The translations under genes and the position numbers were made by a program. From positions 1 to 62,457 of IMG/VR virus record IMGVR_UViG_3300021468_000003: a stretch of DNA of 62,457 bases, one strand, 5' to 3'. Position 1 is the stretch's first letter; every line of letters starts with the position of its first letter. This DNA comes from a virus. The notes beneath the pieces were generated by a model that saw only the letters and a program-made list of their open reading frames with translations, did not search any database and was not told the DNA's origin. Below are positions 1 through 62,457 of the stretch, piece by piece.

Positions 1-178
1 CCCATCCTTCGGATGGGCTTCCGGCGTCCCCCAACCGGAATCCCAAAGGATTCCGGCCACTTACACCCCACCTCTCGTCCCCCACCTCACCTAACCCCTC
101 GAAATCCTTACATAAAACTTTCCCCCGATCCATCCGATCCTTCGGATCGGCTTCCGTTGCCTCAGAGAAGGTTCTCTC
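1..178. repeat. cluster of four perfect hairpins with a 20-bp direct repeat
   Basis: Four short perfect inverted repeats are visible: 1-17 (7-bp stem, loop TTC), 35-56 (9-bp stem, loop CAAA), 134-150 (7-bp stem, loop TTC) and 164-177 (6-bp stem). The first and third belong to a near-identical 20-bp direct repeat (4-23 and 137-156) containing CCTTCGGAT and GGCTTCCG. None is followed by a T-run, so they are not classical intrinsic terminators. The GGCTTCCG core also appears near 60.1 kb, at the other flank of the arms. Role unknown. Confidence 0.6.
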
Positions 179-347
179 TGCTTGAAGGCGGGTGTTCCTG
201 AACCTTCTCCCTATGGAAAATCCAAGGCCCCGCCCCATGACGGGCGAATCGGTCATGAGTGGGCGTTAACACAACAAATGGGAGGGGCCCGCCCTTCTTC
301 AACAAGACGTTAGGAGAGGAAACCTCGATCTGCAGCAGGAGGACAGA
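179..347. other. left intergenic region, no gene seen
   Basis: This stretch lies between the hairpin cluster and the first supported rightward ORF. I see no open frame with a ribosome binding site and no convincing -35/-10 pair. A promoter for the rightward arm would be expected here or across the left edge of the window, but I cannot point to it. Confidence 0.4.
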
Positions 348-488
348 ATGGAAGAAGTGCGGATAAAGTGCAAAGGAGGAAACAGGGGAAACACGAAGAT
401 CCTTGTTGGAGGGGAGGACCTCACCAACATTTTAAGCATCCGTAGGGTTGAGGCGAGTATGGAGGTGAATGGCCTTCCGCAGTCCTGA
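348..488 (+). CDS. small hypothetical protein, first gene of rightward arm
   Basis: A 46-codon ORF starts with ATG 8 bases after an AGGAGG Shine-Dalgarno sequence and ends at TGA 486-488. The product is small and mixed-charge, with the phrase LVGGEDLTNI followed by VEASMEVNGLPQ, which resembles a short beta-rich phage protein. The ending is abrupt and the following ORF overlaps it, so a frameshifted longer gene is possible. No function is recognised. Confidence 0.45.
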   Translation: MEEVRIKCKGGNRGNTKILVGGEDLTNILSIRRVEASMEVNGLPQS

Positions 489-552
489 GTGGGTGTTGAG
501 GGCCCTGGAAAAGGAGATTGAGAGGGTGAGGAGCGCCAGCAATGAGAAGTAG
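469..552 (+). CDS. tiny ORF overlapping the deaminase start
   Basis: A 27-codon ORF overlaps the previous ORF by 20 bases and the deaminase start by 11. A GGAGG lies 3 bases before its ATG, which is rather close. The product is a charged helix-like peptide (EWVLRALEKEIERVRSA). It may be a leader for translational coupling, or the out-of-frame end of the previous gene. Weak call. Confidence 0.25.
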   Translation: MAFRSPEWVLRALEKEIERVRSASNEK

Positions 553-1081
553 ACCCTCCTGGGACGAATACTTCATGTTCATAGCCAAAGTGGTCAGCAC
601 CCGCTCCACTTGCAGCTCCCGCCCTGCTGGGGCCGTGATAGTGAAGGACAACCGCATACTGGCTACGGGGTATAACGGGGCAGTGCCTGGGGATACCCAC
701 TGCATAGATGTGGGAAACGGATTTTGCTTCAGGCGTCACATCGGCGCTTCCGACCAGGCCAAATATAGCTACTGCAAAGCCTCCCATGCTGAGGCCAACG
801 CCATAGTACAGGCAGCCAAGTTGGGAGTATGTGTGGATGGAGCTAAGATATACTGCACACTGGCCCCTTGTTACACCTGCTTTAAGTTGATAGTGACAGC
901 CGGAATCACACACATTTACTATGAGTTGGAGTACAGGTCGAGGGATGAGGAGCGAGACAAGTTTTGGAAACAAGTCGTGAGGAGGTCCCCTGTACAGATG
1001 ACTCAAATCGTGCTGGGCAGGGCCGTGTATGACTACATACTGAAGAGGGTGGAAGGCGTCACCTCAAAGAGGAGGTTGTGA
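542..1081 (+). CDS. dCMP deaminase
   Basis: The 179-residue product belongs to the zinc-dependent cytidine/deoxycytidylate deaminase family, which converts dCMP to dUMP and feeds dTMP synthesis. Visible motifs are GAVIVKDNRILATGYNG, the catalytic HAE (CKASHAEANAI, near residue 82) and the zinc-binding APCYTC (near 105). A Cys/His-rich insertion precedes HAE, as in phage and archaeal dCMP deaminases. The start is chosen for the GAGGAG upstream. It heads a run of tightly packed rightward genes, fitting an early nucleotide-metabolism role. With a glycosylase-polymerase fusion elsewhere in the window, dUMP handling may matter to this phage. Confidence 0.88.
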   Translation: MRSRPSWDEYFMFIAKVVSTRSTCSSRPAGAVIVKDNRILATGYNGAVPGDTHCIDVGNGFCFRRHIGASDQAKYSYCKASHAEANAIVQAAKLGVCVDGAKIYCTLAPCYTCFKLIVTAGITHIYYELEYRSRDEERDKFWKQVVRRSPVQMTQIVLGRAVYDYILKRVEGVTSKRRL

Positions 1082-1082
1082 G

Positions 1083-1694
1083 ATGAAGCGTTACTTGGAA
1101 GACGTGGAGCCTAGGGATATCCTCTACAACTTCTTGGAAGGGAACAAGCCTTACAAAGTCGTGGAGGTGCGTAAGGATAGGGTGTTGGTTGAGAGTGAGG
1201 ATGGGAGGTACGCTCTTGTGGAGAAAAATGGTTGTGCGGAGGTAGTGCCGCATTTTCTCTATACGCCTGTAGAAGTCCTTGACCCGAGGAACTTGCCGGA
1301 GAGGCCCTGGAAGCCCCGCAAGGGGGAGTGGGTGTGGGTGAAAGGCAAGGAATGGCGCACCTGGGCATTGCGAAGGTTCAAGGGGATGGACAAGGAGGGG
1401 GTCTACGTCTGCACCAACGTCTATGACAGCGGAACGGAGTTGTTCTATGAGGTAGCCCCCTTTAAAGGCAAGTTACCGCCACGGCCTTGGAAGCCTAAGA
1501 AGGGTGAGTGGGTGTGGGCAAAAAGACCGAAAACTGGTTGGGTGTTAGCTAAGTTTGTATCAAGGAATCCCCACAATGAGGACTATTTGTACTGGTGCAT
1601 CCTTCAGGAAAAACCTGGCAAGTTAGCATTTAGTGAGGTAGCCCCCTTCAAAGGGGAGTTGCCACCTGGGTTGGAGGATGAAGATGCCGAGTAA
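1083..1694 (+). CDS. protein with tandem WKPxKGEWVW repeats
   Basis: The 203-residue hypothetical protein starts one base after the deaminase stop, behind GGAGG. Two internal copies of a module beginning RPWKPRKGEWVWVKG and RPWKPKKGEWVWAKR (near residues 77 and 135) each end with EVAPFKGELPP-like residues. This suggests two copies of a small SH3- or KOW-like beta-barrel of about 58 residues. The N-terminal third is a third, diverged segment. No signal peptide or enzyme motif. Function unknown; duplication within the gene is clear. Confidence 0.7.
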   Translation: MKRYLEDVEPRDILYNFLEGNKPYKVVEVRKDRVLVESEDGRYALVEKNGCAEVVPHFLYTPVEVLDPRNLPERPWKPRKGEWVWVKGKEWRTWALRRFKGMDKEGVYVCTNVYDSGTELFYEVAPFKGKLPPRPWKPKKGEWVWAKRPKTGWVLAKFVSRNPHNEDYLYWCILQEKPGKLAFSEVAPFKGELPPGLEDEDAE

Positions 1695-1929
1695 GAAATG
1701 GTTTTATGAGTTTTACTGCGAGAACTGCGGGAACGTTCTCGCAACTGCAGAGCACAGCTCCATTCACCTAGTACTGGGGTTTGAGACCCTGTGCCAAGAG
1801 TGCGGCACTTCCTGTGGCAGTAGCCACATTTTCAATACTGGAGTCAGAAAGGTCTGTCTACAGCGGAAGCCCAACTTCAAATGGTATAATCCCTTCACCT
1901 GGGGCTATGAGAGGGAGGTGGAGGAGTGA
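1684..1929 (+). CDS. small zinc-ribbon protein
   Basis: The 81-residue product carries CENCGN near the N-terminus and CQECGTSCG in the middle, two Cys pairs typical of a zinc ribbon. I chose ATG 1684 because GGAGG at 1673-1677 is spaced correctly for it; ATG 1678 would touch that site. It overlaps the end of the preceding gene by 11 bases, indicating translational coupling. No partner or substrate can be deduced. Confidence 0.6.
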   Translation: MPSKKWFYEFYCENCGNVLATAEHSSIHLVLGFETLCQECGTSCGSSHIFNTGVRKVCLQRKPNFKWYNPFTWGYEREVEE

Positions 1930-1937
1930 GAGGCTTA

Positions 1938-2132
1938 ATGAAGATAGATGATGACAAGTGGATACGACCAGACAAAATTGAGGCCGTTTGGCTCAGTCCT
2001 GCTCCTTGGAGATGGGGGTTTTCGATATCTGGCCGTTGGATAATGGGAGGGGAGTTTGCTGACAGGGAAAGTGCAATGGAGTGGTTCACCAGAACCTGGG
2101 GTGAGAATCGGCCAGTTGAGGAGTGGATGTAG
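1938..2132 (+). CDS. small hypothetical protein (DDKWIRPDKIEAV)
   Basis: A 64-residue product. The start could be GTG 1926, overlapping the previous stop, or ATG 1938 behind AGAGG; I prefer 1938 because MKIDDDKWIRPDKIEAV reads like a natural N-terminus. The pattern of alternating hydrophobic residues followed by an ESAMEWFTRTW helix matches small beta-strand plus helix proteins common in phages. No function recognised. Confidence 0.5.
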   Translation: MKIDDDKWIRPDKIEAVWLSPAPWRWGFSISGRWIMGGEFADRESAMEWFTRTWGENRPVEEWM

Positions 2133-2153
2133 ACATCTAAGGGTGTGGCTTGA

Positions 2154-2179
2154 AGCTTTTTGTTTGTGCACAAATTGCT
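2154..2179 (+). repeat. 26-bp palindromic hairpin element, copy 1
   Basis: Imperfect inverted repeat with left arm AGCTTTTTGT and right arm CACAAATTGCT, core TTTGTGCACAAA. It ends 16 bases before the ATG of the MazG-like gene, directly upstream of AAGGGAAGGAG. It is one of six copies in the window, all oriented the same way relative to the downstream gene. This copy has the most diverged left arm. Confidence 0.75.
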
Positions 2180-2195
2180 AAGGGAAGGAGAGAAG

Positions 2196-2429
2196 ATGAG
2201 GGAAGAGGTGAGGTGGTTCGCTGAAAGGATGGAGGAGGTCCTTAAGGAGAACGACTATAAAGGCGGTTGGGAGAATATGGAGCTCTTGGATTTGTTCTGG
2301 AATCTTTCAAGTGAAGTTCGTGAGCTTGAGGCCGCCTTGTGGTATGGAGATGGGGATGTTGTGAAGGAGTGTTGTGACGTAGCCAACTACGCCATGATGA
2401 TTGCAGATAAGGTGAGGGGGAGGAAATGA
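2196..2429 (+). CDS. MazG-like nucleotide pyrophosphohydrolase
   Basis: The 77-residue product shows the MazG/dUTPase-like helical pattern: SSEVRELEAAL followed by VVKECCDVANYAMMIADK, matching the ExxE...ExxD acidic metal-binding arrangement. Such proteins hydrolyse (d)NTPs to monophosphates. The start is ATG 2196 behind GGAAGGAG; an in-frame upstream extension would run through palindrome copy 1 and is rejected. The stop overlaps the next ATG by four bases. Family assignment rests on motif and size only. Confidence 0.6.
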   Translation: MREEVRWFAERMEEVLKENDYKGGWENMELLDLFWNLSSEVRELEAALWYGDGDVVKECCDVANYAMMIADKVRGRK

Positions 2430-2848
2430 GAACACAGGAAGAAATAATGGCAAGGATAGAGCAGAGAAAAGATAAAGACCCACTCGGATTTGAATTTCCA
2501 CATTATCTAAGCAGGCTTGACTATGAGCATGCAAAACCCTATCTAAAACCCGAAACAACGAAAGAAGAATGGGACAAAGTCCGAAAAGGATTTGAAAACA
2601 TTCGTCAAGAGATGATTGATTATATGCCTTTTGCTTGGGAGAAAGCCAATAGCAAGAGAGGCATATCTGCTAGTAGGTCAATACATCATTACATTGCGTG
2701 GTTGTGGTTGGAAGGCGAGTGGCCTGATGATGAGATTGATGTTCTTGAAAACTATAGTTATTACGGGAAGGACGAACTTAGGAAGATATGTGAATATTTG
2801 GGGTTAGACCCTGATAAGTTTGATGATGGGATAAGAGAGAATTGGTGA
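2426..2848 (+). CDS. hypothetical acidic protein
   Basis: A 140-residue product with ATGA overlap to the preceding gene. It is rich in charged residues and aromatics (HYIAWLWLEGEWPDDEIDVL; YYGKDELRKICEYLGLDPDKF), suggesting a compact helical protein. The coding sequence is more AT-rich than its neighbours. No membrane segment, no metal motif and no recognised family. Confidence 0.6.
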   Translation: MRTQEEIMARIEQRKDKDPLGFEFPHYLSRLDYEHAKPYLKPETTKEEWDKVRKGFENIRQEMIDYMPFAWEKANSKRGISASRSIHHYIAWLWLEGEWPDDEIDVLENYSYYGKDELRKICEYLGLDPDKFDDGIRENW

Positions 2849-2861
2849 AGGAGGAAGAAAG

Positions 2862-3092
2862 ATGAAAAATGAAGATTGGCAATGGCCTCATGAAGATTAC
2901 ACAGAGTATCTTGATGAGGAAGCGAAGGTAGAGATATATGTAGACCCTTCCGTGGAAGAAGATGGAGATGGGTCATTAGAGCGCCCATTCAAGCGGTTAA
3001 ATAAAGCACTAGAGAAAGGGTGGTCACTCCCAGAGGGGAGATGGCCAATGTATCTTATCAAGAATAGTAGTTGGGGAATTGGGCAAGGTTGA
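2862..3092 (+). CDS. small hypothetical acidic protein
   Basis: A 76-residue product starting 8 bases after an AGGAGG. The N-terminal half is acidic (EDYTEYLDEEAKVEIYVDPSV). The middle phrase DGDGSLERPFKRLNKALEKG resembles the start of pectate-lyase-like phage proteins, but the protein is too short to form a beta-helix. It may be a fragment or a free capping peptide. Function unknown. Confidence 0.5.
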   Translation: MKNEDWQWPHEDYTEYLDEEAKVEIYVDPSVEEDGDGSLERPFKRLNKALEKGWSLPEGRWPMYLIKNSSWGIGQG

Positions 3093-3103
3093 GAGAGGAG
3101 AAG

Positions 3104-3406
3104 ATGGTGACCATTGAATTTCAGAAGCAAAGAGAAGCCTCGGCAGAGGACTTGTCGAAGGTAAAGACATTCAAGAAGCTAGTCATCTACAAAGACGACG
3201 CTAACAAGATCGTCTTCAGCAACTTGGCCCTAGCCACCGCCAGGCGGGAAGGAGAGAAACTCGTGATCGAGGTTGTGGCCAAGAAAATAAAGCTCCTGAC
3301 TATTGAGGAACGCAGGTGCGATGTTTGTGGGAGAACAACAGGAACGTTCGAGACAACAAAGGACGGAACGATCTGCACGAAGTGCAAGGAGGCACTATGG
3401 ACGTGA
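3104..3406 (+). CDS. zinc-ribbon protein with C-terminal CxxC pairs
   Basis: A 100-residue product. ATG 3104 is chosen because GAGAGAGGAGAAG precedes it. The N-terminal two-thirds is beta-rich and basic. The C-terminus carries CDVCGR and CTKCKEA, two pairs 20 residues apart as in a zinc ribbon. It overlaps the following gene by 10 bases. A nucleic-acid-binding role is plausible but inferred. Confidence 0.55.
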   Translation: MVTIEFQKQREASAEDLSKVKTFKKLVIYKDDANKIVFSNLALATARREGEKLVIEVVAKKIKLLTIEERRCDVCGRTTGTFETTKDGTICTKCKEALWT

Positions 3407-3699
3407 AGATGATTCGGACGGAGAAGTTATATAGGCTGCTGCCTGCGCAGAAAACCCTTCCTTGGGGATTACGCTGGCTCAAGCCTTGGGTGTTGCGCAT
3501 CCTAGACTGGTTGAAACAGTACGATGACAGGGTACGTCAGGCGGAAGTTGTGACCTACACCATCAAAGAGGACGAGGTGTACAATCTCGTGATGAAAGCC
3601 TGGGAGGAGGCCAAGTTCACCTGGCACGCAAGCATCAGGTTCCTCTTGATCGGGACCAAACAATGGAAAGAGTTGACGGGGAGCTTGCCGGAGGCATAG
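3397..3699 (+). CDS. hypothetical basic protein
   Basis: A 100-residue product starting behind AAGGAGG, inside the end of the previous gene. It is basic and Trp/Leu-rich (LPWGLRWLKPWVLRILDWLKQYDDR), perhaps amphipathic. The frame stays open for 52 more codons after its TAG stop, ending at the next gene's start (see findings). No family recognised. Confidence 0.5.
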   Translation: MDVKMIRTEKLYRLLPAQKTLPWGLRWLKPWVLRILDWLKQYDDRVRQAEVVTYTIKEDEVYNLVMKAWEEAKFTWHASIRFLLIGTKQWKELTGSLPEA

Positions 3700-3765
3700 G
3701 GAGCTTTTACCCTCGAAAAGGGAGGTTTCACTCTCGAGAAGGGAGTACCTTGGCAATTCCTCGGT

Positions 3766-3858
3766 TTGAAGGTGATCGTGGTGCCTTGGATGGACGGGGT
3801 CGTAGTGTTGCCGGAGGTAAGTGAGTTTTGCTTGGGTTGTGAGAGGAGGTGCAAATGA
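3766..3858 (+). CDS. possible tiny Cys-containing ORF after an in-frame TAG
   Basis: The frame is open from 3700 to TGA 3856-3858, continuous with the preceding gene across its TAG. Only TTG 3766, GTG 3781 or ATG 3790 could start it independently, and none has a good ribosome site. The last residues (FCLGCERRCK) hold a CxxC and the stop overlaps the next ATG. It may be a readthrough extension, a coupled peptide or decay. Confidence 0.25.
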   Translation: MKVIVVPWMDGVVVLPEVSEFCLGCERRCK

Positions 3859-4298
3859 ACGAAGAGAAAGCTGTCAATGAGGCACTAGCTCTTATACAGG
3901 CATTGGAGAGTGGAGAAAGAAAGGCCCTTGATAAATGCGAGCAAGCCTCTTACTACTGCAAGAAAGCTGGCAACAACTTCCTGGTTTACTTTTTCAATAT
4001 CCCAATCAAGAACAGATTGATCTGGAGAAGGTTGCGAGAGCGACATGGAGTGGAGTGTGTATATGATCTAGATGAATTTGATAGGGTGGAGAGAAAGCTA
4101 AAAGCTAAAGTAAGAAAAGCATTAGCACAATTCATTAAAAGGTCAGGGGTTAAGAGTTTGACGTTCTTCGTAAATGGAGATTTGGATGGGCAAAAAGAGT
4201 TCATGCAAAAATTTGGTTTAGATGATTATCAAGCGTTAGTTTGCTATGAGGCTCTGAGAGCCTGGAAATGGTTGAATAGAGGGTTTTTTGAGGACTAG
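3855..4298 (+). CDS. hypothetical helical protein
   Basis: A 147-residue product. ATG 3855 follows GAGAGGAGG at good spacing. It is largely helical and charged, with a basic central part (DRVERKLKAKVRKALAQFIKRSG) and an aromatic C-terminus. The gene is AT-richer than its neighbours. No motif identifies a function. Confidence 0.55.
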   Translation: MNEEKAVNEALALIQALESGERKALDKCEQASYYCKKAGNNFLVYFFNIPIKNRLIWRRLRERHGVECVYDLDEFDRVERKLKAKVRKALAQFIKRSGVKSLTFFVNGDLDGQKEFMQKFGLDDYQALVCYEALRAWKWLNRGFFED

Positions 4299-4314
4299 GT
4301 AGAAAGGAGCAAGG

Positions 4315-4608
4315 ATGAACGAGGAAATGTTTCAGTGGCTAAAGGAGTTCGCTCCGAAGGCCTGGGATTTGGCAGTGCGTCAAGTGTGGATTGATGCGTT
4401 GGAGATGACGGCGGCCTTCGGCTTCTTCTTGTCTATTTTTATCTTGGCGCTGTTGAGAGGAAGAAGGAAGAGTTTTGATGAAATTACGTTTGCATCCTTA
4501 GCGGTTCTTGGAGTCCTCGGCTTTATCTTTGCGCTCCTCTTCTTTTTCGAGGCCCTCCCAAGGATGCTGAATCCAGAGTTCTACGCTTTGTTGGAGTTGA
4601 AGCCATGA
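4315..4608 (+). CDS. two-helix membrane protein
   Basis: The 97-residue product has two clear hydrophobic segments (near residues 32-48, AAFGFFLSIFILALLRG, and 60-79, LAVLGVLGFIFALLFFFEAL) separated by a basic loop (RGRRKSF). The ribosome site is AAAGGAG. Size and topology would suit a holin-like or envelope-associated phage protein, but it lies far from the endolysin gene, so I leave the role open. The stop overlaps the next ATG (ATGA). Confidence 0.55.
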   Translation: MNEEMFQWLKEFAPKAWDLAVRQVWIDALEMTAAFGFFLSIFILALLRGRRKSFDEITFASLAVLGVLGFIFALLFFFEALPRMLNPEFYALLELKP

Positions 4609-4910
4609 CAAATGTTGATGATGTTGCAGGTGTTGTCCTGGAGCTGAAGGACGGGCGCAAAGTCAAGTGCAGTGTGCTAAGAGTGTACAAGATGGTGAGG
4701 GAGGTCATTCGCCACGAGGGAGCAGAACACATTTCTCTGGAGTTTTTGACCCTTCCTCCGACGATCGAGATCCCCGAGAAGTGCAGTCTGTGCCCCTATT
4801 CAACGTGGACGGGCCCTTTCTTGGTTTGCGGTCATGAGGAGTTGAGAGGGCGTGACGTCTGGGGCCTGGAGCGCCCTCCTTTGGAATGTCCGTTGAGGAG
4901 GAAGAGGTAA
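4605..4910 (+). CDS. Cys-rich protein with CxxCPY ... CGH ... CPL motif
   Basis: A 101-residue product. The C-terminal half carries CSLCPYS, then CGHEEL, then PPLECPLR. The same C-x2-C ... CGH ... CPL layout appears in the gene at 57,736-57,951 and is frequent in small phage proteins of unknown role. Four Cys and one His suggest a zinc site. Translationally coupled to the membrane-protein gene by an ATGA overlap. Confidence 0.55.
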   Translation: MTNVDDVAGVVLELKDGRKVKCSVLRVYKMVREVIRHEGAEHISLEFLTLPPTIEIPEKCSLCPYSTWTGPFLVCGHEELRGRDVWGLERPPLECPLRRKR

Positions 4911-5036
4911 ATGAAGATAAGACGCACAATCACGGTGAGGTTGACTCCTGAGGAGGAGTTTTGGATCGTTGTGGAGTGGTGTAGGAAGCGAAGAGAGGCA
5001 GTTGAGGCTGTGCTTAGGAACGATCGCATTCGCTGA
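4911..5036 (+). CDS. small basic protein (ribbon-helix-helix-like start)
   Basis: A 41-codon ORF starting immediately after the previous stop, with GAGGAGGAAGAGG upstream. It begins MKIRRTITVRLTPEEE, a strand-then-helix opening like small ribbon-helix-helix DNA-binding proteins, but is short for a full domain. The frame continues past its TGA for 30 codons rich in Cys (5,037-5,129). Confidence 0.45.
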   Translation: MKIRRTITVRLTPEEEFWIVVEWCRKRREAVEAVLRNDRIR

Positions 5037-5138
5037 CCGTTTCCGGCTGAGTGCAAGGAGTTTCCTTGCGACACTCTTTATTGCAATGCAGATGTTTGTG
5101 AGAATGGGTTTGCTTATAGAATGTCATAGGAGGAAGAG

Positions 5139-5363
5139 ATGGCTAAGGCTTTCATTTGTGAGAAGTGTGGAGAGGTAGAGAGAATGGCATCATTCAACTA
5201 CCTTATCACAAGGAATGTTTGTGGGTTGCATGTAGTAAGAATCGACGCAATCTCTCCTTCTGAACCCGATTACTGCAGGAAGTGCTGGATCGAGGTATTG
5301 GAGGTCATCCTAGAAAGGTTGAAGAGAGGAGAAGGGATTGAGTTCAAAGGAATGGAGGATTGA
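5139..5363 (+). CDS. small zinc-binding protein
   Basis: A 74-residue product starting behind TAGGAGGAAGAG. It has CEKCGE at residues 7-12 and YCRKCW in the second half, two Cys pairs fit for one zinc, followed by a helix (VLEVILERLKRGEG). Role unknown. The next gene starts within the same ribosome-site region. Confidence 0.55.
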   Translation: MAKAFICEKCGEVERMASFNYLITRNVCGLHVVRIDAISPSEPDYCRKCWIEVLEVILERLKRGEGIEFKGMED

Positions 5364-5365
5364 CG

Positions 5366-5695
5366 ATGAAAAAGTTGATTATTGTTGCTGTTGTCTATGG
5401 AGTGTTGTGCTCCTGCGGGCTTGCAGAGAATATGGCTTTGAGGAAGCGGGTCCTGGAGGACCCGATGACTTCCGCCAGGGCGAGAGAAGCGATCAAGAAA
5501 GGGAGAATCTTTGTTGGAATGACGAGGGACGAGCTCCTAGCGAGTTGGGGGCCCGCCAAGTGGTGGTCGCCCTGCTCCAGGAAGTTCACGCTCGGCGGGG
5601 AGGAGTATGAGACTCTTGACTTCTCCTCAATCCACGACTGTTCCATTGTGGTGTACCTAAAGGAAGGGAGGGTAATTGGATGGAAACAAAATTAA
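5366..5695 (+). CDS. exported BamE/SmpA-like small lipoprotein
   Basis: A 109-residue product. ATG 5366 is chosen over TTG 5360 because of GGAGG spacing. The N-terminus (MKKLIIVAVVYGVLCSCGLA) is a signal sequence with possible lipobox cysteines. The body contains IFVGMTRDELLASWGPA, the hallmark of SmpA/OmlA/BamE domains in which a GMT-x-D-E-L helix precedes W/F-G-x-P. In bacteria these are envelope lipoproteins. A phage copy expressed with early-type genes could alter the host surface, for example in superinfection exclusion; that is inference. Confidence 0.5.
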   Translation: MKKLIIVAVVYGVLCSCGLAENMALRKRVLEDPMTSARAREAIKKGRIFVGMTRDELLASWGPAKWWSPCSRKFTLGGEEYETLDFSSIHDCSIVVYLKEGRVIGWKQN

Positions 5696-5718
5696 CTGTT
5701 GGTGAAGAAGGAGGAAAC

Positions 5719-5898
5719 ATGGAAAAGAAGAAGGTTACCCCGAAAGGGCGAGGAATCGAGTTCAAAGTTGTAAGCGCTCCGATGAAGGACATTGAGCACA
5801 AACTTAACCTTTTGACGAAGACCCACGAAGTGGAGGTGGTCGGCACCTCTGTGGTGGGCAACCACCTCGTGGTGTTGTGTGAGGTGAGGAAAAAATGA
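5719..5898 (+). CDS. small hypothetical protein
   Basis: A 59-residue product. ATG 5719 follows AAGGAGG at ideal spacing, and the longer in-frame start is not used. It has alternating hydrophobics with a basic N-terminus (MEKKKVTPKGRG) and a VEVVGTSVVGNHLVVLCEV strand pair. The stop overlaps the DHH gene's ATG by four bases. Function unknown. Confidence 0.45.
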   Translation: MEKKKVTPKGRGIEFKVVSAPMKDIEHKLNLLTKTHEVEVVGTSVVGNHLVVLCEVRKK

Positions 5899-6704
5899 AA
5901 ATCTTCTACCATGACGCAGACCTTGATGGGAAGTGTAGTGCTGCCGTAGTGAGGAGGTATGCGCCGAAGGCAGAGTGCGTGGGCGTTGACTATGGGAGGC
6001 CCTTCCCTTGGGAAGCGGTACACCCAGGAGAGACGGTGTACCTCGTAGACTTTCATTTGCCCCCTGAGGGGATGTTAAGGCTTTGGAAGATGGCGAACCT
6101 TGTGTGGATTGACCATCACAAGTCCGCCCTGGAGTGGGCCTGTCGAGTGGACTTCTGGCCGCCTGGACTCCGCTCCCTGGGCAGCGCCGCTTGTAAGTTG
6201 TGCTGGAAGTGGCTGTTCATCGGCCCCGTCCCTCTCGCTGTCGAACTCATCTCTAGGTTCGATGTGTGGGATGTGGATGAGGACGTCCTTGCTTTCAACT
6301 ACGGCCTCGATGCTCATGACCCCACCCCAGAGGATGAGGTGTGGCCCGAGCTCTTCGCCGGCCCTGATCTGGTGCACAAGTTCATGGAGGAGGGACGCAG
6401 CATCCTGAGATGGGTGCGCACCTTCTGCAAGCGGTACGCCACCTCCTTCCAACGGCGGGCTTACTGGGAGGGGTTGGACATCATCGAGGTGAATGTGGGC
6501 CTCATGAACTCCCTCTTGGCTGATGTCTGCGAGGACGCTGACGTGTATGCCTTTGTTGTGCGTGGCCCAAAGGGGTGGAAAGTGAACCTCAGGTCAGAGC
6601 GTGTTGATGTAAGCAAGTTGGCCTCCCGCTTCGGGGGCGGAGGTCATGAGAGAGCTGCGGGCTTCTGGTGTAAGGAGCTCCCGTGGGAGGGGATGTACGT
6701 CTGA
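5895..6704 (+). CDS. DHH-family phosphoesterase
   Basis: The 269-residue product has the DHH superfamily signatures: HDADLDG (residues 6-12), VDFHLP (about 50-55), the DHHKS box (near 75) and the DHHA1-type GGGGHERAAG (near 247-256). These coordinate the metals and substrate in RecJ, NrnA and oligoribonuclease-type enzymes. The length is near NrnA rather than RecJ, so degradation of short oligonucleotides, or a DHH-type phosphodiesterase, is the best guess. It sits in an early-type cluster and is GC-richer than its immediate upstream genes. Confidence 0.75.
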   Translation: MKIFYHDADLDGKCSAAVVRRYAPKAECVGVDYGRPFPWEAVHPGETVYLVDFHLPPEGMLRLWKMANLVWIDHHKSALEWACRVDFWPPGLRSLGSAACKLCWKWLFIGPVPLAVELISRFDVWDVDEDVLAFNYGLDAHDPTPEDEVWPELFAGPDLVHKFMEEGRSILRWVRTFCKRYATSFQRRAYWEGLDIIEVNVGLMNSLLADVCEDADVYAFVVRGPKGWKVNLRSERVDVSKLASRFGGGGHERAAGFWCKELPWEGMYV

Positions 6705-6715
6705 GAGGGGTAACT

Positions 6716-6928
6716 ATGGAGAAAGGCTGGACAACTGACAACGAGAAGAAGTTCCTTGATGGACTTGGGACTGGGAAGTGGAAGAAGGGGTGGGGCCCCT
6801 CAAGGAGGGAGCTCCTCCGGAGGTATCTCGAAAGCCTGGAAGGACGGGTGCGATGGGGCGGAGTTGACAAACGTGCGGTGGAGGAGTACGCCCGCTCCCT
6901 CTTGGAGGAGTGCAATGCCGAGGAATAA
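6716..6928 (+). CDS. small hypothetical protein
   Basis: A 70-residue product. ATG 6716 follows GAGAGGGG. The charged N-terminus (MEKGWTTDNEKKFLDGLGTG) is followed by helices with RRELLRRYLESLEGR and AVEEYARSLLEECN. It overlaps the next gene by 14 bases. It resembles short phage proteins of the same opening but of unknown role. Confidence 0.5.
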   Translation: MEKGWTTDNEKKFLDGLGTGKWKKGWGPSRRELLRRYLESLEGRVRWGGVDKRAVEEYARSLLEECNAEE

Positions 6929-7298
6929 GGAGTTCCTCTCTTGCGTGAAGGACGTCTTCGGCAAGGAGTGGCGAGCCCGCCTTGAGTTCGAGTACACCCT
7001 CCTCGGGGTCGATGGCCTTGCGAGGAAGTGGGGCTTCCACTCTAACACAGTGCGTCGCTGGCTACGGAGGGAGGGCCTCCTCAAAGAGGGGCGCTGGGCG
7101 GTGAGGGGGATGTGTGTGGAGGAGATGGTGCGGGCCCTCGGAGGGGTTGGGGGCTTCCTCGAGAGAGGGGTCTCAGCAAAGAGGCTGGGGACGCTCCTCG
7201 GTCTTGGGAACACTGTTGTGAAGAGGTTGATAGTGGGGGAAGGATATGAGTACGACCCGAAAAGAAGAATATGGCGAAAATCCAATGACGTTCGTTGA
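6915..7298 (+). CDS. helix-turn-helix DNA-binding protein
   Basis: A 127-residue product starting at ATG 6915 inside the previous gene's end, behind GGAGTGC. Two HTH-like segments are visible: GVDGLARKWGFHSNTVRRWLRREG (near residues 33-56) and SAKRLGTLLGLGNTVVKRLIVGEG (near 90-115). It may regulate phage transcription or serve in replication initiation. No known regulator family is certain. It is basic and GC-rich like the DHH gene. Confidence 0.55.
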   Translation: MPRNKEFLSCVKDVFGKEWRARLEFEYTLLGVDGLARKWGFHSNTVRRWLRREGLLKEGRWAVRGMCVEEMVRALGGVGGFLERGVSAKRLGTLLGLGNTVVKRLIVGEGYEYDPKRRIWRKSNDVR

Positions 7299-7437
7299 TT
7301 ATCTCGTGCGCTTTTTCAAGCCTTACAAGGATCGCCCCAGGTTGCGGGAAGAGGTCGAGGAGGCGCTTGACCGCATTTTCGCAAACGGCGCCCCTGCTGG
7401 GGAGGGAATGTGCGTCCTCGATGAGTGCAAGAAGTGA
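7246..7437 (+). CDS. small hypothetical protein
   Basis: A 63-residue product. ATG 7246 follows GGGGGAAGG and the gene overlaps the HTH gene by 53 bases. The alternative ATG 7285 (MTFVDYLVRFFKPY) has no ribosome site. It is helical and charged and ends in MCVLDECKK. Function unknown. Confidence 0.4.
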   Translation: MSTTRKEEYGENPMTFVDYLVRFFKPYKDRPRLREEVEEALDRIFANGAPAGEGMCVLDECKK

Positions 7438-7478
7438 AGTGGGTAATGCCCCGTGGGTGCGGGGAGAAAGGAGAGAAG

Positions 7479-7673
7479 ATGACGAGGGAAGGATTTTTTC
7501 TCTGTGTGTTGTTAACATTCAGCGGGGTTGCTGTTTGCAGCGGAATGGGGTTCGTGGCTGACTTCCTCTGTTGGCTTTTAGGAGTGGAGAAGTGGCAACT
7601 GCTCGTTGGCAGCACCCTCGGTATGGTGGCGACTTTTCTTGTTGGTTGTGTAGCTTTGGGGGAGGATGTATGA
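7479..7673 (+). CDS. two-segment membrane protein
   Basis: A 64-residue product. ATG 7479 follows AAAGGAGAGAAG. Two hydrophobic stretches (FFLCVLLTFSGVAVCSGM; LVGSTLGMVATFLVGCVAL) flank a short WLLGVEKWQ linker, consistent with a hairpin of two membrane helices. ATGA-type overlap with the next gene. Holin-like size, but no proof. Confidence 0.5.
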   Translation: MTREGFFLCVLLTFSGVAVCSGMGFVADFLCWLLGVEKWQLLVGSTLGMVATFLVGCVALGEDV

Positions 7674-7933
7674 AGTGTGATAAGTGTGGTGGAGAGATGA
7701 AAGTCCTCTACTCTGCGTTGGAGAAGGGAATGTATAAGGAAAAGACCTTGTGGGCTTGTCCGAGGTGCGGGAGAAGGAGGACGGAAAAGCGGGAGTGGGA
7801 AGATGAGCGCTTTGTTGTGGATGGGGCCTTCCTAAGGGCTATTTGTAAGTTCGCAAAAGCGAGGAGGGGCGTTGTAATGTGTGAAGCGAGAGGGGTGACT
7901 TGCAAGTTCCAGTGTGTGAGGAGGTGGAAATGA
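7670..7933 (+). CDS. zinc-ribbon protein
   Basis: An 87-residue product beginning MKCDKCGGEMKVLYSA, with a second pair in WACPRCGRRR, the usual layout of transcription-elongation-factor-like zinc ribbons. A third cluster at the C-terminus (VMCEARGVTCKFQC) could bind a second metal. ATG 7670 overlaps the previous stop by four bases. Function unknown. Confidence 0.55.
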   Translation: MKCDKCGGEMKVLYSALEKGMYKEKTLWACPRCGRRRTEKREWEDERFVVDGAFLRAICKFAKARRGVVMCEARGVTCKFQCVRRWK

Positions 7934-8334
7934 ACCTTCTCTTAGCGGCCCTCTGCCTCTTAGGCGTGGTGCAAGGGATGGACGTGACTGTGACCGCCTA
8001 TACGTCGAGCGTGAGGGAGTGTGATGGTGACCCCTGGGTGACGGCGAGTGGGTACCGGCTGAGGAGGGGCGATGCTGTAGTTGCGGTAAGTCGTGACCTA
8101 GAGGCCGCAGGCCTGAAGATGGGCACCTGGCTCTACTTGGCCCTCCCGCAGGGAGAAGGGTGGTTCCGTGTAGAAGATAGGATGCACCCCCGATGGAGGA
8201 AGCGTGTCGATGTGTGGATGGGCACCTCCCGCAGAGATGCGCTCGCTTTCGGGAAGAGGAGGGGCCGTATCTACTTCATCGTAGGTGCTGATGAGCAATT
8301 TGTTCACGCACATTTTGCTAAGGAAGGAGGTTGA
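7930..8334 (+). CDS. exported 3D-domain (double-psi beta-barrel) protein
   Basis: A 134-residue product. ATG 7930 follows GTGAGGAGG. Residues 1-17 (MNLLLAALCLLGVVQGM) form a signal peptide. The body is a 3D domain, named for its conserved aspartates: VTAYTSSVRECDGDP, ASGYRLRRGDAVVAVSRDL, FRVEDRM and VDVWMGTSRRDALAFG. Such domains occur in bacterial and phage cell-wall-active proteins. Its position in the rightward arm, away from the endolysin, suggests wall remodelling other than lysis. Its last codons run through palindrome copy 2. Confidence 0.72.
   Translation: MNLLLAALCLLGVVQGMDVTVTAYTSSVRECDGDPWVTASGYRLRRGDAVVAVSRDLEAAGLKMGTWLYLALPQGEGWFRVEDRMHPRWRKRVDVWMGTSRRDALAFGKRRGRIYFIVGADEQFVHAHFAKEGG
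8294..8319 (+). repeat. 26-bp palindromic hairpin element, copy 2
   Basis: Left arm AGCAATTTGT, right arm ACATTTTGCT, 6-base centre TCACGC. It ends 16 bases before the next ATG and is followed at once by AAGGAAGGAGG. Unlike most other copies it lies inside the 3' end of the preceding gene, encoding part of its C-terminus. Confidence 0.8.
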
Positions 8335-8335
8335 A

Positions 8336-8695
8336 ATGTTCTACAGGTTATGTTTGGACTGCAGAAACGGGAAGGAGGGAGCCTTGAGTGATCGTGAACT
8401 CTGCGAGCGGTTCATGGACGCCCTCGTGAAGGTGCTGGATGTGAAGGAGGTTGGCCGTGTGGTATGTGAAGTTGGCGGCCCCGCCTGGAATGGGCTCCCG
8501 CCTGGGGTGAGTATTGCCTCCCTCTACGTGGAGAGCGGCTCCCAGCTGCACACTTGGCCCGAAGATGGGAAGTTCTACCTTGACGTGACGTCGTGCAAGC
8601 GCTTCGCTGGTGGGCCCGTAGTTGCATTAGTTGAGAATTGGTTCGGGGCTGAAGTCGAAGTGAGGTTCGCCTCAAGTGAGGTCCTTGATAGCTGA
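8336..8695 (+). CDS. S-adenosylmethionine-decarboxylase-like (SpeD) protein
   Basis: A 119-residue product; ATG 8336 follows AAGGAAGGAGG. The central segment ASLYVESGSQLHTWPE, followed by FYLDVTSC and a hydrophobic helix, matches bacterial SpeD, whose core reads ...SESHxxxHTWPE... with DxFxC after it. SpeD normally self-cleaves at the Ser of SESH to make a pyruvoyl group; here the aligned residues are V-E-S-G, so Ser and His are displaced. It may be a non-decarboxylating or neofunctionalised homologue. It is the last gene of the rightward arm and overlaps the opposite-strand endolysin gene by 24 bases. Confidence 0.6.
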   Translation: MFYRLCLDCRNGKEGALSDRELCERFMDALVKVLDVKEVGRVVCEVGGPAWNGLPPGVSIASLYVESGSQLHTWPEDGKFYLDVTSCKRFAGGPVVALVENWFGAEVEVRFASSEVLDS

Positions 8696-9298
8696 GGGGT
8701 CTGTGTAAAAGACATGGTTCCCGAACCTCCCTAGACGATGGAGCTTGAGCCACCACCCGTGGGGCTTGAATGAGGTTGCGTGGTAGTAAAGTGGCCGCCC
8801 CACAAAATCTTCGAAAAGGTCAAGGTAAATGTTTGTGGCGATGCCAAAGTGTTCCTGCCAAATGGTGTCTTTGGTGCGCCACCTCCTTATCATTGCCTTC
8901 ACCCTCGGCTTCGATGAAAAACATGTGAACTGGTTTGGGGCCAACATCACTCCTCTCCACCCAACCCCGAAGTACCTCTTCCTCACCTCTACTCTGTTCC
9001 TCACCGTAAGTCCCACTCCTACCTTACTCTCCCAAGGCTCGCCCTCTGCTTCTCCGATCAACAACATTGTAAGCAGCTCGAGGTCACTGTATCTGTTGAA
9101 AACCGCCGTTTGTTTGTCGCACACCCTCCCCTTCATGGCACGCTCCAACCTAGACGCTGAAAGCTCGATATATTGGATGGCATCGTTGACTTCTTGAGTT
9201 GGCTCTTTGAGCTTGGTGGACGCAGTTGCGAGCCTGCGGCAGGCGAGTCTGAGCATTTGGGCCGTGTTCCCGACATGGTGTTTTTCTTCCTGCTTCAT
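8672..9298 (-). CDS. endolysin, SleB-type cell wall hydrolase
   Basis: The 208-residue product contains the SleB/CwlJ hydrolase signature: LLTMLLIGEAEGEPWESKVGVGLTVRNRV, then a fold continuing to PLYYHATSFKPHGWW. The first Glu of GEAEGE is the expected catalytic acid. These enzymes cleave the peptidoglycan glycan strand. The first 60 residues form a helical, charged region with no signal peptide, so release would depend on a holin. It is the last gene of the leftward arm and directly follows three small membrane proteins, a standard lysis cassette. Confidence 0.8.
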   Translation of the reverse strand: MKQEEKHHVGNTAQMLRLACRRLATASTKLKEPTQEVNDAIQYIELSASRLERAMKGRVCDKQTAVFNRYSDLELLTMLLIGEAEGEPWESKVGVGLTVRNRVEVRKRYFGVGWRGVMLAPNQFTCFSSKPRVKAMIRRWRTKDTIWQEHFGIATNIYLDLFEDFVGRPLYYHATSFKPHGWWLKLHRLGRFGNHVFYTDPSAIKDLT

Positions 9299-9645
9299 CC
9301 CTCCCTCTCAACATCTACGGAAGCAATGTTTAACTTTGTGAGGATTGCCTGTACCATTCCTTTGACAGCGCAGATGTCTCCTTTCAGTTCCTTCCTTGTT
9401 GATGCGAGTTCCGTCTTCACTTCGTGTTTAAACTCCTCAAACTTTTCCTCAAGCCTATTTATTGTTTGGTCTCTCATCTCTAAATCCTTCTCGTGTAAGG
9501 CTTCAACTTTCTCTTGCATGTCTGCACATGCTCTCCTCATGTTTTTGCAGTCTTCCTTGAAGACAAATGTCCTCTTGAGAAGAGCTGCAACTGTGATAAA
9601 AACTGAAACGATTCCTATTGCTCCAGTAACGACCCAGTCTACCAT
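9295..9645 (-). CDS. membrane-anchored coiled-coil protein (lysis cassette)
   Basis: A 116-residue product with one N-terminal transmembrane helix (VVTGAIGIVSVFITVAALL, about residues 5-24) followed by a long charged coiled coil (QEKVEALHEKDLEMRDQTINRLEEKFEEF). It overlaps the endolysin start by four bases. The architecture resembles haemolysin-XhlA-like or spanin-like phage proteins. A lysis accessory role is inferred from position. Confidence 0.6.
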   Translation of the reverse strand: MVDWVVTGAIGIVSVFITVAALLKRTFVFKEDCKNMRRACADMQEKVEALHEKDLEMRDQTINRLEEKFEEFKHEVKTELASTRKELKGDICAVKGMVQAILTKLNIASVDVEREG

Positions 9646-9646
9646 T

Positions 9647-9811
9647 TTACTTCTTACCTGCCTGGTTTGCTAGTTTGTAATAGCCAAGCGCTGTAATCGC
9701 TATATACATCCAGTCCTGTGCTGTTATCTTTCCTGTTCCGCAGAGTATACTTCCAGCTATAAGAACCAGGATAGTGACCCAAAACTTGCGAAGATGTTTT
9801 GTCCAGTGCAT
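9647..9811 (-). CDS. small membrane protein, holin candidate
   Basis: A 54-codon ORF with ATG at 9811 behind GGAGGTTGAA, ending at TAA two bases before the next gene. The translation begins MHWTKHLRKFWVTILVLIAG and has one or two hydrophobic helices (VTILVLIAGSILCG; MYIAITALGYYKLA) and a basic tail (NQAGKK). Its size and place directly upstream of the coiled-coil protein and endolysin fit a holin. Confidence 0.55.
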   Translation of the reverse strand: MHWTKHLRKFWVTILVLIAGSILCGTGKITAQDWMYIAITALGYYKLANQAGKK

Positions 9812-9812
9812 T

Positions 9813-10028
9813 TCAACCTCCAAAACGGATGATGACCCCGATCATGAACCCTACAATAAATTCAACGACGTCGCCTACGGTTGCAACGGGGTTTTCCGGT
9901 TCCTTGACCTCGTAAATTGTGTAACCGATGACGATGATGATGCCCAAATAAAACGGGATGATTGCAGCCAACGCCCCCAGGGTAGCGTGCCCCACTGATC
10001 GCTTGTCATCAAACAGATATGTCTTCAC
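9813..10028 (-). CDS. two-helix membrane protein, holin candidate
   Basis: A 71-residue product. I place the start at GTG 10028, behind GAGAGAGGAA, rather than a further-upstream TTG. Two membrane segments (ATLGALAAIIPFYLGIIIVIGYTIY; VVEFIVGFMIGVIIRF) enclose a short acidic loop (EVKEPENP). It precedes the other lysis-cassette genes and may be the holin or antiholin. Confidence 0.55.
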   Translation of the reverse strand: MKTYLFDDKRSVGHATLGALAAIIPFYLGIIIVIGYTIYEVKEPENPVATVGDVVEFIVGFMIGVIIRFGG

Positions 10029-10275
10029 TTCCTCTCTCCATCTCTTGACGCATCTTTCCTTCGAGGTGGGCAATCTCCCTCTTCAAGTGTTCCCTTGCGA
10101 GGTAGTAGGCCATCTGAGCTAAGGAGTTGTCCACGTAGACTCCCTGCACTTCGCCCTCAAGCCTGATTTCTGCCTCCCCTTTGGTGGTTTCGAACTTCCT
10201 GAGTTGTTCGTACAGCCTCTGTATGTCTTTCTCTTCTCCGCAATTGCTACATCTTGCTATGCTTACATTTTTCAT
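10009..10275 (-). CDS. hypothetical protein with N-terminal CxxC
   Basis: An 88-residue product beginning with a CSNCGEE knuckle, then helical and charged (RLYEQLRKFETTKGEAEIRLEGEV). Only one Cys pair is present, so a single protein would need a partner or dimer to bind zinc. It overlaps the preceding gene by four bases and the next by 20. Function unknown. Confidence 0.5.
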   Translation of the reverse strand: MKNVSIARCSNCGEEKDIQRLYEQLRKFETTKGEAEIRLEGEVQGVYVDNSLAQMAYYLAREHLKREIAHLEGKMRQEMERGSEDISV

Positions 10276-10523
10276 TGCTCATCTCCTGTAGTTTTGTGGT
10301 TTAATCCAAAGAAACTTATCACTTTAGAAGCTACATTTTCTATTTCATCAACGTAACATTTAGGACAAGTTATTGCCATATTTACACAATCACCACAATG
10401 ACCTTTGGATTCTGCATCCTCCTTTAGTTCCTCCCATTTTTCTTTCCAATTCTCTAAAGTAAAACCGTCATAAGTCAAAAGACTTGCTATTATAAGTTCT
10501 TTTAAATCCATATTGCTCACCAC
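10272..10523 (-). CDS. small Cys-containing hypothetical protein
   Basis: An 83-residue product. GTG 10523 overlaps the upstream stop and sits 7 bases after GGAG; ATG 10511 (MDLKELIIASLLTYDGF) is the alternative. The middle carries CGDCVNMAITCPKC, two Cys pairs suited to zinc. AT-rich relative to its neighbours. Function unknown. Confidence 0.45.
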   Translation of the reverse strand: MVSNMDLKELIIASLLTYDGFTLENWKEKWEELKEDAESKGHCGDCVNMAITCPKCYVDEIENVASKVISFFGLNHKTTGDEQ

Positions 10524-10711
10524 TAACTTGCTCCTCTTCGGGTTAACAGTGGGAGTATATATGTGCATGCCACCACACCCGATTTTAAGGCTATATAGCC
10601 ACCTTGGTGATTTCGGCTGTAGTACCTTCCACCACCACAGTGGTAACACCAAGGCCGTGTTCTCCCTTGTGTGGTAGGGTCGCTGGTTAGGCGTCTTTCT
10701 TTTTCTGGCAC
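10523..10711 (-). CDS. small ORF with CYHCGGG motif
   Basis: A 62-codon ORF. GTG 10711 lies 7 bases from AAAGGAG and the stop TAG overlaps the next GTG start, which is how real neighbours here are spaced. Product begins PEKERRLTSDPTTQGRTRP, then CYHCGGGRYYSRN. Its Gly/Cys-rich segment could be a small metal knuckle. Low to moderate confidence. Confidence 0.4.
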   Translation of the reverse strand: MPEKERRLTSDPTTQGRTRPWCYHCGGGRYYSRNHQGGYIALKSGVVACTYILPLLTRRGAS

Positions 10712-10723
10712 GCACTTGCTCCT

Positions 10724-10903
10724 TTAATGTAGACTGGCCAGTGGTTGCAAACCCACGGGACGCCGGCCTTCTGCCTCCACTGAGGGGGATTCCCGACCAC
10801 TAGGGTCTAGCCAGGCCTTTTCAATTACAAGCTCGTTTTTATCATCGTTAACTGCTTCATAATCAACGATACAAGGTTTGCCTCTTCTTCTCTTTATCTT
10901 CAC
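10724..10903 (-). CDS. possible small basic protein
   Basis: A 59-codon ORF from GTG 10903 (GGGAG eight bases upstream) to TAA 10724-10726. The N-terminus is basic (KIKRRRGKPC) and then acidic (VNDDKNELVIEKAWLDPSG). The last 20 codons look unstructured. It may be a real coupled gene or chance. Confidence 0.35.
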   Translation of the reverse strand: MKIKRRRGKPCIVDYEAVNDDKNELVIEKAWLDPSGRESPSVEAEGRRPVGLQPLASLH

Positions 10904-10917
10904 CTTGTTCTCCCTGA

Positions 10918-10987
10918 TGGAGCGGGCAACCGGACGAGTTGAACGTCCACATCACCTTGGAGGATGATGCCCAACCGTGGAGCCCGC
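10918..10987 (-). other. structured sequence resembling a degenerate tRNA
   Basis: On the minus strand the ends pair as GCGGGC/GCCCGC followed by TCCA. A 5-bp stem GGACG/CGTCC encloses the 7-base loop TTCAACT, which looks like a T-arm, and a TCATC/GGTGA stem encloses CTCCAA. The D-arm is poor, the central loop has six bases and three extra bases follow the T-arm, so it is not a functional tRNA by eye. A decayed tRNA or another structured RNA is possible. Confidence 0.2.
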
Positions 10988-10988
10988 C

Positions 10989-11294
10989 TTAATCCTTCTT
11001 CTGTAACAACCCAGCCACTATTGGCAATGCTATCTGCACCAGTTGTAACCATCCTCCACCTCCTGCACTACCAACTATGCCTGCAATCACGTTCATTACG
11101 TCCTTGACTTGTAGCTCACCGAGGTTGATACCTTGCTGATCCAGCAACTTGGCAATGGCGCTCAAGTCCAGTCCTTGCGGCTGGGCATAGAACTGTTGCT
11201 CACCAATCTTGATAGACCTGACTTGAGCTTCATCAGGAATATCCAACTGAGTCGAAATCACATGTGTAATTGTTATTTGTGCTTCTTGAGCCAT
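10989..11294 (-). CDS. hypothetical protein with hydrophobic C-terminus
   Basis: A 101-residue product behind GAGGTATA. The N-terminal part is a beta-strand pattern. Residues 66-100 are Gly/Ala/Val-rich and hydrophobic (VMNVIAGIVGSAGGGGWLQLVQIALPIVAGLL), possibly one or two membrane helices. It shares a one-base stop/start junction with the next gene upstream. Possibly virion- or lysis-related by position. Confidence 0.5.
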   Translation of the reverse strand: MAQEAQITITHVISTQLDIPDEAQVRSIKIGEQQFYAQPQGLDLSAIAKLLDQQGINLGELQVKDVMNVIAGIVGSAGGGGWLQLVQIALPIVAGLLQKKD

Positions 11295-11605
11295 TATACC
11301 TCCCTCACAACTAAATGAAACTTATCCCAGACAATCCCATCAGTATTTGCTGAATCATACACCACAAGCCACACAACGTAGTGACCTTCTTCAAGCCCAA
11401 CACCCCCTAGATCTAGGACAACTTCACCTGTGGTTGATGGAGTAGTCCAGTCAAACGCTGAAGGATAATCCTGGGAGCTTATGGTTGTGTCATCCACAAC
11501 AAGTTCCATCTTCGTCACTGACGACAGATCGACAGCTTCGTCATCTGCCTTCAGTAACAGGTTTATCTCATTATCACGGTCATTATAGACTATCTCAGTT
11601 ATCAT
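11294..11605 (-). CDS. hypothetical beta-rich protein of the fibre region
   Basis: A 103-residue product with alternating strands (NLLLKADDEAVDLSSVTKMELVV; GHYVVWLVVYD; DKFHLVV). This layout resembles immunoglobulin-like or BppU-type baseplate/fibre accessory domains. It lies between fibre-like genes. Function inferred from context only. Confidence 0.45.
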   Translation of the reverse strand: MITEIVYNDRDNEINLLLKADDEAVDLSSVTKMELVVDDTTISSQDYPSAFDWTTPSTTGEVVLDLGGVGLEEGHYVVWLVVYDSANTDGIVWDKFHLVVREV

Positions 11606-11614
11606 AATTCACCC

Positions 11615-12421
11615 TTAGTCTAAGCTCACGTCGAAGTCTCCAGCAGCAAATCTGTACGTGTCGCCATCTCCCACTGACTGGTCGGTGACTCCATTATCGT
11701 AGAAGAGCATGTTACCTGCCGAGGATGCGTCAACGAGAGCTGTTGCTACTATTGTCCCCCAAGAACCTCCTGATGCAGGACCGAGGTCTATGTTGTCGTC
11801 GTTGTCTGTTGTGCCTCCGCTGGCTGTTCCCCAAGTTGGCGCTGAACCTCCGTTTGGGTTGACTAACTTTCTTGCATAACCATTTCCTGATGGCTCAGTA
11901 ATGGTAGAACCTGTGTCATTGTCACTAATCGTAGCAGTTGTAAGCGCAACATATGTAGATGGAGCAGAATATGACTGGTTGCGGAAAGCAAAGTCAAGGA
12001 GCTTATTAGCAAGGTAATCTGAGATATACCCGCTGCTGAACTCAACGTAGACTTCCCCTGATGCAACAGATGGGGTATTCCCGTTTACAACAGTCTTAGA
12101 TGAAGCTAGAGACCCGTGGGCAAGCATGTTCCCACTTGTTGCTGCATCAAAAAGTGCCCAGTGGGTGATTGTGCCCCAGTCTCCTGTCGCTTGGTCAAAT
12201 GTCACGTCTGCATTTTGTGTGACTCTCCTAGAAGAGGCTGCCCCAAAGGTTATCGCTTTTCTACTATACCCGTTTCCTGATGGCTCCGCCAAACCGGAGG
12301 CATCATCCAGTGGGTCAGCTGTTGACAGCCCCAAGTAAACAGTGGTTGGAGGACTGTAAGCGTCCTGATTGAGGACATGATTTAGGAGTTTATCTTCAAG
12401 GTAATTGGCTATAGATCCCAT
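11615..12421 (-). CDS. fibre-associated protein with two tandem copies of one domain
   Basis: The 268-residue product consists of two homologous halves. The first begins NYLEDKLLNHVLNQ and the second DYLANKLLDFAFRNQ (near residue 136). Both continue with Y-x-PTTVYLGLST-like and EPSGNGYSRK/EPSGNGYARK segments and end with WGTI...A..DA.S.GNML. Single-copy versions of this domain are common in phage tail-fibre regions, often as the adhesin or a fibre cap. Internal duplication is directly visible. Confidence 0.6.
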   Translation of the reverse strand: MGSIANYLEDKLLNHVLNQDAYSPPTTVYLGLSTADPLDDASGLAEPSGNGYSRKAITFGAASSRRVTQNADVTFDQATGDWGTITHWALFDAATSGNMLAHGSLASSKTVVNGNTPSVASGEVYVEFSSGYISDYLANKLLDFAFRNQSYSAPSTYVALTTATISDNDTGSTITEPSGNGYARKLVNPNGGSAPTWGTASGGTTDNDDNIDLGPASGGSWGTIVATALVDASSAGNMLFYDNGVTDQSVGDGDTYRFAAGDFDVSLD

Positions 12422-12422
12422 C

Positions 12423-13484
12423 TTAAATCTCCTCTATCGTTCTTGTCTGAGTTAAGGATTCTATCGTTCTTGTTTGAGTTAAGGATTCAATTGTTGTATC
12501 TATAATTAAGCCCAATCCTGTTGTAACCAGGTTGATTGCGCTTGTTAGTGTTTGTGCATCTATGTCAGCAGTTGCCTGTTTGAGGACGGCTAAAAGTGCC
12601 TCTGATGTGGTTGTCTCTGCTTGGATGGATGCGGTTAGCAAGTGAATAATCGTGAGTGCTGCTTCGGCTGTAGCTGTCGAAACTGCGATCTGCGCTTGTC
12701 CTAGTTTCACGATCACAAGATCAACGTCATTTGAGGTAGCTGTAGCAACTTGGATGGATGCTGAAAGAGAGTAGAGAAGCCCCAAAATAGCTGAACTCGT
12801 GATTATTTGTGCTTGGACGTCCGCTTGGCCTGTACGTGTGACCGCAAGGATTGGTTCTGATGAAGTTGTTTGTGCCAGGACGTTGGCAATAGCTGTTATT
12901 ATCCCTGCAATTGAAAGCTCTACTGAGTCAGAGGCAAATGTCTGAGCGTTGATGACTGCTGCTAATTCTCTGATGACGTTCAGACCGGCGGTGCTTGTAG
13001 TTGTTTCTGCTAAGATGTTTGCAACACCAGTAACCAGTCCACTGACAAGCAGTTCTACATCGTCTGGAGTAGCTGTTTGTGTTTGGATGTCTACTACAAC
13101 ACCTCTTATAATTTCAAGAAGTGCTGATGATGTTGTGCTTTGGCTGAGAATGCTTGCTAGAGCTGTTCGCAGGATGTTCAATGCAATAGTCGATGTATTC
13201 GAAACAGCTTGAATGTCTGCGATAGCTGTTAGAAGCAGGCTCAGATCTGGAGTTGAAGTTGCTGTTTGTGTTTGAATCGAAGCTGATAACTTCCTCAGAA
13301 CAGCTAAGACAGCGTCATTTGTGTCTGTTGAAGCTTGGATATCTGCACTTCCAGTTATTACCCCTCCTCCAGCCTCCTCATAATACGTCTTTACCTGCCC
13401 CCAGACAAGGCTGTACCCATCAGGAGGTTCTTCGTCCTGTCGTATGAGTTGTCCCCAAGCTAATATGTAATCAACGTAAGCCAT
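12423..13484 (-). CDS. repetitive fibre/stalk protein
   Basis: The 353-residue product opens with a Trp-rich head (WGQLIRQDEEPPDGYSLVWGQV) and then about ten copies of a roughly 26-residue repeat with the core A(S/D/N)I(Q/L)(A/T)QT.TS followed by an LL..L segment. The C-terminus repeats TIESLTQTR twice, reflecting a 27-bp tandem DNA repeat near 12,430-12,490. Ser/Thr/Ala-rich helical repeats suggest an elongated trimeric stalk. No enzymatic motif. Confidence 0.55.
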   Translation of the reverse strand: MAYVDYILAWGQLIRQDEEPPDGYSLVWGQVKTYYEEAGGGVITGSADIQASTDTNDAVLAVLRKLSASIQTQTATSTPDLSLLLTAIADIQAVSNTSTIALNILRTALASILSQSTTSSALLEIIRGVVVDIQTQTATPDDVELLVSGLVTGVANILAETTTSTAGLNVIRELAAVINAQTFASDSVELSIAGIITAIANVLAQTTSSEPILAVTRTGQADVQAQIITSSAILGLLYSLSASIQVATATSNDVDLVIVKLGQAQIAVSTATAEAALTIIHLLTASIQAETTTSEALLAVLKQATADIDAQTLTSAINLVTTGLGLIIDTTIESLTQTRTIESLTQTRTIEEI

Positions 13485-15061
13485 TAGCTAACATCCACTT
13501 TTGGGTCTAGTGCCACGTAACACCCGCTGGTGTTGTATTTCTTGAGCTTAATTTTAAAGTAGACTGTTCCAGCTTGAGCTGGATTTACAGTAATCGACAG
13601 ATCATGCCAACCATCGTCGTCATATACAGAAGGATTGGCAGTTGCATACGCTCTATGTGCCCCGCTCGATTCGTCTAAATACCAAGCCTCCACTTCAAGG
13701 TCTGTTGCATCAAGACTCATATTTACAGGATAGAACTTCCAAGTGTATGTCTTTGAACCGGAGGCTTGATAACGTTGCTCAGTATATTCTAACGGCATGT
13801 TAGACGAACAGTTAGAACTAGGACTCAATTTGATAAATGTTGATGCTCCAGATGGTGGATCAATTGTTGCTGTCTCATCCAAGTTGTATATCTCCCCTCG
13901 TCCATCCCACCAATGAAACTTATCACTGTCGCCGTTATACCCAGATATTGCTATATAGCCCTGTTTCCAAGTATCATAATCGTCTGACCCTGCGTTTAGG
14001 TCAACCTTATTAGTACTGTTCAGGAGTACATTTTCTCCATGTACACAACCTATCGAATAAGCATGTCTAGCAATATCTGCCCCTGCAAAAGGTTGAATCC
14101 TACCGAAAGTGCAATTCTTGAGTCGTATGTTACATCCAGTAGTTATGCCGTAAGAAGTAATTCCGCTCTTGGCTTGCAAATGCACATTTTCCAATTCAAC
14201 CGTAATTGACCAATTTGTATAAAACGACAAAGCCCCTAAGTATCTTGCGGTGTCGGAAAAATCGTAACCATAGATCTTTTTAGCTATAAGCCCTCTTTGT
14301 TGCGAGTATGTTAGGATGCCATCAGCAGTATCAAAAACACAGTTGATGCATTTGTTGGGAAAGCCTCTTTGATAAAAAATTCTGTTTGTGACGTTCCTAG
14401 CTCTGAAGTTGTATAATTGCCAATATGGCTCCTCAAATCTGAAAATATTAGCTATAGACCCTCCTCCATCTAACACTGGTCTTGGATTATTATCACTATC
14501 CCATCCAGATGGAGCTGTAGGACGATCATCATAAAACTCAGATTTAAGCTCGATGGTATATTGGTCACCAGAAGCAATGTTGTTTGGCAACGGAAAATCA
14601 AGATAAATCTTGTCGTTAGTGGCATCAAACCAGATAACCCTTCTACTCAGACCATTATTATTACCGGATGTAAACGTAACTGTAGCACCCAGCCAGTAGT
14701 TGTCATTTTCTGTTAAGGCAGAATCAACAAATTGCCATTGTGCATTATTGAAACCAAGGTTATCCGTGCCTGATGGAACACTATCAACTGTGTAACCGGT
14801 ATGTGTGACCTTTATCGGCCACCCAATCAAAAGATGTGGGTATTTGATATTTCCAGCATTGGCTGGTTGTATTACTCCAGATAAGCTAATATTGCTACTT
14901 AGGTTCCTAGTCCAGATAATGTATCTAGCAGACTCCGAAGATGGATTGTTGGGCGCTTGATCGCAGGCATAATCAATGTCATTATAAGGGTTAGATGAGC
15001 TACCATCTCCGTTGCTTGATTGGCTAGTATCCACAAACTTGTGTGTTCCAGTAAGTGCCAT
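13484..15061 (-). CDS. tail fibre / receptor-binding beta-helix protein
   Basis: A 525-residue product. Its start (VDTSQSSNGDGSSSNPYNDIDYACDQA) is the opening typical of right-handed beta-helix phage proteins. The middle (NVHLQAKSGITSYGITTGCNIRLKNCTFG) shows the stacked-strand pattern, and the C-terminal 120 residues look like a jelly-roll or carbohydrate-binding module. Likely surface recognition. It overlaps the next gene by one base and the previous stop by one. Confidence 0.55.
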   Translation of the reverse strand: MALTGTHKFVDTSQSSNGDGSSSNPYNDIDYACDQAPNNPSSESARYIIWTRNLSSNISLSGVIQPANAGNIKYPHLLIGWPIKVTHTGYTVDSVPSGTDNLGFNNAQWQFVDSALTENDNYWLGATVTFTSGNNNGLSRRVIWFDATNDKIYLDFPLPNNIASGDQYTIELKSEFYDDRPTAPSGWDSDNNPRPVLDGGGSIANIFRFEEPYWQLYNFRARNVTNRIFYQRGFPNKCINCVFDTADGILTYSQQRGLIAKKIYGYDFSDTARYLGALSFYTNWSITVELENVHLQAKSGITSYGITTGCNIRLKNCTFGRIQPFAGADIARHAYSIGCVHGENVLLNSTNKVDLNAGSDDYDTWKQGYIAISGYNGDSDKFHWWDGRGEIYNLDETATIDPPSGASTFIKLSPSSNCSSNMPLEYTEQRYQASGSKTYTWKFYPVNMSLDATDLEVEAWYLDESSGAHRAYATANPSVYDDDGWHDLSITVNPAQAGTVYFKIKLKKYNTSGCYVALDPKVDVS

Positions 15062-15528
15062 TAGTCATCTACCTCAATGAATTTCTTGGTTAACACTACT
15101 TCCTTTACTTCGTCAAAGCTCTTTGCCTTTAGTTTATCCATCACTAGCTTGTACATCTTGTCAAAGGCGAAAACCGAGTTTCCAAAACGTTTATCATACC
15201 AAGCCTTAAGCCCGCTATCATCAATGGTTGTCTTGTTTGATCTAATGTACTGAACCATTTCACTGATGATCTGCCTATATTCATCACCCAGTTCATCTCG
15301 GATGTCCTCATTAAGAGGGTTGTCCTCAAAGGCTTGCTGAACACCAAGTTCAGCTAGAAATAGTGCCTTCATCTCTTCCATCCAGTCACTAGGTGGAGAT
15401 TCATCGCCTTCGGTGTAGGGATGGTAGAACGTTCTGTTTGCAATATTGCCGTTGTCCCTTGCTTCCAAGTCGTATCTCCAAAGCCTTCCTTCATGCTCAT
15501 AACTTTCCCCTGTTATCTTGTATGCCAT
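15061..15528 (-). CDS. hypothetical protein of the fibre region
   Basis: A 155-residue product. The N-terminus (MAYKITGESYEHEGRLWRYDLEARDNGNIANRTFYHP) is beta-rich, and the rest is helical and acidic with DKMYKLVMDKLKAKSFDEVKEVV. Position between an exported protein and the beta-helix fibre suggests a fibre assembly or tip factor. No family recognised. Confidence 0.5.
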   Translation of the reverse strand: MAYKITGESYEHEGRLWRYDLEARDNGNIANRTFYHPYTEGDESPPSDWMEEMKALFLAELGVQQAFEDNPLNEDIRDELGDEYRQIISEMVQYIRSNKTTIDDSGLKAWYDKRFGNSVFAFDKMYKLVMDKLKAKSFDEVKEVVLTKKFIEVDD

Positions 15529-15538
15529 GTTATCCTCC

Positions 15539-15865
15539 CTATTTCACTCCTGTCCCTGATGGTTTCTCTGGTGCTAGCCAGTCTGAGTTATAGAAAACAC
15601 CGGCATCTGTTCTTATTGACTCGCCAAAGTCATTGTATGCGGATGCTCTAATGAGAACTAGCTGGTGGTCTGGTACTGTGAGTGTGTAGGTGGTTACGTT
15701 GCCTACGTCTGTACCAGCATCCCACGTTTGGCCGTTGTCGGTCGAGATATAGAGCTTGTACCCTGTTGCTCCCTCGGATGCGTCCCACTGAAGGGTTATG
15801 TCTGCTGCTGATGCAAACGAAACAAAACTGAAAGCTAAAATTGTAAATAGTAGAATCTTCCTCAT
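15539..15865 (-). CDS. exported fibronectin-III-like protein
   Basis: A 108-residue product with a clear signal peptide (MRKILLFTILAFSFVSFASA) followed by one FN3-like domain: ITLQWDASEGATGYKLYIS and YTLTVPDHQLVLIRASAYND. Such domains bind carbohydrate or serve as spacers. A secretion signal on a protein in a tail-gene block is unusual for a virion part. Confidence 0.6.
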   Translation of the reverse strand: MRKILLFTILAFSFVSFASAADITLQWDASEGATGYKLYISTDNGQTWDAGTDVGNVTTYTLTVPDHQLVLIRASAYNDFGESIRTDAGVFYNSDWLAPEKPSGTGVK

Positions 15866-15866
15866 C

Positions 15867-15968
15867 TTATCCTCCTAGTACATCCTCTGCATATGCCACC
15901 CTTTCCCATCCCACCACAGGCAACAGCAAAAGCATCATCAAGGTTACGAGAAAAAACACTCTCTTCAT
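15867..15968 (-). CDS. 33-residue signal-peptide-like small protein
   Basis: A 33-codon ORF with ATG 15968 behind GTGGAGG, ending three bases before the FN3 gene start so that its own last codons (GGAGGA) supply that gene's ribosome site. The product is a basic start plus hydrophobic core (FFLVTLMMLLLLPVVG) and an AYA-like cleavage site, so it is essentially a bare signal or membrane peptide. It follows palindrome copy 3. Confidence 0.5.
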   Translation of the reverse strand: MKRVFFLVTLMMLLLLPVVGWERVAYAEDVLGG

Positions 15969-15981
15969 TCAAGCCTCCACG

Positions 15982-16007
15982 AGCAAATTGTCAGCAAACA
16001 AATTGCT
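15982..16007 (-). repeat. 26-bp palindromic hairpin element, copy 3
   Basis: In the direction of the downstream gene the arms are AGCAATTTGT and ACAATTTGCT with centre TTGCTG. The first bases overlap the TAG stop of the upstream gene, and the element ends 13 bases before the next ATG, just before CGTGGAGG. Confidence 0.8.
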
Positions 16008-16485
16008 ACGGATAATAAACATCAAACACAATCGTAATAGTTGCCTTCTTCGAGTCTCCCATGTTGGAGAGGGAGATTGTCATGCTGTCCCAAACATGAG
16101 TCCAGTCAAGGTAGATGCTGGTTGTGGTACTGTTACTTAAGTTTGTTCCCTGTCCGCCTGTAAGAATCTCTCTTCCATTGCTATCAGTTATGCTTAAATC
16201 AAAGTTATCATTGGGAGTGTCTGTTCCATCTGGATCAACAACCACACAGCTATGACCAGCTATGTCCAGCATTCCCAGGTCTCTGATAGTGATGGAGGCG
16301 TCACCTGAGCCGTCAGATGTGGCCTCAAGCTCCAGCTTATACCTACGGGTGTTCCGATAATGATGAAGCCCGTCCGCTGGGTCTGAGGGACTCCACGTCC
16401 CACTCGCTACCGTGTAGTTGCTCATAAAAGCGTAACATGGGGTTACTAAAAGTACCAGTAAGATCAGTGTTAGAAGTTTTTTCAT
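16006..16485 (-). CDS. exported hypothetical protein
   Basis: A 159-residue product with a signal peptide (MKKLLTLILLVLLVTPCYA). The mature part is beta-rich and Ser/Thr/Asp-rich (LELEATSDGSGDASITIRDLG; STTTSIYLDWTHVWDSMTISLSN), fitting a jelly-roll or Ig-like fold. Second of four consecutive genes here with secretion-type N-termini. Function unknown. Confidence 0.55.
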   Translation of the reverse strand: MKKLLTLILLVLLVTPCYAFMSNYTVASGTWSPSDPADGLHHYRNTRRYKLELEATSDGSGDASITIRDLGMLDIAGHSCVVVDPDGTDTPNDNFDLSITDSNGREILTGGQGTNLSNSTTTSIYLDWTHVWDSMTISLSNMGDSKKATITIVFDVYYP

Positions 16486-16497
16486 TTTACTCTCCTG

Positions 16498-17541
16498 TTA
16501 ATAACTGTTACTTGACTTAAATGTTATACCTTTTGTACTGTCTATAATGGGTTTTGCGCAAGCTCCATAACTAAGGTTACCAACGATAACGCCATTACTT
16601 ATACGCTTAGCGTCGTTATGTATAGCGCTAATGATACTACTGGGATCACTATTGTGAAAGTCATTCCCGGTAATGTTTAATCCCAAGACTGTTCCCTCAA
16701 GATATATAGCATGTGGCTTTCCGTAAAAGTTGAAAAAGTTATTACGGATGTTAAACTGAACAACTACTGATGTTGGTAAACTTCGTATTGCTACTGCGTC
16801 TTGCTTTGCTATGCATGTCTCACAATGGTTGGATACGAAGTTGATAAGATCACCACGATCTACAGTTAAAATATCACCGTACATATTTCCGGCGTTGGCA
16901 AAGTTATTATGTGTTATCCAGATAGAATACTTGCCCTGACTATCTAAGTAAATGGCACAGTTCTTACAATCAATGATACGGTTGTTGGTTATGTGTGTGC
17001 CGTCAGCATTGCCCACAAGAATACCAATATTAACACGCCTGATCGTATTGTGCTCTATTACTGAACATTGGCCACTTTCTTGAAGAACAATTGCTTTATC
17101 TAAGTAGGCGAAACCGCAATCATGAATCTTAACCATGCGTACATAGCCTGATGATACGATTCCTTTTGCTTTATAGCATGTCTTACTCCCCTTGAAGAAT
17201 ATTCCATCAATCTCTACAGCCCCTTTGCCAACTAATGTTACAATGGCGTTTGACCTTGCCCATAAAACAACACCAAACTTGTTATCTAGATTGAGATCTC
17301 TACCAAAGACTGGTGTTTCTGCTTTGAGGACATAACCTCCAGGTAGATTAATTGGCGTTTTTATTTCATATATCCCATCCTTGATAGTTATGCAACCGCT
17401 GTTGCCTAAAAAGGTGACAGCATTGTTTACTTTCTCGCCAATGTCACCCCCGGGCATATCGTTAGCACAGATAACAGCAGCAGTACTTATAATTGGCAAT
17501 AATAAGAGTACTAACATAAGGACAAATATTTTCTTTTTCAT
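16498..17541 (-). CDS. exported right-handed beta-helix protein
   Basis: A 347-residue product with a signal peptide (MKKKIFVLMLVLLLLPIIS) and a pectate-lyase-like parallel beta-helix: repeated strands and Asn ladders such as IEHNTIRRVNIGILVGN, ITNNRIIDCKNCAIYLD, ITHNNFANAG and IRNNFFNFYGKPHAIYLEG. Such folds occur in polysaccharide lyases and in phage depolymerases. Being secreted instead of virion-bound is atypical; it could act on the capsule or matrix outside the host. Confidence 0.6.
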   Translation of the reverse strand: MKKKIFVLMLVLLLLPIISTAAVICANDMPGGDIGEKVNNAVTFLGNSGCITIKDGIYEIKTPINLPGGYVLKAETPVFGRDLNLDNKFGVVLWARSNAIVTLVGKGAVEIDGIFFKGSKTCYKAKGIVSSGYVRMVKIHDCGFAYLDKAIVLQESGQCSVIEHNTIRRVNIGILVGNADGTHITNNRIIDCKNCAIYLDSQGKYSIWITHNNFANAGNMYGDILTVDRGDLINFVSNHCETCIAKQDAVAIRSLPTSVVVQFNIRNNFFNFYGKPHAIYLEGTVLGLNITGNDFHNSDPSSIISAIHNDAKRISNGVIVGNLSYGACAKPIIDSTKGITFKSSNSY

Positions 17542-17542
17542 G

Positions 17543-17752
17543 CTATCTCCTTAATGTTGAATGCAAGATATATGCTACAACCTTCAAGATTTCCTTCAAG
17601 ATTGTCTTAAGATCATTTAATGATGTAACGTTGCTGTCTACCCATTCATCTATATCACCGGGTGAAAGTGTCACAAGATGTTTCAACATTGAGCTTTTAT
17701 CAATGCTTTCTCTAACCTTCTGTTGCGGTGTTGCCCTGATATCAAGTCGCAT
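17543..17752 (-). CDS. small hypothetical protein
   Basis: A 69-residue product overlapping the previous stop by 11 bases. It is helical (MLKHLVTLSPGDIDEWVDSNVTSLNDLKTILKEILKVVAYIL). Similar short proteins follow fibre-tip genes in many siphophages. No function is established. Confidence 0.45.
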   Translation of the reverse strand: MRLDIRATPQQKVRESIDKSSMLKHLVTLSPGDIDEWVDSNVTSLNDLKTILKEILKVVAYILHSTLRR

Positions 17753-18137
17753 TGATAGTTACCTCTTCGTCTAGGTAAGGCCAGCACTCAAAAGTTATCG
17801 TGTAAGTGCCTACTGTGTCCGCTGTGAATACCAGCTCTCCATCGTCTATGGTTAAAGATTCCCCCTCGCAGGTTGCTGTAGCTCCAGACGGAATGTTGGT
17901 TATGGTTGCCTCGTCTGTGCCATCGGCAGTGATAGTTGTTTTATCTACGCTGAGGTCCATTGATGGTCTAGGCTCCACAGCTCCACTAACAATATAATAA
18001 AGAGCATCCGAATAATGTCCGAGGATGACTTCTGTATTGGTATTTTGTGTTAACTCATATTCCATTGCGCCCTTTGAACAAGTGGCAATTTTCAATATCT
18101 CTCCTGTTGTTTTATCATAAAAAGTATAGTCTGGCAT
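17742..18137 (-). CDS. tail-tip accessory protein with Ig-like C-terminus
   Basis: A 131-residue product. The first 55 residues (YTFYDKTTGEILKIATCSKG ... EVILGHYSD) match the short domain found in phage tail-fibre accessory proteins. The last 75 residues form a bacterial-Ig-like domain (SVDKTTITADGTDEATITNIP ... GTYTITFECWPY). It directly follows the gpJ-like gene. Confidence 0.5.
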   Translation of the reverse strand: MPDYTFYDKTTGEILKIATCSKGAMEYELTQNTNTEVILGHYSDALYYIVSGAVEPRPSMDLSVDKTTITADGTDEATITNIPSGATATCEGESLTIDDGELVFTADTVGTYTITFECWPYLDEEVTINAT

Positions 18138-18139
18138 AA

Positions 18140-21100
18140 TTACCTCAAGTATGTTTGCACAAGCAATCCCCGCTCACGTACCTTAGTAGGCAAGCCATTA
18201 TCGGGTTTTACTTTAACATAATAAGTTTGTGTTCCACTACTAGCTCCTGTGAAGCTAACGCAAATAGCCATATTATCTACATATGTATATGTAGAACTCC
18301 ACTTTAAAGAACTTCCTTCGTAAATCCTAAAAAACCCTGGAATTCCACTCACTTTACTGCTGAAGACTATATGAACTTCACCTCCTTTTGGTTGTACACT
18401 AACACTTTGCACAGTTGTCCATGAACCTGTAGGGCAGTCTATTTGTCCATGAGTATAAGCCCCAGACACAACTGTTATGTTGTCTTCTTTAACATGTAAA
18501 GTACCTATAGTGGCATCATCTATCTGAGCGCTTTCAGTAATAAGAGCCTCAGTTTGAATCAGTTGCGTAGCCGTTATTGTACCTGTATATATGTTACCAC
18601 CATCTATCTTCGTGATATCGCTAGAGTGTCCCCATCCGGCACTTAGTGAGTCGATCTTTCTTAAATACAGATTGTCAAATCCTGCGTGTCCACTTGATCC
18701 AGAGCCTTGCACGAAAAACCCAATGAATTTAGTTCCAGAAGGGATTGTATAAGTACCACTTAAGGAAGTCCACCCTGTAGAAGTTGTCTGTACTGTATAG
18801 GAGGTTATATAACTCTTATTTTTGTTAAAACGGGCTAGTCCTAAGCGGGCAGTACATCCTGAAGCAAAAGCGTCTCCACCAAACTCAAAAACGTCCCCTT
18901 CATTAACCTCAAAATAATGACGTGTTTCTGATGTTGGTCCCTCAGCATTATATGACGTCTTAGTAGATCCAGAAAGCAATAGTCTAAGGTAACGATTGCT
19001 CCCACTACCTCCCGACGTTATGACACTGGCTGCTGACTTATTTGTCCACCAGTCAGGGTCAGTGCTATCCTCAAGTCCTGGATTCACAAGTAAGTTTGCT
19101 AAAGGCAAAACCCCTGGAGTGTAATCATCTAAGTTGGAAGCACCACTACCACCTGTAATGTTGACTTCGCCTTCAATTTCAAGCGTGGTGCCGTTCCAAC
19201 TAAGCTTAGGATCGCTAGAACCTCCTAAGTAGAAGGTTCCGTCTCCGAGGTAGAATTTTGACCCTGCTGAAGAGCCCCAGTTTCCACTCTGCAAAGTCCC
19301 TGCTGTTATAACTCCAGCATTAGGATTGATGTCAGATAATTTAGTTACATCTATCTTGCTGGCAGTTACAGCTCCTGCATCAAGTTTTTCTGTAGTCACA
19401 GCTAACGCATCTAACTTGTCTGTTGTGACTGCACCAGATTGTATTTTTTCTGCTGTGACAGCATTAGCGTCTATTTTGTCTGCTGTAACGGCTCCTGCTG
19501 CTATTTTCTGAGAAGTCACAGCATTTGCATCGATCTTGTCGGCAATGACTGCTCCAGCAGCTATCTTGCCAGAAGTTATAGCTCCGGCTGCTATCTTAGG
19601 ACTCTCGATAGCTCCATCGCTTATCTTAGTTGTTGTAATTGCGCCGGTTGCAACCTTGACTTCGGTGACCGCATTGTCTACCAGTTTTTGAGATGTTATA
19701 AGTTCATCTTCTAAATCATCAGTATCGACCCTCAGTAACTTTCCACTTACTACATTCGAGAATTCACTCACATTTCCACTATTATCGACAGACTTAGCCC
19801 AATAATAGTAAGTATTCCTATCCCCTGGGGTGTAAACAAATCTCGTTGTAGAGGTAGAGCCAATCTTTGTAGCAGTTGATGAATTATTTGTTGAGTTTTT
19901 GTATATGTCAAAATGATCTAAGTCATATTCTCCTCCGTGGGAAATGTTTATTCTGATAGCTGAGAAAAATTCAGTGAGAGTGATGCTAGGGGCTGAAGGG
20001 GCTGTAGAATCTTTAGCTGAGGTTATAGTAACCATTGTGGTCCAATTAGTAGCATTTCCACCTCTATCTACCGCTCGTACATACACTCCGTATTCTGTGT
20101 TTGGCTTCACTTCCCACAGGTAGCTTGTCTCAAACGTGGAGTAGTGAGAGGTGTAGCCAGACCCAGAAGGCTCCTTTACCAAGCGCACATCATAGTGATG
20201 AAAGTCGTCAGAGTTTTCAGCGTTGTTATTCCACTCAGCCCGCACGAAGACGTGGTCAGTACCATCGTCCGCAATTTCGCTGAACGTGCTGAGACTCAGT
20301 CCTGTAGGTTGCTGTAGTGAGCAAGATGATGTGTCAATGTCTACGTCGTCATAAGCTGCATTTTCGCTGTAAACTCCAGCCCTGTCAACAGCCTTTATCC
20401 AGAATCTTATCGTGTCATTTGTCGTGTCCTCAACGTACCAGCTTGCTGTAGTGCCTGTTGCATGTTCAATGATGACTGTAGCACTGTCCCAGTCAGTTCC
20501 ACCTTTCCTTATCTCATAATGATCCAGGTCTATGTCGTCTATGGCTGTCCAAGTGAACTTGACATTGCGGGTTACCGAGTCGAAGACTCCGCTGAACGAA
20601 GTAACATCTGATGGTGGTGCGTATTCGCCTTGGATTGTGATAGTGGCTGTGTTGCCTGTAAGCTCTTTCGGCCCCTGTCCAAGCTGTACAACATACACCT
20701 TATACTGGTGATCCAATGTGAGATATTGTGGGCCGATGACAAAGTGCATCGTGTCAGCCTGTCCTACAAACACTGGATCGTCTCCGCTGGTCAAGTCCTC
20801 AAGCCAAATGTGCCAGCTATAATGCTCAATCGAAATTGATGGGTGCCAGGTAACGGCCAGGTTACTTGCATAAGTCCCATCAGGACTGAAACTGAGGAAC
20901 TCATGAAGGTAGACTTTCGTAGCCTCTTGGTAGTCAACATCCCAAGTAGGCGCTTCAAAGACGTAGCCCGTATCCGTGTAAATGTCTTCAATGTACTCAA
21001 CGCAGGTTATCTTCTTGTCTAAATCTGCTCCTCTCGAAATGTTGACAACTGTGTAAGGCTTCCGATAGCTGTCTTGCTCCCCAAAAGCATACCTCTCATA

Positions 21101-23782
21101 CTGCTCCGGTGTGGATGACCAGGAAGAGGAAACTGTCAACTTCGAGAGCCATTCTACAGGCTCTTCTCCCTCCACTACCTGGATTCTAGTAATTAAAAAC
21201 TCAGATAATGAAGATGTAGAACTAGCCAATATCACTTCTAATTTCATCTTTACGGCGTTACTAGGAGAGGTAAACGTATGATCTTGGTGTTCCCAATCAC
21301 TAGAATCCACATTAAATACTTTAAAACTAGATCCTACCAACACATCCGAGGCGTCATAGAAATAGAGGTTAAACTTCGCTATTCCGTCTTCTCCAGACAC
21401 CAATTTTGTCCAAACATTTAAATTATAGGATGTAGAAGCTAATATAGAAACATAGTCAGTAGTTATGAGCTTACAATAGTCTGTATTGGTGCCTTTAACC
21501 TTATATGTGTGAGCATCCTCTCGCCACCACGGATTATCTCCTCCACTTTCATCCTGGCTGGTAGCATAGACTTCCCTTGTGGTCGGAGATCCTACATCTG
21601 TTCTTGTCCATCCGTCAGGAGTCTGGGTTCCTACGCTGTCACGCTCAAAATTACCATTGACTATGAGGTTATTCTTGTAATCCAGTTGCGTAACCGTCTT
21701 CTCTTCGATAGAGTCATCATTATGGAGAACGGCTATGACATTTGTGCTTCCAAGCACAGGCACTACATCATGGTCAACTGTAACTGTGGTGGATGTTGCC
21801 TCCACTACCCTTCCGCCATGTCCATACTTGGGAACATCATGCTGGATGTAGATTCTGTCTCCGACTTGGCAGGCGAGCGCCTGGATGTCAACCTCAAACT
21901 CGCAGGTGCGCACAAGCCACTTAGTGCTGTTGAGATGGAAAGCTGCTTCTCTTATAGCTTGGGTTCTCCTCGTGCAGCCAATAAGCCTCATGCTCTGCTT
22001 GTTGTCAGGCTCATCAGCGTCGTTGTAGTCGTCCGTGTAGACGGCTACTGTTTGCCTCGTGTAACCTCTGTCCTCGTCAATGTAGGTGACTTCGATGGCG
22101 TTGGCTCGATCTTTCTTCTGCAGGAAGGTTTCCTTGAAAGTGCCTGCTTTGATATCTGCCATTGTGAACATCTGCACTGGGGTGGAGGGCTTGTCTACGA
22201 TGACGCTGTACTGAGTGCCTTTGCGGACAGGAACCGCCCTTCCCGCTTTGCATATCGTGAGCAACGCTTCCCAAAGCGTCATCTGGGAGTCGATGTAAAT
22301 ATTGAGCTCAAAGCGAGTCTCCCCTTGGACAGTTTCATCGCAGTAGGACGCCCACGCCTCAAACGCATCATAGTCAATGCGGGTGTGATCTATCCCTCCC
22401 CCGTAAGTCTCGTTGACGAGGAGATCGTAAGCTGCCCAAGCTGGGTTCGATGCGCTTCTGCTCTCCCATGAGGACGTGGAGGGGTTATAGACCTGGACTG
22501 TTGACCTGGTTGCCTTGACTGTGAACGTTGGTTCCGCCCCGCTCAACTGATCCGTAGCGAGGGCCCGCACAGCATACTTTGCTATGCCTGGGTAGATGAG
22601 GGAACGCTTGATAATCTCCGTCATCGCCGTCCAGTAAATAGCTGTCCTCTCCCTTGCTGAGCTTGACTCGGTGTTCGTCCGCTGCACCCTCACTTCGTAC
22701 TGATCTGCAGATGGGGTGTCAAAAGTAACTGTCCGTGACAACCGCTTCGTCGTAGCTCCGCTTATTGTGTAGGAGCCTTGCGTAGTCCAGGTTGACGTGC
22801 CTTTGACTCGATATTGCACTTGAAACGAAGCTGAGCGACTGTCCAGCCCTCCTTGGTCATTTGCGTAGTAGCATCCGTAGGGGGCTATAATGTGCAGCTT
22901 GATCTTTTCAACCGCATTTCCATCTGTCTCGTAGGTGACAGGGGAGCCGTAGTTTAGCTTTGTGCCAAACGTCTGCTGCGTGGCCACTTCATTGAAGCCT
23001 GGAATGACGCTGTCGCTGTTGGTACCCAGCCTGGTGTAGCTAGTGACCCCGTGATAGTAGCTTTCTGGTTGTCCATTTATCTCAATATCGGTCAGCGAGT
23101 CAACTTCATGTCCAGCCACAGCCACAAGCACATTGAGGTACTGCTTGTCGCCGTCTACATCTACGACTTTGGAGATGATTTGGCCTGCGATTCGCATTGT
23201 GCCGTAGAGGACGGGGATGGGGTTGCCTTGGGTGTTGAGGTTGCGAAGGACGTTCCATGAGTATGTAGGGGACTCGTTCCAAGCATCATGGCCTATCCTT
23301 GGGATGTCTGGTTTAGGGGCTGGAGCAATGGCGTTAATTATCATAGCCCCCATGACCCCGATTAGCCCTTTCATTACCATAGTAGCAGCTGTAGCTCCTA
23401 TGGCACTGGTAAGTCCTATAGCTCCAGCTAACGGGGCAGCTGCTATGTGAGCTATAAACGCAACTGCAAGCATCCCTACAAGGCGAAGTATCTTTTTCCC
23501 GCCTCCCCCGCCTGCAACCAGTGGGCATACGGCAATGAAGTCTCCAGGATAAACCTCAACATCGCTCCAGTCCCTCACAACTCTGCCATTCACTGACGCT
23601 ACAAGCTCTACATCAGCTAAAACTGGCAAGTACCCAGTGTAGTAGTCTATCCCCTTCCCTGGTTGCCAGTCTTTCCTTAGGATAGTCCTATCATAAGGCT
23701 TGAACGGATTCAAGATGGTGACGACTGTCACAGGCTCAGCCGTGGCCTTGAGCTTATCTATCGGAACCAGAGCATTTTGCAT
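18140..23782 (-). CDS. central tail-tip / host-specificity protein (lambda gpJ-like)
   Basis: The 1,880-residue product is the largest in the window. The first 85 residues look like a lambda gpI-type domain (KPYDRTILRKDWQPGKGIDYYTG), followed by a hydrophobic Ala/Gly/Ile-rich stretch (about 95-155). The gpJ-like hub follows (YPGIAKYAVRALATDQLSG; NAIEVTYIDEDRGY), then a carbohydrate-module-like insert (about 700-850), three FN3-like repeats (about 1,000-1,330) and a run of AGAVTADKID-type 10-residue repeats (about 1,340-1,470). It ends in a beta-rich tip. Order M-L-K-J matches lambda-type tails. It probably binds the receptor and may fuse gpI to gpJ. Confidence 0.8.
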   Translation of the reverse strand: MQNALVPIDKLKATAEPVTVVTILNPFKPYDRTILRKDWQPGKGIDYYTGYLPVLADVELVASVNGRVVRDWSDVEVYPGDFIAVCPLVAGGGGGKKILRLVGMLAVAFIAHIAAAPLAGAIGLTSAIGATAATMVMKGLIGVMGAMIINAIAPAPKPDIPRIGHDAWNESPTYSWNVLRNLNTQGNPIPVLYGTMRIAGQIISKVVDVDGDKQYLNVLVAVAGHEVDSLTDIEINGQPESYYHGVTSYTRLGTNSDSVIPGFNEVATQQTFGTKLNYGSPVTYETDGNAVEKIKLHIIAPYGCYYANDQGGLDSRSASFQVQYRVKGTSTWTTQGSYTISGATTKRLSRTVTFDTPSADQYEVRVQRTNTESSSARERTAIYWTAMTEIIKRSLIYPGIAKYAVRALATDQLSGAEPTFTVKATRSTVQVYNPSTSSWESRSASNPAWAAYDLLVNETYGGGIDHTRIDYDAFEAWASYCDETVQGETRFELNIYIDSQMTLWEALLTICKAGRAVPVRKGTQYSVIVDKPSTPVQMFTMADIKAGTFKETFLQKKDRANAIEVTYIDEDRGYTRQTVAVYTDDYNDADEPDNKQSMRLIGCTRRTQAIREAAFHLNSTKWLVRTCEFEVDIQALACQVGDRIYIQHDVPKYGHGGRVVEATSTTVTVDHDVVPVLGSTNVIAVLHNDDSIEEKTVTQLDYKNNLIVNGNFERDSVGTQTPDGWTRTDVGSPTTREVYATSQDESGGDNPWWREDAHTYKVKGTNTDYCKLITTDYVSILASTSYNLNVWTKLVSGEDGIAKFNLYFYDASDVLVGSSFKVFNVDSSDWEHQDHTFTSPSNAVKMKLEVILASSTSSLSEFLITRIQVVEGEEPVEWLSKLTVSSSWSSTPEQYERYAFGEQDSYRKPYTVVNISRGADLDKKITCVEYIEDIYTDTGYVFEAPTWDVDYQEATKVYLHEFLSFSPDGTYASNLAVTWHPSISIEHYSWHIWLEDLTSGDDPVFVGQADTMHFVIGPQYLTLDHQYKVYVVQLGQGPKELTGNTATITIQGEYAPPSDVTSFSGVFDSVTRNVKFTWTAIDDIDLDHYEIRKGGTDWDSATVIIEHATGTTASWYVEDTTNDTIRFWIKAVDRAGVYSENAAYDDVDIDTSSCSLQQPTGLSLSTFSEIADDGTDHVFVRAEWNNNAENSDDFHHYDVRLVKEPSGSGYTSHYSTFETSYLWEVKPNTEYGVYVRAVDRGGNATNWTTMVTITSAKDSTAPSAPSITLTEFFSAIRINISHGGEYDLDHFDIYKNSTNNSSTATKIGSTSTTRFVYTPGDRNTYYYWAKSVDNSGNVSEFSNVVSGKLLRVDTDDLEDELITSQKLVDNAVTEVKVATGAITTTKISDGAIESPKIAAGAITSGKIAAGAVIADKIDANAVTSQKIAAGAVTADKIDANAVTAEKIQSGAVTTDKLDALAVTTEKLDAGAVTASKIDVTKLSDINPNAGVITAGTLQSGNWGSSAGSKFYLGDGTFYLGGSSDPKLSWNGTTLEIEGEVNITGGSGASNLDDYTPGVLPLANLLVNPGLEDSTDPDWWTNKSAASVITSGGSGSNRYLRLLLSGSTKTSYNAEGPTSETRHYFEVNEGDVFEFGGDAFASGCTARLGLARFNKNKSYITSYTVQTTSTGWTSLSGTYTIPSGTKFIGFFVQGSGSSGHAGFDNLYLRKIDSLSAGWGHSSDITKIDGGNIYTGTITATQLIQTEALITESAQIDDATIGTLHVKEDNITVVSGAYTHGQIDCPTGSWTTVQSVSVQPKGGEVHIVFSSKVSGIPGFFRIYEGSSLKWSSTYTYVDNMAICVSFTGASSGTQTYYVKVKPDNGLPTKVRERGLLVQTYLR

Positions 23783-24179
23783 ATTTGAAAAAGCCTACTA
23801 TCTTCCTTCGCCACAACGGACTGTTTACTTCGCTTATAATTGCGTTTGTTTTTTCCAACGTGTGGATGAACTTGCCTTCGCCTACATAGACTCCGCAGTG
23901 GTTCACAAACTTTGGGTGGTTACGAATAACTACGAGGCATGGAGCCTCTGGCTCTTTCAACTCCACCCACTCCTCATCCCCACCATTCCTAGCTGCTGCA
24001 ACATGCTTGCTTATCTCCTCCCCAACTCTAGCACATTCAAAAGCTCCGATGTTGTAGTCAGGCAGCTCAACCCCGAATCTTCGGAACACCTCTCTGGTGA
24101 GGCCCCAACAATCATACTCTTCAGGCCCCCGTCCACCATCTACAAACTTAGCCCCTATGAGGTCATGGAGTCTTTGCAT
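23754..24179 (-). CDS. tail-tip peptidase, gpK-like (NlpC/P60)
   Basis: A 141-residue product. ATG 24179 follows GGGAGG. It shows the NlpC/P60 cysteine peptidase pattern: YDCWGLTREVFRRFG with the nucleophile Cys and NHCGVYVGEGKFIH with the catalytic His. Lambda gpK also carries this domain, used in tail-tip assembly or wall penetration. The N-terminal JAB domain of full-length gpK is absent. Overlaps the gpJ-like start by 29 bases. Confidence 0.75.
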   Translation of the reverse strand: MQRLHDLIGAKFVDGGRGPEEYDCWGLTREVFRRFGVELPDYNIGAFECARVGEEISKHVAAARNGGDEEWVELKEPEAPCLVVIRNHPKFVNHCGVYVGEGKFIHTLEKTNAIISEVNSPLWRRKIVGFFKYAKCSGSDR

Positions 24180-24783
24180 AGACACCTCCCGTTGGAATGC
24201 CAGGAAACCCGCCGAACCGATGCTCATTTCCCAGCTCCATGCACCTCTCAAAAGTCCGATCGCACTCCGTCTCATCTCCTTCATACCCACAAAGCGCACC
24301 CTTAAACTCTTTGTATCTGCAATGGTCTTTGAGAAATCTTTGGCGTGGACAACGGGTCAACAACGGATTCTCCGCCCCAAGTGTAAACCTCACCCACATC
24401 TGGTCAACTGAGCAACCTATGACCTCGAACGTTTCCTCAAACTCTGGATCGCTCAAGTCAAGGTGATCGCTGTGAACTACTCTGATGGTGACCGAAGCTC
24501 CGAGTCCACCCTGAGAGTCGTCGAGGTACTGTTGGAGAACTCTTGTGACATTCCCAACTCTTATCGTAACATTCGGAAGCTGCCCTTTTGCGTCCTCTTG
24601 GACATCGTCAATGTCAAAGGGAAACGCATACCACGTCTCCCCATTCCACTCAATATCTTCTGTGTTCCTTACTAGCCTGATGGGGTCGACTCCCTCGAAG
24701 TTGATCTCCAGCAACACAAGGAAAGCCCCAGTACTGTCCAGCTTGTTTTTCTCCAGTATGGCTGCACTAGACAATGTCAACAT
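24163..24783 (-). CDS. tail-tip protein gpL-like with Fe-S cysteines
   Basis: A 206-residue product. The N-terminal two-thirds has the gpL-type beta fold (FLVLLEINFEGVDPIRLVRNTEDIEWNGETWYAFPF). The C-terminus has four cysteines in the gpL arrangement (RCPRQRF, DHCRY, ALCGYEG, RCMELGN) ending with RFGGFPGIP. In lambda gpL this region holds an iron-sulfur cluster. It lies between gpM-like and gpK-like genes as expected. Confidence 0.78.
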   Translation of the reverse strand: MLTLSSAAILEKNKLDSTGAFLVLLEINFEGVDPIRLVRNTEDIEWNGETWYAFPFDIDDVQEDAKGQLPNVTIRVGNVTRVLQQYLDDSQGGLGASVTIRVVHSDHLDLSDPEFEETFEVIGCSVDQMWVRFTLGAENPLLTRCPRQRFLKDHCRYKEFKGALCGYEGDETECDRTFERCMELGNEHRFGGFPGIPTGGVYAKTP

Positions 24784-25125
24784 CTATACTTCCTCCAACT
24801 CACAAGACATTTCCCAGTACCTATTTTTCTTGACTAGGGCCGGCCTCTTCACAAACCTCACTATCTTTGTGTCTCCACTGACGGGGTGCTCCCAGTTGAA
24901 CTTTCCCGTTGTTCCTTGCGTACTTATAAAGGAGGACATCGTCGTAAAATCAGCATCTGTCAACCCTTTATAGACGACGCCCCACTTCTTCGGGTCTTTC
25001 GTGAACCTCCTCCTCGTAATCACGTACCCAGCGTCTGTGGGCGTCCGCAGGTCTGCAACCCCCAGTCCTTCTTCCTTAAACGGGTACGCAAGGACTCCAC
25101 TCGACAATGTAGGAAAGTCTGCCAT
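24784..25125 (-). CDS. minor tail protein gpM-like
   Basis: A 113-residue product matching the phage minor-tail family: an N-terminal VLAYPFKEEG segment, RRRFTKDPKKWGVVYKGL, then GKFNWEHPVSGDTKIVRFV and YWEMSCELEEV. These proteins cap the tail tip below the tape measure. Start and stop codons abut the neighbouring genes, indicating coupled translation. Confidence 0.72.
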   Translation of the reverse strand: MADFPTLSSGVLAYPFKEEGLGVADLRTPTDAGYVITRRRFTKDPKKWGVVYKGLTDADFTTMSSFISTQGTTGKFNWEHPVSGDTKIVRFVKRPALVKKNRYWEMSCELEEV

Positions 25126-27272
25126 TATACTCCTCCACCTTTCAACGCCTGGCTGTAAGGCCCGTGTGAGATAAGGTCTTCCATCATGATGTCTATAACC
25201 ATGCCTCTGACGTCTAGGCGAACCTGGGCCTCAGCATTTTTCTCTGTGCCCTTATTTTCGATGTTAACGATTACATTCCCTGGTTCCGCAGTACCTCCAA
25301 GAGGAACAACTGCCTCTGGGCCGGCCTCTCCCATGATGTAGCCTCTGCCGCTCCTTTGCCCAACTCCAACGACTGGCTCATTGATGACCCCTCCTGAGGC
25401 GAAGTGATAAGTCCACTCTCCTGTACCCGCTGTTGGGGTGAAGCTCTCCCCTCCACCGGCCCCACCTCCAGAGAAAATCTTGCCAAAGATGCCTCCGAAG
25501 ATCCCTTCTTCCCAACTTTCCCCAGCAATCACCTTCATCAGCCCACTAGCAAGGAGGCGAGCAAACATTCTTTGGATGGCGTCCGTGAAGTTATCAACCA
25601 TGTCCCCGAACTTCAGGTTCATTGCGTCAAAAAAGAAGTCCTCAAAGGCCCTCTCCATATTCTGCGCAATGTCTTTCGCCATCTCCTCCATCATCTTCCC
25701 CGTCTTGTTGAGCTCCTCTGCGAGCTTGTTCAACTTGAGCTTGTTCAGCTGCTCTGCGAGCTTCGCCTGCTCTTCTGTATACTCCCCAAGGGTGGCTTTG
25801 CGGAGAACATCGAGGTCATATAAGTCTTTTTGGACAGCAAGTTGCTCTTCCGTATTTTTTGTAACTTTCGCAATCTCTAACTTCAACTTCAGCGTTGTCT
25901 CAAGCCTATCATACTCCTCCCTCGCAGCCTCTGCAATTTGTTGGTGTTGCCGCTTGATGATGGCTACCATGTCAAGAGCATGTTCTTTCTTCTTTTTATC
26001 AGCGTCACTCGCTAGGCTAACTATTGACTTAAGCCTCCACTTCCCAAGCTCGGTTTTTGTGTAGTCTTCTGGAGTCTTGCCTATCGTGATCTGTCTCATC
26101 CCAGGCAACTCCTCTGCGCCTGGAACTGTTATTCCTCTCAGCCCTCCCTTCAACGAGGCAAGGTCTTTCAAGTCTTGCTCGCTGACTCCATAAATCTTCG
26201 CAAGCTGTCTCCTCAAGTTTTCCTTGGTAGGTTTTGCCCAGGGTAGGAGCTCACCCTGGCTGCTCCGTAGCATTGCTCCACTTGGGAGTTTTGATGGAAG
26301 TGTTAGGATTGCCTTGGTGATGGCAAGCATGTTCTCAGCTATGGAGGCCCACGTATGAGCTAGTTTTTGGAACTCAGGAGAAGAGAGGAACCTGGTGAGA
26401 TCTGTGAGAGCGAGCTTTAGGTTATTGAAGAACGACTCAAATGACTGGCCGAGGGTCTGTTCGAAGACTTGTTTGAGGTTTGTGAGGACTCCGCCCCATG
26501 TTCTCTTTATATCTTCTGACGACTCCTGGAAGGCCCTAAGTCTAGACATGATGTAAGCGAAAAGCTCATCAGCTTTCCCCTGGAGGTTCTTGATGACTGT
26601 CTTATCCATTCCCAACGCAGTCGCAATAAGCGTATTTTTTGCTGTAATCGTCCCCTTAAGCATGGCCCGCATTTCCTCAGCCATCATGTTCAGCGGAATC
26701 CCCATTGAAGTTGCTGCTTGAGACATCGCAACTACGAACTCTTTTACTTGACGAATGGAGAAACCTTCAGCAAGTGCGTGTGGAAGGGCTTGCTGGAACA
26801 TTGTTACTAACTGTTGGTAAGTAGCGGCGGTTTCCTTGTTTGCTTTTAACAACTCCTTTGAGACGCTTATTGCAATCTCCTGTGCAGCGTTTAGCTTCTC
26901 CCTGCCCTCAAGCTCCCTCCCAGTAGCATCAATGATCTCTGTCTGAGCTGCAATAACTGCCCCGATTCCTACCTTCGCCTGCTCCAGGGTCTTGTTGAAC
27001 TCAATTCCTGTTTTGACAAGGGCCTCAATTCCCCTTATCATCTGTCTAGCTGCCCAGACACCAGCAATCGCTGTGAGCGTTCTCTGCAGCCTTCCCAACG
27101 TCTTATGCACAGCATCCATGGATCGGTTGAGGCTTTTTGACGATGCTTCCATCTGCTTAAGGGAGCGAGTGCCCTTGTGTCCAAGGGTGTCTAGCATCTT
27201 CCCAAGTTGGGTGACGCTGACTTCTGCGTTTTTCCCATCAACTATGAGTTTGAACTTTATGTCTTTTGCCAT
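25125..27272 (-). CDS. tape measure protein
   Basis: The 715-residue product is long and helical. It begins MAKDIKFKLIVDGKNAEVSV, has a coiled N-terminus (LKQMEASSKSLNRSMDAVHKTLGRLQRTL) and a membrane-like patch (LTAIAGVWAARQMIRG). A coiled region near 430-530 precedes a Gly-rich C-terminus with GEAGPEAVVPLG, a phrase common at the end of tape measure proteins. At 715 residues the tail would be near 100 nm if it scales as in lambda (inference). It follows the frameshifted chaperone genes. Confidence 0.82.
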   Translation of the reverse strand: MAKDIKFKLIVDGKNAEVSVTQLGKMLDTLGHKGTRSLKQMEASSKSLNRSMDAVHKTLGRLQRTLTAIAGVWAARQMIRGIEALVKTGIEFNKTLEQAKVGIGAVIAAQTEIIDATGRELEGREKLNAAQEIAISVSKELLKANKETAATYQQLVTMFQQALPHALAEGFSIRQVKEFVVAMSQAATSMGIPLNMMAEEMRAMLKGTITAKNTLIATALGMDKTVIKNLQGKADELFAYIMSRLRAFQESSEDIKRTWGGVLTNLKQVFEQTLGQSFESFFNNLKLALTDLTRFLSSPEFQKLAHTWASIAENMLAITKAILTLPSKLPSGAMLRSSQGELLPWAKPTKENLRRQLAKIYGVSEQDLKDLASLKGGLRGITVPGAEELPGMRQITIGKTPEDYTKTELGKWRLKSIVSLASDADKKKKEHALDMVAIIKRQHQQIAEAAREEYDRLETTLKLKLEIAKVTKNTEEQLAVQKDLYDLDVLRKATLGEYTEEQAKLAEQLNKLKLNKLAEELNKTGKMMEEMAKDIAQNMERAFEDFFFDAMNLKFGDMVDNFTDAIQRMFARLLASGLMKVIAGESWEEGIFGGIFGKIFSGGGAGGGESFTPTAGTGEWTYHFASGGVINEPVVGVGQRSGRGYIMGEAGPEAVVPLGGTAEPGNVIVNIENKGTEKNAEAQVRLDVRGMVIDIMMEDLISHGPYSQALKGGGV

Positions 27273-27887
27273 CTATCTCACCGATCAAGTATGTTACTTT
27301 CTGGAGAACCTCAAGCTCGTCTTCGACCTCGAGAAGCCTCGCAACCTCTAGGATGCCCTGCGTCGAGGGCCCCATTGGGTCCGGCCCAAGGGTTTGCAAC
27401 ACTTCCCAAGCCTCAACGTTCGCTTGTCTGATGCCTGGCCAACACTTCTCGCAAGGCGTAGGTTTTCCTCTCTCAGCGAAAAACTCCCTACATTTCGGGC
27501 ACCAGAACTTAGTCTCACGCTTCTCCCTTATCCACCTTGCGAGCTCTTGGAGTTTTTTAGGTCTTCTTCAAACTCCTTCTCGTACTTTTCCTTAAGCATC
27601 CCTGCTTTCTCACTTATAAACTCCCGAAGGGGGTCGTTGTCGAAGATAGCTTCTCGCACGTCCCCATCAGCTTCGATCCCCTCGAAGTCTTCAAGCGTGT
27701 AATTGAAGATCTCGAACGCAATCGCCGCTTCATCGTAGTCATCGACAACCCTGTCTCCAACGACTACCTTCTTCCTGTACTTATTCATGATCTTTGCGAC
27801 TTGCGAGTGGTAGATAGGGCGGACTTTCACTCGCACACCGTCGCAAACATCAAACCAGACTCCCTCTTTATACCTCTTTAGCTTCAT
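27238..27887 (-). CDS. tail assembly chaperone, -1 frameshift product (gpGT-like)
   Basis: A ribosome slipping back one base at AAAAAAC (27,558-27,552) would join 112 residues of the upstream frame to 104 residues of the next frame, ending at TGA 27,238-27,240 inside the start of the tape-measure gene. The extension is open throughout, begins LQELARWIREKRETKFW, and contains CPKCREFF and CEKCWPG, a probable zinc ribbon. Lambda and many siphophages make G and GT in this way. There is no independent start codon with a ribosome site for the second frame. Confidence 0.72.
27528..27887 (-). CDS. tail assembly chaperone (gpG-like)
   Basis: A 119-residue product starting behind AGGAGGAGAC. It is acidic and helical (DEAAIAFEIFNYTLEDFEGIEADGD), located exactly between the tail-tube and tape-measure genes where siphophages place the gpG chaperone. 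The canonical slippery heptamer A-AAA-AAC lies near its 3' end in the zero frame (CTA AAA AAC). Confidence 0.7.
   Translation of the reverse strand: MKLKRYKEGVWFDVCDGVRVKVRPIYHSQVAKIMNKYRKKVVVGDRVVDDYDEAAIAFEIFNYTLEDFEGIEADGDVREAIFDNDPLREFISEKAGMLKEKYEKEFEEDLKNSKSSQGG
27552..27558 (-). promoter_or_regulatory. programmed -1 ribosomal frameshift site
   Basis: On the minus strand the zero-frame codons are CTA-AAA-AAC, giving the X-XXY-YYZ heptamer A-AAA-AAC. The -1 frame from here stays open for 104 codons while the zero frame stops 7 codons later. No pseudoknot was worked out; a GC-rich AGAGCTCGCAAGG follows 6 bases downstream. Confidence 0.7.
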
Positions 27888-27895
27888 GTCTCCTC

Positions 27896-28309
27896 CTATT
27901 CAAGGACTAGCGGCCCAAATCCAAGGATTGAGTAGGTGACGCTTGCTACTCCTGCCTTGTCATGTTTGATGCTGACAACGTTTATGTAGCATCCTGCGTC
28001 AGGGTCACTATCAGTATCTGGTGTCCAATAGGAGTTTTGGTCAATGTAGAACTTTATATCCGTAATTTTTGTTGCTGAGAGGGCTTTGCTCTGGAGCTCC
28101 GCTTGTCCATTCGTGTCTGCGGGGTCATAATGCCCTTCAGCACTGCCCGTCCACCGCTGGAACCCAGGCATACTCTTTCCCCACACACTTCCAAAAGCCG
28201 TAACATCAATCTCGTCCATGTTGATGTCTATCGACCAGTTTGTCAGGTTCGCAACCAAGTTGGTTCCGAGTTTAACTGAGGCATATCGCCCCATCAATGG
28301 ATCACCCAT
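27896..28309 (-). CDS. major tail tube protein
   Basis: A 137-residue product. ATG 28309 follows GAGGAGGAAGAAA; an upstream in-frame ATG is inside the glycosyltransferase end and lacks spacing. The pattern GRYASVKLGTNLVANLTNWSID ... DVTAFGSVW is the usual start of phage tail-tube proteins, with later strands (IKFYIDQNSYW; GCYINVVSIKHDKAGVASVTYSI). Its location before the chaperone genes supports the call. Confidence 0.75.
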   Translation of the reverse strand: MGDPLMGRYASVKLGTNLVANLTNWSIDINMDEIDVTAFGSVWGKSMPGFQRWTGSAEGHYDPADTNGQAELQSKALSATKITDIKFYIDQNSYWTPDTDSDPDAGCYINVVSIKHDKAGVASVTYSILGFGPLVLE

Positions 28310-29018
28310 TTTCTTCCTCCTCTTCAAGCCTCTTCAGAAGCTTGATGATGTTTTCCGTGGTTTTCAGTTTGCTAATCAAAAGGTTGATGAGCCAAACATT
28401 TCTGTCGATCACAATTTCTCTAATGTGGCCTATGTCGTAGGCTGTTATGACCTTCAAGGAAAAGCCTGCTGAAGTGGCCTTCCTCGTGAAGTATGTGTCT
28501 TCGCCTCTGCGGATAACTCGCTCATTCTCCTGAACTTCGCATATCTGGAACCAGGGTTGCTCCACCTCGAAGAAGACCTCAGCCTTGACTGTGAGGCATC
28601 CACATCCAACGGCGGAGGCGTCAACAAGGTCTCCGAAGTCGTAATCCCTGAAGGGAGTGAGGAGCTTATCGTCGGCGTCGCCCCAGATAAGGGGGTCGTG
28701 AGGCGGATACCCTCGGTAGCACACGATCCCGCAAAGGTCGGCGCCTTTCTCCTCAATAACCTCAACCATATCCCACAGGGCGTTCTCCGGATAAACCATA
28801 TCAGCGTCAAGAAAAGCTATGTGTGTCGCCCCTCTGGAGAGGGCTGCCTCAACTTGCTTTTCCCTCTTCTCAGCTATGTCCCCGCCTCTCGGTGTGTCTA
28901 GGAGTATGATGTCTGGCCTCTTCATCGCAAACATAGATAGGTGCGTGTATGAGTGGATGTAAGGCCACGTAAGAGGTTGGGCTATAGCTAAGAGAATGTG
29001 TTCAGGCCACTCTTTCAT
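28302..29018 (-). CDS. glycosyltransferase (GT-A, family 2-like)
   Basis: A 238-residue product. Visible elements are DIAEKREKQVEAALSRGATHIAFLDADMVYP, with the DAD metal/sugar-nucleotide motif near residue 72, then VGCGCLTVKAEVF and RRGEDTYFTRKATSAGF, the acceptor/catalytic loop of GT2-like enzymes. It sits between the tail terminator and the tail tube, overlapping both by a few bases, so it is co-expressed with structural genes. It probably glycosylates virion proteins or a host surface polymer. Confidence 0.68.
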   Translation of the reverse strand: MKEWPEHILLAIAQPLTWPYIHSYTHLSMFAMKRPDIILLDTPRGGDIAEKREKQVEAALSRGATHIAFLDADMVYPENALWDMVEVIEEKGADLCGIVCYRGYPPHDPLIWGDADDKLLTPFRDYDFGDLVDASAVGCGCLTVKAEVFFEVEQPWFQICEVQENERVIRRGEDTYFTRKATSAGFSLKVITAYDIGHIREIVIDRNVWLINLLISKLKTTENIIKLLKRLEEEEENG

Positions 29019-29452
29019 GGGTTGCCCCTTTCAAAAGTGTAAAGTACAGTTATTTCTATTTCAAAGAACCCGAAGCCTTGTTGTTGAAGGTGAAACCATC
29101 CTTCGTCAGTCGAAAGGCTCACAAGCGTAGTCTCTCCTTTGTAGGTGTTGTCATCTGAGTCAAGCGCCGTAATAACATCATCAATGATGTCGCAGAGCGC
29201 AGATTCTGGGTCACTGCTGTTCTGAGAATAGCCCCTGATCTTGATGTGGAGGGTCGAGTAAACGCTCCCTCCGAGGGTGTCCTCGAACTCCTCGTTCCCG
29301 CCCAAGACCATGAGGACAGGAAAATGCTCTTCTGTGTCCCAAAAAAGCATCTTCCTCTCCACACGCTGGACATCGGTGTTGTACCCATTGGCGGTGGATA
29401 TTGTTCCTAGGAGGGTCTTGTACGCTTCCAGAATTGTGTTTCTCTTGCTCAT
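29015..29452 (-). CDS. tail terminator-like protein
   Basis: A 145-residue product with the alternating strands and helix pattern of phage tail-completion proteins: ILEAYKTLLGTISTANGYNTDV, FPVLMVLGGNEEFEDTL, ALCDIIDDVITALDSDD and FGFFEIEITVLYTFE. Order (head closure, gp10-like, terminator, tube) fits. It overlaps its upstream and downstream neighbours by four bases. Confidence 0.62.
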   Translation of the reverse strand: MSKRNTILEAYKTLLGTISTANGYNTDVQRVERKMLFWDTEEHFPVLMVLGGNEEFEDTLGGSVYSTLHIKIRGYSQNSSDPESALCDIIDDVITALDSDDNTYKGETTLVSLSTDEGWFHLQQQGFGFFEIEITVLYTFERGNP

Positions 29453-30021
29453 AATCTCCTCCCCTCCACGCCGGCCTCAATTGCAGCTTCCCATAACTCT
29501 TGGAAGAGGCCGGAGCTAAACATATCGTCAAGTGCAGGTTGTAGGAACGGCCTGGCTTTTATCTGCATTAGCCTCATGAAAGGGCTGACCCAAACGGGAA
29601 AGGGGAACGGCGGGCCGAAGTACCCAAAGGCGTGGGTCTGCATCCTTATATGCCCCTTCACTGACTGGGCTTTCGTCAGCCCAAATTCATGGACGTTGGC
29701 ATAGGGAACTTTCGGATGCCCTCCAACACCGGAGCCAAAGTCGGCTATCAACTTTCCTCCGTAGAACCTCGCATTTGTCCTCCCTATCGAAGCTCGCAAC
29801 CTCCCACTGCGGGAGTGCAGCCTATTAGGGTCAAGCGGGATGTTCCTTGCAAACCTGCTTCCTGAGAGGCCCGCAATATACCAGTTCTTCGCTCTGTCTA
29901 CCGCAAAGTCAAGGGACTTGTTAAGCGCAACTTTCATGTTATGCCTGATGGTGCGGTTCGCAAGCCTCAGGTTCCTAATAATCTTTCTCGTTGTAAACGT
30001 CGGCTCAAGTTTTATCTTCAT
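29449..30021 (-). CDS. HK97 gp10-like head-tail joining protein
   Basis: A 190-residue product. The basic N-terminal helix (TRKIIRNLRLANRTIRHNMKVALNKSLDFA), the middle GRLRASIG and the phrase YANVHEFG are typical of the gp10/Mu gpG-like tail-completion family. Context places it between head closure and tail terminator. Shares a one-base stop/start junction with its upstream neighbour. Confidence 0.62.
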   Translation of the reverse strand: MKIKLEPTFTTRKIIRNLRLANRTIRHNMKVALNKSLDFAVDRAKNWYIAGLSGSRFARNIPLDPNRLHSRSGRLRASIGRTNARFYGGKLIADFGSGVGGHPKVPYANVHEFGLTKAQSVKGHIRMQTHAFGYFGPPFPFPVWVSPFMRLMQIKARPFLQPALDDMFSSGLFQELWEAAIEAGVEGRRL

Positions 30022-30335
30022 TAGTAGCTAAACGCTGCCTCAATATGATGGAAATTTCCCTTCCTATCAAGGAATCTGTCAAACGCAATTATAGGGTAGT
30101 CTTCCCCGTCAATCTCGACAAAGCAATCCGTGAGGTCAACATCGGAGAAGAGGAAGAAGAGGCCCCGTGGCACGGAAAGTTCATTTGTTATAGATCCTAC
30201 TCGACGCTGGGCCTCGACGTCTGTTCCTTCGAGCCAAACGTCGTAGTCGCCAATCTCACTCTTCCCGAATGACCCAGAGCCTGTGCTCGTCTTCCTCTTT
30301 AAGGTTACTCTTGCGTTGGTGAAACCCACTTCCAC
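30021..30335 (-). CDS. head closure / head-tail connector protein
   Basis: A 104-residue beta-rich product (ARVTLKRKTSTGSGSFGKSEIGDYDVWLEG; LFFLFSDVDLTDCFVEIDGEDYPIIAFD). Size and position resemble the stopper protein of siphophages. Overlaps the upstream gene by 31 bases. Identity comes mainly from gene order. Confidence 0.55.
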   Translation of the reverse strand: MEVGFTNARVTLKRKTSTGSGSFGKSEIGDYDVWLEGTDVEAQRRVGSITNELSVPRGLFFLFSDVDLTDCFVEIDGEDYPIIAFDRFLDRKGNFHHIEAAFSY

Positions 30336-30634
30336 CTCTCCACGTCGTAGTTGTCGATGTCGTCGGGGTCGGCCGCCAAGGAGCCTGCGCCAACAACGGA
30401 GCAGTACTCCTTGTACAGCCTATCGTATTTCTCGAACTTAGCAGAGAGTTCCTCATACATCCTCCCCATGCGGTAGGTTGGGAGGAACTTTTTACGGAGG
30501 ATGTCAAAGACCTTCATTCCAGCGTACTTGACTTCGTCGTCATCATAGTTGCTGAGGATGGCAGTCTTCTCCGTCTCACTAAGCTCATCGAGGGCTTCAC
30601 TTCCAACTTCAAGAATAAGTGTCAACTCATCCAT
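30305..30634 (-). CDS. head-tail adaptor-like protein
   Basis: A 109-residue, mostly helical and acidic product (LSETEKTAILSNYDDDEVKYAGMKVFDILRKKF), immediately after the major capsid gene, where phages encode the adaptor (gp6-like) that docks on the portal. The C-terminus VERWKWVSPTQE is aromatic. Inferred from position and composition. Confidence 0.5.
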   Translation of the reverse strand: MDELTLILEVGSEALDELSETEKTAILSNYDDDEVKYAGMKVFDILRKKFLPTYRMGRMYEELSAKFEKYDRLYKEYCSVVGAGSLAADPDDIDNYDVERWKWVSPTQE

Positions 30635-30636
30635 GA

Positions 30637-31575
30637 TTAACTCGTAAGGTTGTAAGCATAAACTCCAAGGTCAGTTGCCAACACCACAAGCTGGGACTTC
30701 ACCGATGCCTCAATGCGGAGGGCGTCGTTGAGGTGTGGCATCGGGATTCTTCTGGTGATGATGTTGTTTCCGCCACGGCCTCTGTAGGTGATGTGGTATG
30801 CTGCTGCTGGCTTGAACTTGCTTGGTCTATCAGGGACGTAGTACAGCAGCATAGAGCCGTTGACCATGTAGTCAGTACCACCGCTGTTGATGGCGTTTGC
30901 GATGTAAATCTTGTCGAGCTCAAATAGCTTAGCCAAGAGGCCGACTGTGACAACCTTGTCGTTGGTTGTCTTCATTCTGTCCATGATATGGGTGTTGCCT
31001 TTGAGGGCTCGGAAGACATCGGCAGCAATGATTGCTCTGTTGGGCGCAAACCCAGTAACTTTCTCGATTTCCTCTGCCCAGGTCATCACCTTGTCGACGG
31101 GATCGACGTCACTTACACCTGAAGTTTTCGCATCCCACTTGGACGCTGTTTCATTGTGGTCTGTCCCCCATACACCCGTTGTGAGGATGGAGTTTACCAC
31201 GTTCTGCAAGAGCACCCTTCGAAGTCGCTGCATCACAAAGTCAACTGCATCGTTCACGGGGTCGAAGGGGTTGTCGTACTCGTTTGCATCGTCTTTGGTG
31301 ATGTCATAGTGGAAGGCGAACTCTTCGAGGGTGTAGAGCTGCTTATCGACCTCGTATCCTTCCCCCACGCTCTCGGTCGCTCCGATCCTCTTATAGTCGT
31401 TCACCGTTCCAATGCGAATCCAGTCAGCCTTGTTGTACTTTGCAATGTATCCAGAGAGCTGCCTGGAGTTTACCTTCGGGAATACTTGGAAAGCGTCAAA
31501 TTCGTTATCCAACAAATATTTGTTCGCCACGTTGGAGACGAACTTTGGTCTTATCTGATCGTACCAGTGTGCCAT
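30637..31575 (-). CDS. major capsid protein
   Basis: A 312-residue product. The start (VANKYLLDNEFDAFQVFPKVNS) and YNKADWIRIG, the long helix-containing middle (DAVDFVMQRLRRVLLQNVV), GFAPNRAIIAADVFRALKG and an Arg/Gly-rich loop (YHITYRGRGGNNIITRRIP) near the C-terminus are typical of HK97-fold capsid subunits in Mu-like and related phages. Preceded by a decoration-type gene and S49 protease. No N-terminal delta domain is evident, so the scaffold is probably in the protease gene's C-terminus. Confidence 0.8.
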   Translation of the reverse strand: MAHWYDQIRPKFVSNVANKYLLDNEFDAFQVFPKVNSRQLSGYIAKYNKADWIRIGTVNDYKRIGATESVGEGYEVDKQLYTLEEFAFHYDITKDDANEYDNPFDPVNDAVDFVMQRLRRVLLQNVVNSILTTGVWGTDHNETASKWDAKTSGVSDVDPVDKVMTWAEEIEKVTGFAPNRAIIAADVFRALKGNTHIMDRMKTTNDKVVTVGLLAKLFELDKIYIANAINSGGTDYMVNGSMLLYYVPDRPSKFKPAAAYHITYRGRGGNNIITRRIPMPHLNDALRIEASVKSQLVVLATDLGVYAYNLTS

Positions 31576-31588
31576 TATCTACCTCCTT

Positions 31589-31939
31589 TTATCCGTACAG
31601 AAGAACTTTGATTGTGCCTGTTCCGGAAGACTTGGCTTCCTTCGCAATTGCCCTGATGATGTGGGAGCCGATTGTCGCTTTCACAAGGCGCCCATTAGCA
31701 GCTCCGGTCAGGGGGTCCTCAACAGCGATTGCTGTCGAAGCATTGACTTCAGCTTCGCACTCTCCGCTGATGATTATCTCACTTGCTTCCCCTGCTGGTC
31801 TCCCCTGGGAGACGATGCCGTAGACAAAGTCCCCAGTAGACGCAGTCAACACTCCATCAAGTCCAACTGCAAACCCTTCTTTATCCTCCAAGGAGGCAGA
31901 CGTATTTACTACGCTTGTCTTTCTTAAATTCTTCTCCAT
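31589..31939 (-). CDS. capsid decoration / stabilisation protein
   Basis: A 116-residue Ala/Gly/Ser-rich product: KEGFAVGLDGVLTASTGDFVYGIVSQGRPAGE, then NGRLVKATIGSHIIRAIAKEA. This pattern matches DUF2190/gpD-like head decoration proteins encoded just before the capsid gene. Ribosome site is GGAGGAAG. Function inferred from similarity and position. Confidence 0.65.
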   Translation of the reverse strand: MEKNLRKTSVVNTSASLEDKEGFAVGLDGVLTASTGDFVYGIVSQGRPAGEASEIIISGECEAEVNASTAIAVEDPLTGAANGRLVKATIGSHIIRAIAKEAKSSGTGTIKVLLYG

Positions 31940-31940
31940 A

Positions 31941-33608
31941 TTACTTCCTCCTCATTGCTCTCATTTTCTCAAGTTCGATGACAGCCTCATGGCGCTGCAA
32001 GCCGTGCTCCTCAGCGTACTTCTCGACTTCCTCGTCACTGTAGTCGTCATCCTTCGGCTCGCTTACCTCAGTAGAGCCTTTCTGTGCGCCAAGGTCGTTA
32101 ATGACAGCCTGGAGCCTTGCGATCTCGTCAGCAATGGTGTCGATGGTTTCTTGTTCAACTTTGCCAAAGAGCGGAACCAGCATCTTGGCTGCATCCTCTC
32201 CGATTTTGGCTGTCATGTCCTTCCTAAACATTGTTTTCTGAAGCTCCATGATCCTCTTCTCAGTCACAGAGAAAGCCTCTCTCTTTCCTTCCTCGACCAG
32301 CTCTTTTGCCAGGTCAGGATACTTCTCCATCAAAATTTCTTTCGTGAGCTTATCACTCATTTCTTTTCCTCCTTCATCTTCTTTGATAATGCTTTCAAAT
32401 GAACCTAGTCTGTCAATCATGCCGACAGCGAGGGCTGCACGTCCAACGAGGACACCGCCCTGTCCAAAGTTATCAAGTACATACTTCTTATCGACGCCCC
32501 TGTTTTCAGCGACGGCTTCGACGAAAACATCTGCAATTGCGTCGAGGGTCTTGCGGACTTCGTCCTTCCCTTCCTTTGTGTTGATATCCGGCCTTTTGCG
32601 TGGGGCGTTGGAGCTTACGATTTCGACTGTGTCATCTTCTCGCTTGCGGAACGTAGCAACAACGCCTATACTCCCAACGAGGGCGGTCTCATCAGCTACG
32701 ATTTCACTCGCTGCGGAGGCAAGCCAGTACGCCGCTGATGCTGCAGAACCCTCAACGTAGGCGATAATCGGCTTTTTCTCCGCTCCCTGCTTGATGATCT
32801 TCGCTAACTCGTTGATCCCAGTGACTTGCCCACCAGGGGAATCGAACTTAAGGATCACCTTTTTGACGTTTGGGTCCTCGATGGCCTTGTTGATGGACTT
32901 CGCCAGCTTCCCTGTAGAGGTTGCCCCGCTTATCTCGGTGAAGAGGTTCGCATAGCGAAAGATCGGGCCTCTCACAGGGATCACTCCTACATCATCCCTC
33001 AACTCGAACCCTCCTCCATCTTCACCAACCTTCACAGCGAGGGCTTCTGGGTCCCCATTTCTCATCACAATGTCATACATTGTTTGGAGCCACGAAGGCT
33101 CAATAAGCCAGGGATCAGCAGCCATTGCGCCGATTGCTGAGGTCTTGATTGTAGCCCTGTGAGCTTGGAGGTGGTCGATGACATGTTGGGGCGCTTTCTT
33201 TCCGCTGCGGGCGCCATTCGCTTCAGACCACGCAGCCTTCAACCCTCCAGTGTGGAGTAGAAGTTCCCCGTCAACCCATATCCCATCATCATCTTTCTTA
33301 GTCCCACCCTTGACCCAATGGTGCGGATACTTCCACGTGGACTTCTTTCCTTCTTCTCCCATATCAGCGAAAGCCTGGCGAGGGAGCGCTGTCTTATCGA
33401 CTTCGCTCCACCGAGGCTCATTGTCCGCTGTCTTGCTATTGTGTCTGAATGCCATAGTCATATCTCCTTTTCTATCCTTGAGCTGTGCATTGCAGATGGC
33501 GTAACGCTGCTTTCTATCAGGATACTCCCGCTTCATTACCTCATCTGCCATGCACCGCTTAAGGAAGTCGTCTTTTTTCTCTCCTTTCCTAGGCTTCGGA
33601 ATCGGCAC
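31941..33608 (-). CDS. S49-family prohead protease fused to scaffold-like C-terminus
   Basis: A 555-residue product. I place the start at GTG 33608 behind GGAGG, giving VPIPKPRKGEKKDDFLKRC, a common N-terminal phage domain. The next domain (PRWSEVDKTALPRQAFAD ... HHWVKGG ... LLLHTGGLKAAWSEANGAR) is often attached to phage proteases. The S49/SppA core follows: KFDSPGGQVTG, YVEGSAASAAYWLASAASE with the probable catalytic Ser, and ALVGSIGVV. The last 120 residues are coiled and acidic and may scaffold the capsid. It overlaps the portal gene by 20 bases. Confidence 0.76.
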   Translation of the reverse strand: MPIPKPRKGEKKDDFLKRCMADEVMKREYPDRKQRYAICNAQLKDRKGDMTMAFRHNSKTADNEPRWSEVDKTALPRQAFADMGEEGKKSTWKYPHHWVKGGTKKDDDGIWVDGELLLHTGGLKAAWSEANGARSGKKAPQHVIDHLQAHRATIKTSAIGAMAADPWLIEPSWLQTMYDIVMRNGDPEALAVKVGEDGGGFELRDDVGVIPVRGPIFRYANLFTEISGATSTGKLAKSINKAIEDPNVKKVILKFDSPGGQVTGINELAKIIKQGAEKKPIIAYVEGSAASAAYWLASAASEIVADETALVGSIGVVATFRKREDDTVEIVSSNAPRKRPDINTKEGKDEVRKTLDAIADVFVEAVAENRGVDKKYVLDNFGQGGVLVGRAALAVGMIDRLGSFESIIKEDEGGKEMSDKLTKEILMEKYPDLAKELVEEGKREAFSVTEKRIMELQKTMFRKDMTAKIGEDAAKMLVPLFGKVEQETIDTIADEIARLQAVINDLGAQKGSTEVSEPKDDDYSDEEVEKYAEEHGLQRHEAVIELEKMRAMRRK

Positions 33609-34866
33609 TCCACCCTCCTGCTTGCAAAAACGGTTCGATGTCCTTGATCTGATCCTCATCATCCTCATAAGGGAGGTCAGCAATTGCTAGGAGAGCTTTC
33701 TCCATCGGGACAGTTGGGGTAATCACGCCGGTTTTGACGAGTCGAGCGACGAAAGATGCAAGATCTGCAAGGTCTGCGACGTTGGTTGAGGAGAAGCTGA
33801 TTTGTGGCGGGGTGATGTTGTTGTATTCGCAGATTTTAGCGATGATCTGGTTGTTTATGGTTTCCTCAATAGACCTGATGTACGCATCGCAGGCGGAAAG
33901 GAAAACTCGAATCATGGCTTCGATGTTCCCCTTGGAGGTGAGGGAGGAGGCACCTCCAGCGAGAAAGCTCTCTAGCAATCCTGCTGCCATTTCTGAGTTG
34001 TAGCGCTGGATAATGTCTGTTGTATTTATTGACGAAGTCCCGTCACTCCGCACGAGAGAGAATTGCCACCCTGCTGGGATGACGAGACCCTGTTGATTGT
34101 CTTTCCGGACGTTGCCGACTACGTCCACCGCCCAGTCAAGTGTAGCAGCAACGGCCGGATCGTAGTGAGGGGAGGACTCATCAGCCGCAGTAAAGTCGAA
34201 CCCCTCGGGGGCCTGGAGGAGAGGGAGGCCAGTTAGGTCTCTGTCAACTCCTGTAGCCTCGGCGGCTTCACAGGAGATTTTGTAGTAGTAAGGCTTGTAT
34301 AGGTGCCTGAGGAGGCTGATCCCATAGGGGGAGCGCCCCTCCTTGAGGAAGATGTGATGCACACATTTTTTGTACGGAATTTCGTGAGTGCCATCCGTTG
34401 CCTGCTGTACGACCTTGCCTTTGGAGTTGTTGATGGCGCTGATCGTGGGCTGGTGCAGGGGAATGACATCTTTTAGGATGACCTTCCCGTCCTCGACCGT
34501 CCAGACCCTTTCGCCGATGTAGAACCCGTAGGTGAAGGCTGAGGTGATGTCTTCGATGAGGCCCGTGATCCCCCCAGGGAGGGCCTCAAGCTGGGGGAGG
34601 ATGAAATCAACGTTCTCGCCGTCAATGTCAATAGCGACCCGCTTTATAACATTCTTGATTGAGAGTATGAGCCCTCCGACAATGGGCTCGTTTCTCTCCA
34701 TAACTCGAAACTTGTCGAGGCCATCGGGTGGAGAGAGGTCGTCCATGAACTCAAGATCAGGGAGACCAGATTGTTGCTCGTCATAGCCAGGCGACCCGTA
34801 GATGCGGCGGGATACGTTCTTGTCTTTGGATGTTGTCTTGCGACTGAAGATTTTTAGAAGTTTCAT
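33589..34866 (-). CDS. portal protein (Mu gp29 / DUF935-like)
   Basis: A 425-residue product. ATG 34866 follows AAAAAGGGGAGC; an in-frame upstream GTG would read through palindrome copy 4 and is rejected. Motifs: DGLDKFRVMERNEPIVGGLILSIKNVIKR, FTYGFYIGERVW, YGISLLRHLYKPYYYK and RYNSEMAAGLLESFL, matching the DUF935-like portal family. The portal forms the dodecameric DNA channel at the capsid vertex. Its own promoter-like sequence lies upstream at 34,937-34,965. Confidence 0.78.
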   Translation of the reverse strand: MKLLKIFSRKTTSKDKNVSRRIYGSPGYDEQQSGLPDLEFMDDLSPPDGLDKFRVMERNEPIVGGLILSIKNVIKRVAIDIDGENVDFILPQLEALPGGITGLIEDITSAFTYGFYIGERVWTVEDGKVILKDVIPLHQPTISAINNSKGKVVQQATDGTHEIPYKKCVHHIFLKEGRSPYGISLLRHLYKPYYYKISCEAAEATGVDRDLTGLPLLQAPEGFDFTAADESSPHYDPAVAATLDWAVDVVGNVRKDNQQGLVIPAGWQFSLVRSDGTSSINTTDIIQRYNSEMAAGLLESFLAGGASSLTSKGNIEAMIRVFLSACDAYIRSIEETINNQIIAKICEYNNITPPQISFSSTNVADLADLASFVARLVKTGVITPTVPMEKALLAIADLPYEDDEDQIKDIEPFLQAGGWSADSEA

Positions 34867-34879
34867 GCTCCCCTTTTTG

Positions 34880-34905
34880 AGCAATTTGTCGGCGTGCAAA
34901 TTGCT
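34880..34905 (-). repeat. 26-bp palindromic hairpin element, copy 4
   Basis: Arms AGCAATTTGC and ACAAATTGCT (portal-gene orientation), centre ACGCCG. It ends 13 bases before ATG 34866 and lies within the predicted 5' untranslated leader of the portal transcript, downstream of the promoter-like sequence at 34,937-34,965. Confidence 0.82.
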
Positions 34906-34936
34906 CACCAATGAAAGATTTTATAGGTCTACTGGG

Positions 34937-34965
34937 AGCATACATAAAAATGGAGGGGTTGTCAA
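34937..34965 (-). promoter_or_regulatory. sigma-70-type promoter before the portal gene
   Basis: On the minus strand TTGACA (34,965-34,960) is followed after exactly 17 bases by TATGCT (34,942-34,937). It lies in the 109-base gap between terminase and portal, one of few gaps in the leftward arm. Transcription would begin near 34,930 and the leader would contain palindrome copy 4. Confidence 0.55.
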
Positions 34966-34975
34966 GGCTTTTATT

Positions 34976-37498
34976 TTACACGATAAATTTCCGGTATTTC
35001 CCAAACTTGTGGCTTCGTTTCTTGGTGTGGAGTCTACGAAAAATGGACACAGCCTTGGCAGGGACGTTCCTACAAGCTGTGAGAGCGAGGAAGTTCTCAA
35101 CAGCCTCCGTCATCATCATGGCGTCGGCATAATCGGGGGAGAAACCTAGGCGGGCTTTGAATGCGATTTTGTCCTCCATCGCTATTGGGCCTTTTGAATA
35201 GTCAAAGCGAAGGTTCGCAAGCTCTTTCTTCAGCCTCTCCGGAGGGTCAACGGGGAAGTTGTAGGTGGGGAAGTTCTTATGGAGCTTATAGTAGTTCTCC
35301 GCTCGTTTGTCCTTGTACATGAGCTGATGATGGGCTTTTTCAGGCCCTACAAAGCCGAGGACAGGGAAGCGGTTGAGCTTCGCCAGGTTCGAGTAGGTAC
35401 CTGCGCCAAGCCCGTGGGCGTCAATGACTGCACAAAACGGACGGTTGATATACATGGTTCTCCAGATTCTCTCAACTTCATCAGCAACGAAGGTGGGGTC
35501 AGTCTTATAAAACTCATCCCACCGAACAAAAGAGTTGCCTATGCGGTGACAGAAGACACAGACGTCCGGCCCTCCTCCGGCAACGTCCACACTGAGGATA
35601 ACTGGGCCCTCTGTCATGGAGCGCTGAGTTGCTACGACTTTGTCGTAGACCTCTGGAGCCACAACGACGCTCTCATTGACGTCAATTGGCAGCCCCAAGA
35701 CCTTCGCCCTGTACATCGGAGAGTCTTTGCCGTAAATGTGGATAATTGTTTGGATGAACTCCTCATCGACGAGTGGGGAGTCCATGACGTTGTAGAAGAG
35801 AACCTTGAAGTCCTTTCCTTTCCCTTCAGGGTCGGAAATGACATCGTAGTAGAACCCTCCGGTGGAGACGGGGTTGGAGATGAGGAGGATGTAGGAGTTC
35901 TTATCGGTCATTGTGCCCACGAGGGCGGTGAAGACGGGATCAGGCACACCACTGTTGCCTGTCCAGTAGGCAACTCCGTTCCGTCGCACATAGATAGTAT
36001 GATGAGGTTCAGTTGAAACGCACCAAATTCTTCCTTTATAATGAATTGGTTTTATGTTGTGTTGCCTCACTTTAAAATCAGTAGAGGAGTTTGAAACTAT
36101 TGACACTACATAGTCATTATCTGAAGTTGTAGCAAAATGGTCTTTGATGAATTTTACTTGTCCTTTAATATTTCTTCTCGTTATTGTTGAGTACAGTCCG
36201 CACTTGATTGCCACTTCTTGAATATCGTCAGCAAGTTGTTTTGACATAGTATATATTATATGTCTGTTTTCAGTTTGAGTGTAACCGTCGCCTTTTATCA
36301 ATGCTGCTAGCAACATAAACAAGTATTTTTTATCAAGATTCTTTACGTATAATGGGATTTGTTTGTTTTTCGCTCCTTTTCCACAAGCAAGCAACTCGTT
36401 GTATAGTTGACTACAGTAAATTTTGATGTCGTTGTTGTGGATAGAGTACTTGTATCCTAGCCTATCTAACAGATTGCAAATAGCAGTTCTGCCTTGTTCA
36501 TCTGCTTGTGTTATTCCCACGTATCTATCTTGGATCAAGTAGCCCTCAGAGATATACCAACCAAGCAATTGGCACCAATCACTCAACTCTACAGGTTTTG
36601 GCGGATAGTATTTTCTTGGAGTTCTGTATTCCTTGAGTATGTACAGTTTCTCGTCTTTCCCTTTAAAATTGACTGTTTTAGGAATAAGCCAAGGAGTCTT
36701 CTTTGAGATGTCAAACTCACACATTTCTTGTATTCTGATTCCTGTGTTTCGCTTGGCTCTAGTATTACGTCTTCTGAAGACGACATTGTGGTGAGGAGAA
36801 AACATGAAACTCATGGTTCTGGACTTGTAATAGTACATGAGACCATCGTAATCTTCGTATTTGAAGATTCCTGTGATTGGCTTGTATTCAGCTTCCTCAG
36901 TTAGTGGATCCATTGTGAGGACTTTATGGTAAGTTTGGATTGAGTCAATTGTTTGCCAACCGTAGTCAGTAAGTATCTCAGTTTTATCGTCGAAGCAAGC
37001 CTCGTCCACCTCAATGAGGATTGAGGGAGCATGGAAGCCCGCAAGAGTATCATTGAGTTCCCTCTTATCCTTGCTAACTGTCCTCGCAGTTGCATACCAC
37101 TCACGGAAGCCCTCGACGTACAGCCTCCCCTTCACACGCTTGAACAACTTCGCAAGCCGGCACCTCTTCAACCAGGTGTCGATCTCCGACCAAAGGACGT
37201 CATTCAGCTGTTTTGCTGTGGGAGCGGTCGTGGGGACTTTTGCGAAGGGATGCGTAGTGAGGAACCAGAGGATGAGGATGGCGGAGACTGCGGTCTTTCC
37301 TATTCCACCACCTGCTGAGACGCATACATACCTGTTTTTAACGAGATGATGGGCAATCTCCTCCTGTTGCCAGGTCAACCCTGAGAGTTTGAGGCCCTCG
37401 AAGGAGATGTATCTGTTTGCCCAGCCGACGGGGTCATCCCTGTACTGCTGTGAAATCTCATTTACTATCTTTAACGTCTTTCTTTGTTTTTGATTCAC
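34976..37498 (-). CDS. terminase large subunit interrupted by an intein
   Basis: An 840-residue precursor; removing residues 168-515 leaves a 492-residue terminase. The ATPase domain has Walker A SAGGGIGKTA (61-70) and Walker B LIEVDEA (161-167). The C-terminal RNase-H-like nuclease shows SVDVAGGGPD, AVIDAHGLG and SPDYADAMMM, whose acidic residues bind metal. TerL pumps and cuts DNA at the portal. The intein sits immediately after the catalytic Walker B acids, so the enzyme is inactive until spliced. Overlaps the small-subunit gene by 41 bases. Confidence 0.88.
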   Translation of the reverse strand: MNQKQRKTLKIVNEISQQYRDDPVGWANRYISFEGLKLSGLTWQQEEIAHHLVKNRYVCVSAGGGIGKTAVSAILILWFLTTHPFAKVPTTAPTAKQLNDVLWSEIDTWLKRCRLAKLFKRVKGRLYVEGFREWYATARTVSKDKRELNDTLAGFHAPSILIEVDEACFDDKTEILTDYGWQTIDSIQTYHKVLTMDPLTEEAEYKPITGIFKYEDYDGLMYYYKSRTMSFMFSPHHNVVFRRRNTRAKRNTGIRIQEMCEFDISKKTPWLIPKTVNFKGKDEKLYILKEYRTPRKYYPPKPVELSDWCQLLGWYISEGYLIQDRYVGITQADEQGRTAICNLLDRLGYKYSIHNNDIKIYCSQLYNELLACGKGAKNKQIPLYVKNLDKKYLFMLLAALIKGDGYTQTENRHIIYTMSKQLADDIQEVAIKCGLYSTITRRNIKGQVKFIKDHFATTSDNDYVVSIVSNSSTDFKVRQHNIKPIHYKGRIWCVSTEPHHTIYVRRNGVAYWTGNSGVPDPVFTALVGTMTDKNSYILLISNPVSTGGFYYDVISDPEGKGKDFKVLFYNVMDSPLVDEEFIQTIIHIYGKDSPMYRAKVLGLPIDVNESVVVAPEVYDKVVATQRSMTEGPVILSVDVAGGGPDVCVFCHRIGNSFVRWDEFYKTDPTFVADEVERIWRTMYINRPFCAVIDAHGLGAGTYSNLAKLNRFPVLGFVGPEKAHHQLMYKDKRAENYYKLHKNFPTYNFPVDPPERLKKELANLRFDYSKGPIAMEDKIAFKARLGFSPDYADAMMMTEAVENFLALTACRNVPAKAVSIFRRLHTKKRSHKFGKYRKFIV
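35954..36997 (-). mobile_element. intein with LAGLIDADG homing endonuclease in terminase
   Basis: 348 residues (168-515 of the precursor) begin with Cys in CFDDKTEILTDYGWQTIDSI, a standard intein start. Block B-like FSPHHNVVF follows, then two LAGLIDADG-type helices (LLGWYISEGYL and LLAALIKGDGYT). It ends with HHTIYVRRNGVAYWTGN before extein Ser. The penultimate residue is Gly rather than the usual His, which some splicing inteins tolerate. The DNA is clearly more AT-rich than the flanking terminase, consistent with recent acquisition. Confidence 0.87.
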
Positions 37499-37898
37499 TC
37501 GTTACCTCTCGCCACAGCTTATCCAAGTCATCTTCCTCTTCCTCTTTTCTCCCCTCTTTCAGCAGCTTCAGGTCAAATTGGAGGATGCCGAGGGCAGCCT
37601 TGAGGGCGGATGTTTCGTCGTCAGCTGTATCTACAGTAGCTGATAGGCGGTTGAGGGCTTTCCTGATTCTTGCTTTCGACGCCATCCGCTGCTCCTCCTC
37701 AAATTCGACGTCAACGGCTTCACTGATTTGCTTCCTTGCTTCAGGAAACTCCCGCATGAGCCTTGCGAAGGAGCCAGGCTCGAGGTCAAGTTCATCCTCA
37801 ATGGAGAGGAAATCGCCGAAGCGAAGATAAAACTGAGCGATCTTCTTCAAGAAGTTTTCATCGTTTTGTATGGCGTCAACAAACTCGTTGTAGTCCAT
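37458..37898 (-). CDS. terminase small subunit candidate
   Basis: A 146-residue product. ATG 37898 (MDYNEFVDAIQNDENFLKKIAQFYLRFGDFLS) is selected because the longer frame overlaps the upstream gene without a ribosome site. It is helical and acidic with a central EARKQISEAVDVEFEEEQRMASKARIRK helix and a charged tail. Directly upstream of TerL, it is the likely packaging-recognition subunit. No clear helix-turn-helix is seen. Confidence 0.55.
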   Translation of the reverse strand: MDYNEFVDAIQNDENFLKKIAQFYLRFGDFLSIEDELDLEPGSFARLMREFPEARKQISEAVDVEFEEEQRMASKARIRKALNRLSATVDTADDETSALKAALGILQFDLKLLKEGRKEEEEDDLDKLWREVTSESKTKKDVKDSK

Positions 37899-38265
37899 TT
37901 GCAGCCTCCGAAAGCAGGAAGTCCATGATGGTTTTTGCAGGCACGACAGGCGCTGAGGGGTGGATCTCCTTCCAAAGGTCTTTCTCCAAAGCAAAAACCC
38001 TGTGCTGCATTCCTGTGAGAATGGGGGAGTAGCAAAAGACCTCGCAGTCCTCCATAAAAGGACGGTGGATGTTCTCAACCCACCACTCAGCAGTCTTTGG
38101 CAATCTGGGATCTCTCTTCATGTCTACGAACCACGCAGCGGGGGCAACTGGGATGGCGCCTGCGACAAGCACCCTCCTGCAGATGAGTTCAATTTCATCA
38201 AGTGAGCGGAGCTTCGCCCTGGGATTCGTAGTGTTGATCTGTCCGCTCACGTACACTTTTATCAT
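37876..38265 (-). CDS. nucleoside 2-deoxyribosyltransferase-like protein (DUF4406-like)
   Basis: A 129-residue product beginning MIKVYVSGQIN, then a helix, VAGAIPVAPAAW, and WVENIHRPFMEDCEVFCYSPIL. This layout (VYVSGP-like start, later asp-rich D..D....L element) is that of the nucleoside deoxyribosyltransferase-like fold used in phage base or nucleotide metabolism. The usual catalytic Glu is not certain. Placed between ribbon-helix-helix proteins and terminase. Confidence 0.5.
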   Translation of the reverse strand: MIKVYVSGQINTTNPRAKLRSLDEIELICRRVLVAGAIPVAPAAWFVDMKRDPRLPKTAEWWVENIHRPFMEDCEVFCYSPILTGMQHRVFALEKDLWKEIHPSAPVVPAKTIMDFLLSEAANGLQRVC

Positions 38266-38623
38266 AGAAAGCCCTCCGGATTTTCTCCAGTGCCCAGAAC
38301 GTGGGAGTGATGCCCGATTCGGGGCATGGGATTACTTCAACGTTATCAATTTTGCGGAGCCCTGTCAAGGACAGGTTTAACCAATTTGCAATGAACGGGA
38401 CGATGGCGTCCCTCGGGAGCTCCATACTGAATATGCCGGACGCCCCCACCCTTCGCCAATATGGGTCGTTTGGGTCAAGGTCGGGGATGGACGAATCAAT
38501 AAGGGCACGGACGACCTTTGAAATGTTCATCCCTGTCAAACGACTCACCTTCTCCAGCTTCATCAACTGCTCCTCCGTAACAGCGAAACTCAAGGTTTTT
38601 GCGTAGTTCTTTTTCTTCTTCAT
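38198..38623 (-). CDS. ribbon-helix-helix DNA-binding protein
   Basis: A 141-residue product. The first 50 residues (AKTLSFAVTEEQLMKLEKVSRLTGMNISKVVRALID) fit a ribbon-helix-helix domain: one strand followed by two helices. The remainder is unassigned (IDNVEVIPCPESGITPTFWALEKI). It overlaps the next regulator by four bases, so two RHH proteins are co-translated. Possible transcription or packaging regulator. Confidence 0.6.
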   Translation of the reverse strand: MKKKKNYAKTLSFAVTEEQLMKLEKVSRLTGMNISKVVRALIDSSIPDLDPNDPYWRRVGASGIFSMELPRDAIVPFIANWLNLSLTGLRKIDNVEVIPCPESGITPTFWALEKIRRAFYDKSVRERTDQHYESQGEAPLT

Positions 38624-39048
38624 AAGTCCTCCTCATAGGAATCAAGGATTTTTTTGTCAAGTTCGTTTATGATGTTTGCTATGTCCTTCGTGAATGCTTT
38701 CTTTTTGGCGGTGATATTAAACACCCTCTCATTGATCGTGAAGTCGAAGTCATGGTGCTTGCTTATGTTTGGGGTGATGGAGACAACTTTCGAGTACTGA
38801 TCTAGGTAGGAGAGAAACTCACCCACGGTGGCACTCTTCTTCAACGCCCACTCCACCTTCACAAGGTTCACCCCAAAAATCTTCCAGATCTTCAACTTCC
38901 AAGCCTCATCCTGCGGATAGCACCCGTTTGCGAGGATTGTTCTCATGAGATCGCTAAGCGAGACATTGTGCCTCTCTGCTTGTTCCTTAAGGGATGTATA
39001 AAGGGTCGCTGGGACCCTCAAAGAAATCTTCCTCTCTCCTCTTCTCAC
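38620..39048 (-). CDS. ribbon-helix-helix DNA-binding protein
   Basis: A 142-residue product with an Arc-like N-terminus (RKISLRVPATLYTSLKEQAERHNVSLSDLMRTILANG). The strand ISLRVP should lie in the DNA major groove. The C-terminal 90 residues are unassigned. It is adjacent to a second RHH gene with little similarity outside the domain. Confidence 0.62.
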   Translation of the reverse strand: MRRGERKISLRVPATLYTSLKEQAERHNVSLSDLMRTILANGCYPQDEAWKLKIWKIFGVNLVKVEWALKKSATVGEFLSYLDQYSKVVSITPNISKHHDFDFTINERVFNITAKKKAFTKDIANIINELDKKILDSYEEDL

Positions 39049-39373
39049 TTTCTCCTCCTCTTAAGTTCTCGTCGATTGTAGCGATGAGGTGCTTGAGGGC
39101 AATCGAGATGTTGAGGCCCTCCCTCGTCAAGCGGTACTTCAACTTCCCTCTGTCGTCACGGAATCTCTCAGATAGGCCGTAAAACTCAAGGTCGTAGGGA
39201 ATGTAGCTGATCCCCATCTCAATGAGTTCCTGGGCAGTCACAGGCTCGTCTGAGATGATGAGGAGCGGGCGCATAAACTTGTCACTTAGCAGCTTCTTGA
39301 GGAAGCGCACACTCTTGTCATCTTTATTCCGCAACCAAATACTTTTTGCCTTCTTTGACTTCAACATGGGCAT
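38987..39373 (-). CDS. hypothetical winged-helix-like protein
   Basis: About 128 residues; the start is uncertain (ATG 39373, ATG 39367 or a later GTG) because the frame overlaps the upstream ATPase gene. The body PLLIISDEPVTAQELIEMGISYIPYDLEFYGLSERFRDDRGKLKY looks like a helix-turn-helix followed by a wing. The C-terminus is charged. Possibly a regulator. Confidence 0.4.
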   Translation of the reverse strand: MPMLKSKKAKSIWLRNKDDKSVRFLKKLLSDKFMRPLLIISDEPVTAQELIEMGISYIPYDLEFYGLSERFRDDRGKLKYRLTREGLNISIALKHLIATIDENLRGGESEKRREEDFFEGPSDPLYIP

Positions 39374-40478
39374 CCCCCAAGTCTGAGAGCAGCTCAAGGA
39401 GTTCTTTGAACTGGTCTCTTGTTATTTCTGTGTGAAAAGTGCGGATGAGGTCTGCAAGAGGGAGGCGCCCTCCCCTTGCGCTCAACAACTGCACTGTCTT
39501 GTATGCGTAATGTGCTAGCTTGTTTGGAGACGAGAGAATGAAGGCGATGCGCATCTTCCTCTCGATTCCATCAAACATCTCCACAGAGGTCTCAATGTCG
39601 CTGACGTCCACAACCAACCTCTTGTCTGCGAGAGCTAGCAGAGCTGCAATCTTGAGAACGTGGGTCTTGACTTTGCGCTCCTGATAGGCGACGAGGCGGT
39701 GGTCCTGGGAGGCGTCAATCTCCTGTGAGATGTACCAATCCCTATAGAAGTCCTCTGCTGTCCTGCTTATCTCGATCTCGTTGTAAAGCTCCCCCATCCA
39801 CAACAGGTGCTCGATGAGCCTTTCCCTCGCTTTGAGCTGTGCGTCTGTAAGGGAGGGCGAGGGCTCCTTTCCTCGTTTCTTGTCCTCGTAGATAATGATC
39901 GTGCGGGCAAGGAAGCCGGTGGAGTTCATGTCAGAGACTACGTTTTCCCCAAACCACTCAGGCACGGCTGCTCCAATCAAGTTGAAATAGGGGTTCGTGA
40001 CCTCGAAGACTCCAGCGTTCTTTGTCTTGTAAATGAGGACGTCGTCCTTGTCCCAGATGTTCACGAGGAACTTCACCATGTCCACGCCAGAGGCGAGGAG
40101 CACGTTTAGTTCAGAGGCGACGTATGTGATGGAGGAGTGCCTGAACATCTTCCCCTTGACCTCGATCTGTTTTTCAAGCTCACACATCTCCATTATTATC
40201 TTTTCCTTAAGGACTGAGTCCTCGAAGACATTGTATCCCGCTTCCTTGAGGAGCCTCATCCCGATGGAGAGGGATGTGGACTTCGCACAGACACCTGGAG
40301 GCGCCACGAGGACGACGTACAAGTTGAGGAAGAGCTTGAAGAACCCTCGGTCGATCCACAACCGCTTCTCTGCTGCGCCCGCAAGGGTGGACATTGCCAC
40401 CCAGAGGTGCATGACCTCCGGCGTCTCGTTTCCTTCTGTATAAAAAAGGTAGTCTTCTACAAACTTCGGGTATTTCAT
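39324..40478 (-). CDS. DUF3987-like P-loop ATPase
   Basis: A 384-residue product. The beginning FVEDYLFYTEGNETPEVMHLWVAMSTLAGA and the degenerate Walker A (VVLVAPPGVCAKSTSLSIG), followed by FNLIGAAVPEWF and MNSTGFLARTIIIYEDKK, match the DUF3987 / phage replicative helicase-like family. It overlaps the polymerase gene by four bases. A role in loading or powering replication is inferred. The C-terminal 80 residues look like a winged helix. Confidence 0.62.
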   Translation of the reverse strand: MKYPKFVEDYLFYTEGNETPEVMHLWVAMSTLAGAAEKRLWIDRGFFKLFLNLYVVLVAPPGVCAKSTSLSIGMRLLKEAGYNVFEDSVLKEKIIMEMCELEKQIEVKGKMFRHSSITYVASELNVLLASGVDMVKFLVNIWDKDDVLIYKTKNAGVFEVTNPYFNLIGAAVPEWFGENVVSDMNSTGFLARTIIIYEDKKRGKEPSPSLTDAQLKARERLIEHLLWMGELYNEIEISRTAEDFYRDWYISQEIDASQDHRLVAYQERKVKTHVLKIAALLALADKRLVVDVSDIETSVEMFDGIERKMRIAFILSSPNKLAHYAYKTVQLLSARGGRLPLADLIRTFHTEITRDQFKELLELLSDLGDAHVEVKEGKKYLVAE

Positions 40479-42793
40479 ACCTTGAGCTCATTGTAGACTT
40501 TTTCTATATCGTTCAAGTCTTTGACCTCTTTGAGTGTACCCCAGGAGTAGCCGAGCTCGAAATCGAGGGGTACTACGAATGTGAGGCCGTTGACTGTTAT
40601 AGGGACTTCAACCAGCTTCTTCATTGCATACATGCACTTTATGATGGTTTCAAGGTCATCGTCTACTTGGCAGAGGATGGAGTCGTAGACTGAGAGACGA
40701 AACTCCCAGGAAGGGAGATCCTCTTCGTAAATGCGTATCAACCCCTCGTTGAGGTAGTCCGCAGCAGTGGACTGGGGTTCTGCTGCGATGGCCTCACGGA
40801 ACGTTTTGTCGTTGAGGGGCCCGAAGAACTGGATTACTCTGCCAAAGACAGTGCGGATCACCCTTTCCCTCTTGACTTGCCTCTCTACCCGCTGCTGCCA
40901 CTCCCTCAGACCAGGCCGAATCTCGTAGTACCTTGCTTGGAGCTCCGCAGCTTCTCTTTCGGAGCAACCGAGGATAGCAGCCATTAGGCGCTTCCCTAGG
41001 CGGTAATGTGTGCCGTGCGCTATGCGTTTCGCTGTGTAGCGGTGGGTGGCTTTATCAACTTTGTCGTAAGGGATATGGAAGAGGAGTGCCGCTGTCTCTG
41101 TGTGAAGGTCTGTCTCATCAAACTTTCGCAACCATTCCTCATTACCGCTAAGCGCAGCGACAATGCGGGCCTCCACTTGGGAGAGGTCGGCCTGAATGAA
41201 AATTTTGCCCTCATCAGCCTTGTAGAAGGTGCGAGTTTCTTTAGGGATGTTTAGCAAGTTTTTCCCTGAGCCTGTGATGCTTTCTGAGGACGCAAACCTG
41301 CCGGTGTAAGTGCCGTGGATCTTCAGTGCTGTTCGTATCCTTATGTCGGGGTCGTACTTGAGGTTGTAGAAGTCTCGCTTCTTCTTTGTTTCCCTGAGCT
41401 TTCTTATGAGACCAATGTGCAGCTTGAAGGGTGTCGGCATCCTCTCCAACTTCTGGAGCTTCTCATCATTTGTCGTAACCTTCCCATGTTTCTTTTGCAC
41501 GGGGAGCTGCCAGTCCTTGTAGATGAGCTTCTTGAGCTGAACGTGAGAATTTGTGTTGACATCGCCTATTGTTTGCTCCTTGATTGTTTCAAGGACTTCG
41601 ATTGCCCGCTCATTTTTCTTGCGGAACTCTTCAATGGCGTACAGATCGAGTTTTGTGCCCCGAACCATAGCGAAGAGGCAGGGGCGGATGAGGGACATCA
41701 TGCGGTTGTAAGCCTTGCGGGTGCCCCACTCATCTATCTCTCGCTGTTGAACTTCCATTATCTCGTATGTCAAGCAGCAGTCCTTCCCGCAGTAGATGTA
41801 GAGGGAGTCCCAGTCGACGGCGCCCCTCTTCACATCTTTCAGATAGTCCTTGACATCTTCGCCTTCCTTCAGGTCCTTCCAGTAGGGCTCGTTTGTGTAG
41901 ATGGAGGCGCAGAACGCTAGGGACTTGAGGAGCGTAGGGTAGATTGCGTGCTGGGCCAGCATGGTGTCGCAGTAGATGTTATTGTTGAGGATTTTGTAGT
42001 AGTAAGCGTTGTGCATACAGTCAAAGAGGGCGTTGTGGAAGACCTTGGGTGTGGAGGAGGCACAGAAGCGGGAGAGTTGGCGGAGGACAATCGGGTGGCG
42101 GAGGAGCTCCTTGGAAAGAACAAAGGCTTCTTTCTTGGAGGTCGCCATGCCATAGGCAACCATCACCGGCCCAGTTGTCTCGATGTCGCACACCACAGAA
42201 GAGGGGTAGTCTGTGAGGTTGTGAAGGAGTTTCAGAGCCTCGGTCTCGTTCGTAACAGTGCGAATGTTGCGCTCAGGATAAAGAATCTCTGGGAATTTGG
42301 ACTCACGGGCAGCCTTCTTCAAATCAAGGATGCAGATAGGCTCGAAGCGTCCGTTCCCCCTTATGATGTTCCCTGGGTGGATGATGGGGAGGACTTTGAG
42401 ACCTGGGACGAGGGTGCAAGGGAGGATGGCACCACGATACTTCGTAATTTGGGGACGGTTTGTGAGGACGTTCAGCGCCTTTGCACCTACAGCGATGACA
42501 AGGTTGAGACCTTCGGCCTTCAGTCGCTCCAGGTCCTCGGCTAGTTGCCTCCGGCCTTCAGCAATCACTTCCTGGGACAGGGTGTCATATCTGTTCTTGA
42601 ACGGACGCTTGTGGACAGTGTTCGTCACGAAGCACTCATGCCACTTGAGGCCAGCGAAACGGAACCACTTCCGAAGAATCTGTCCCTCGTACCCAATGAA
42701 AGGCTTGCCCCTGCGGTCTTCCTCTTCCCCAGGCGCCTCGCCGACGACGCAAATCTTAGCTGGGTTTTGTGGGACCTGTTGGATTAGGCGCAT
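40475..42793 (-). CDS. uracil-DNA glycosylase / DNA polymerase A fusion
   Basis: A 772-residue fusion. Residues 1-170 are a family 4/5-type uracil-DNA glycosylase (GEAPGEEEDRRGKPFIGYEG at 18-37; TNTVHKRP; IIHPGN). Residues 195-345 are a 3'-5' exonuclease (DIETTG 203-208; FHNALFD; YCGKD). Residues 370-772 are a family A polymerase: TGRF (497-500), motif A ADLSQVEARI (535-544), motif B RYTAKRIAHGTHYRLG (585-600) and motif C SVYDSIL (701-707). Motif C departs from the usual VHDE in two positions. ATG 42793 overlaps the methyltransferase stop. Confidence 0.85.
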   Translation of the reverse strand: MRLIQQVPQNPAKICVVGEAPGEEEDRRGKPFIGYEGQILRKWFRFAGLKWHECFVTNTVHKRPFKNRYDTLSQEVIAEGRRQLAEDLERLKAEGLNLVIAVGAKALNVLTNRPQITKYRGAILPCTLVPGLKVLPIIHPGNIIRGNGRFEPICILDLKKAARESKFPEILYPERNIRTVTNETEALKLLHNLTDYPSSVVCDIETTGPVMVAYGMATSKKEAFVLSKELLRHPIVLRQLSRFCASSTPKVFHNALFDCMHNAYYYKILNNNIYCDTMLAQHAIYPTLLKSLAFCASIYTNEPYWKDLKEGEDVKDYLKDVKRGAVDWDSLYIYCGKDCCLTYEIMEVQQREIDEWGTRKAYNRMMSLIRPCLFAMVRGTKLDLYAIEEFRKKNERAIEVLETIKEQTIGDVNTNSHVQLKKLIYKDWQLPVQKKHGKVTTNDEKLQKLERMPTPFKLHIGLIRKLRETKKKRDFYNLKYDPDIRIRTALKIHGTYTGRFASSESITGSGKNLLNIPKETRTFYKADEGKIFIQADLSQVEARIVAALSGNEEWLRKFDETDLHTETAALLFHIPYDKVDKATHRYTAKRIAHGTHYRLGKRLMAAILGCSEREAAELQARYYEIRPGLREWQQRVERQVKRERVIRTVFGRVIQFFGPLNDKTFREAIAAEPQSTAADYLNEGLIRIYEEDLPSWEFRLSVYDSILCQVDDDLETIIKCMYAMKKLVEVPITVNGLTFVVPLDFELGYSWGTLKEVKDLNDIEKVYNELKV

Positions 42794-44058
42794 TTTTTCT
42801 CCTCGATGTAAGCAATTGTTGCTGAGATGCTTTTGTTGTAATGACGTTCGAGCTTTTCGCAGCCGATGAACTGCCTGTTGGTGTCGTAACACGCTCGGAT
42901 AGTGGAGCCACTCCCGCAGAAGACGTCGAGGACGGTGTCGCCTGGGGAGGAGAATGTCTGGATAATGTCGATGATGAGGGCCTCCGGCTTTTGAGCAGCG
43001 TGAAAGCGCTTGCCTGCTGGAGGAGGTGGGTAGGTGAAGATGTTGGAACGGCCTTGTTTGGTGAGACGGGCGTCAGGGGTAGTGTATGCGTACAGGGCGA
43101 TTTCGGCGGCACACCCGACACGGAGGGTTGATTGAATTGACCGCCCCGTTGCCCCCGATTTGACCCATATCAACGGCACCCTTGGAACGTAGAACCCTGC
43201 ACGTTCAGCCATGACACACACGGCCTCATACAATTGATATGACGTCCACAAAACCATGTACCGCCCGTCACGAAGGACACGGCGGAAATGGGGCATACAT
43301 GCCTTCAGCAGGGCGACGATGTCAGCCTGCTCGTCTTCGTACGCTTCCTCCGGAGAGGCGACAACATCATCCAAGTTGATGCCATACGGTGGATCAGTGA
43401 GTACTAGATCCACCGAGGCATCGTCGAGGGTGGAGAGGAAGGAGACGGCATCCCCTAGGCGATAGTTCGCCAGAAGGCCCTCGAAGTCAATTTTAGCTTT
43501 CGCAGCCTTCGCCTTCTCAACTGCACCGAGTATCTTCTTTTTTTCTTCAGCATCCATCCTGCGAACAGCTTCACTCACGGAGGTTGCGTCCTTAACAAGC
43601 TCCTCGTTGTCAGCGATCTTCAGGAGCCGACTAACCATAGCAGGGTCTTTGCCCAGGAGTTTCGCTGTGTCCTTCACAGTCCAACCGCCAGTGTGTCCTG
43701 GGACGGGGCGCCCCTTCTCTTCGACGCCCCTCTCATGGATAGCTTTGACCAACCGAGCGATTTCGACGGGCTTCAGGTCCGAGCGTTGGATGTTCTCTTC
43801 GAGCTGGGCCACGAGGTCGTCGATGCCCTCCCTCAAGATGAAGTGTTTTCCCTCCTCCAGGTAGGTTAGTCCGAGGTACTCGGTGAGGGCAATGAAGCGA
43901 CTGCGGCCCGCTCTCACAATGTAGGAGTCCCCGACTTTCTCCACAAGGATTGGCTGTAAAAGCCCGACGTTCTTGATGGAGAGGGCCAGGTCTCCAATTC
44001 CTTCTCGCTCTTCCCTGAAGTCGCTTTCGAAGATAAATTGCTCAGCTGGTACACGCAT
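42784..44058 (-). CDS. ParB-like nuclease domain fused to DNA methyltransferase
   Basis: A 424-residue product. Residues 1-195 resemble ParB/Spo0J: LALSIKNVGLLQPILVE, VRAGRSRFIAL, and an HTH (GWTVKDTAKLLGKDPAMVSRLLKIAD). Residues 200-420 form an N6-adenine/N4-cytosine methyltransferase with DPPYG (222-226, catalytic) and FCGSGST (380-386, AdoMet binding). Such fusions are frequent in phages and prophages. It may protect DNA from restriction or mark it. It lies between Sak4-type recombination genes and the polymerase. Confidence 0.82.
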   Translation of the reverse strand: MRVPAEQFIFESDFREEREGIGDLALSIKNVGLLQPILVEKVGDSYIVRAGRSRFIALTEYLGLTYLEEGKHFILREGIDDLVAQLEENIQRSDLKPVEIARLVKAIHERGVEEKGRPVPGHTGGWTVKDTAKLLGKDPAMVSRLLKIADNEELVKDATSVSEAVRRMDAEEKKKILGAVEKAKAAKAKIDFEGLLANYRLGDAVSFLSTLDDASVDLVLTDPPYGINLDDVVASPEEAYEDEQADIVALLKACMPHFRRVLRDGRYMVLWTSYQLYEAVCVMAERAGFYVPRVPLIWVKSGATGRSIQSTLRVGCAAEIALYAYTTPDARLTKQGRSNIFTYPPPPAGKRFHAAQKPEALIIDIIQTFSSPGDTVLDVFCGSGSTIRACYDTNRQFIGCEKLERHYNKSISATIAYIEEKKCA

Positions 44059-44062
44059 CTCC

Positions 44063-44428
44063 TTACTCCATCGCCGTCAAGTTCTTAATTTCGTTGCGCA
44101 TTTCCCCTTCGTACTCTCGCTGGCGGACGTCGAGGATAGCCTCGAGCCCCTCGAAGTCCTGGGTGTCAAGCTGCTTGCCACTTTCAATGCCTGCGGCTTC
44201 GGCGTACTGCTTCACTTTCCAGGTGACGGAGAGGACGACGTTGTCAAAAAGTTTTCGTCCTTCGTACTCACCCTCGATGACAACCCACTCCATCTTGAGC
44301 ATCGGCTTCCCTGTGGTGCTTTCCACGAGGGTGCATTTGTCTAACCGAGCAGGATATTGTCCTGCTGGAAGGGGATCGAAACCGCTTTGGACTTCGGCTA
44401 AATCGTAGTCTAAGTTGATAATAGTCAT
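44063..44428 (-). CDS. DUF669-like single-strand-annealing accessory protein
   Basis: A 121-residue product with the DUF669 pattern: FDPLPAGQYPARLDKCTLVESTTGKPMLKMEWVVIEGEYEGRKLFDNVVLS. These proteins usually sit beside Sak4-type ATPases and are thought to bind single-stranded DNA. The Sak4-like gene is directly upstream. The ribosome site is AGGAGG. Good family match, function inferred. Confidence 0.65.
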   Translation of the reverse strand: MTIINLDYDLAEVQSGFDPLPAGQYPARLDKCTLVESTTGKPMLKMEWVVIEGEYEGRKLFDNVVLSVTWKVKQYAEAAGIESGKQLDTQDFEGLEAILDVRQREYEGEMRNEIKNLTAME

Positions 44429-44443
44429 AACTGGCCTCCTTTC

Positions 44444-45250
44444 TTACGCCTCCGGCGGCGTCCATGTTGGTTCAGGAAGCTCCCTGCCGAGGGAGGCTTC
44501 CAGATAAGGTTTCATTTTCTCATACGTCGGATTTTCAATGTCAGGTAAGAGCGCCTGGGAGCCTGTGGCGGTGCGTGGGTCTGGGATGCTGCGGAGAACC
44601 CTCGTGACTTTTGGTTTGTTGCGGGTGCCGCTGACCCTCGTCTCCAAGCGCAAGTACTCATTCACCATCGAAGGGATGCGGTCCTTGGATTGGCCAGGGA
44701 CGAGGAGCTGCCTCACAAACTCCCCCGTGACCTCATCCTTTGATGTGTACTCATGTCCGATGATGATAACGTTGCACTTCGCTCCCTTGGATTTGAGGGT
44801 AAGGATGAGGGAGAGCATCTCATTGAGGAAGACACCCCAGTCTTGGATCTGGAGCTGCTCCCTCCCCACCTTTCGACGGACGTAGTCCAAGAGGAACTCC
44901 GACGCCCTTGAAGTGTTGTCGAGGATGAGCGTGGAGTCCTTGGGCATCCGCAAGGCAAGGCGTTCGACAAGTTTCTTCACCTTGAGCCAGGCAGATTGCT
45001 TGATGAAGGCTTTCCCACAGATTTGGACGAAGTCCTCATCTTCCGTTGGCCCTTCGTCTATCTGGATGACGTCGAAATCAAAGTCCAAGTCGTACTTCGC
45101 CCGAAGGGACTTGACACTCTTGAGCCCGTCGTCCAGGTCGATGAAGAAGGGCTGTGGGAACTGTGAGGCAAGGACGGTCTTCCCTACCTTTGGTGGGCCC
45201 CACAACACTACAATGTACCGTTCAAACTTCATTTCACTCAGTTTCGCCAT
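44444..45250 (-). CDS. Sak4-like RecA-fold ATPase
   Basis: A 268-residue product. ATG 45250 follows GGGAGGAAGAAG. Walker A WGPPKVGKTVLA (near 16-27), a Walker B-like DSTLILDNTS (near 105-114), and ATPase-sensor phrases (NVIIIGHEYTSKDE; RIPSMVNEYLRLE) fit the AAA_24/Sak4 single-strand annealing family. It is predicted to drive phage recombination with the DUF669-like partner. It overlaps the zinc-ribbon gene. Confidence 0.72.
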   Translation of the reverse strand: MAKLSEMKFERYIVVLWGPPKVGKTVLASQFPQPFFIDLDDGLKSVKSLRAKYDLDFDFDVIQIDEGPTEDEDFVQICGKAFIKQSAWLKVKKLVERLALRMPKDSTLILDNTSRASEFLLDYVRRKVGREQLQIQDWGVFLNEMLSLILTLKSKGAKCNVIIIGHEYTSKDEVTGEFVRQLLVPGQSKDRIPSMVNEYLRLETRVSGTRNKPKVTRVLRSIPDPRTATGSQALLPDIENPTYEKMKPYLEASLGRELPEPTWTPPEA

Positions 45251-45431
45251 CTTCTTCCTCCCCTCTGACAAAGATGGTGTCGCCCTCGTAAGCGAAGGAG
45301 ACGGCGGCGACCTCTCGGCCACACTCCCTACAGACATAGACCTTCGTCTGCGTGGGGAAGCTCCCGTTCTTCCCTTCAAACACGATTTTCTTCCGCTTTA
45401 CATACATGCTTCCTCCGCAGACGCAAATCAC
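45234..45431 (-). CDS. small zinc-ribbon protein
   Basis: A 65-residue product with GTG start overlapping the previous stop (GTGA). CVCGG at the start and CRECGRE in the middle form a YgiT-type zinc ribbon. An internal ATG (MYVKRKK) behind GGAGGAAGC could give a 57-residue form lacking the first pair. That ATG lies within a CATACATGC motif (45,401-45,409, complement). Confidence 0.55.
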   Translation of the reverse strand: MICVCGGSMYVKRKKIVFEGKNGSFPTQTKVYVCRECGREVAAVSFAYEGDTIFVRGEEEDGETE

Positions 45432-46192
45432 CAGTCCAGCTCCTTCTGCTCACGAGAGATGTTGTAGCACCTATCAATGATTAGTTGCTTTTGAGAGGGG
45501 TCGGCCTTACACAAAGGCGTGTATGGGCAGTCCCTCCCAAAGGCTTTGCACGCAAAAGGGGACTTGGGAAAGACCCCTTTCGTGGTGCACAGTGTGTAGA
45601 AGGAGAGGAGGAGCTTTGTCTCCTGTCTCCATCTCTTTAACTCATCCAAGGTAAATGTAATGAGGTAGCGGTTGACCTCCAAGCGGTGGGGGTCGAGGGA
45701 GTTGATAAGGATGCCCGCTACCTCGGAGAAGTAGACCTTCGCTCCGGCCCAGTACGAGATGAACTGATCGTTTGGTTTGAATTGGAGGTAGTAGGGCTTC
45801 GTTGTCTTGTGCTCGACGACGTAGAGCTCCCCATTTACCTTCGCAATCCCATCGAACCGCCCCCTCCACTCATGCCTGCCGATCTTGAAGGTGAAGTCTT
45901 TTTCGGCGACGAGGAGTTTGGGTGGCTTCGAGGCGACATACATGTTCAGCAGGGTGATCGCATTGATTCGGTTCTTCACCCCGTGCTGAGGAAACTCCAT
46001 GTCCTGCAAAAAAGCAAGGGCCTCTTCCTTCCCCTCCTTATGGAACTTTTCTATCGCTTTATGGATAGCCGTTCCGAAGAGCAAATCTGGATTCTTCCCA
46101 CCTCCCTTCAACACCAAGCCGAGGTCATACGCATAGTGTGCTCGTGCGAAACACAGCTTCATCTCTGCGAGGAAAGAGGAGCGAACGATCAC
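45428..46192 (-). CDS. PD-(D/E)XK nuclease, RecB/Cas4-like
   Basis: A 254-residue product. Motifs: FGTAIHKAIEKFH (His of the family), GRFDGIAKVNGELYVVEHKTTK (catalytic D and ExK) and the helix QFISYWAGAKVYF. The C-terminal cysteines (CKAFGRDCPYTPLC), together with the N-terminal CFARAHY, could bind an iron-sulfur cluster as in Cas4/AddB-type nucleases. It overlaps its neighbours by four bases. Likely an exonuclease of the recombination module. Confidence 0.78.
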   Translation of the reverse strand: MIVRSSFLAEMKLCFARAHYAYDLGLVLKGGGKNPDLLFGTAIHKAIEKFHKEGKEEALAFLQDMEFPQHGVKNRINAITLLNMYVASKPPKLLVAEKDFTFKIGRHEWRGRFDGIAKVNGELYVVEHKTTKPYYLQFKPNDQFISYWAGAKVYFSEVAGILINSLDPHRLEVNRYLITFTLDELKRWRQETKLLLSFYTLCTTKGVFPKSPFACKAFGRDCPYTPLCKADPSQKQLIIDRCYNISREQKELDW

Positions 46193-46395
46193 TCGGAGCC
46201 TCCGGCGAGGAGTTTCTTGAACAGCTCCTCGTTCTCTTTCTTCTTCTTTGACGAAACCTTGCGTTTGCGCAACGCCTTCTTCGTCTTCGCCTCCAAGGCT
46301 CGGAGCTGCTCCTCGTTGAGGGTACGCACGATTTCCTCAATGTCAGCATCTGTCATCTCATGCAAGGGCTTCTTCAGCAGGTCTTCGAACTTCAT
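46189..46395 (-). CDS. small Lys-rich protein
   Basis: A 68-residue product, helical, with an acidic first half (MTDADIEEIVRTLNEEQLRALE) and a strongly basic second half (KKALRKRKVSSKKKKENEELFKK). It overlaps the neighbouring genes by four bases on each side. DNA or RNA binding is plausible from charge. Function unknown. Confidence 0.5.
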   Translation of the reverse strand: MKFEDLLKKPLHEMTDADIEEIVRTLNEEQLRALEAKTKKALRKRKVSSKKKKENEELFKKLLAGGSE

Positions 46396-46772
46396 GACAG
46401 CAGCTCAACCACCTTGCCGAATTTGCCTGCGACGAAGGCTTTCTGCACTTCACTCATCAGGTCGGGGTTCTCCAAGAGGGAGTCACGGTTGTCCATGATG
46501 AGCTGGAGCGCCTGAGCCTTTGTGGATGTGCGGGCACCTTGGCCTGGGCGGTACGCAGCGACTGCGGCGTCAACTTCTTCTCTGTCCTTCCCCTGCTTGA
46601 AGGCTTCACGGGCGATGGCCTGTTGCTTGACTCGGAGAGCAGAATTGATGAGGTAGAGGACGCCCTGTGGGGTGTAGACCTCGATGGCCTCCTCGACATC
46701 CTTGGGCATTACCAAAGTAAATTCCCATTCGTTTCCGTCCTTTGTCTTGACGATTCCTGTTTCAGTACGCAT
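46392..46772 (-). CDS. hypothetical phage protein after the repeat array
   Basis: A 126-residue product, first gene downstream of the array, preceded by AAAGGAGGATTTTT. It is mixed alpha/beta with WEFTLVMPKDVEEAIEVYTPQGVLYLINSALRVKQQAIAREAF. A related layout is common in phage replication modules. Function unknown. Its transcript may begin upstream of, within or after the array. Confidence 0.5.
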   Translation of the reverse strand: MRTETGIVKTKDGNEWEFTLVMPKDVEEAIEVYTPQGVLYLINSALRVKQQAIAREAFKQGKDREEVDAAVAAYRPGQGARTSTKAQALQLIMDNRDSLLENPDLMSEVQKAFVAGKFGKVVELLS

Positions 46773-46830
46773 AAAAATCCTCCTTTAAGATTTGATTTTG
46801 GGGGTTCTCCCCGTTCCGAATTGTTAACGG

Positions 46831-46858
46831 TGAGAGGGTGGGCGTTCGCACCCTCTCA
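46831..46858. repeat. 10-bp perfect hairpin at the downstream edge of the array
   Basis: TGAGAGGGTG and CACCCTCTCA pair perfectly around the 8-base loop GGCGTTCG. It lies 37 bases from the last repeat core of the array, on the side of the next leftward gene. Could terminate or stabilise a transcript of the array. No T-run follows on either strand. Confidence 0.55.
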
Positions 46859-46895
46859 GGAGCGCTCCAACACAATGGGGGTTCTTTGTTTTTAA

Positions 46896-47409
46896 TGGCT
46901 CACTTATCTACTCTGGTTTCCTTAGCGCTCGTGGTTCACTTGAAACCCTTTGGTTTTCTTGCATTCAATGGTTCACTCCATAGTGATGGATTCCTTGAGG
47001 AATGTGATTCATTCGTCGCTCTTGGGTTTCTTTTGCCAGTTGATTCACTCCATTTCCCTGGTCTCCTTGTTGACAATGATTCACTTAGCGGCCTTGGTTT
47101 CCTTCATGAGCGTGGTTCGCTCGACAACGATGGTCTTTTTGCCGATAGTGGCTCACTCTCAGCCCAAGGGTTTCTGTCCTGACATGGCTCACTTTTTGCT
47201 CGTGGGTTTCTTTTGTTTGCTGGTTCACTTCCCCGAACTGGGCTTCTCGTGCACAATGGTTCACTTCTCGAAACTGGTTTTCTTGTTTTTGATGGTTCAC
47301 TTTTATAAGATGAGCTCCTTAATATGTCTGATTCACTCTTACAGAATGGATTTCTTAGATTGTGTGATTCACTTCTAAAGACTGGTTTCCTGCCTTATTG
47401 TGATTCACC
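46896..47409. repeat. 18-bp-periodic array of two alternating 9-bp cores (29 cores)
   Basis: Plus-strand cores of type A (TGRYTCACT, 15 copies) alternate with type B (TGGNTTYCT, 14 copies). Core starts are 46,896, 46,914, 46,932, 46,951, then every 18 bp to 47,401; only one step is 19. Between cores are 9-base segments that differ in almost every unit. On the minus strand the cores read AGTGAACCA and AGGAAACCA. The array begins 3 bases after the stop of the HNH/Transposase_20-like gene. No frame is fully open on either strand. Not CRISPR: repeats and spacers are too short. Function unknown. Confidence 0.9.
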
Positions 47410-47412
47410 TTT

Positions 47413-48354
47413 TTAGTAAACCCACCCCCTTTCCTCAGGCATAATCATCCTTTCATGCCCCAAGTGTGCCACGGGGTAAACTGGGTCTGTCGGCAATCCA
47501 GCGATCGTCCGCCCTACATACCACCAGTCGGCGAGAAAGTGCTTCATTATCGCTCGCATAGCTGCGCTGTGACGGTGCGAAGGCTTCGTCTCACACCAAG
47601 GCTTCTCTATGAGCTTCCCCTGAGTGTTTCTTGTTTTGACGATGCGACGGCTGTTCTCAAGCCGCTTCTTCACCCTGTCGTAGACCTTGCGGTAGGGCCC
47701 TCGGCTCTTGACTTGGGAGTCTGCGAGAGTGTAGAGGGCTGTCCGGAGGGTCTTGTTTCCGCCGGAGGCTTCGCCTTTCGTGTACCTCTCGTGGGAGGCG
47801 CAGTGGAGTCCAGTGTACTTCCACAAGGAAGACGCATGTTTCGCTTTTTCAAGCCGGATGTACACTAAGCAGAAGGCAACCGTCATAGGCCCTACGCCTC
47901 GCACCCCAAGAGCAGCTTTCGCCAACGGGGAGTCGATGGACTTCACGAACTTCTCCACAGCCCGACTCCTCTCCCTCAACTTCAACTCGACCCCTCGGAG
48001 CTGGGCCTCGAGCCAGGCGACAGTGTCGGGGTTGAGGGAGTCGGTTTGGCGCTTGTAAGCGAGTAGCTGGTTTGCGAACTTGTTGCGCAACTTCAGGATC
48101 TGCTGGCGGTCGTCAACCAGGCGTTTTAGTTCGTCGAGGTCGGCAGGGCGGATGACAAGGTTGCCGTGACGCTGCATGTGGGCAACGGGGTGGACAACCC
48201 TGGTGTTTTCGTCTGTGTAGGTTCCACCTTGTGCTTTTGGAGTAATGCGGTCGGTGTCGAAGAGAGCTGTCCACTCCTCTAGCAAGACGTTTGAGAGGGC
48301 ACATTCGCCGTTTTGCCGCTCTTTGATTTTCTTCTTGAGAGCCTCTTTTGCCAT
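47413..48354 (-). CDS. HNH-like protein with IS110/IS116-type Transposase_20 domain
   Basis: A 313-residue product. Residues 13-65 look like an HNH nuclease: GECALS, FDTDRITPKAQGGTYTDEN, then HPVAHMQRHG, with D, N and H residues suited to metal binding. Residues 70-140 form a coiled-coil linker. Residues 145-235 match Transposase_20 of IS110/IS116 elements: the hairpin GVRGVGPMTVAFCLVYI, then LWKYTGLH, GGNKTLRTALYTLAD and PYRKVYDR. The DEDD domain of IS110 recombinases is absent. The stop codon is 3 bases from the periodic array, which suggests a functional link. Confidence 0.65.
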   Translation of the reverse strand: MAKEALKKKIKERQNGECALSNVLLEEWTALFDTDRITPKAQGGTYTDENTRVVHPVAHMQRHGNLVIRPADLDELKRLVDDRQQILKLRNKFANQLLAYKRQTDSLNPDTVAWLEAQLRGVELKLRERSRAVEKFVKSIDSPLAKAALGVRGVGPMTVAFCLVYIRLEKAKHASSLWKYTGLHCASHERYTKGEASGGNKTLRTALYTLADSQVKSRGPYRKVYDRVKKRLENSRRIVKTRNTQGKLIEKPWCETKPSHRHSAAMRAIMKHFLADWWYVGRTIAGLPTDPVYPVAHLGHERMIMPEERGWVY

Positions 48355-48366
48355 GACTTCTCCTTT

Positions 48367-50196
48367 CTAGTACCTGATGATAAGGTTGCCTGAACGCTCC
48401 ACCTCGATGGCGTCCATCACTTTAAGGAAGGTCGCTTTCCCAAGGACGTTCTGGGCCACCTTTTGCTTTGCGAGGATGTCCTCCCTCGTGCAGATGCCCA
48501 TTTTCCAGAGAGACTCCGCCCTCTTTCTCCCAATTCCTGGCAACCTGACGAGATCAATGAGCTTCGCAGGAACGCCGGACTTAAGCATCATCTCTAGCAC
48601 CTCCGTGTACTCTTTGTTGAGGCCCGCAATCCGCAGGGCGGCGCAAATCCGCTCTACATCGGCGAGGAACCCGAAGACCACGGTGGAGACGAAGTCCGTG
48701 ACGGGCTTTCCTGAAAGCCAGTGGTAGATTGCGGTTGCGAGGATTGTCTGCGCTCCGTAGGGGAGTTTGATGACGTCCTTGAGGGTGTCAGGGATGAAGG
48801 TGTCGTACGCCAGCGAAGGGATGTTGGCGAATGCTTTTGCAATGAGGGTTGGGGCAGTTGGCTTCGAGCTCAAGTTTGCCTTCAGGTGGTACAGGTCTAT
48901 GGGGTCCACGTACATGAGGGCAGCGGCTCGGCCCACAGAAGAGACTGTGGGGAAGTCCTTAGGCCCACGGACGATCCCGTATTTGCGCAGGAGCTCCATT
49001 GCCTCAGCGGGGGCATCCCCAAGCAGATCCTGGTGGGCCGCAAGAGTGGAGTCGAGGAAGTTGGAGATGTCATGCGCATCCATCCCCTCACGGGCGATAA
49101 ACGACACAAGGTGGAAGTATATCCTCCTCGGGAGGACGCTCTTCACCTCTGGCACGTTCATTACCTCTTCACGCATCTTCTCAAAGTACCAGTCCATGAA
49201 GATGTAGTAGACCACGCCCTTCTCACTGAGGCCGTATCTGCCGATTCTCCCTGCCTCTTGTTTGATGTCAGCTGGGTCGACGAGGGTGGGGCCTCGGTGG
49301 CCGCCCACAATGACGCCCACGTCTGCCGGCAAGTTGACACCGTACGCTAGGGTGGAGGTTGAGACCATCACCCGCAAGCGGCGCTCCCTGAAGGCCTCCT
49401 CGTAGGATGCTCGCTTCTCCTTCGGCACCTTACTGTAGTGAAAGGGGCAGTCCAGCACCTCTGCGAGCCTCCTTCCCGTTCCTATGGAGTGGACGAAGAT
49501 GAGGAACTGGGAGCCTGGATGGCGGTTGAGGATGCGAGCTATCTCCTCAGTCGCCTTTGCCAAGAAGCCCCAGTTCGTATCCGGCGCTCGGATGAAGTGA
49601 TGCTCCTGGATGACGGGGCGCCAGTCTGTTTTGACGACTCTCGTGGGCTTGGAGTTGAGACGTGTGAGCCAGGAGCCGAGCTCATCTGCGTTTGGGATTG
49701 TTGCGGAGAGGAAGATGATGCGGGCCTCAGGGTTGATTTGGGCGAATCTCGTTAGGCCGATCTCAAAGGCGTCCCCTCGTCCATACATGGAGAGCATGTG
49801 CGATTCGTCGCTGACGAGGGTGCCGATGGAGCGGAGCCAGCGCCTCGCTCCTCTCGTCTTCGAGTCCAAACACTCCGTGGTCATGAGAATGAGCTGCTCA
49901 TTGACAGTGACGCCTGGGCGGGAGTGATCACTTGTGAAGGCGACTCGCTTGTAAGGGACGTCTGCCCAGGAGTGGAGTTTTTCGTTTGTGAGGGCTTTCA
50001 GGGGGCTAAGGTAGAGGGCCTTGCGCCCGCCCTCGAGGGTGGGGAGCATGAACTGCTCAGCGACGATTGTCTTCCCGCTTGAGGTAGGAGCAAGGACTAC
50101 GAGGTTGCAGTTCTCCTCTACAAAGGGCCACGTTAGGCGCTGCAGTGGGTTGTAGGTCAGGCCTTTTGCTTTATGATAGTTAAGCATCTCGTTCAT
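48367..50196 (-). CDS. Ski2/Hel308-like superfamily 2 DNA helicase
   Basis: A 609-residue product. Motifs in order: Q-motif-like YNPLQRL, Walker A APTSSGKT (36-43), LSPLKALTNEK, MTTECLD, DESHML (130-135), LSATIPNADEL (164-174), IFVHSIGTGRRLA, VSTSTLAYGVNLP and QEAGRIGR (313-320). The C-terminal helix-hairpin-helix RLPGIGRKRAESLWKMGI (551-568) is typical of Hel308-type enzymes acting on forks and recombination intermediates. It starts one base after the preceding gene's stop. Confidence 0.82.
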   Translation of the reverse strand: MNEMLNYHKAKGLTYNPLQRLTWPFVEENCNLVVLAPTSSGKTIVAEQFMLPTLEGGRKALYLSPLKALTNEKLHSWADVPYKRVAFTSDHSRPGVTVNEQLILMTTECLDSKTRGARRWLRSIGTLVSDESHMLSMYGRGDAFEIGLTRFAQINPEARIIFLSATIPNADELGSWLTRLNSKPTRVVKTDWRPVIQEHHFIRAPDTNWGFLAKATEEIARILNRHPGSQFLIFVHSIGTGRRLAEVLDCPFHYSKVPKEKRASYEEAFRERRLRVMVSTSTLAYGVNLPADVGVIVGGHRGPTLVDPADIKQEAGRIGRYGLSEKGVVYYIFMDWYFEKMREEVMNVPEVKSVLPRRIYFHLVSFIAREGMDAHDISNFLDSTLAAHQDLLGDAPAEAMELLRKYGIVRGPKDFPTVSSVGRAAALMYVDPIDLYHLKANLSSKPTAPTLIAKAFANIPSLAYDTFIPDTLKDVIKLPYGAQTILATAIYHWLSGKPVTDFVSTVVFGFLADVERICAALRIAGLNKEYTEVLEMMLKSGVPAKLIDLVRLPGIGRKRAESLWKMGICTREDILAKQKVAQNVLGKATFLKVMDAIEVERSGNLIIRY

Positions 50197-50367
50197 TTAT
50201 CCCTCCAAGCAGGTTCGTAGCAAGAAGATGGCATCTTCAATCACTCTCACAGCAATATGGTCAGCTATGACCTGATTGACGTCCATCTTTCCTTCATTAT
50301 TCCACTCAAGCATTTCTTCGTAAACAGCTTGTCTTAGGCTTTCTCTTATGTAGGAAACCTCGCTCAT
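50197..50367 (-). CDS. small helical hypothetical protein
   Basis: A 56-residue product. ATG 50367 follows GGTAGGAGGAACACAA, so the longer frame is not used. It is acidic and helical (SYIRESLRQAVYEEMLEWNNEGKMDVNQVIADHIAVRVIEDAIFLLR). Its stop is adjacent to the helicase ATG. Unknown role. Confidence 0.5.
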   Translation of the reverse strand: MSEVSYIRESLRQAVYEEMLEWNNEGKMDVNQVIADHIAVRVIEDAIFLLRTCLEG

Positions 50368-50378
50368 TTGTGTTCCTC

Positions 50379-50633
50379 CTACCAAATAACAAGTTGATCT
50401 ATGGTGAAGACCCTGCAATAGTATCGTTGTTGAAGCAACTCTATATAGTCCAGCAGGTCTTCTCTGTCGAGTCGTCTAAGGCCCTTCTCTACGAGAATCG
50501 TTGCGCCTTTTACGCCACGCAGCTTCTCCAGACCCGTCACATACCTCCATCTCTCCCGTGGGATGCCTAGCTTCCCTGTAAGGAAGTGGGCTCTCTCAAG
50601 AGAGGACGCCACAACGAAAATATAAGGGTTCAT
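50379..50633 (-). CDS. small alpha/beta hypothetical protein
   Basis: An 84-residue product: YIFVVASSLERAHFLTGKLGIPRERWRYV ... LRGVKGATILVEKGLRRLDREDLLDYIELLQQRY. Similar small proteins with a strand-helix start and a GATILVEKG-like strand occur in phages beside helicases. Preceded by palindrome copy 5 and AGGAGG. Confidence 0.5.
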   Translation of the reverse strand: MNPYIFVVASSLERAHFLTGKLGIPRERWRYVTGLEKLRGVKGATILVEKGLRRLDREDLLDYIELLQQRYYCRVFTIDQLVIW

Positions 50634-50644
50634 GCGTTCCTCCT

Positions 50645-50670
50645 AGCAATTTGTTCACAAACATTTTGCT
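50645..50670 (-). repeat. 26-bp palindromic hairpin element, copy 5
   Basis: Arms AGCAAAATGT and ACAAATTGCT in the gene direction, centre TTGTGA. The first bases overlap the TGA stop of the sigma-like gene, and the element runs directly into AGGAGG of the next gene, 11 bases from its ATG. It occupies the whole intercistronic space. Confidence 0.85.
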
Positions 50671-51170
50671 CAGGTGTACAACTCCACCTCCATGAGGACG
50701 TCCTCTGGAGAGTAGTTGCCGCTTTCAGCCATTTCTCGCACCTTTCTCTTCACCCTCCTCCACCAGTGGTCGGCCCGAGTATAGGGGATGCCCATCACAT
50801 CTGCTGCGTCTCGGACGCACCCCTTCTCGAAGAGGATGCGAGTGAAGCGGCGAGTCGGGCCCCACTCCTTAGGGAGAGCGACAACGAAGGTCTCGGGTGG
50901 GTGCCTCTCCTCTCCGGCGACATTCTCCACAGCTTCAGCATCGTACTCCACAAGGGAGTCGGCCTTGTACCGCCTTGCGAGGTCGATCATCCGGTTGCGG
51001 AAGGCAAAGAAGAGAAGCTGCTTGCTCACATACATGCCTCTGGCTTCGAGCTCCATCCACTTAAGCATGCACTCCTGCACTCTGTCTTCAAAGGAGAGCT
51101 GCCACAGGTTCGAGAAGGAGTTGGCGACCCGCTCGGCTATGGCGACTACTTGTTCATAGGGAACTGCCAT
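50670..51170 (-). CDS. phage sigma-70-like factor
   Basis: A 166-residue product resembling small sigma factors. The region 2-like helices are LSFEDRVQECMLKWMELEA and FAFRNRMIDLARRYKADS (near 48-65). The C-terminal region 4-like HTH is FEKGCVRDAADVMGIPYTRADHWWRRVKRKVREM (near 112-145). It could direct host polymerase to phage promoters. No partner anti-sigma is seen. Stop overlaps palindrome copy 5. Confidence 0.65.
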   Translation of the reverse strand: MAVPYEQVVAIAERVANSFSNLWQLSFEDRVQECMLKWMELEARGMYVSKQLLFFAFRNRMIDLARRYKADSLVEYDAEAVENVAGEERHPPETFVVALPKEWGPTRRFTRILFEKGCVRDAADVMGIPYTRADHWWRRVKRKVREMAESGNYSPEDVLMEVELYT

Positions 51171-51420
51171 TGAATGCCTCCTCTGAAGGGGTTACAGTTC
51201 TTGCCTCCTTCCTGCTGTGATAAAGAAATTCCTCAGTTGACTCAAGTAGTGAGACGATCTCCCTGATAACATACAAAGTAGAAAATCTCCACTTTGCAAT
51301 GTCGACCTCAGTCAGAAATTCTACAGGATTTTGCACAATGTTGGCGCACTCACTCACCTGACGCCCCTTCTCCTTCCATCTGTCAAACAAAACTTTCCTC
51401 GGGTCTACTTTGGCTTCCAC
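51154..51420 (-). CDS. hypothetical helical protein
   Basis: An 88-residue product: VLFDRWKEKGRQVSECANIVQNPVEFLTEVDIAKWRFSTLYVIREIVSLLESTEEFL. Overlaps the sigma-like gene by 17 bases. It contains a Cys and a run of amphipathic helices but no motif. Could partner the sigma-like protein, which is only a guess from adjacency. Confidence 0.45.
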   Translation of the reverse strand: MEAKVDPRKVLFDRWKEKGRQVSECANIVQNPVEFLTEVDIAKWRFSTLYVIREIVSLLESTEEFLYHSRKEARTVTPSEEAFNGSSL

Positions 51421-51614
51421 GGCTTCACCTCCTTCTCACGGGCTATCCACCTTGCTTCTTGGTCAATGTCAATGCCTGGTCGGAGTTCTACAACAACGCA
51501 GTTCTCCGGTGCCCAGGCAAGGGCCTCGGCCTTCCGCTTGAAGATGCGGGTTGCCAGCGTCGAGACGTTACCGTCGCCTTGTGGGGTTTCAAAGAGAAAG
51601 ACTACGCACCACAT
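51405..51614 (-). CDS. small hypothetical protein
   Basis: A 69-residue product beginning MWCVVFLFETPQGDGNVSTLATRIFKRKAEALAWA, a strand-strand-helix layout found in small phage proteins with unknown role. Overlaps both neighbours by 13-16 bases. No metal motif. Confidence 0.45.
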   Translation of the reverse strand: MWCVVFLFETPQGDGNVSTLATRIFKRKAEALAWAPENCVVVELRPGIDIDQEARWIAREKEVKPWKPK

Positions 51615-51940
51615 CCAAACACCTCCCTCAAGTTCTCACAGAGCCAAGCTGCAAACTCTTTTTCATCTCTAAAGTAATGAAGCTCATACCCAAGCTGGGC
51701 CTCTTTCTGTAGAGAAGTCATCAATTCATCTTTATCTGTGGCAGAAAACGCTATCGCACTTGGACCAAAGTGTAGAGGAGTCCACTCCCAAATAGTCTCT
51801 CCAGTTCTTTGTTTGAGGAAGTGTATCCTGCTACCCCCTGACCTATAGAGTTTCACGATAACAGCCTGATAAATGCTAGGGTCAAGCAGCTCCTTCAGTT
51901 CCTCAAACGCTATGCTTTCATCTTTATCTACGATTCGCAT
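51602..51940 (-). CDS. hypothetical protein
   Basis: A 112-residue alpha/beta product: AFEELKELLDPSIYQAVIVKLYRSGGSRIHFLKQRTGETIWEWTPLHFG and a C-terminal EFAAWLCENLREVF helix. No recognised family. Overlaps both neighbours by 13 bases. Confidence 0.45.
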   Translation of the reverse strand: MRIVDKDESIAFEELKELLDPSIYQAVIVKLYRSGGSRIHFLKQRTGETIWEWTPLHFGPSAIAFSATDKDELMTSLQKEAQLGYELHYFRDEKEFAAWLCENLREVFGCGA

Positions 51941-52191
51941 CTACAAACCTCCGTCAACCTATCTATAAGTTCATAAGCGCTCTTCCTGTAGGCGAAGAGC
52001 CCGTACTCTCCGCAGGCAACGAACCCCTCACCACCGGCCATCTTCACTGCAACCGCATATCTCCCCTCCACGGGCGGGTACTTAGCTTCCGCCTCGTATA
52101 CATAGGCATGGGCCACCTCCCCTCGGCGGAGGCAAGCCTTAGTCACATAGTGCTCCTCGCCCTTTCGGGCGATCACGTACAAACTAATCAT
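51928..52191 (-). CDS. hypothetical protein
   Basis: An 87-residue product with SLYVIARKGEEHYVTKACLRRGEVAHAYVYEAEAKYPP. It contains a strand-rich N-terminus and a helix ending CRCES. Codons for the middle carry a sequence like the CATACATR motif (near 52,100). Ribosome site GGAGGAAAAG. Function unknown. Confidence 0.45.
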   Translation of the reverse strand: MISLYVIARKGEEHYVTKACLRRGEVAHAYVYEAEAKYPPVEGRYAVAVKMAGGEGFVACGEYGLFAYRKSAYELIDRLTEVCRCES

Positions 52192-52203
52192 CTTTTCCTC
52201 CTT

Positions 52204-52977
52204 TCACACTCTAGCTAGGTAGCTCCAATCAGTCGTCATTACCTTTGCTATCATCATCTCCATCCCTTCGGAGAAGGACTCCGCCACTGAGCGTTTGCGC
52301 CCCCAGAGGGCCTCCTTCGACCGGCTAACAACTGCACGCTTCAAGTTAAAATCGGTGATTCCGCAGGAAGAGCAGACCTCAACAACTGCCTCTTCGAGCT
52401 CTGCCACCTTCTTTCCACGCCTCCTCCTCTCTTCGACGGCCTCCTCCAAAGGGGCGTCCACGAAGTCCTTATCAAGCAGTTTTACTACCGTCTCGACGAG
52501 GGACGGCGACTTTAGGTTGTACTCCATGAAGGAGAAGGCGATTGTCAGGAGGTAGGACTCGTATCCGCAGGAGCGGGCAAGCTCCTTTTCCTCCATACTC
52601 GGCACCTCTGCGAGCTTGTGCATGTAGAGGTTGTAGAGCTTCGTTGCCTTGTCCTTGATGTTGTCCCCTTTTTCGATGTTGAAGATGATGGGGAGCTCCC
52701 TCACCCAGCGAGGGGCGACGATGCAAGGGACTTCGACGTCCCCTCCCTTAGACTTGTGCAAGCCAGCAAGGCGGTGTTGACCGTCCACAACCTCGAAGGT
52801 GCCATCCTCCCCAGGGACGACAAGCAGGGGGATGAGGAAGCCGTAGAAGATGCTCCCGCTTAGCTTGTTCACCAGCGTCACTGACAAGTTTCGCTGGAAG
52901 GGCGAGTTCTTGAGTAAGTGCCTCGGGATGAGGCGAAATTCCAGTTCTACGCCTTGCCTGGGTTCTTTAAACTTCAT
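52204..52977 (-). CDS. ParB-like nuclease-domain protein
   Basis: A 257-residue product. Start chosen at ATG 52977, five bases after GGGAGG. The ParB/Srx-type core is visible: NKLSGSIFYGFLIPLLVVP, EVVDGQHRLAGLHKSKG (near 67-80) and VPCIVAPRWVRELPIIFNIEKGDN. The C-terminal half is helical with charged segments (VEERRRRGKKVAELEEAVVEVCSSCG). A second ParB-like domain occurs at 42.8-44.1 kb. Could act in plasmid-like partition, transcription or as a DGQHR-type modification protein. Confidence 0.6.
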   Translation of the reverse strand: MKFKEPRQGVELEFRLIPRHLLKNSPFQRNLSVTLVNKLSGSIFYGFLIPLLVVPGEDGTFEVVDGQHRLAGLHKSKGGDVEVPCIVAPRWVRELPIIFNIEKGDNIKDKATKLYNLYMHKLAEVPSMEEKELARSCGYESYLLTIAFSFMEYNLKSPSLVETVVKLLDKDFVDAPLEEAVEERRRRGKKVAELEEAVVEVCSSCGITDFNLKRAVVSRSKEALWGRKRSVAESFSEGMEMMIAKVMTTDWSYLARV

Positions 52978-53173
52978 CATCACCTCCCGTTATTCTGTCA
53001 AAACATTCCTCACAAAGGCCACTTATCAGATACTCTCTGCGACCAGCTTCAGAGTAGCAATGGTCAAGCGCAGGCCTTCCGCATTGGATACATACTCCCG
53101 CAGCTATTGCTTCCCTTCGAGATTGTCCGAAAATCTCCTCACTTAGTTTTTCCTTTAGATCGTTGAACTTCAT
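52967..53173 (-). CDS. small zinc-binding phage protein
   Basis: A 68-residue product. CIQCGRPALDHC, then the phrase GRREYLISGLCEECFD form two Cys pairs. The SGLCExCFD ending is a widespread signature of small phage proteins of unknown role. Overlaps the ParB-like gene start by 11 bases. Confidence 0.6.
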   Translation of the reverse strand: MKFNDLKEKLSEEIFGQSRREAIAAGVCIQCGRPALDHCYSEAGRREYLISGLCEECFDRITGGDDEV

Positions 53174-53558
53174 CTTTTACCTCCTTCCAAAGAGAGGGTA
53201 AATTCCTTTCTCCTATAGGTCGAGCTAAGAGAATCTTCTCTGCAACGCACCTAAGCTGTTGGTAAAGTGAACCCTCCATCCAACAGATGCCGTGCCTCTC
53301 TCCATATTCACAATAAGCACATTCAACGCCCCTACAAACTTTGATATGAATACACCAGGGGCAGATCGAGGAGTCGATGGGAAGGGGTGCCCCCGACCTT
53401 CCTTCCATCATTCCGTTAATAGAATTGAATACCATTTTTACGTCATACTCATCCCACTCCTCAAGCTCCCTCTTGTCTTCCTCTGTGAAATACGCAGGAC
53501 AGTTGAGGAGCTCGGCCTTCTTTTCCATCCACCTTATTAGTACCTTTCGTTCATACAT
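53139..53558 (-). CDS. Cys-rich CPWC-RHGxC family protein, member C
   Basis: A 139-residue product. It has a helical N-terminus (VLIRWMEKKAELLN), AYFTEEDKRELEEWDEYDV, then SSICPWCIHIKVC, CAYCEYGERHGICW. The same order of elements (helix, (F/Y)xxEDxxEL-x-W, CPWC, C-x2-C-x-Y-G-x-R-H-G-x-C) is found once at 58,732-59,103 and twice at 57,948-58,742. Probable zinc-binding module of a local paralogue family. Function unknown. Confidence 0.65.
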   Translation of the reverse strand: MYERKVLIRWMEKKAELLNCPAYFTEEDKRELEEWDEYDVKMVFNSINGMMEGRSGAPLPIDSSICPWCIHIKVCRGVECAYCEYGERHGICWMEGSLYQQLRCVAEKILLARPIGERNLPSLWKEVKDEVQRSKGKTK

Positions 53559-53561
53559 GCT

Positions 53562-53858
53562 TCATTCCTCCTTCCCAGGCATGGGAGTGTCCCCCATCAC
53601 CTGTTTCCATAGACGCTCGAGGGAGGCCTTGCTTTTCTTCCTCTTGCGAGCAGGCGTCATCTTCACCGGCATCCTCACATCATTCTCCCGCATGAAGAGC
53701 TTCTTCTCCAAGGCCAGCCTGCGCTCTTCGAGGGAGCGAACGACTGTCCACCAGCGGAGAGAGCGGCGGCGCAAAACCCCTATGTGGACGTCCAGCGCCT
53801 TAGCCTTGGCTCGAAGCCTTACTTCTTTGCGCCGCAACCTCTTTATCTCATCTCTCAT
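53562..53858 (-). CDS. basic coiled-coil protein
   Basis: A 98-residue product with very high Arg/Lys content (KRLRRKEVRLRAKAKALDVHIGVLRRRSLRWW) and a leucine-heptad-like helix. Likely binds nucleic acid or acts as an assembly linker. Overlaps its upstream neighbour by four bases. Function unknown. Confidence 0.5.
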   Translation of the reverse strand: MRDEIKRLRRKEVRLRAKAKALDVHIGVLRRRSLRWWTVVRSLEERRLALEKKLFMRENDVRMPVKMTPARKRKKSKASLERLWKQVMGDTPMPGKEE

Positions 53859-54142
53859 TTCTTTCCTCCAAGCATTGCCTCAGCAAAGGACTCGATCACG
53901 TTCTTTCCCTCTGCTGCCATCCCGCTTACAATGAATGTGCGGATGACTGTAGTGAAGAGTTTGAGGATGTCAGCGTCCTCCCTCAGGACGCCCAGCTCCC
54001 TTAACTTCTCCAACTGCGTCGTAAACCCTGCGAGCAGACTTGCAGGGACGGGAACGGGGACTTCTACAAACGGGCCCTCTGCCCAGTCCTTTGGCTTCGA
54101 TGAGGCCATGAAGACCCCTTGAAGAAATGTTGCGCTGTCCAT
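53855..54142 (-). CDS. hypothetical helical protein
   Basis: A 95-residue product; ATG 54142 follows GAGGAGAAA. It contains VPVPASLLAGFTTQLEKLRELGVLREDADILKLFTTVIRTFIVSG, predicted mostly helical. The frame stays open 135 bases upstream but without a ribosome site. No motif. Confidence 0.45.
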   Translation of the reverse strand: MDSATFLQGVFMASSKPKDWAEGPFVEVPVPVPASLLAGFTTQLEKLRELGVLREDADILKLFTTVIRTFIVSGMAAEGKNVIESFAEAMLGGKK

Positions 54143-54153
54143 TTTCTCCTCCT

Positions 54154-54357
54154 TTACACGATTATTCTTGATTCGCCGGTCTTGTGGACCTCGCCAGTGA
54201 GAGGAGCTCCGCATTTGCAGTACCCAAGGTTGATGACGGCGTTGTCTACTTTCCACAACTCCTCCCCCAAGACCCAACCTTCGAAGTTGAAGATGAGGCC
54301 CTCGTAAACGGCTTTCGTCTCTTCACACCTAGGGCAGAACACGACTAAGTAGGCCAT
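54154..54357 (-). CDS. small zinc-ribbon protein
   Basis: A 67-residue product with FCPRCEETK near the start and GYCKCGAPL near the end, two Cys pairs fitting a zinc ribbon. The middle is a beta pattern (YEGLIFNFEGWVLGEELW). Starts one base after the upstream gene's stop. Confidence 0.55.
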   Translation of the reverse strand: MAYLVVFCPRCEETKAVYEGLIFNFEGWVLGEELWKVDNAVINLGYCKCGAPLTGEVHKTGESRIIV

Positions 54358-54358
54358 T

Positions 54359-54871
54359 CTACACCTCCCCTTCTGCTGCGTTTCTGAACCACTGGTACTT
54401 TTCCTTGTATGCCTCCCAAGTGTCGTCAGTCACGAACTTCTGGATGGGGGAGTCTGGAGGAAAAATGAAGAACCTTCTGACTACGACATCCTGCCCTACC
54501 ATCATCACATCGCTCCCTTTGAAGACAACAGGAACTATGCCTCCTTGGACTACGACCTTCAGTTCCTCTCTGGCCCTATAAAAAGGGAAGATGTGTATCC
54601 CCAGACTCATGTCTATTTGCTTGAAGATCCAGTCCTCCAACCCAGGCAGTTCCCTGACACAAAGACCAAGTTCCACGTCCTGCCGCTTCACTGGCGCAGA
54701 AACTTCTACAACGCCACTCCACGTAAGGAGGGAGCAAAGTTTCAAAGTGTACTTGGAGTTGTAAAAGTACGAGTAAACGCCATTTTCCTTGAAGAAGAAT
54801 TCTTTGTACCCGACAAGGAGGTCATGCTCTACCTTGCCGAAGACGCCGTGACAATAGATTTTTAAGCACAT
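54359..54871 (-). CDS. MCLKI-family hypothetical protein, copy B
   Basis: A 170-residue product. ATG 54871 follows GGAGGTAAAA. It is a clear paralogue of 56,128-56,655: both begin MCLKI, have a glycine-rich VFGK/IYGL segment, LLVGYKEFFF vs LIGRKSFWW, a central DMSLGIHIFPFYR vs RLGMHVSPYR strand, and DVMMVGQDVVVRRFFIF vs DILLGGSSLIVRKVTVL. Beta-rich; function unknown. Confidence 0.55.
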   Translation of the reverse strand: MCLKIYCHGVFGKVEHDLLVGYKEFFFKENGVYSYFYNSKYTLKLCSLLTWSGVVEVSAPVKRQDVELGLCVRELPGLEDWIFKQIDMSLGIHIFPFYRAREELKVVVQGGIVPVVFKGSDVMMVGQDVVVRRFFIFPPDSPIQKFVTDDTWEAYKEKYQWFRNAAEGEV

Positions 54872-54882
54872 TTTTACCTCCT

Positions 54883-55215
54883 TCACAAAGCATATCCACT
54901 CACTCTAAATTTCTCTATCCCCCAAATCGCATTGAAGAATATTGTTTCACCCCAAAAGTGACGTTCACTCTCCACCAGGATTTTTGCTCTCCGGCAGGGC
55001 CAACCAGTCCACTGCTCACCTAGAACACTGGCATACACCCTAAACCTTTCCGTCTCAGGGACTACTGCATCAAACAGGAACTGCTCTTCGCCGCCAACGT
55101 CAACAGCCCACTTCACTTTGAGATAGGACCTCCCTGACCATGAGACCTTGGGCTCTACGTCTACTACCTTCGCACTAAACCAAGCTGGTTTCTTCACGAC
55201 TTCTAATGGTTCCAT
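54883..55215 (-). CDS. hypothetical beta-rich protein
   Basis: A 110-residue product: KKPAWFSAKVVDVEPKVSWSGRSYLKVKWAVDVGGEEQFLFDAVVPET, a strand-rich OB- or SH3-like pattern. It ends with FNAIWGIEKFRVSGYAL. Located in the small-gene region without overlap to recognised enzymes. Unknown role. Confidence 0.45.
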   Translation of the reverse strand: MEPLEVVKKPAWFSAKVVDVEPKVSWSGRSYLKVKWAVDVGGEEQFLFDAVVPETERFRVYASVLGEQWTGWPCRRAKILVESERHFWGETIFFNAIWGIEKFRVSGYAL

Positions 55216-55218
55216 TTT

Positions 55219-55461
55219 TCACCTCCTCGTCCTCACCAACTTTCCTCCTACACACTCCCCCTTCTCATTGAAAGTATCCACGGAAAGGATGAGGTTCTCC
55301 CCGTCGGAGGAGCCCTCGATCCTGCAAGCGAGGAAGCTCTTCCCCTCACTTCGTTGATAGATGTTCAGAAGGAAGCCTCCGTCCTTCCCCTTCGGGCCAA
55401 ACGTTACCAGGGACTTGCGCCCGTCCACGTGGGCTTTTGCCCACCAGTTTCTCGTCGCCAT
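55219..55461 (-). CDS. small phage protein, MATRNWW type
   Basis: An 80-residue product: RNWWAKAHVDGRKSLVTFGPKGKDGGFLLNIYQRSEG. The combination VDGR ... GP.G.DGGF...IYQR is a recurring small phage/bacterial protein pattern of unknown role. ATG 55461 is five bases after GGAGG; an ATG at 55,465 within the CATACATGC motif is out of frame. Confidence 0.55.
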   Translation of the reverse strand: MATRNWWAKAHVDGRKSLVTFGPKGKDGGFLLNIYQRSEGKSFLACRIEGSSDGENLILSVDTFNEKGECVGGKLVRTRR

Positions 55462-55473
55462 ACATGCCTCCTT

Positions 55474-55680
55474 TCACTCTATGACCCTGACTACGACGCC
55501 ACCCTTCACCTCTACTTTCGCATACCAGCGGTGGGGCTGTGGGTAGTGAGGGCCTTCAACAAATTCTATCCCATCTGTCGTGGGAGGAAACGGGCCAGGG
55601 CTCCAGACCTCCACCCGCTCCCCCTTCTTCACGGCTTCCCTTAACGCTTTCTTCGACTTGAAATTAGGTCTCACGTACAT
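55474..55680 (-). CDS. small phage protein, GPHYPxPHRWYA type
   Basis: A 68-residue product. ATG 55680 follows GGAGGTGGAAA. It contains FKSKKALREAVKKGERVEVWSPG and the conserved phrase VEGPHYPQPHRWYAKVEV, found in many short phage proteins. The His/Tyr/Trp cluster may bind something, but no activity is established. Confidence 0.6.
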   Translation of the reverse strand: MYVRPNFKSKKALREAVKKGERVEVWSPGPFPPTTDGIEFVEGPHYPQPHRWYAKVEVKGGVVVRVIE

Positions 55681-55909
55681 TTTCCACCTCCAACCGGATT
55701 TCACCGTCTTCCTTCAAGTGTACCTCAGCCTTTCTGGTGCCGAGGTAACAAAAGAATTGTCCGTAGCATGTGCCTACGAAGACTCCATCCATGAGGATAA
55801 CGAGTCTGTACCCGTGGCACACAGTTGCCTCAACCCTGCTGTTTGGGTCGTAAAGAAGCATTTTGTCTCTATCAAAGATAAGAGTTGCGTCCATCTCTTC
55901 AAACTTCAT
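55664..55909 (-). CDS. hypothetical protein, paralogue pair member 1
   Basis: An 81-residue product, paralogous to the adjacent 55,899-56,147 gene. Both have LI(F/Y)D..K(M/L).L, a VxAT(V)xH segment, G.R/F(I/V)G(T/S)V/C.G.(F/Y)(F/Y) and (V/I)(H/K)L(K/I)EDG(E/A)(I/L) near the end. A small beta-sheet protein is likely. Tandem duplication is seen directly. Function unknown. Confidence 0.5.
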   Translation of the reverse strand: MKFEEMDATLIFDRDKMLLYDPNSRVEATVCHGYRLVILMDGVFVGTCYGQFFCYLGTRKAEVHLKEDGEIRLEVENVRET

Positions 55910-56147
55910 TTCCTACCTCCTTTACCTCGACGAGAGCCCCGTCCTCGATGAGCTTGATCTCGACCTCCCGAAGGAACAGCGCCAGGTAATAGCACCCACC
56001 AAACACCGAGCCTATCCGTTGCCCGTAGTGCGAAAGGAAGAGCGCCTTTGGATGGGCGACTGTTGCACTCACTCCTCCATAGTTAAGAGTCAGTTTTTTG
56101 TTGTCGTAAATAAGGATACCGTCTCCTTTAAACTTCACCTCGACCAC
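55899..56147 (-). CDS. hypothetical protein, paralogue pair member 2
   Basis: An 82-residue product. It shares with the next leftward gene the strands VKFKGDGILIYDNKKLTLNYGG and EIKLIEDGALVEVKEV. Overlaps the neighbouring genes by 11-20 bases. See the paralogue for the common pattern. Function unknown. Confidence 0.5.
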   Translation of the reverse strand: MVEVKFKGDGILIYDNKKLTLNYGGVSATVAHPKALFLSHYGQRIGSVFGGCYYLALFLREVEIKLIEDGALVEVKEVGNEV

Positions 56148-56655
56148 CTCCTTCCTTTAGTATCTTGACAAGTCTTTCATACTTCTCTTCTTGCCGAGCA
56201 GTCCCTTCTGGCTCCAGCCATTTCTCCACTAAGCTGGGGTGAAGCACAGTCACTTTCCTGACAATCAAGCTGCTTCCGCCTAAAAGGATGTCCTCAGGGA
56301 AGACAGCTACAAGGACCTCGTCCGCTGACAAAGTCTTGACTACCCATTCCTTGTCACTGTCTACTCTGTATGGGGAGACATGCATCCCGAGCCTAGGCAA
56401 GGATAAAAAGAAATACTTCTGGCTGCCTCTTACATGAAAAGGGTAGGACTCTGTTTTGACTACTGTCTCTATTCCCTGCTCGACTAAATCTGCTTCAACT
56501 TCAACTCCAAACGAGAGCTCTCGAAGCTTATATGGTCCCCTGGAAGATAGGTAGAACGGGAAGAGCATTCCTTTCCCCCACCAGAAGGACTTCCGTCCAA
56601 TCAGATAGTTGTCCTGAAGTCCATAGATTCCGCCAACCTTGATTTTTAAACACAT
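56128..56655 (-). CDS. MCLKI-family hypothetical protein, copy A
   Basis: A 175-residue product. ATG 56655 follows GGAGGTAGAG. Beta-rich; paralogous with 54,359-54,871 over almost its full length (MCLKI start, GMHVSPYR core, VRKVTVL strand, then a helical, charged C-terminus EEKYERLVKILKEGGG). The two copies are separated by five other small genes. Confidence 0.55.
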   Translation of the reverse strand: MCLKIKVGGIYGLQDNYLIGRKSFWWGKGMLFPFYLSSRGPYKLRELSFGVEVEADLVEQGIETVVKTESYPFHVRGSQKYFFLSLPRLGMHVSPYRVDSDKEWVVKTLSADEVLVAVFPEDILLGGSSLIVRKVTVLHPSLVEKWLEPEGTARQEEKYERLVKILKEGGGRGEV

Positions 56656-56657
56656 CT

Positions 56658-56993
56658 CTACCTCCTCTCCGGCCTCGTCACTCCTACGGCCCCCACCACG
56701 TTTCCTTGGGAGTCCCGCAGGAGCTCTCCTGGTTGATAAAAATCCTCCCGCTCTGGGCACGCAGAGACGACAAGTCCGCTGACGACGTAGGCGACCCCCT
56801 CAACCTTGGGAGGGACGCCGTCTAGGGAGTGGTACGTCGTGGAGAAGATCGGCACGCCCTCAGGTGTCTCACCAACCTTCTCCCTCCGGACTGCGACCCT
56901 CGTAGGAGGGGGCTCAGGCGGAAGCTCTGCAACGAGCCTCCCTGCTTCGTCGTACAACTTCAGTTTATGGGGACACTTATTGATTAGCCGCAT
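56658..56993 (-). CDS. conserved small phage protein (VxG..VS..V ... PG..VRD)
   Basis: A 111-residue product: INKCPHKLKLYDEAGRLVAELPPEPPPTRVAV, later VEGVAYVVSGLVVSACPEREDFYQPGELLRDSQGNVVGAVGVTRP. The second half matches a widespread uncharacterised phage family with the phrase (I/V)VS..V....P.R.D...PG..vRD..G.(I/V)G. Starts directly after the upstream stop codon. Confidence 0.6.
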   Translation of the reverse strand: MRLINKCPHKLKLYDEAGRLVAELPPEPPPTRVAVRREKVGETPEGVPIFSTTYHSLDGVPPKVEGVAYVVSGLVVSACPEREDFYQPGELLRDSQGNVVGAVGVTRPERR

Positions 56994-57407
56994 TTAACAC
57001 CTCCTCACCATCGTCACATAACACTCCCCGCTCTCCACAGGAAAGCCGGCGTCTCTCAGCGCCTCCACCAACTTGTCCACCTTCTTGTAGTGCTCCTCTT
57101 CTGAAGAGCCCCACGTGGACACTGTCACCTTGCTCATTCCCCCAGGAGCATTTGTGACCAAGACATTCCCTCCAGGGAGGGCAAGATAGTTAGAGTAGGA
57201 CTCCTCCTCGAGGAGGGACACTGTTAGTCCAGGAACGACCTCCACAGCTTTTGCAAGCTCGATCGAGTAAGTGGAGGGCGCAAACTCTCTGTAGATTTCG
57301 TGGCCCTCGTAGAAGACCTTCAGCTCAGTAACTTCCTTCTCACGTACCGTAGGAAGTTCGTCCAACGGCTTGTCAATGTAAACGTGAGTTTTGAAAGACT
57401 GAATCAT
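56994..57407 (-). CDS. hypothetical protein
   Basis: A 137-residue product starting behind GGAGGTAGAAA. It is beta-rich and acidic in the first half, then VTVSTWGSSEEEHYKKVDKLVEALRDAGFPVESGECYVTMV, an alpha/beta ending. No family recognised. Confidence 0.5.
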   Translation of the reverse strand: MIQSFKTHVYIDKPLDELPTVREKEVTELKVFYEGHEIYREFAPSTYSIELAKAVEVVPGLTVSLLEEESYSNYLALPGGNVLVTNAPGGMSKVTVSTWGSSEEEHYKKVDKLVEALRDAGFPVESGECYVTMVRRC

Positions 57408-57410
57408 TTT

Positions 57411-57719
57411 CTACCTCCTTTCTCCTGTTTGCAAGAAACTACCACTCTTATCCAAGGCTTGGGATAGCGCCCAGAAAATCGTGTCGCACAAATACTCCCA
57501 AAGCCCGCCGTCCTCATCTGCGAGCTGCAAGTCAAAGTCAAGCGGGGCGTCCTTCGGAATCCAGACCTCGAATGGCTTCCAGCTGACATACATGCCGCTG
57601 GCATTCATCATATGGTAGGCATTGCGACACACCCAGGCATCGCCGTCGTCCTCTATCTCCCACTCGGCGTCTATCCCTGAGCCGTGGGGAAGGGCCTCTT
57701 TCAGCTGCTCTTTAGTCAT
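57411..57719 (-). CDS. hypothetical acidic protein
   Basis: A 102-residue product; ATG 57719 follows GAGGTGCAAG. It begins TKEQLKEALPHGSGIDAEWEIED and contains YHMMNASGMYVSWKPFEVWIP and DLQLADEDGGLWEYLCDTIFWAL. The helix plus sheet pattern is seen in other phage small proteins. The codons for GMYVSWKP carry a CATACATGC motif on the opposite strand. Confidence 0.5.
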   Translation of the reverse strand: MTKEQLKEALPHGSGIDAEWEIEDDGDAWVCRNAYHMMNASGMYVSWKPFEVWIPKDAPLDFDLQLADEDGGLWEYLCDTIFWALSQALDKSGSFLQTGERR

Positions 57720-57735
57720 CTTGCACCTCCTCTCC

Positions 57736-57951
57736 TTAGTACTGTGATCCATGTCGCAGGGGACACCAGGACGGAATTCTCTTTCCGTTTACTACCCGAT
57801 GTCTCCAATGATACTTGTCATCTCCGTGGATGCGAGCAGGAAGAGCGTCAGAGTGCCCACAGACTAGTCTCGCCCCTCCCTCAGTGAAGGCTCCACTGTG
57901 AGTTAAATGCCTACAATCTAGGCAGCTTCTGATTTCTATTTCTACTCTCAT
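57736..57951 (-). CDS. Cys/His small protein, CxxC ... CGH ... CPL type
   Basis: A 71-residue product. ATG 57951 follows GGAAGGAGGTGAACAA. CLDCRHLTH, RLVCGHSDA and SWCPLRHG give the same motif order as the protein at 4,605-4,910. Probably binds one zinc. Such proteins are common in phages, with no known function. A longer frame over the same bases is not used. Confidence 0.6.
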   Translation of the reverse strand: MRVEIEIRSCLDCRHLTHSGAFTEGGARLVCGHSDALPARIHGDDKYHWRHRVVNGKRIPSWCPLRHGSQY

Positions 57952-58742
57952 TTGTTCACCTCCTTCCATTTCCTTGCGACTTCGTCTTCCCCGACCCACT
58001 CGACGAACGAGCCGGTAGGACAGACAACGCTTGTTACCTGGTAGTGGTCGCTTGCAGCAGAGGCGCATTTTCCGTGCCTTGCGGCATACCTGCACCAGCT
58101 GCATTGGGAGAACGACGCTAGGCACCACGGGGAGATGGCGGAGTCGTCCATTCTCCCTTCCTCGACGGCAGCGTCGATTTCTTTGTGAACGGCGATGATG
58201 AGATGGAGCGGCCACCTCCGGAGGTCTTGTTCGTCCTCTGGAGTGAAGAGGGAAGGCCACCTCTCCGGCTCCTCGAGCCCCTCTGCGAGCTCCTCTGCCT
58301 GCCACTTCGCAAAGGCCACCAGCGCCTCGAGCTCCCTCTCTACGTCTACGCCTGCCTCCTCCAAAGAGGCCTCCCACAGCTCGTCTATGTCTTCCTCAAT
58401 CAGATCCTCGAGGACGTCAGCTTCCCCTCTGGAGAGGATGAGGCCGTAAGTGTTGTTGTCCTTGAAGGAGTCGCACCTCCCGTGCCTCTCTCCGTATCTA
58501 CAGTTACTGCAGACGCTCCCCAGCGCTTGACACCAGGGACAGATGCTTGCATCTCCAAAGTCACCGCTGGAGATGTTTGAGTTGATTAAAAAGAAAGCAG
58601 CTTCCACCCTGAAAGGGGGCCACTCCCTCAACTCCCTTTCGTCCTCTTCCGTGAAGTAGAGAGCGCCACCCCAAGGCCTCAGGGCCTCGGCTTTCTTCTT
58701 CATGAACACGATCAATGCTTCTCGCATTTCCTCAACCTTCAT
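57948..58742 (-). CDS. Cys-rich CPWC-RHGxC family protein, two-domain member B
   Basis: A 264-residue product; ATG 58742 follows GGAGGTGCAAA. Two tandem copies of one module are present. The first has MREALIVFMKKKAEALR, YFTEEDERELREWPPF, ASICPWCQALGSVCSNCRYGERHGRC. The second has FAKWQAEELAEGL, LFTPEDEQDLRRWPLH, SAISPWCLASFSQCSWCRYAARHGKC, where the first Cys of CPWC is Ser. It overlaps neighbours on both sides. Family otherwise unknown to me; metal binding is likely. Confidence 0.66.
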   Translation of the reverse strand: MKVEEMREALIVFMKKKAEALRPWGGALYFTEEDERELREWPPFRVEAAFFLINSNISSGDFGDASICPWCQALGSVCSNCRYGERHGRCDSFKDNNTYGLILSRGEADVLEDLIEEDIDELWEASLEEAGVDVERELEALVAFAKWQAEELAEGLEEPERWPSLFTPEDEQDLRRWPLHLIIAVHKEIDAAVEEGRMDDSAISPWCLASFSQCSWCRYAARHGKCASAASDHYQVTSVVCPTGSFVEWVGEDEVARKWKEVNK

Positions 58743-59103
58743 TTTGCACCTCCTCTTTTGCCTGGCTCCACAGGGAGATGAGAACATCCCTCCCCACTTC
58801 GAGGACAATCGAGCCAGTAAGGGCTTTGATGATTAGACCATAGGAGTTGCTGTTGTCTCCGACGGCGCAGACTCCGTGCCTGTGGCCGTACCCGCAGCTC
58901 TCGCAACTCCCGAAGTAAAGGGCACACCACGGACACCAGTCACAGTCGTTCTCCCCAGAAGTTCGGCTGAGCTTCTGGAAGGCGAATTCAACGTCGTCCT
59001 CAGACCACCCCGCAATCTCTTCCTTGTCCTCGTAATTGAAGTATTCCTCTGGAGGGACGAGGTTGTTCGTCAGCCTGGAGATTTCCTCGGCCTTCCTCCT
59101 CAT
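58732..59103 (-). CDS. Cys-rich CPWC-RHGxC family protein, member A
   Basis: A 123-residue product: RRKAEEISRL, YFNYEDKEEIAGWSEDDV, CDWCPWCALYFGSCESCGYGHRHGVC. Homology to its paralogues extends upstream of ATG 59103 (KRKAIILF in the same frame), where there is no usual start codon before a stop; it may use a non-standard start or be truncated. Followed directly by the two-domain paralogue. Confidence 0.6.
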   Translation of the reverse strand: MRRKAEEISRLTNNLVPPEEYFNYEDKEEIAGWSEDDVEFAFQKLSRTSGENDCDWCPWCALYFGSCESCGYGHRHGVCAVGDNSNSYGLIIKALTGSIVLEVGRDVLISLWSQAKEEVQNEG

Positions 59104-59137
59104 AAAGAGGATGATGGCTTTTCTTTTCTCCTCTTTT

Positions 59138-59452
59138 CTACTTCACTCTCCTATACAGGAGAGCTCCTCCTCCTCCCGTAAAGTATTCACTGACCCCGAT
59201 CCACTCACCGTCTGGGTCACTCACAAAATCCTTTCCCTGGTAGACCTCATCATTCACTACCAGGAAGAGACGGCCATACCCAACATCCTCGAAGAGGGCA
59301 ACAGAGTCTTCTGAGGACGAGCTTGCTTCCATCAAGAGACGGGGCTTCCCTATCCTTTCCCACTCTTCAAGTTTGATGAATCTGTTTACAAGGACACATT
59401 GGATGCTGGACACCTCATTGATTTTTTCTAACAACTTCTCTTTGGTAGCCAT
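59138..59452 (-). CDS. hypothetical protein
   Basis: A 104-residue product starting behind AAGGAGGAAGAAAA and palindrome copy 6. Elements: helix KEKLLEKINEVSSIQCVLVNRFIKL, then strands LFLVVNDEVYQGKDFV and EWIGVSEYFTGGGGALLY. No family recognised. Confidence 0.5.
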   Translation of the reverse strand: MATKEKLLEKINEVSSIQCVLVNRFIKLEEWERIGKPRLLMEASSSSEDSVALFEDVGYGRLFLVVNDEVYQGKDFVSDPDGEWIGVSEYFTGGGGALLYRRVK

Positions 59453-59466
59453 TTTTCTTCCTCCTT

Positions 59467-59492
59467 AGCAATTTGCACGCAAACAATTTGCT
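59467..59492 (-). repeat. 26-bp palindromic hairpin element, copy 6
   Basis: Arms AGCAAATTGT and GCAAATTGCT, centre TTGCGT. It lies between the 52-residue gene and the next gene, ending 14 bases before its ATG and abutting AAGGAGG. Best-conserved copy of the consensus. Confidence 0.85.
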
Positions 59493-59502
59493 TCCGCCGA
59501 GC

Positions 59503-59661
59503 TTACATGGCTATGACAACGGCCACCCTGCCTTGGACGAAAGCCTTCACCTTACACCGCCCAGCGAAAAGCCACTGCACAAAAGCGATGACTCTGTCGA
59601 GCTCCTCTGGAGAACAGGCGATTCTTGCCCGCTCTCCTTCGTTCAAAGCTAGCAGTTTCAT
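59503..59661 (-). CDS. small hypothetical protein (52 residues)
   Basis: A 52-codon ORF from ATG 59661 (GGAGGTGCAAG upstream) to TAA 59503. The product is helical then beta (LLALNEGERARIACSPEELDRVI; VQWLFAGRCKVKAFVQGRVAVVIAM). The ribosome site and fit between genes support it. Confidence 0.5.
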   Translation of the reverse strand: MKLLALNEGERARIACSPEELDRVIAFVQWLFAGRCKVKAFVQGRVAVVIAM

Positions 59662-59718
59662 CTTGCACCTCCTTTCTCGGACGCCTGCCTAAGAAGGGCG
59701 TCTTCTTCTTCCTCCCTC

Positions 59719-60039
59719 CTACACCGCCAAGGCCTTCTTCAACTGATGGAGAAGGTCAACCTTGTTAACCTTGCCTGCGGCGGCCAGCCTCAGCAGTTCG
59801 TCGATCTCCCGTTGCTTGTGGGGGCGCCTGCCGACGCCTTTGGCTCTCGGCTTCCCTCTCGTGGGGAGCACCGTCACAGGCGACAACTCCCTCTCGAGGG
59901 CCTCTTTCTCTTTCCAAAGCTCCGTGAATTCCCGCCTCCAGGCGGAGAGGATTTCCTCTGCCTTCTTGATGCGGGTACCCAACTCAACCATTTTTCTGTC
60001 AAGTTCCTCAATCCTTTCACTTTTGACTTTTTTGTTCAT
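59719..60039 (-). CDS. coiled-coil protein, first gene of leftward arm
   Basis: A 106-residue product behind AAAGGAGGCAAAG. The first 55 residues are a coiled coil (KSERIEELDRKMVELGTRIKKAEEILSAWRREFTELWKEKEAL); the rest is basic (RGKPRAKGVGRRPHKQREIDELLRLAAAGK) and may bind DNA. As the first leftward gene its leader contains the direct repeats at 60,063-60,150. Confidence 0.5.
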   Translation of the reverse strand: MNKKVKSERIEELDRKMVELGTRIKKAEEILSAWRREFTELWKEKEALERELSPVTVLPTRGKPRAKGVGRRPHKQREIDELLRLAAAGKVNKVDLLHQLKKALAV

Positions 60040-60062
60040 CTTTGCCTCCTTTCTCCCGCCTC

Positions 60063-60150
60063 AGCGGGCTTCTGCTGGCCATACATAGCCAGCGGGCTTG
60101 CTCCCCGTCTGCATACATGCCGAGGGGCTTCCGGCTTGCATACATAGGCA
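60063..60150. repeat. three imperfect direct repeats with GGGCTTC and CATACAT cores
   Basis: The leader of the leftward arm holds three units of about 28-32 bp, each with CGGGCTT(C/G) followed after 5-12 bases by CATACAT(A/G). The first unit also forms a hairpin GCTGGC/GCCAGC. CATACATGC here belongs to the dispersed motif seen to 40.6 kb. The GGGCTTCCGG core resembles the hairpins at 1-25 and 134-156. Confidence 0.55.
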
Positions 60151-60156
60151 GGGAAG

Positions 60157-60348
60157 CGGTTATTAGGTTGTTACAATATTCTAATGTTAGATTATTGACG
60201 GATTGAGATAGTAGAATGTTGTGATAAGTCAATAGTCTAATATTAGGATATTGTAAGATTGTAGTATTGAAATGTTGTAATATTAAAATGTTGCAATATT
60301 GGCGTGTTGCAATATTAGAGGATTGTAGTATTAGATTATTGGCATGTT
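60157..60348. repeat. 24-unit array with exact 8-bp period
   Basis: Reading the plus strand in 8-base units from 60,157, 21 of 24 units end in TT and all 24 have a purine at position 6; typical units are GTAATATT, GCAATATT, AGATTATT, GGCATGTT. There is no insertion or deletion across 192 bp. Because 24 bases are 8 codons, the minus strand shows a spurious open frame (60,017-60,469) with 8-residue repeats like LQHFNTTI. The array lies between the first leftward gene and the AT-rich divergent region, so an origin, operator or centromere role is possible. Confidence 0.85.
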
Positions 60349-60606
60349 GTAATGGGGACGGGATGCAAGGTTTATGCCAAAACGGACGGTTTACCAAAAC
60401 TAAACTTTTGTTTAGCGCTGGTAAACTATGAAAATTTTTTCCATTTTTCGGAAAATCTTTTCTTTCCATATATTTTTTCCTTAGTCTTTTATTCTTTTAA
60501 CGTGAAAATAACATATATTTCGCTATTGGCGCAAGCAGAAAATGCTAGTCAAATCAAGTGTTTGCTAGGCAAAGTTAAGATAGATTAGCTATTTTTTATG
60601 TGCGAT

Positions 60607-60638
60607 TAGTCAATTTTTATGAGAAATTGACTATTTTT
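60607..60638 (+). terminator. hairpin followed by T-run
   Basis: TAGTCAATTT and AAATTGACTA form a perfect 10-bp stem with a 7-base loop, followed by TTTTT on the plus strand. It is upstream of the promoter at 60,712, so it would stop rightward transcription entering from the phage side. Confidence 0.55.
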
Positions 60639-60711
60639 ACAGAAAAATCAGATTTTGTTAGGTTTTGTTGGATATTTCAGAAAAATCAAGCAAAACTTCG
60701 GATATTTTGCC

Positions 60712-60741
60712 TTGACTATATTAAAAATGATATGATATAAC
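60712..60741 (+). promoter_or_regulatory. sigma-A-type promoter
   Basis: TTGACT (60,712-60,717) and TATAAC (60,736-60,741) are separated by 18 bases, upstream of the 65-residue gene at 60,830. The AT-rich spacer and surroundings suit a housekeeping sigma factor of low-GC Gram-positive bacteria. Confidence 0.6.
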
Positions 60742-60759
60742 ACAAGCAACAATTGAGTT

Positions 60760-60774
60760 TGTTCTTTGAAAACT
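60760..60774 (+). promoter_or_regulatory. boxA-like antitermination sequence
   Basis: TGTTCTTTGAAAACT lies about 20 bases after the promoter -10 site. The same string is typical of boxA in rRNA operon leaders and spacers of Bacilli. It could recruit Nus factors and let transcripts pass terminators. Its presence in a protein-coding leader is unusual. Confidence 0.5.
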
Positions 60775-60784
60775 AAATATCGAA

Positions 60785-60811
60785 GCAAGCGCTTACTAGT
60801 TGGCGCAAGGC
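60785..60811 (+). repeat. 27-bp inverted repeat, left copy
   Basis: GCAAGCGCTTACTAGT followed by TGGCGCAAGGC is the near-perfect reverse complement of 61,043-61,069 (four mismatches). The pair flanks the 65-residue gene. In RNA they would pair around the whole gene; in DNA they could be two operators. Confidence 0.75.
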
Positions 60812-60829
60812 TAGAAAGCGAGGATAGCT

Positions 60830-61027
60830 ATGGACAAATTATCAGAAGAATATGCAATAATCTTTAAAAAGGATTATCGCAAATATGGGTATAGTCAAGT
60901 ATATTCAGGATTTGACGCTATTCTAGTTCGTTTGTACGAGAGTGAACCGGACTACGTTGTCTTTGCTATTCCGACGTGGGATAGTGAAGAAATCTATTTG
61001 ATTGAGAAAGCTATGGACATTCATTAA
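60830..61027 (+). CDS. small hypothetical protein of the AT-rich segment
   Basis: A 65-residue product behind GAGGATAGCT. It begins MDKLSEEYAIIFKKDYRKYG and ends with SEEIYLIEKAMDIH; acidic, aromatic, no motif. Codon use is much more AT-rich than in the phage arms. It has its own promoter and sits between inverted repeats 60,785-60,811 and 61,043-61,069. Confidence 0.55.
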   Translation: MDKLSEEYAIIFKKDYRKYGYSQVYSGFDAILVRLYESEPDYVVFAIPTWDSEEIYLIEKAMDIH

Positions 61028-61042
61028 TTAACTTTATTAGTT

Positions 61043-61069
61043 GCCTTGCGCTGGTTAGTAAGCGCTTGC
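61043..61069 (-). repeat. 27-bp inverted repeat, right copy
   Basis: GCCTTGCGCTGGTTAGTA followed by AGCGCTTGC matches the reverse complement of 60,785-60,811 with four mismatches. It lies just upstream of the second gene's ribosome site. A partial third copy (GTGAGTGCAAGCGCC) occurs at 61,451-61,465, next to the terminator. Confidence 0.75.
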
Positions 61070-61092
61070 ACTCACGGAAGGGAGCGGATGTT

Positions 61093-61440
61093 ATGAGTAA
61101 AGAAAAAATAACTTTGACAAAAGATCAGACTGAGCAATGGAAAAAGCATCGGGCAAAAGTTATCAATGACTTGCTTGAAAACATTGACGTTTCTGGCGAA
61201 CTTGCTTACTTTGTTGAAGTAGGGATCACACGAGCACTTGACCAGCGATACAGTACTGCTGAGACAAAGCTCAAACTCATGGACGCTGACGGATTTCCTA
61301 AGCTAGCTGATCTGATCCCTAAGGGGAGTGAAAAGACTCAATTAATTCGTGAATTGCTTCCGAAGCTTCCGCAATTCACGGAAGATATGCTTAAGAAATT
61401 GGATACTGAGCAATTACGAAAACTTAAGGAAAATCTGTAA
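61093..61440 (+). CDS. hypothetical helical protein of the AT-rich segment
   Basis: A 115-residue product. ATG 61093 follows GGGAGCGGATGTT. It is charged and helical (EKITLTKDQTEQWKKHRAKVINDLLENIDVSGELAYFVEVGITRALDQRYS; PKLPQFTEDMLKKLDTEQLRKLKENL). A strong terminator follows 25 bases later. Looks like small plasmid or prophage proteins of low-GC Firmicutes; no function recognised. Confidence 0.6.
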   Translation: MSKEKITLTKDQTEQWKKHRAKVINDLLENIDVSGELAYFVEVGITRALDQRYSTAETKLKLMDADGFPKLADLIPKGSEKTQLIRELLPKLPQFTEDMLKKLDTEQLRKLKENL

Positions 61441-61465
61441 ATTTTAACAAGTGAGTGCAAGCGCC

Positions 61466-61500
61466 AAGGCCAAGGACCGATGTCCTTGGCCTTTTTATTT
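61466..61500 (+). terminator. intrinsic terminator
   Basis: AAGGCCAAGGAC and GTCCTTGGCCTT form a perfect 12-bp stem with loop CGAT, followed by TTTATTT. It ends the two-gene AT-rich operon. Confidence 0.85.
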
Positions 61501-61725
61501 GGTCAAAAATCCCGCTTGTTTTCCGTTTCTGCGGTGTTTCTTGCCTTATCTGGTATCTTTCCCTGGGGACGTCCCCAAGGCAAAAATGGGCGATTTTTCC
61601 TTATGTTTTTAATGGTAGTTTGCAAGTCTTGTGCCGGGAAATCCTACCTAGTTAATTGGTAGGAATTAAAAGATTTTGTGAGTACGGTTCAGAATTTCGA
61701 TTTGAAAATGAGTGCCGTTCAACGC

Positions 61726-61773
61726 ATGCAAGAAATGTGCCAAAATTTGTGATATGCAAGAAACGTGCCAAAA
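61726..61773. repeat. two 20-bp direct repeats
   Basis: ATGCAAGAAA(T/C)GTGCCAAAA occurs at 61,726-61,745 and again at 61,754-61,773, offset by 28 bp, with one mismatch. They lie directly before the first 16-bp iterated motif. Confidence 0.75.
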
Positions 61774-61784
61774 AATTTTTCCAG

Positions 61785-62246
61785 TAATTCCAACGACTTA
61801 CAATCCCTACTATATTACTAATTTGGCATATAAGGTTTTGCGGATTTTTTCGCACTCTCTCGCTAACCTGCTGATTTTTCAGGGAAAAATGTGCGATGAC
61901 GTCGTAAGTAGTTAGAAATACTAGAAAAGCATGATTTTCTTAATGATTCCGCAAGGTTGCGTGTCGGACAAATGAACGGGATTTTGTGAATAATTTCGGG
62001 CACTTACAGATTTGCGGCTCGAAAACTTTTCCTAATGATTTCGGGTACTTAGCTGACCATGATTTTCCTTGTAATTTCGGGCACTTAGCTAGTGTCAAAA
62101 TTTTGACATAGTGACCGTCTGGTCATTTAAAATTTTTCTCGAAAAATCGGGCATTTGCGATGGGTATAAAAAAATTTAATACTTGCCGTTTTTTCGCATC
62201 ATATGTTTTGGCCTTTTATTTTTTCTTTAGTAATTCCGCAGACTTA
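61785..62246. repeat. iterated 16-bp motif TRATTYCNNNNACTTA (five copies)
   Basis: Copies begin at 61,785, 61,991, 62,036, 62,072 and 62,231. Two (61,991 and 62,072) are identical, and the three central ones are spaced 45 and 36 bp. All are in the same orientation. Same-orientation, irregularly spaced short repeats in AT-rich DNA resemble iterons bound by a replication or regulatory protein; none is identified here. Confidence 0.6.
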
Positions 62247-62359
62247 TGAAGAATTGCAAAATATTTGCAAAAAAGGTTCAAGTCACTGTTGCAATTTGCA
62301 ATATCGGGTTGGGGGAGCTACCCCTCCACGCAACTCCCCGAAATTACTCGGAATCAAAA

Positions 62360-62384
62360 AAATCGGAACAAAGTTCCGATTTTC
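62360..62384. terminator. bidirectional terminator-like hairpin
   Basis: AAAATCGGAAC and GTTCCGATTTT form a perfect 11-bp stem with loop AAA, flanked by A-run on the left and T-run on the right. It can act on either strand. No gene directly precedes it within the window. Confidence 0.6.
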
Positions 62385-62457
62385 TTACGAAAACGGATTG
62401 TCGCACGACCTGACCCCACGGCGGGGGTAGGGGGCACCCCTCCCTTGGGGGGATTTT

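What the first reader, a model, noticed from the sequence alone, without database searches (positions are those of the whole stretch)
46896..47409. Unexplained 18-bp-periodic bipartite array downstream of an HNH/Transposase_20 gene
Seen: 29 conserved 9-bp cores, alternating types A (TGRYTCACT) and B (TGGNTTYCT), almost perfectly every 18 bp, with unrelated 9-base segments between them. The array starts 3 bases after the stop of 47,413-48,354 and ends 37 bases before a 10-bp hairpin. No reading frame is fully open on either strand. It is not a CRISPR, a microsatellite or a simple duplication, because spacers vary while register is held. Inference: it could be a transcribed non-coding RNA belonging to the upstream protein, as with guide RNAs encoded beside IscB/TnpB/IS110, or a binding array for a protein such as the ParB-like ones encoded at 42.8 and 52.2 kb, or a decayed repeat gene.
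Basis: partly seen in the sequence, partly recalled or inferred. Interest (0 to 1): 0.88.

Follow-up and report, generated by a model that had tools for sequence, protein, structure and literature searches.

The report
Phage TIGR guide array with TasH
This is a phage-borne copy of TIGR-Tas, an RNA-guided DNA-cutting system described in 2025, with 14 split-guide units encoded next to its HNH cutting enzyme TasH; comparison with a sister phage suggests that the guides are exchanged much faster than the genes around them.

Summary
In detail: 29 cores (15 type A, 14 type B) alternate every 18 bp, with one 1-bp slip, across 46,896-47,409 on the minus strand. No reading frame is open, in the window or in its relative.

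It is a TIGR array, and the gene upstream is TasH. The AlphaFold2 model of the protein matches the TasH-tigRNA-dsDNA cryo-EM structure (9w04, TM 0.85, 52% identity), and its family profile hits the PDB TasH chain at 6e-101. SpTasH of Salicola phage CGphi29, the published reference, is 52% identical. The repeats are 10 nt and the spacers 8 nt, giving the 16 variable nt published for SpTIGR.

What is added: a collinear sister phage (85-95% identical DNA) has a 96% identical TasH, but only 13 of the 28 spacers are recognisably shared (11 identical). Whole units are gained, lost or replaced inside the array. A TasA family shows the same.

No natural target was found: no self-target, and no excess over control in 1.4 Mb. 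New member of a known kind.

The parts
47413..48354 (-). tasH gene, 313 aa (N-terminal HNH nuclease + coiled coil + Nop-like/Transposase_20 RNA-binding domain)
   Evidence: Transposase_20 aa 151-221; PDB TasH profile hit E=5.8e-101; AF2 model vs 9w04 TM 0.85, 52% id
48157..48354 (-). HNH domain of TasH (about aa 1-66); D33, R36, G43, G44, N50, H59, H63 invariant in nine TasH relatives including the biochemically active SpTasH
47938..48144 (-). two long helices (aa 71-139) at the place of the coiled-coil dimerisation region
   Evidence: secondary structure of the model
47692..47904 (-). Transposase_20 (IS110 C-terminal, Nop-related) match, aa 151-221
46896..47409 (-). TIGR array: 15 edge repeats (core AGTGARYCA) and 14 loop repeats (core AGRAANCCA), 14 tigRNA units of 36 nt, starting 3 nt after the tasH stop codon
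47401..47409 (-). first (degenerate) edge repeat core, GGTGAATCA
46896..46904 (-). last edge repeat core, AGTGAGCCA, closing unit 14
46932..46959 (-). unit 13 spacer B region with the single 1-nt slip in the array (10 nt between loop core 46951-46959 and edge core 46932-46940)
46833..46858 (-). 10-bp hairpin 37 nt beyond the array, kept identical in the sister phage; possible transcript end, no U-run

Best explanation
The element is a TIGR-TasH system carried by a tailed phage. The array would be transcribed from the minus strand together with or just after tasH, and cut within the edge repeats into 14 tigRNAs of 36 nt, each edge-half / spacer A (8 nt) / loop repeat / spacer B (8 nt) / edge-half. 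A TasH dimer binds one tigRNA through the conserved ends of the repeats. Spacer A pairs with one strand of a DNA target and spacer B with the other, and the two HNH domains cut both strands. Shown here: array anatomy, TasH identity by sequence and fold, conserved HNH residues, and linkage. Taken from the published work on SpTasH and TaTasR: processing, pairing rule, cleavage. Inferred: that this copy is active, and that its purpose is competition with other mobile DNA. Spacers are renewed, mostly as whole units, much faster than the surrounding genome. The confidence given is for TIGR-TasH identity; for the competition role it is about 0.5 to 0.6.
For: Protein: family profile hits PDB TasH (21kl and 7 further entries) at 5.8e-101; AF2 model matches 9w04, the TasH-tigRNA-dsDNA complex, TM 0.85/0.86, 52% id; 51.8% id over 98% to the protein of Salicola phage CGphi29, which PMC12045711 names as the TasH reference. 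HNH residues invariant. Array: alternating repeats with 8-nt spacers = 16 variable nt, as stated for SpTIGR; starts and ends with the edge type; on the tas strand directly downstream, as described. The CGphi29 locus contains arrays of the same repeats at L034:6972-7359 beside its TasH. Linkage: all 4 TasH relatives found in IMG/VR have an array beside the gene; of 23 records searched whole, most drawn by their arrays, 16 encode a Tas. Turnover.
Against: No transcript data. No natural target could be found, so function is inferred. The UG box D of TasR arrays is AG here. The hairpin after the array is not a canonical terminator. Seven array-bearing records have no Tas by profile, so array and gene are not always found together, though those records may be incomplete and two of them (L019, L024) show only a few cores.
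Confidence: 0.96

Rival explanations
1. A TIGR array that serves TasH not to attack competitors but to regulate or cut the phage's own or the host's DNA (gene regulation, host takeover, genome mobility).
For: Natural targets are unknown; the system sits in the replication/recombination region (helicase, exonuclease, Sak4-like annealing protein, polymerase), and PMC12045711 lists regulation and mobility as open options.
Against: No site in the window's own genome matches any of the 14 units with 0 or 1 mismatch, although few would be expected by chance either. Rapid spacer renewal would be odd for fixed self or host targets.
Confidence: 0.25
2. A centromere-like or iteron-like array bound by a ParB-type protein encoded nearby.
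For: A ParB_N-domain methyltransferase (42784-44058) and a weak ParB-like protein (52204-52983) are in the phage; iterons are phased repeats; PMC12045711 reports a TasParB linked with some TasA genes.
Against: Neither gene is next to tasH; arrays in unrelated viruses go with Tas genes. The reported TasParB link is with TasA, not TasH.
Confidence: 0.02
3. A decayed gene for a protein with 12-residue repeats (for example SEPxxxRNPxxx read on the minus strand, or GSLxxxGFLxxx on the plus strand).
For: 18-bp register is a multiple of 3, and two frames are nearly open.
Against: All six frames have stops in the window and in the sister phage. Spacers differ completely between sisters while repeats do not; 1-nt slips occur without loss of repeat structure.
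Confidence: 0.01

Closest known systems
TIGR-TasH of Salicola phage CGphi29 (SpTIGR/SpTasH; PMC12045711; PDB 9w04, 21kl, 9vzx and others)
   Same: HNH-Nop protein of similar length, 52% identical; 16 variable nt per unit; alternating edge/loop repeats; array just downstream of tasH; phage genome
   Different: Different phage (no DNA-level match to any INPHARED record over 44.0-50.5 kb); different spacers; 14 units in one array
TIGR-TasR (TaTasR, PDB 9mty) and TasA systems
   Same: Same array logic and Nop core (TM 0.53 to 9mty); CCA at the repeat end
   Different: RuvC or no nuclease instead of HNH; 18 variable nt per unit in TaTIGR and FpTIGR; UG rather than AG at the repeat start in TasR arrays
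IS110/IS621 bridge-RNA transposases (8wt6, 8wt9)
   Same: Related RNA-binding C-terminal domain (Transposase_20; TM 0.43-0.47)
   Different: No DEDD recombinase domain here, and an array instead of one bridge RNA
CRISPR arrays
   Same: Repeats interspersed with variable spacers that turn over
   Different: Two alternating 10-nt repeats, 8-nt spacers, no cas gene among the neighbours examined, internal rather than leader-end change

Membership tests
TIGR-Tas (TasH type) | Nop-domain Tas protein of the TIGR clade | tested here: met
   PDB TasH profile hit 5.8e-101; fold match 9w04 TM 0.85
TIGR-Tas (TasH type) | N-terminal HNH nuclease with conserved catalytic motif | tested here: met
   D33, R36, G43, G44, N50, H59, H63 invariant in nine TasH incl. 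SpTasH
TIGR-Tas (TasH type) | Adjacent array of two alternating 8-12-nt repeats with short spacers | tested here: met
   10-nt repeats, 8-nt spacers, 14 units, 3 nt from tasH
TIGR-Tas (TasH type) | Array begins and ends with truncated edge repeats, then a terminator | tested here: inconclusive
   Begins (degenerate) and ends with the edge type; a hairpin follows but without a U-run
[quoted passage not shown]
   Both repeats begin AG and end CA; loop CCA, edge YCA. Seen by inspection of this array; no formal covariation test across families was done
TIGR-Tas (TasH type) | Processing to 36-nt tigRNAs and tandem-spacer guided DNA cleavage | not testable with these tools
   Needs small-RNA sequencing and a cleavage assay; the 36-nt unit length fits
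CRISPR-Cas | One repeat of about 25-36 nt, spacers of similar length, cas genes | tested here: not met
   10-nt dual repeats; no cas gene among the neighbouring proteins scanned
IS110 transposase | N-terminal DEDD RuvC-like domain (DEDD_Tnp_IS110) | tested here: not met
   Only Transposase_20 is matched; the N-terminus is HNH
TasParB-TasA operon | parB-like gene in the tas operon | tested here: not met
   Neighbours of tasH are a helicase (48367-50196) and a 126-aa protein with no Pfam or PHROG match (46392-46772); ParB-like genes lie 3.4 and 3.8 kb away
Known RNA family (Rfam 15) | Match at gathering score | tested here: not met
   No match in the window

The most novel reading that the evidence does not exclude
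TIGR arrays of sister phages gain, lose and replace whole paired-spacer units at internal positions while their tas genes stay nearly identical and no adaptation gene is evident. If general, this is a memory-like renewal of split guides, by recombination between arrays or by an unknown mechanism, driven by changing targets such as rival phages.
Probability: 0.4. Interest if true: 0.72.

Novelty: new member of a known kind. Interest (0 to 1): 0.42.

Why it matters
TIGR-Tas was described in 2025. [quoted passage not shown] The window and its sister phage form a natural pair in which that can be measured: same backbone, same TasH, different guides. A TasA family (L007, L021, L032) gives a second case. 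Such pairs point to which guides are under selection and where to look for targets.

Tried and rejected
Rfam scan of the window: nothing. Target search of the window's and sister's units, both geometries, gaps 0-2, against the window and six related sequences: 17 sites with 2 mismatches and 1 with 1 mismatch for the window's units, against 11.1 and 0.7 for mismatched spacer pairs, so no clear excess. IMG/VR scans for targets of units 7, 9, 10 and 2 gave 43-105 hits each, of the order I estimate for chance with 16 bases, and only 14 of 291 loci checked encode any relative of 15 proteins of this phage. The unit-7 guide pair was found only in the sister phage. No near DNA relative in INPHARED. 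Relatives by whole-genome kinship cannot be drawn for a virus record. The order of the two half-sites in the target was derived from the 8-nt 3' overhang rule in the paper; in the local searches both orders were tested, in the IMG/VR scans only the derived one.

Full report
Observation. The array is real and as described. On the minus strand the cores AGTGARYCA (A) and AGRAANCCA (B) alternate 29 times, every 18 nt, from 47,409 down to 46,896, with one 1-nt slip at unit 13. The base before each core is also semi-conserved, so repeats are 10 nt and spacers 8 nt. No comparable chain arises in Markov simulations of the window. None of the six frames is open, here or in the sister phage, so it is not a gene.

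The neighbour. The gene 47,413-48,354 encodes a 313-aa protein with Transposase_20 at aa 151-221 and an HNH motif at the N-terminus. A profile from its relatives hits the Protein Data Bank entries named TasH at 5.8e-101, then TasR (9mty) at 5.9e-38 and IS621 at 1.2e-05. Its AlphaFold2 model (mean pLDDT 87.7) matches the TasH-tigRNA-dsDNA complex 9w04 with TM 0.85 and 52% identity. The best named relative is the protein of Salicola phage CGphi29, the TasH reference of the discovery paper (PMC12045711).

What it is. [quoted passage not shown] Here A is taken as the edge repeat because the array begins and ends with it, and B as the loop repeat; there are 14 units. SpTIGR has 16 variable nt per unit, as here. 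The CGphi29 locus shows the same repeats beside its TasH (L034:6972-7359). The system is therefore a TIGR-TasH locus.

How common. The A-N9-B-N9-A pattern is in 26 stretches of IMG/VR, and a longer form in two contigs of bacterial MAGs. All four TasH relatives found by protein search have arrays beside the gene. Of 23 records searched whole with the Tas profile, most of them drawn by their arrays, 16 encode a Tas protein. Seven do not, nor any Transposase_20 match; they may be incomplete records, orphan arrays, or in two cases (L019, L024) only a few chance cores.

How it works. By the published work (PMC12045711), Tas proteins bind 36-nt tigRNAs cut within edge repeats; [quoted passage not shown] The anatomy here meets these requirements, but activity of this copy is inferred. 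The published E. coli tests of TasR showed loss of a targeted plasmid but no protection against conjugation or phage, so competition among mobile elements is the likeliest role, at perhaps 0.5-0.6.

Array turnover. The viral record G019 (IMGVR_UViG_3300025156_000011) is collinear with the window, mostly 85-95% identical. Its tasH is 91.7% identical in DNA and 96% in protein, and the 126-aa gene after the array is 95% identical. Yet of the window's 28 spacers 11 are identical, 2 have one change and 15 have no recognisable partner. At 8.3% divergence fewer than one spacer in 28 should differ at 3 or more of 8 bases. Units 2, 3, 6, 7, 9 and 10 are shared in order; unit 1, units 4-5 and unit 8 are replaced; units 11-12 are missing in the sister; unit 13 is altered by what look like indels; unit 14 shares spacer A only. 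A TasA family gives the same picture: L007 and L032 (tas 97.3% identical) differ by blocks of two whole units present in one and absent from the other at two internal places, and L021 (about 94%) shares only some units with either. Changes are mostly in whole 36-nt units and internal. This rests on a few pairs, and some pairing of spacers depends on the alignment. [quoted passage not shown] the words turnover and acquisition do not occur in its main text. Its supplement was not read.

Targets. None found. No window unit matches the window or the related phages clearly beyond control levels; 426 units against 1.37 Mb gave no exact target; four IMG/VR scans gave chance-like numbers.

Verdict. 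Interest lies in the sister-phage comparison rather than in the locus itself.

Noticed in passing
window 34976-37498 (-), insert about 35951-36998: The terminase large-subunit gene is interrupted by a likely intein with a LAGLIDADG homing-endonuclease domain (Pfam LAGLIDADG_3 at aa 393-445; terminase matches at both ends). The sister phage G019 lacks about 1.05 kb at this place, an apparent empty site.
   Followed up: partly
L003 about 4099-5463, L004 about 4348-4894, L009 about 2571-4145: Long TIGR-like arrays (up to 67 cores in L009) in related viral contigs with no Tas on the record; a separate small HNH protein of about 199 aa lies upstream. Possible orphan arrays or a Tas too divergent to detect.
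   Followed up: partly
L020 5623-7498: Two long, almost perfectly regular arrays flank a 201-aa gene in a viral contig with a T4-like Gp23 capsid protein, with no Tas detected on the record.
   Followed up: partly
window 42784-44058 (-): A ParB_N-like domain fused to an N6/N4 DNA methyltransferase.
   Followed up: no
window 40475-42892 (-): A family A DNA polymerase with an N-terminal uracil-DNA glycosylase domain.
   Followed up: no
L032 1975-2488 and L033 4242-6000: TIGR arrays with Tas genes in MAG contigs labelled Flavobacteriales and Spirochaetales; the Flavobacteriales contig has a Tas gene 97.3% identical to that of viral contig L007 and may be viral itself.
   Followed up: partly
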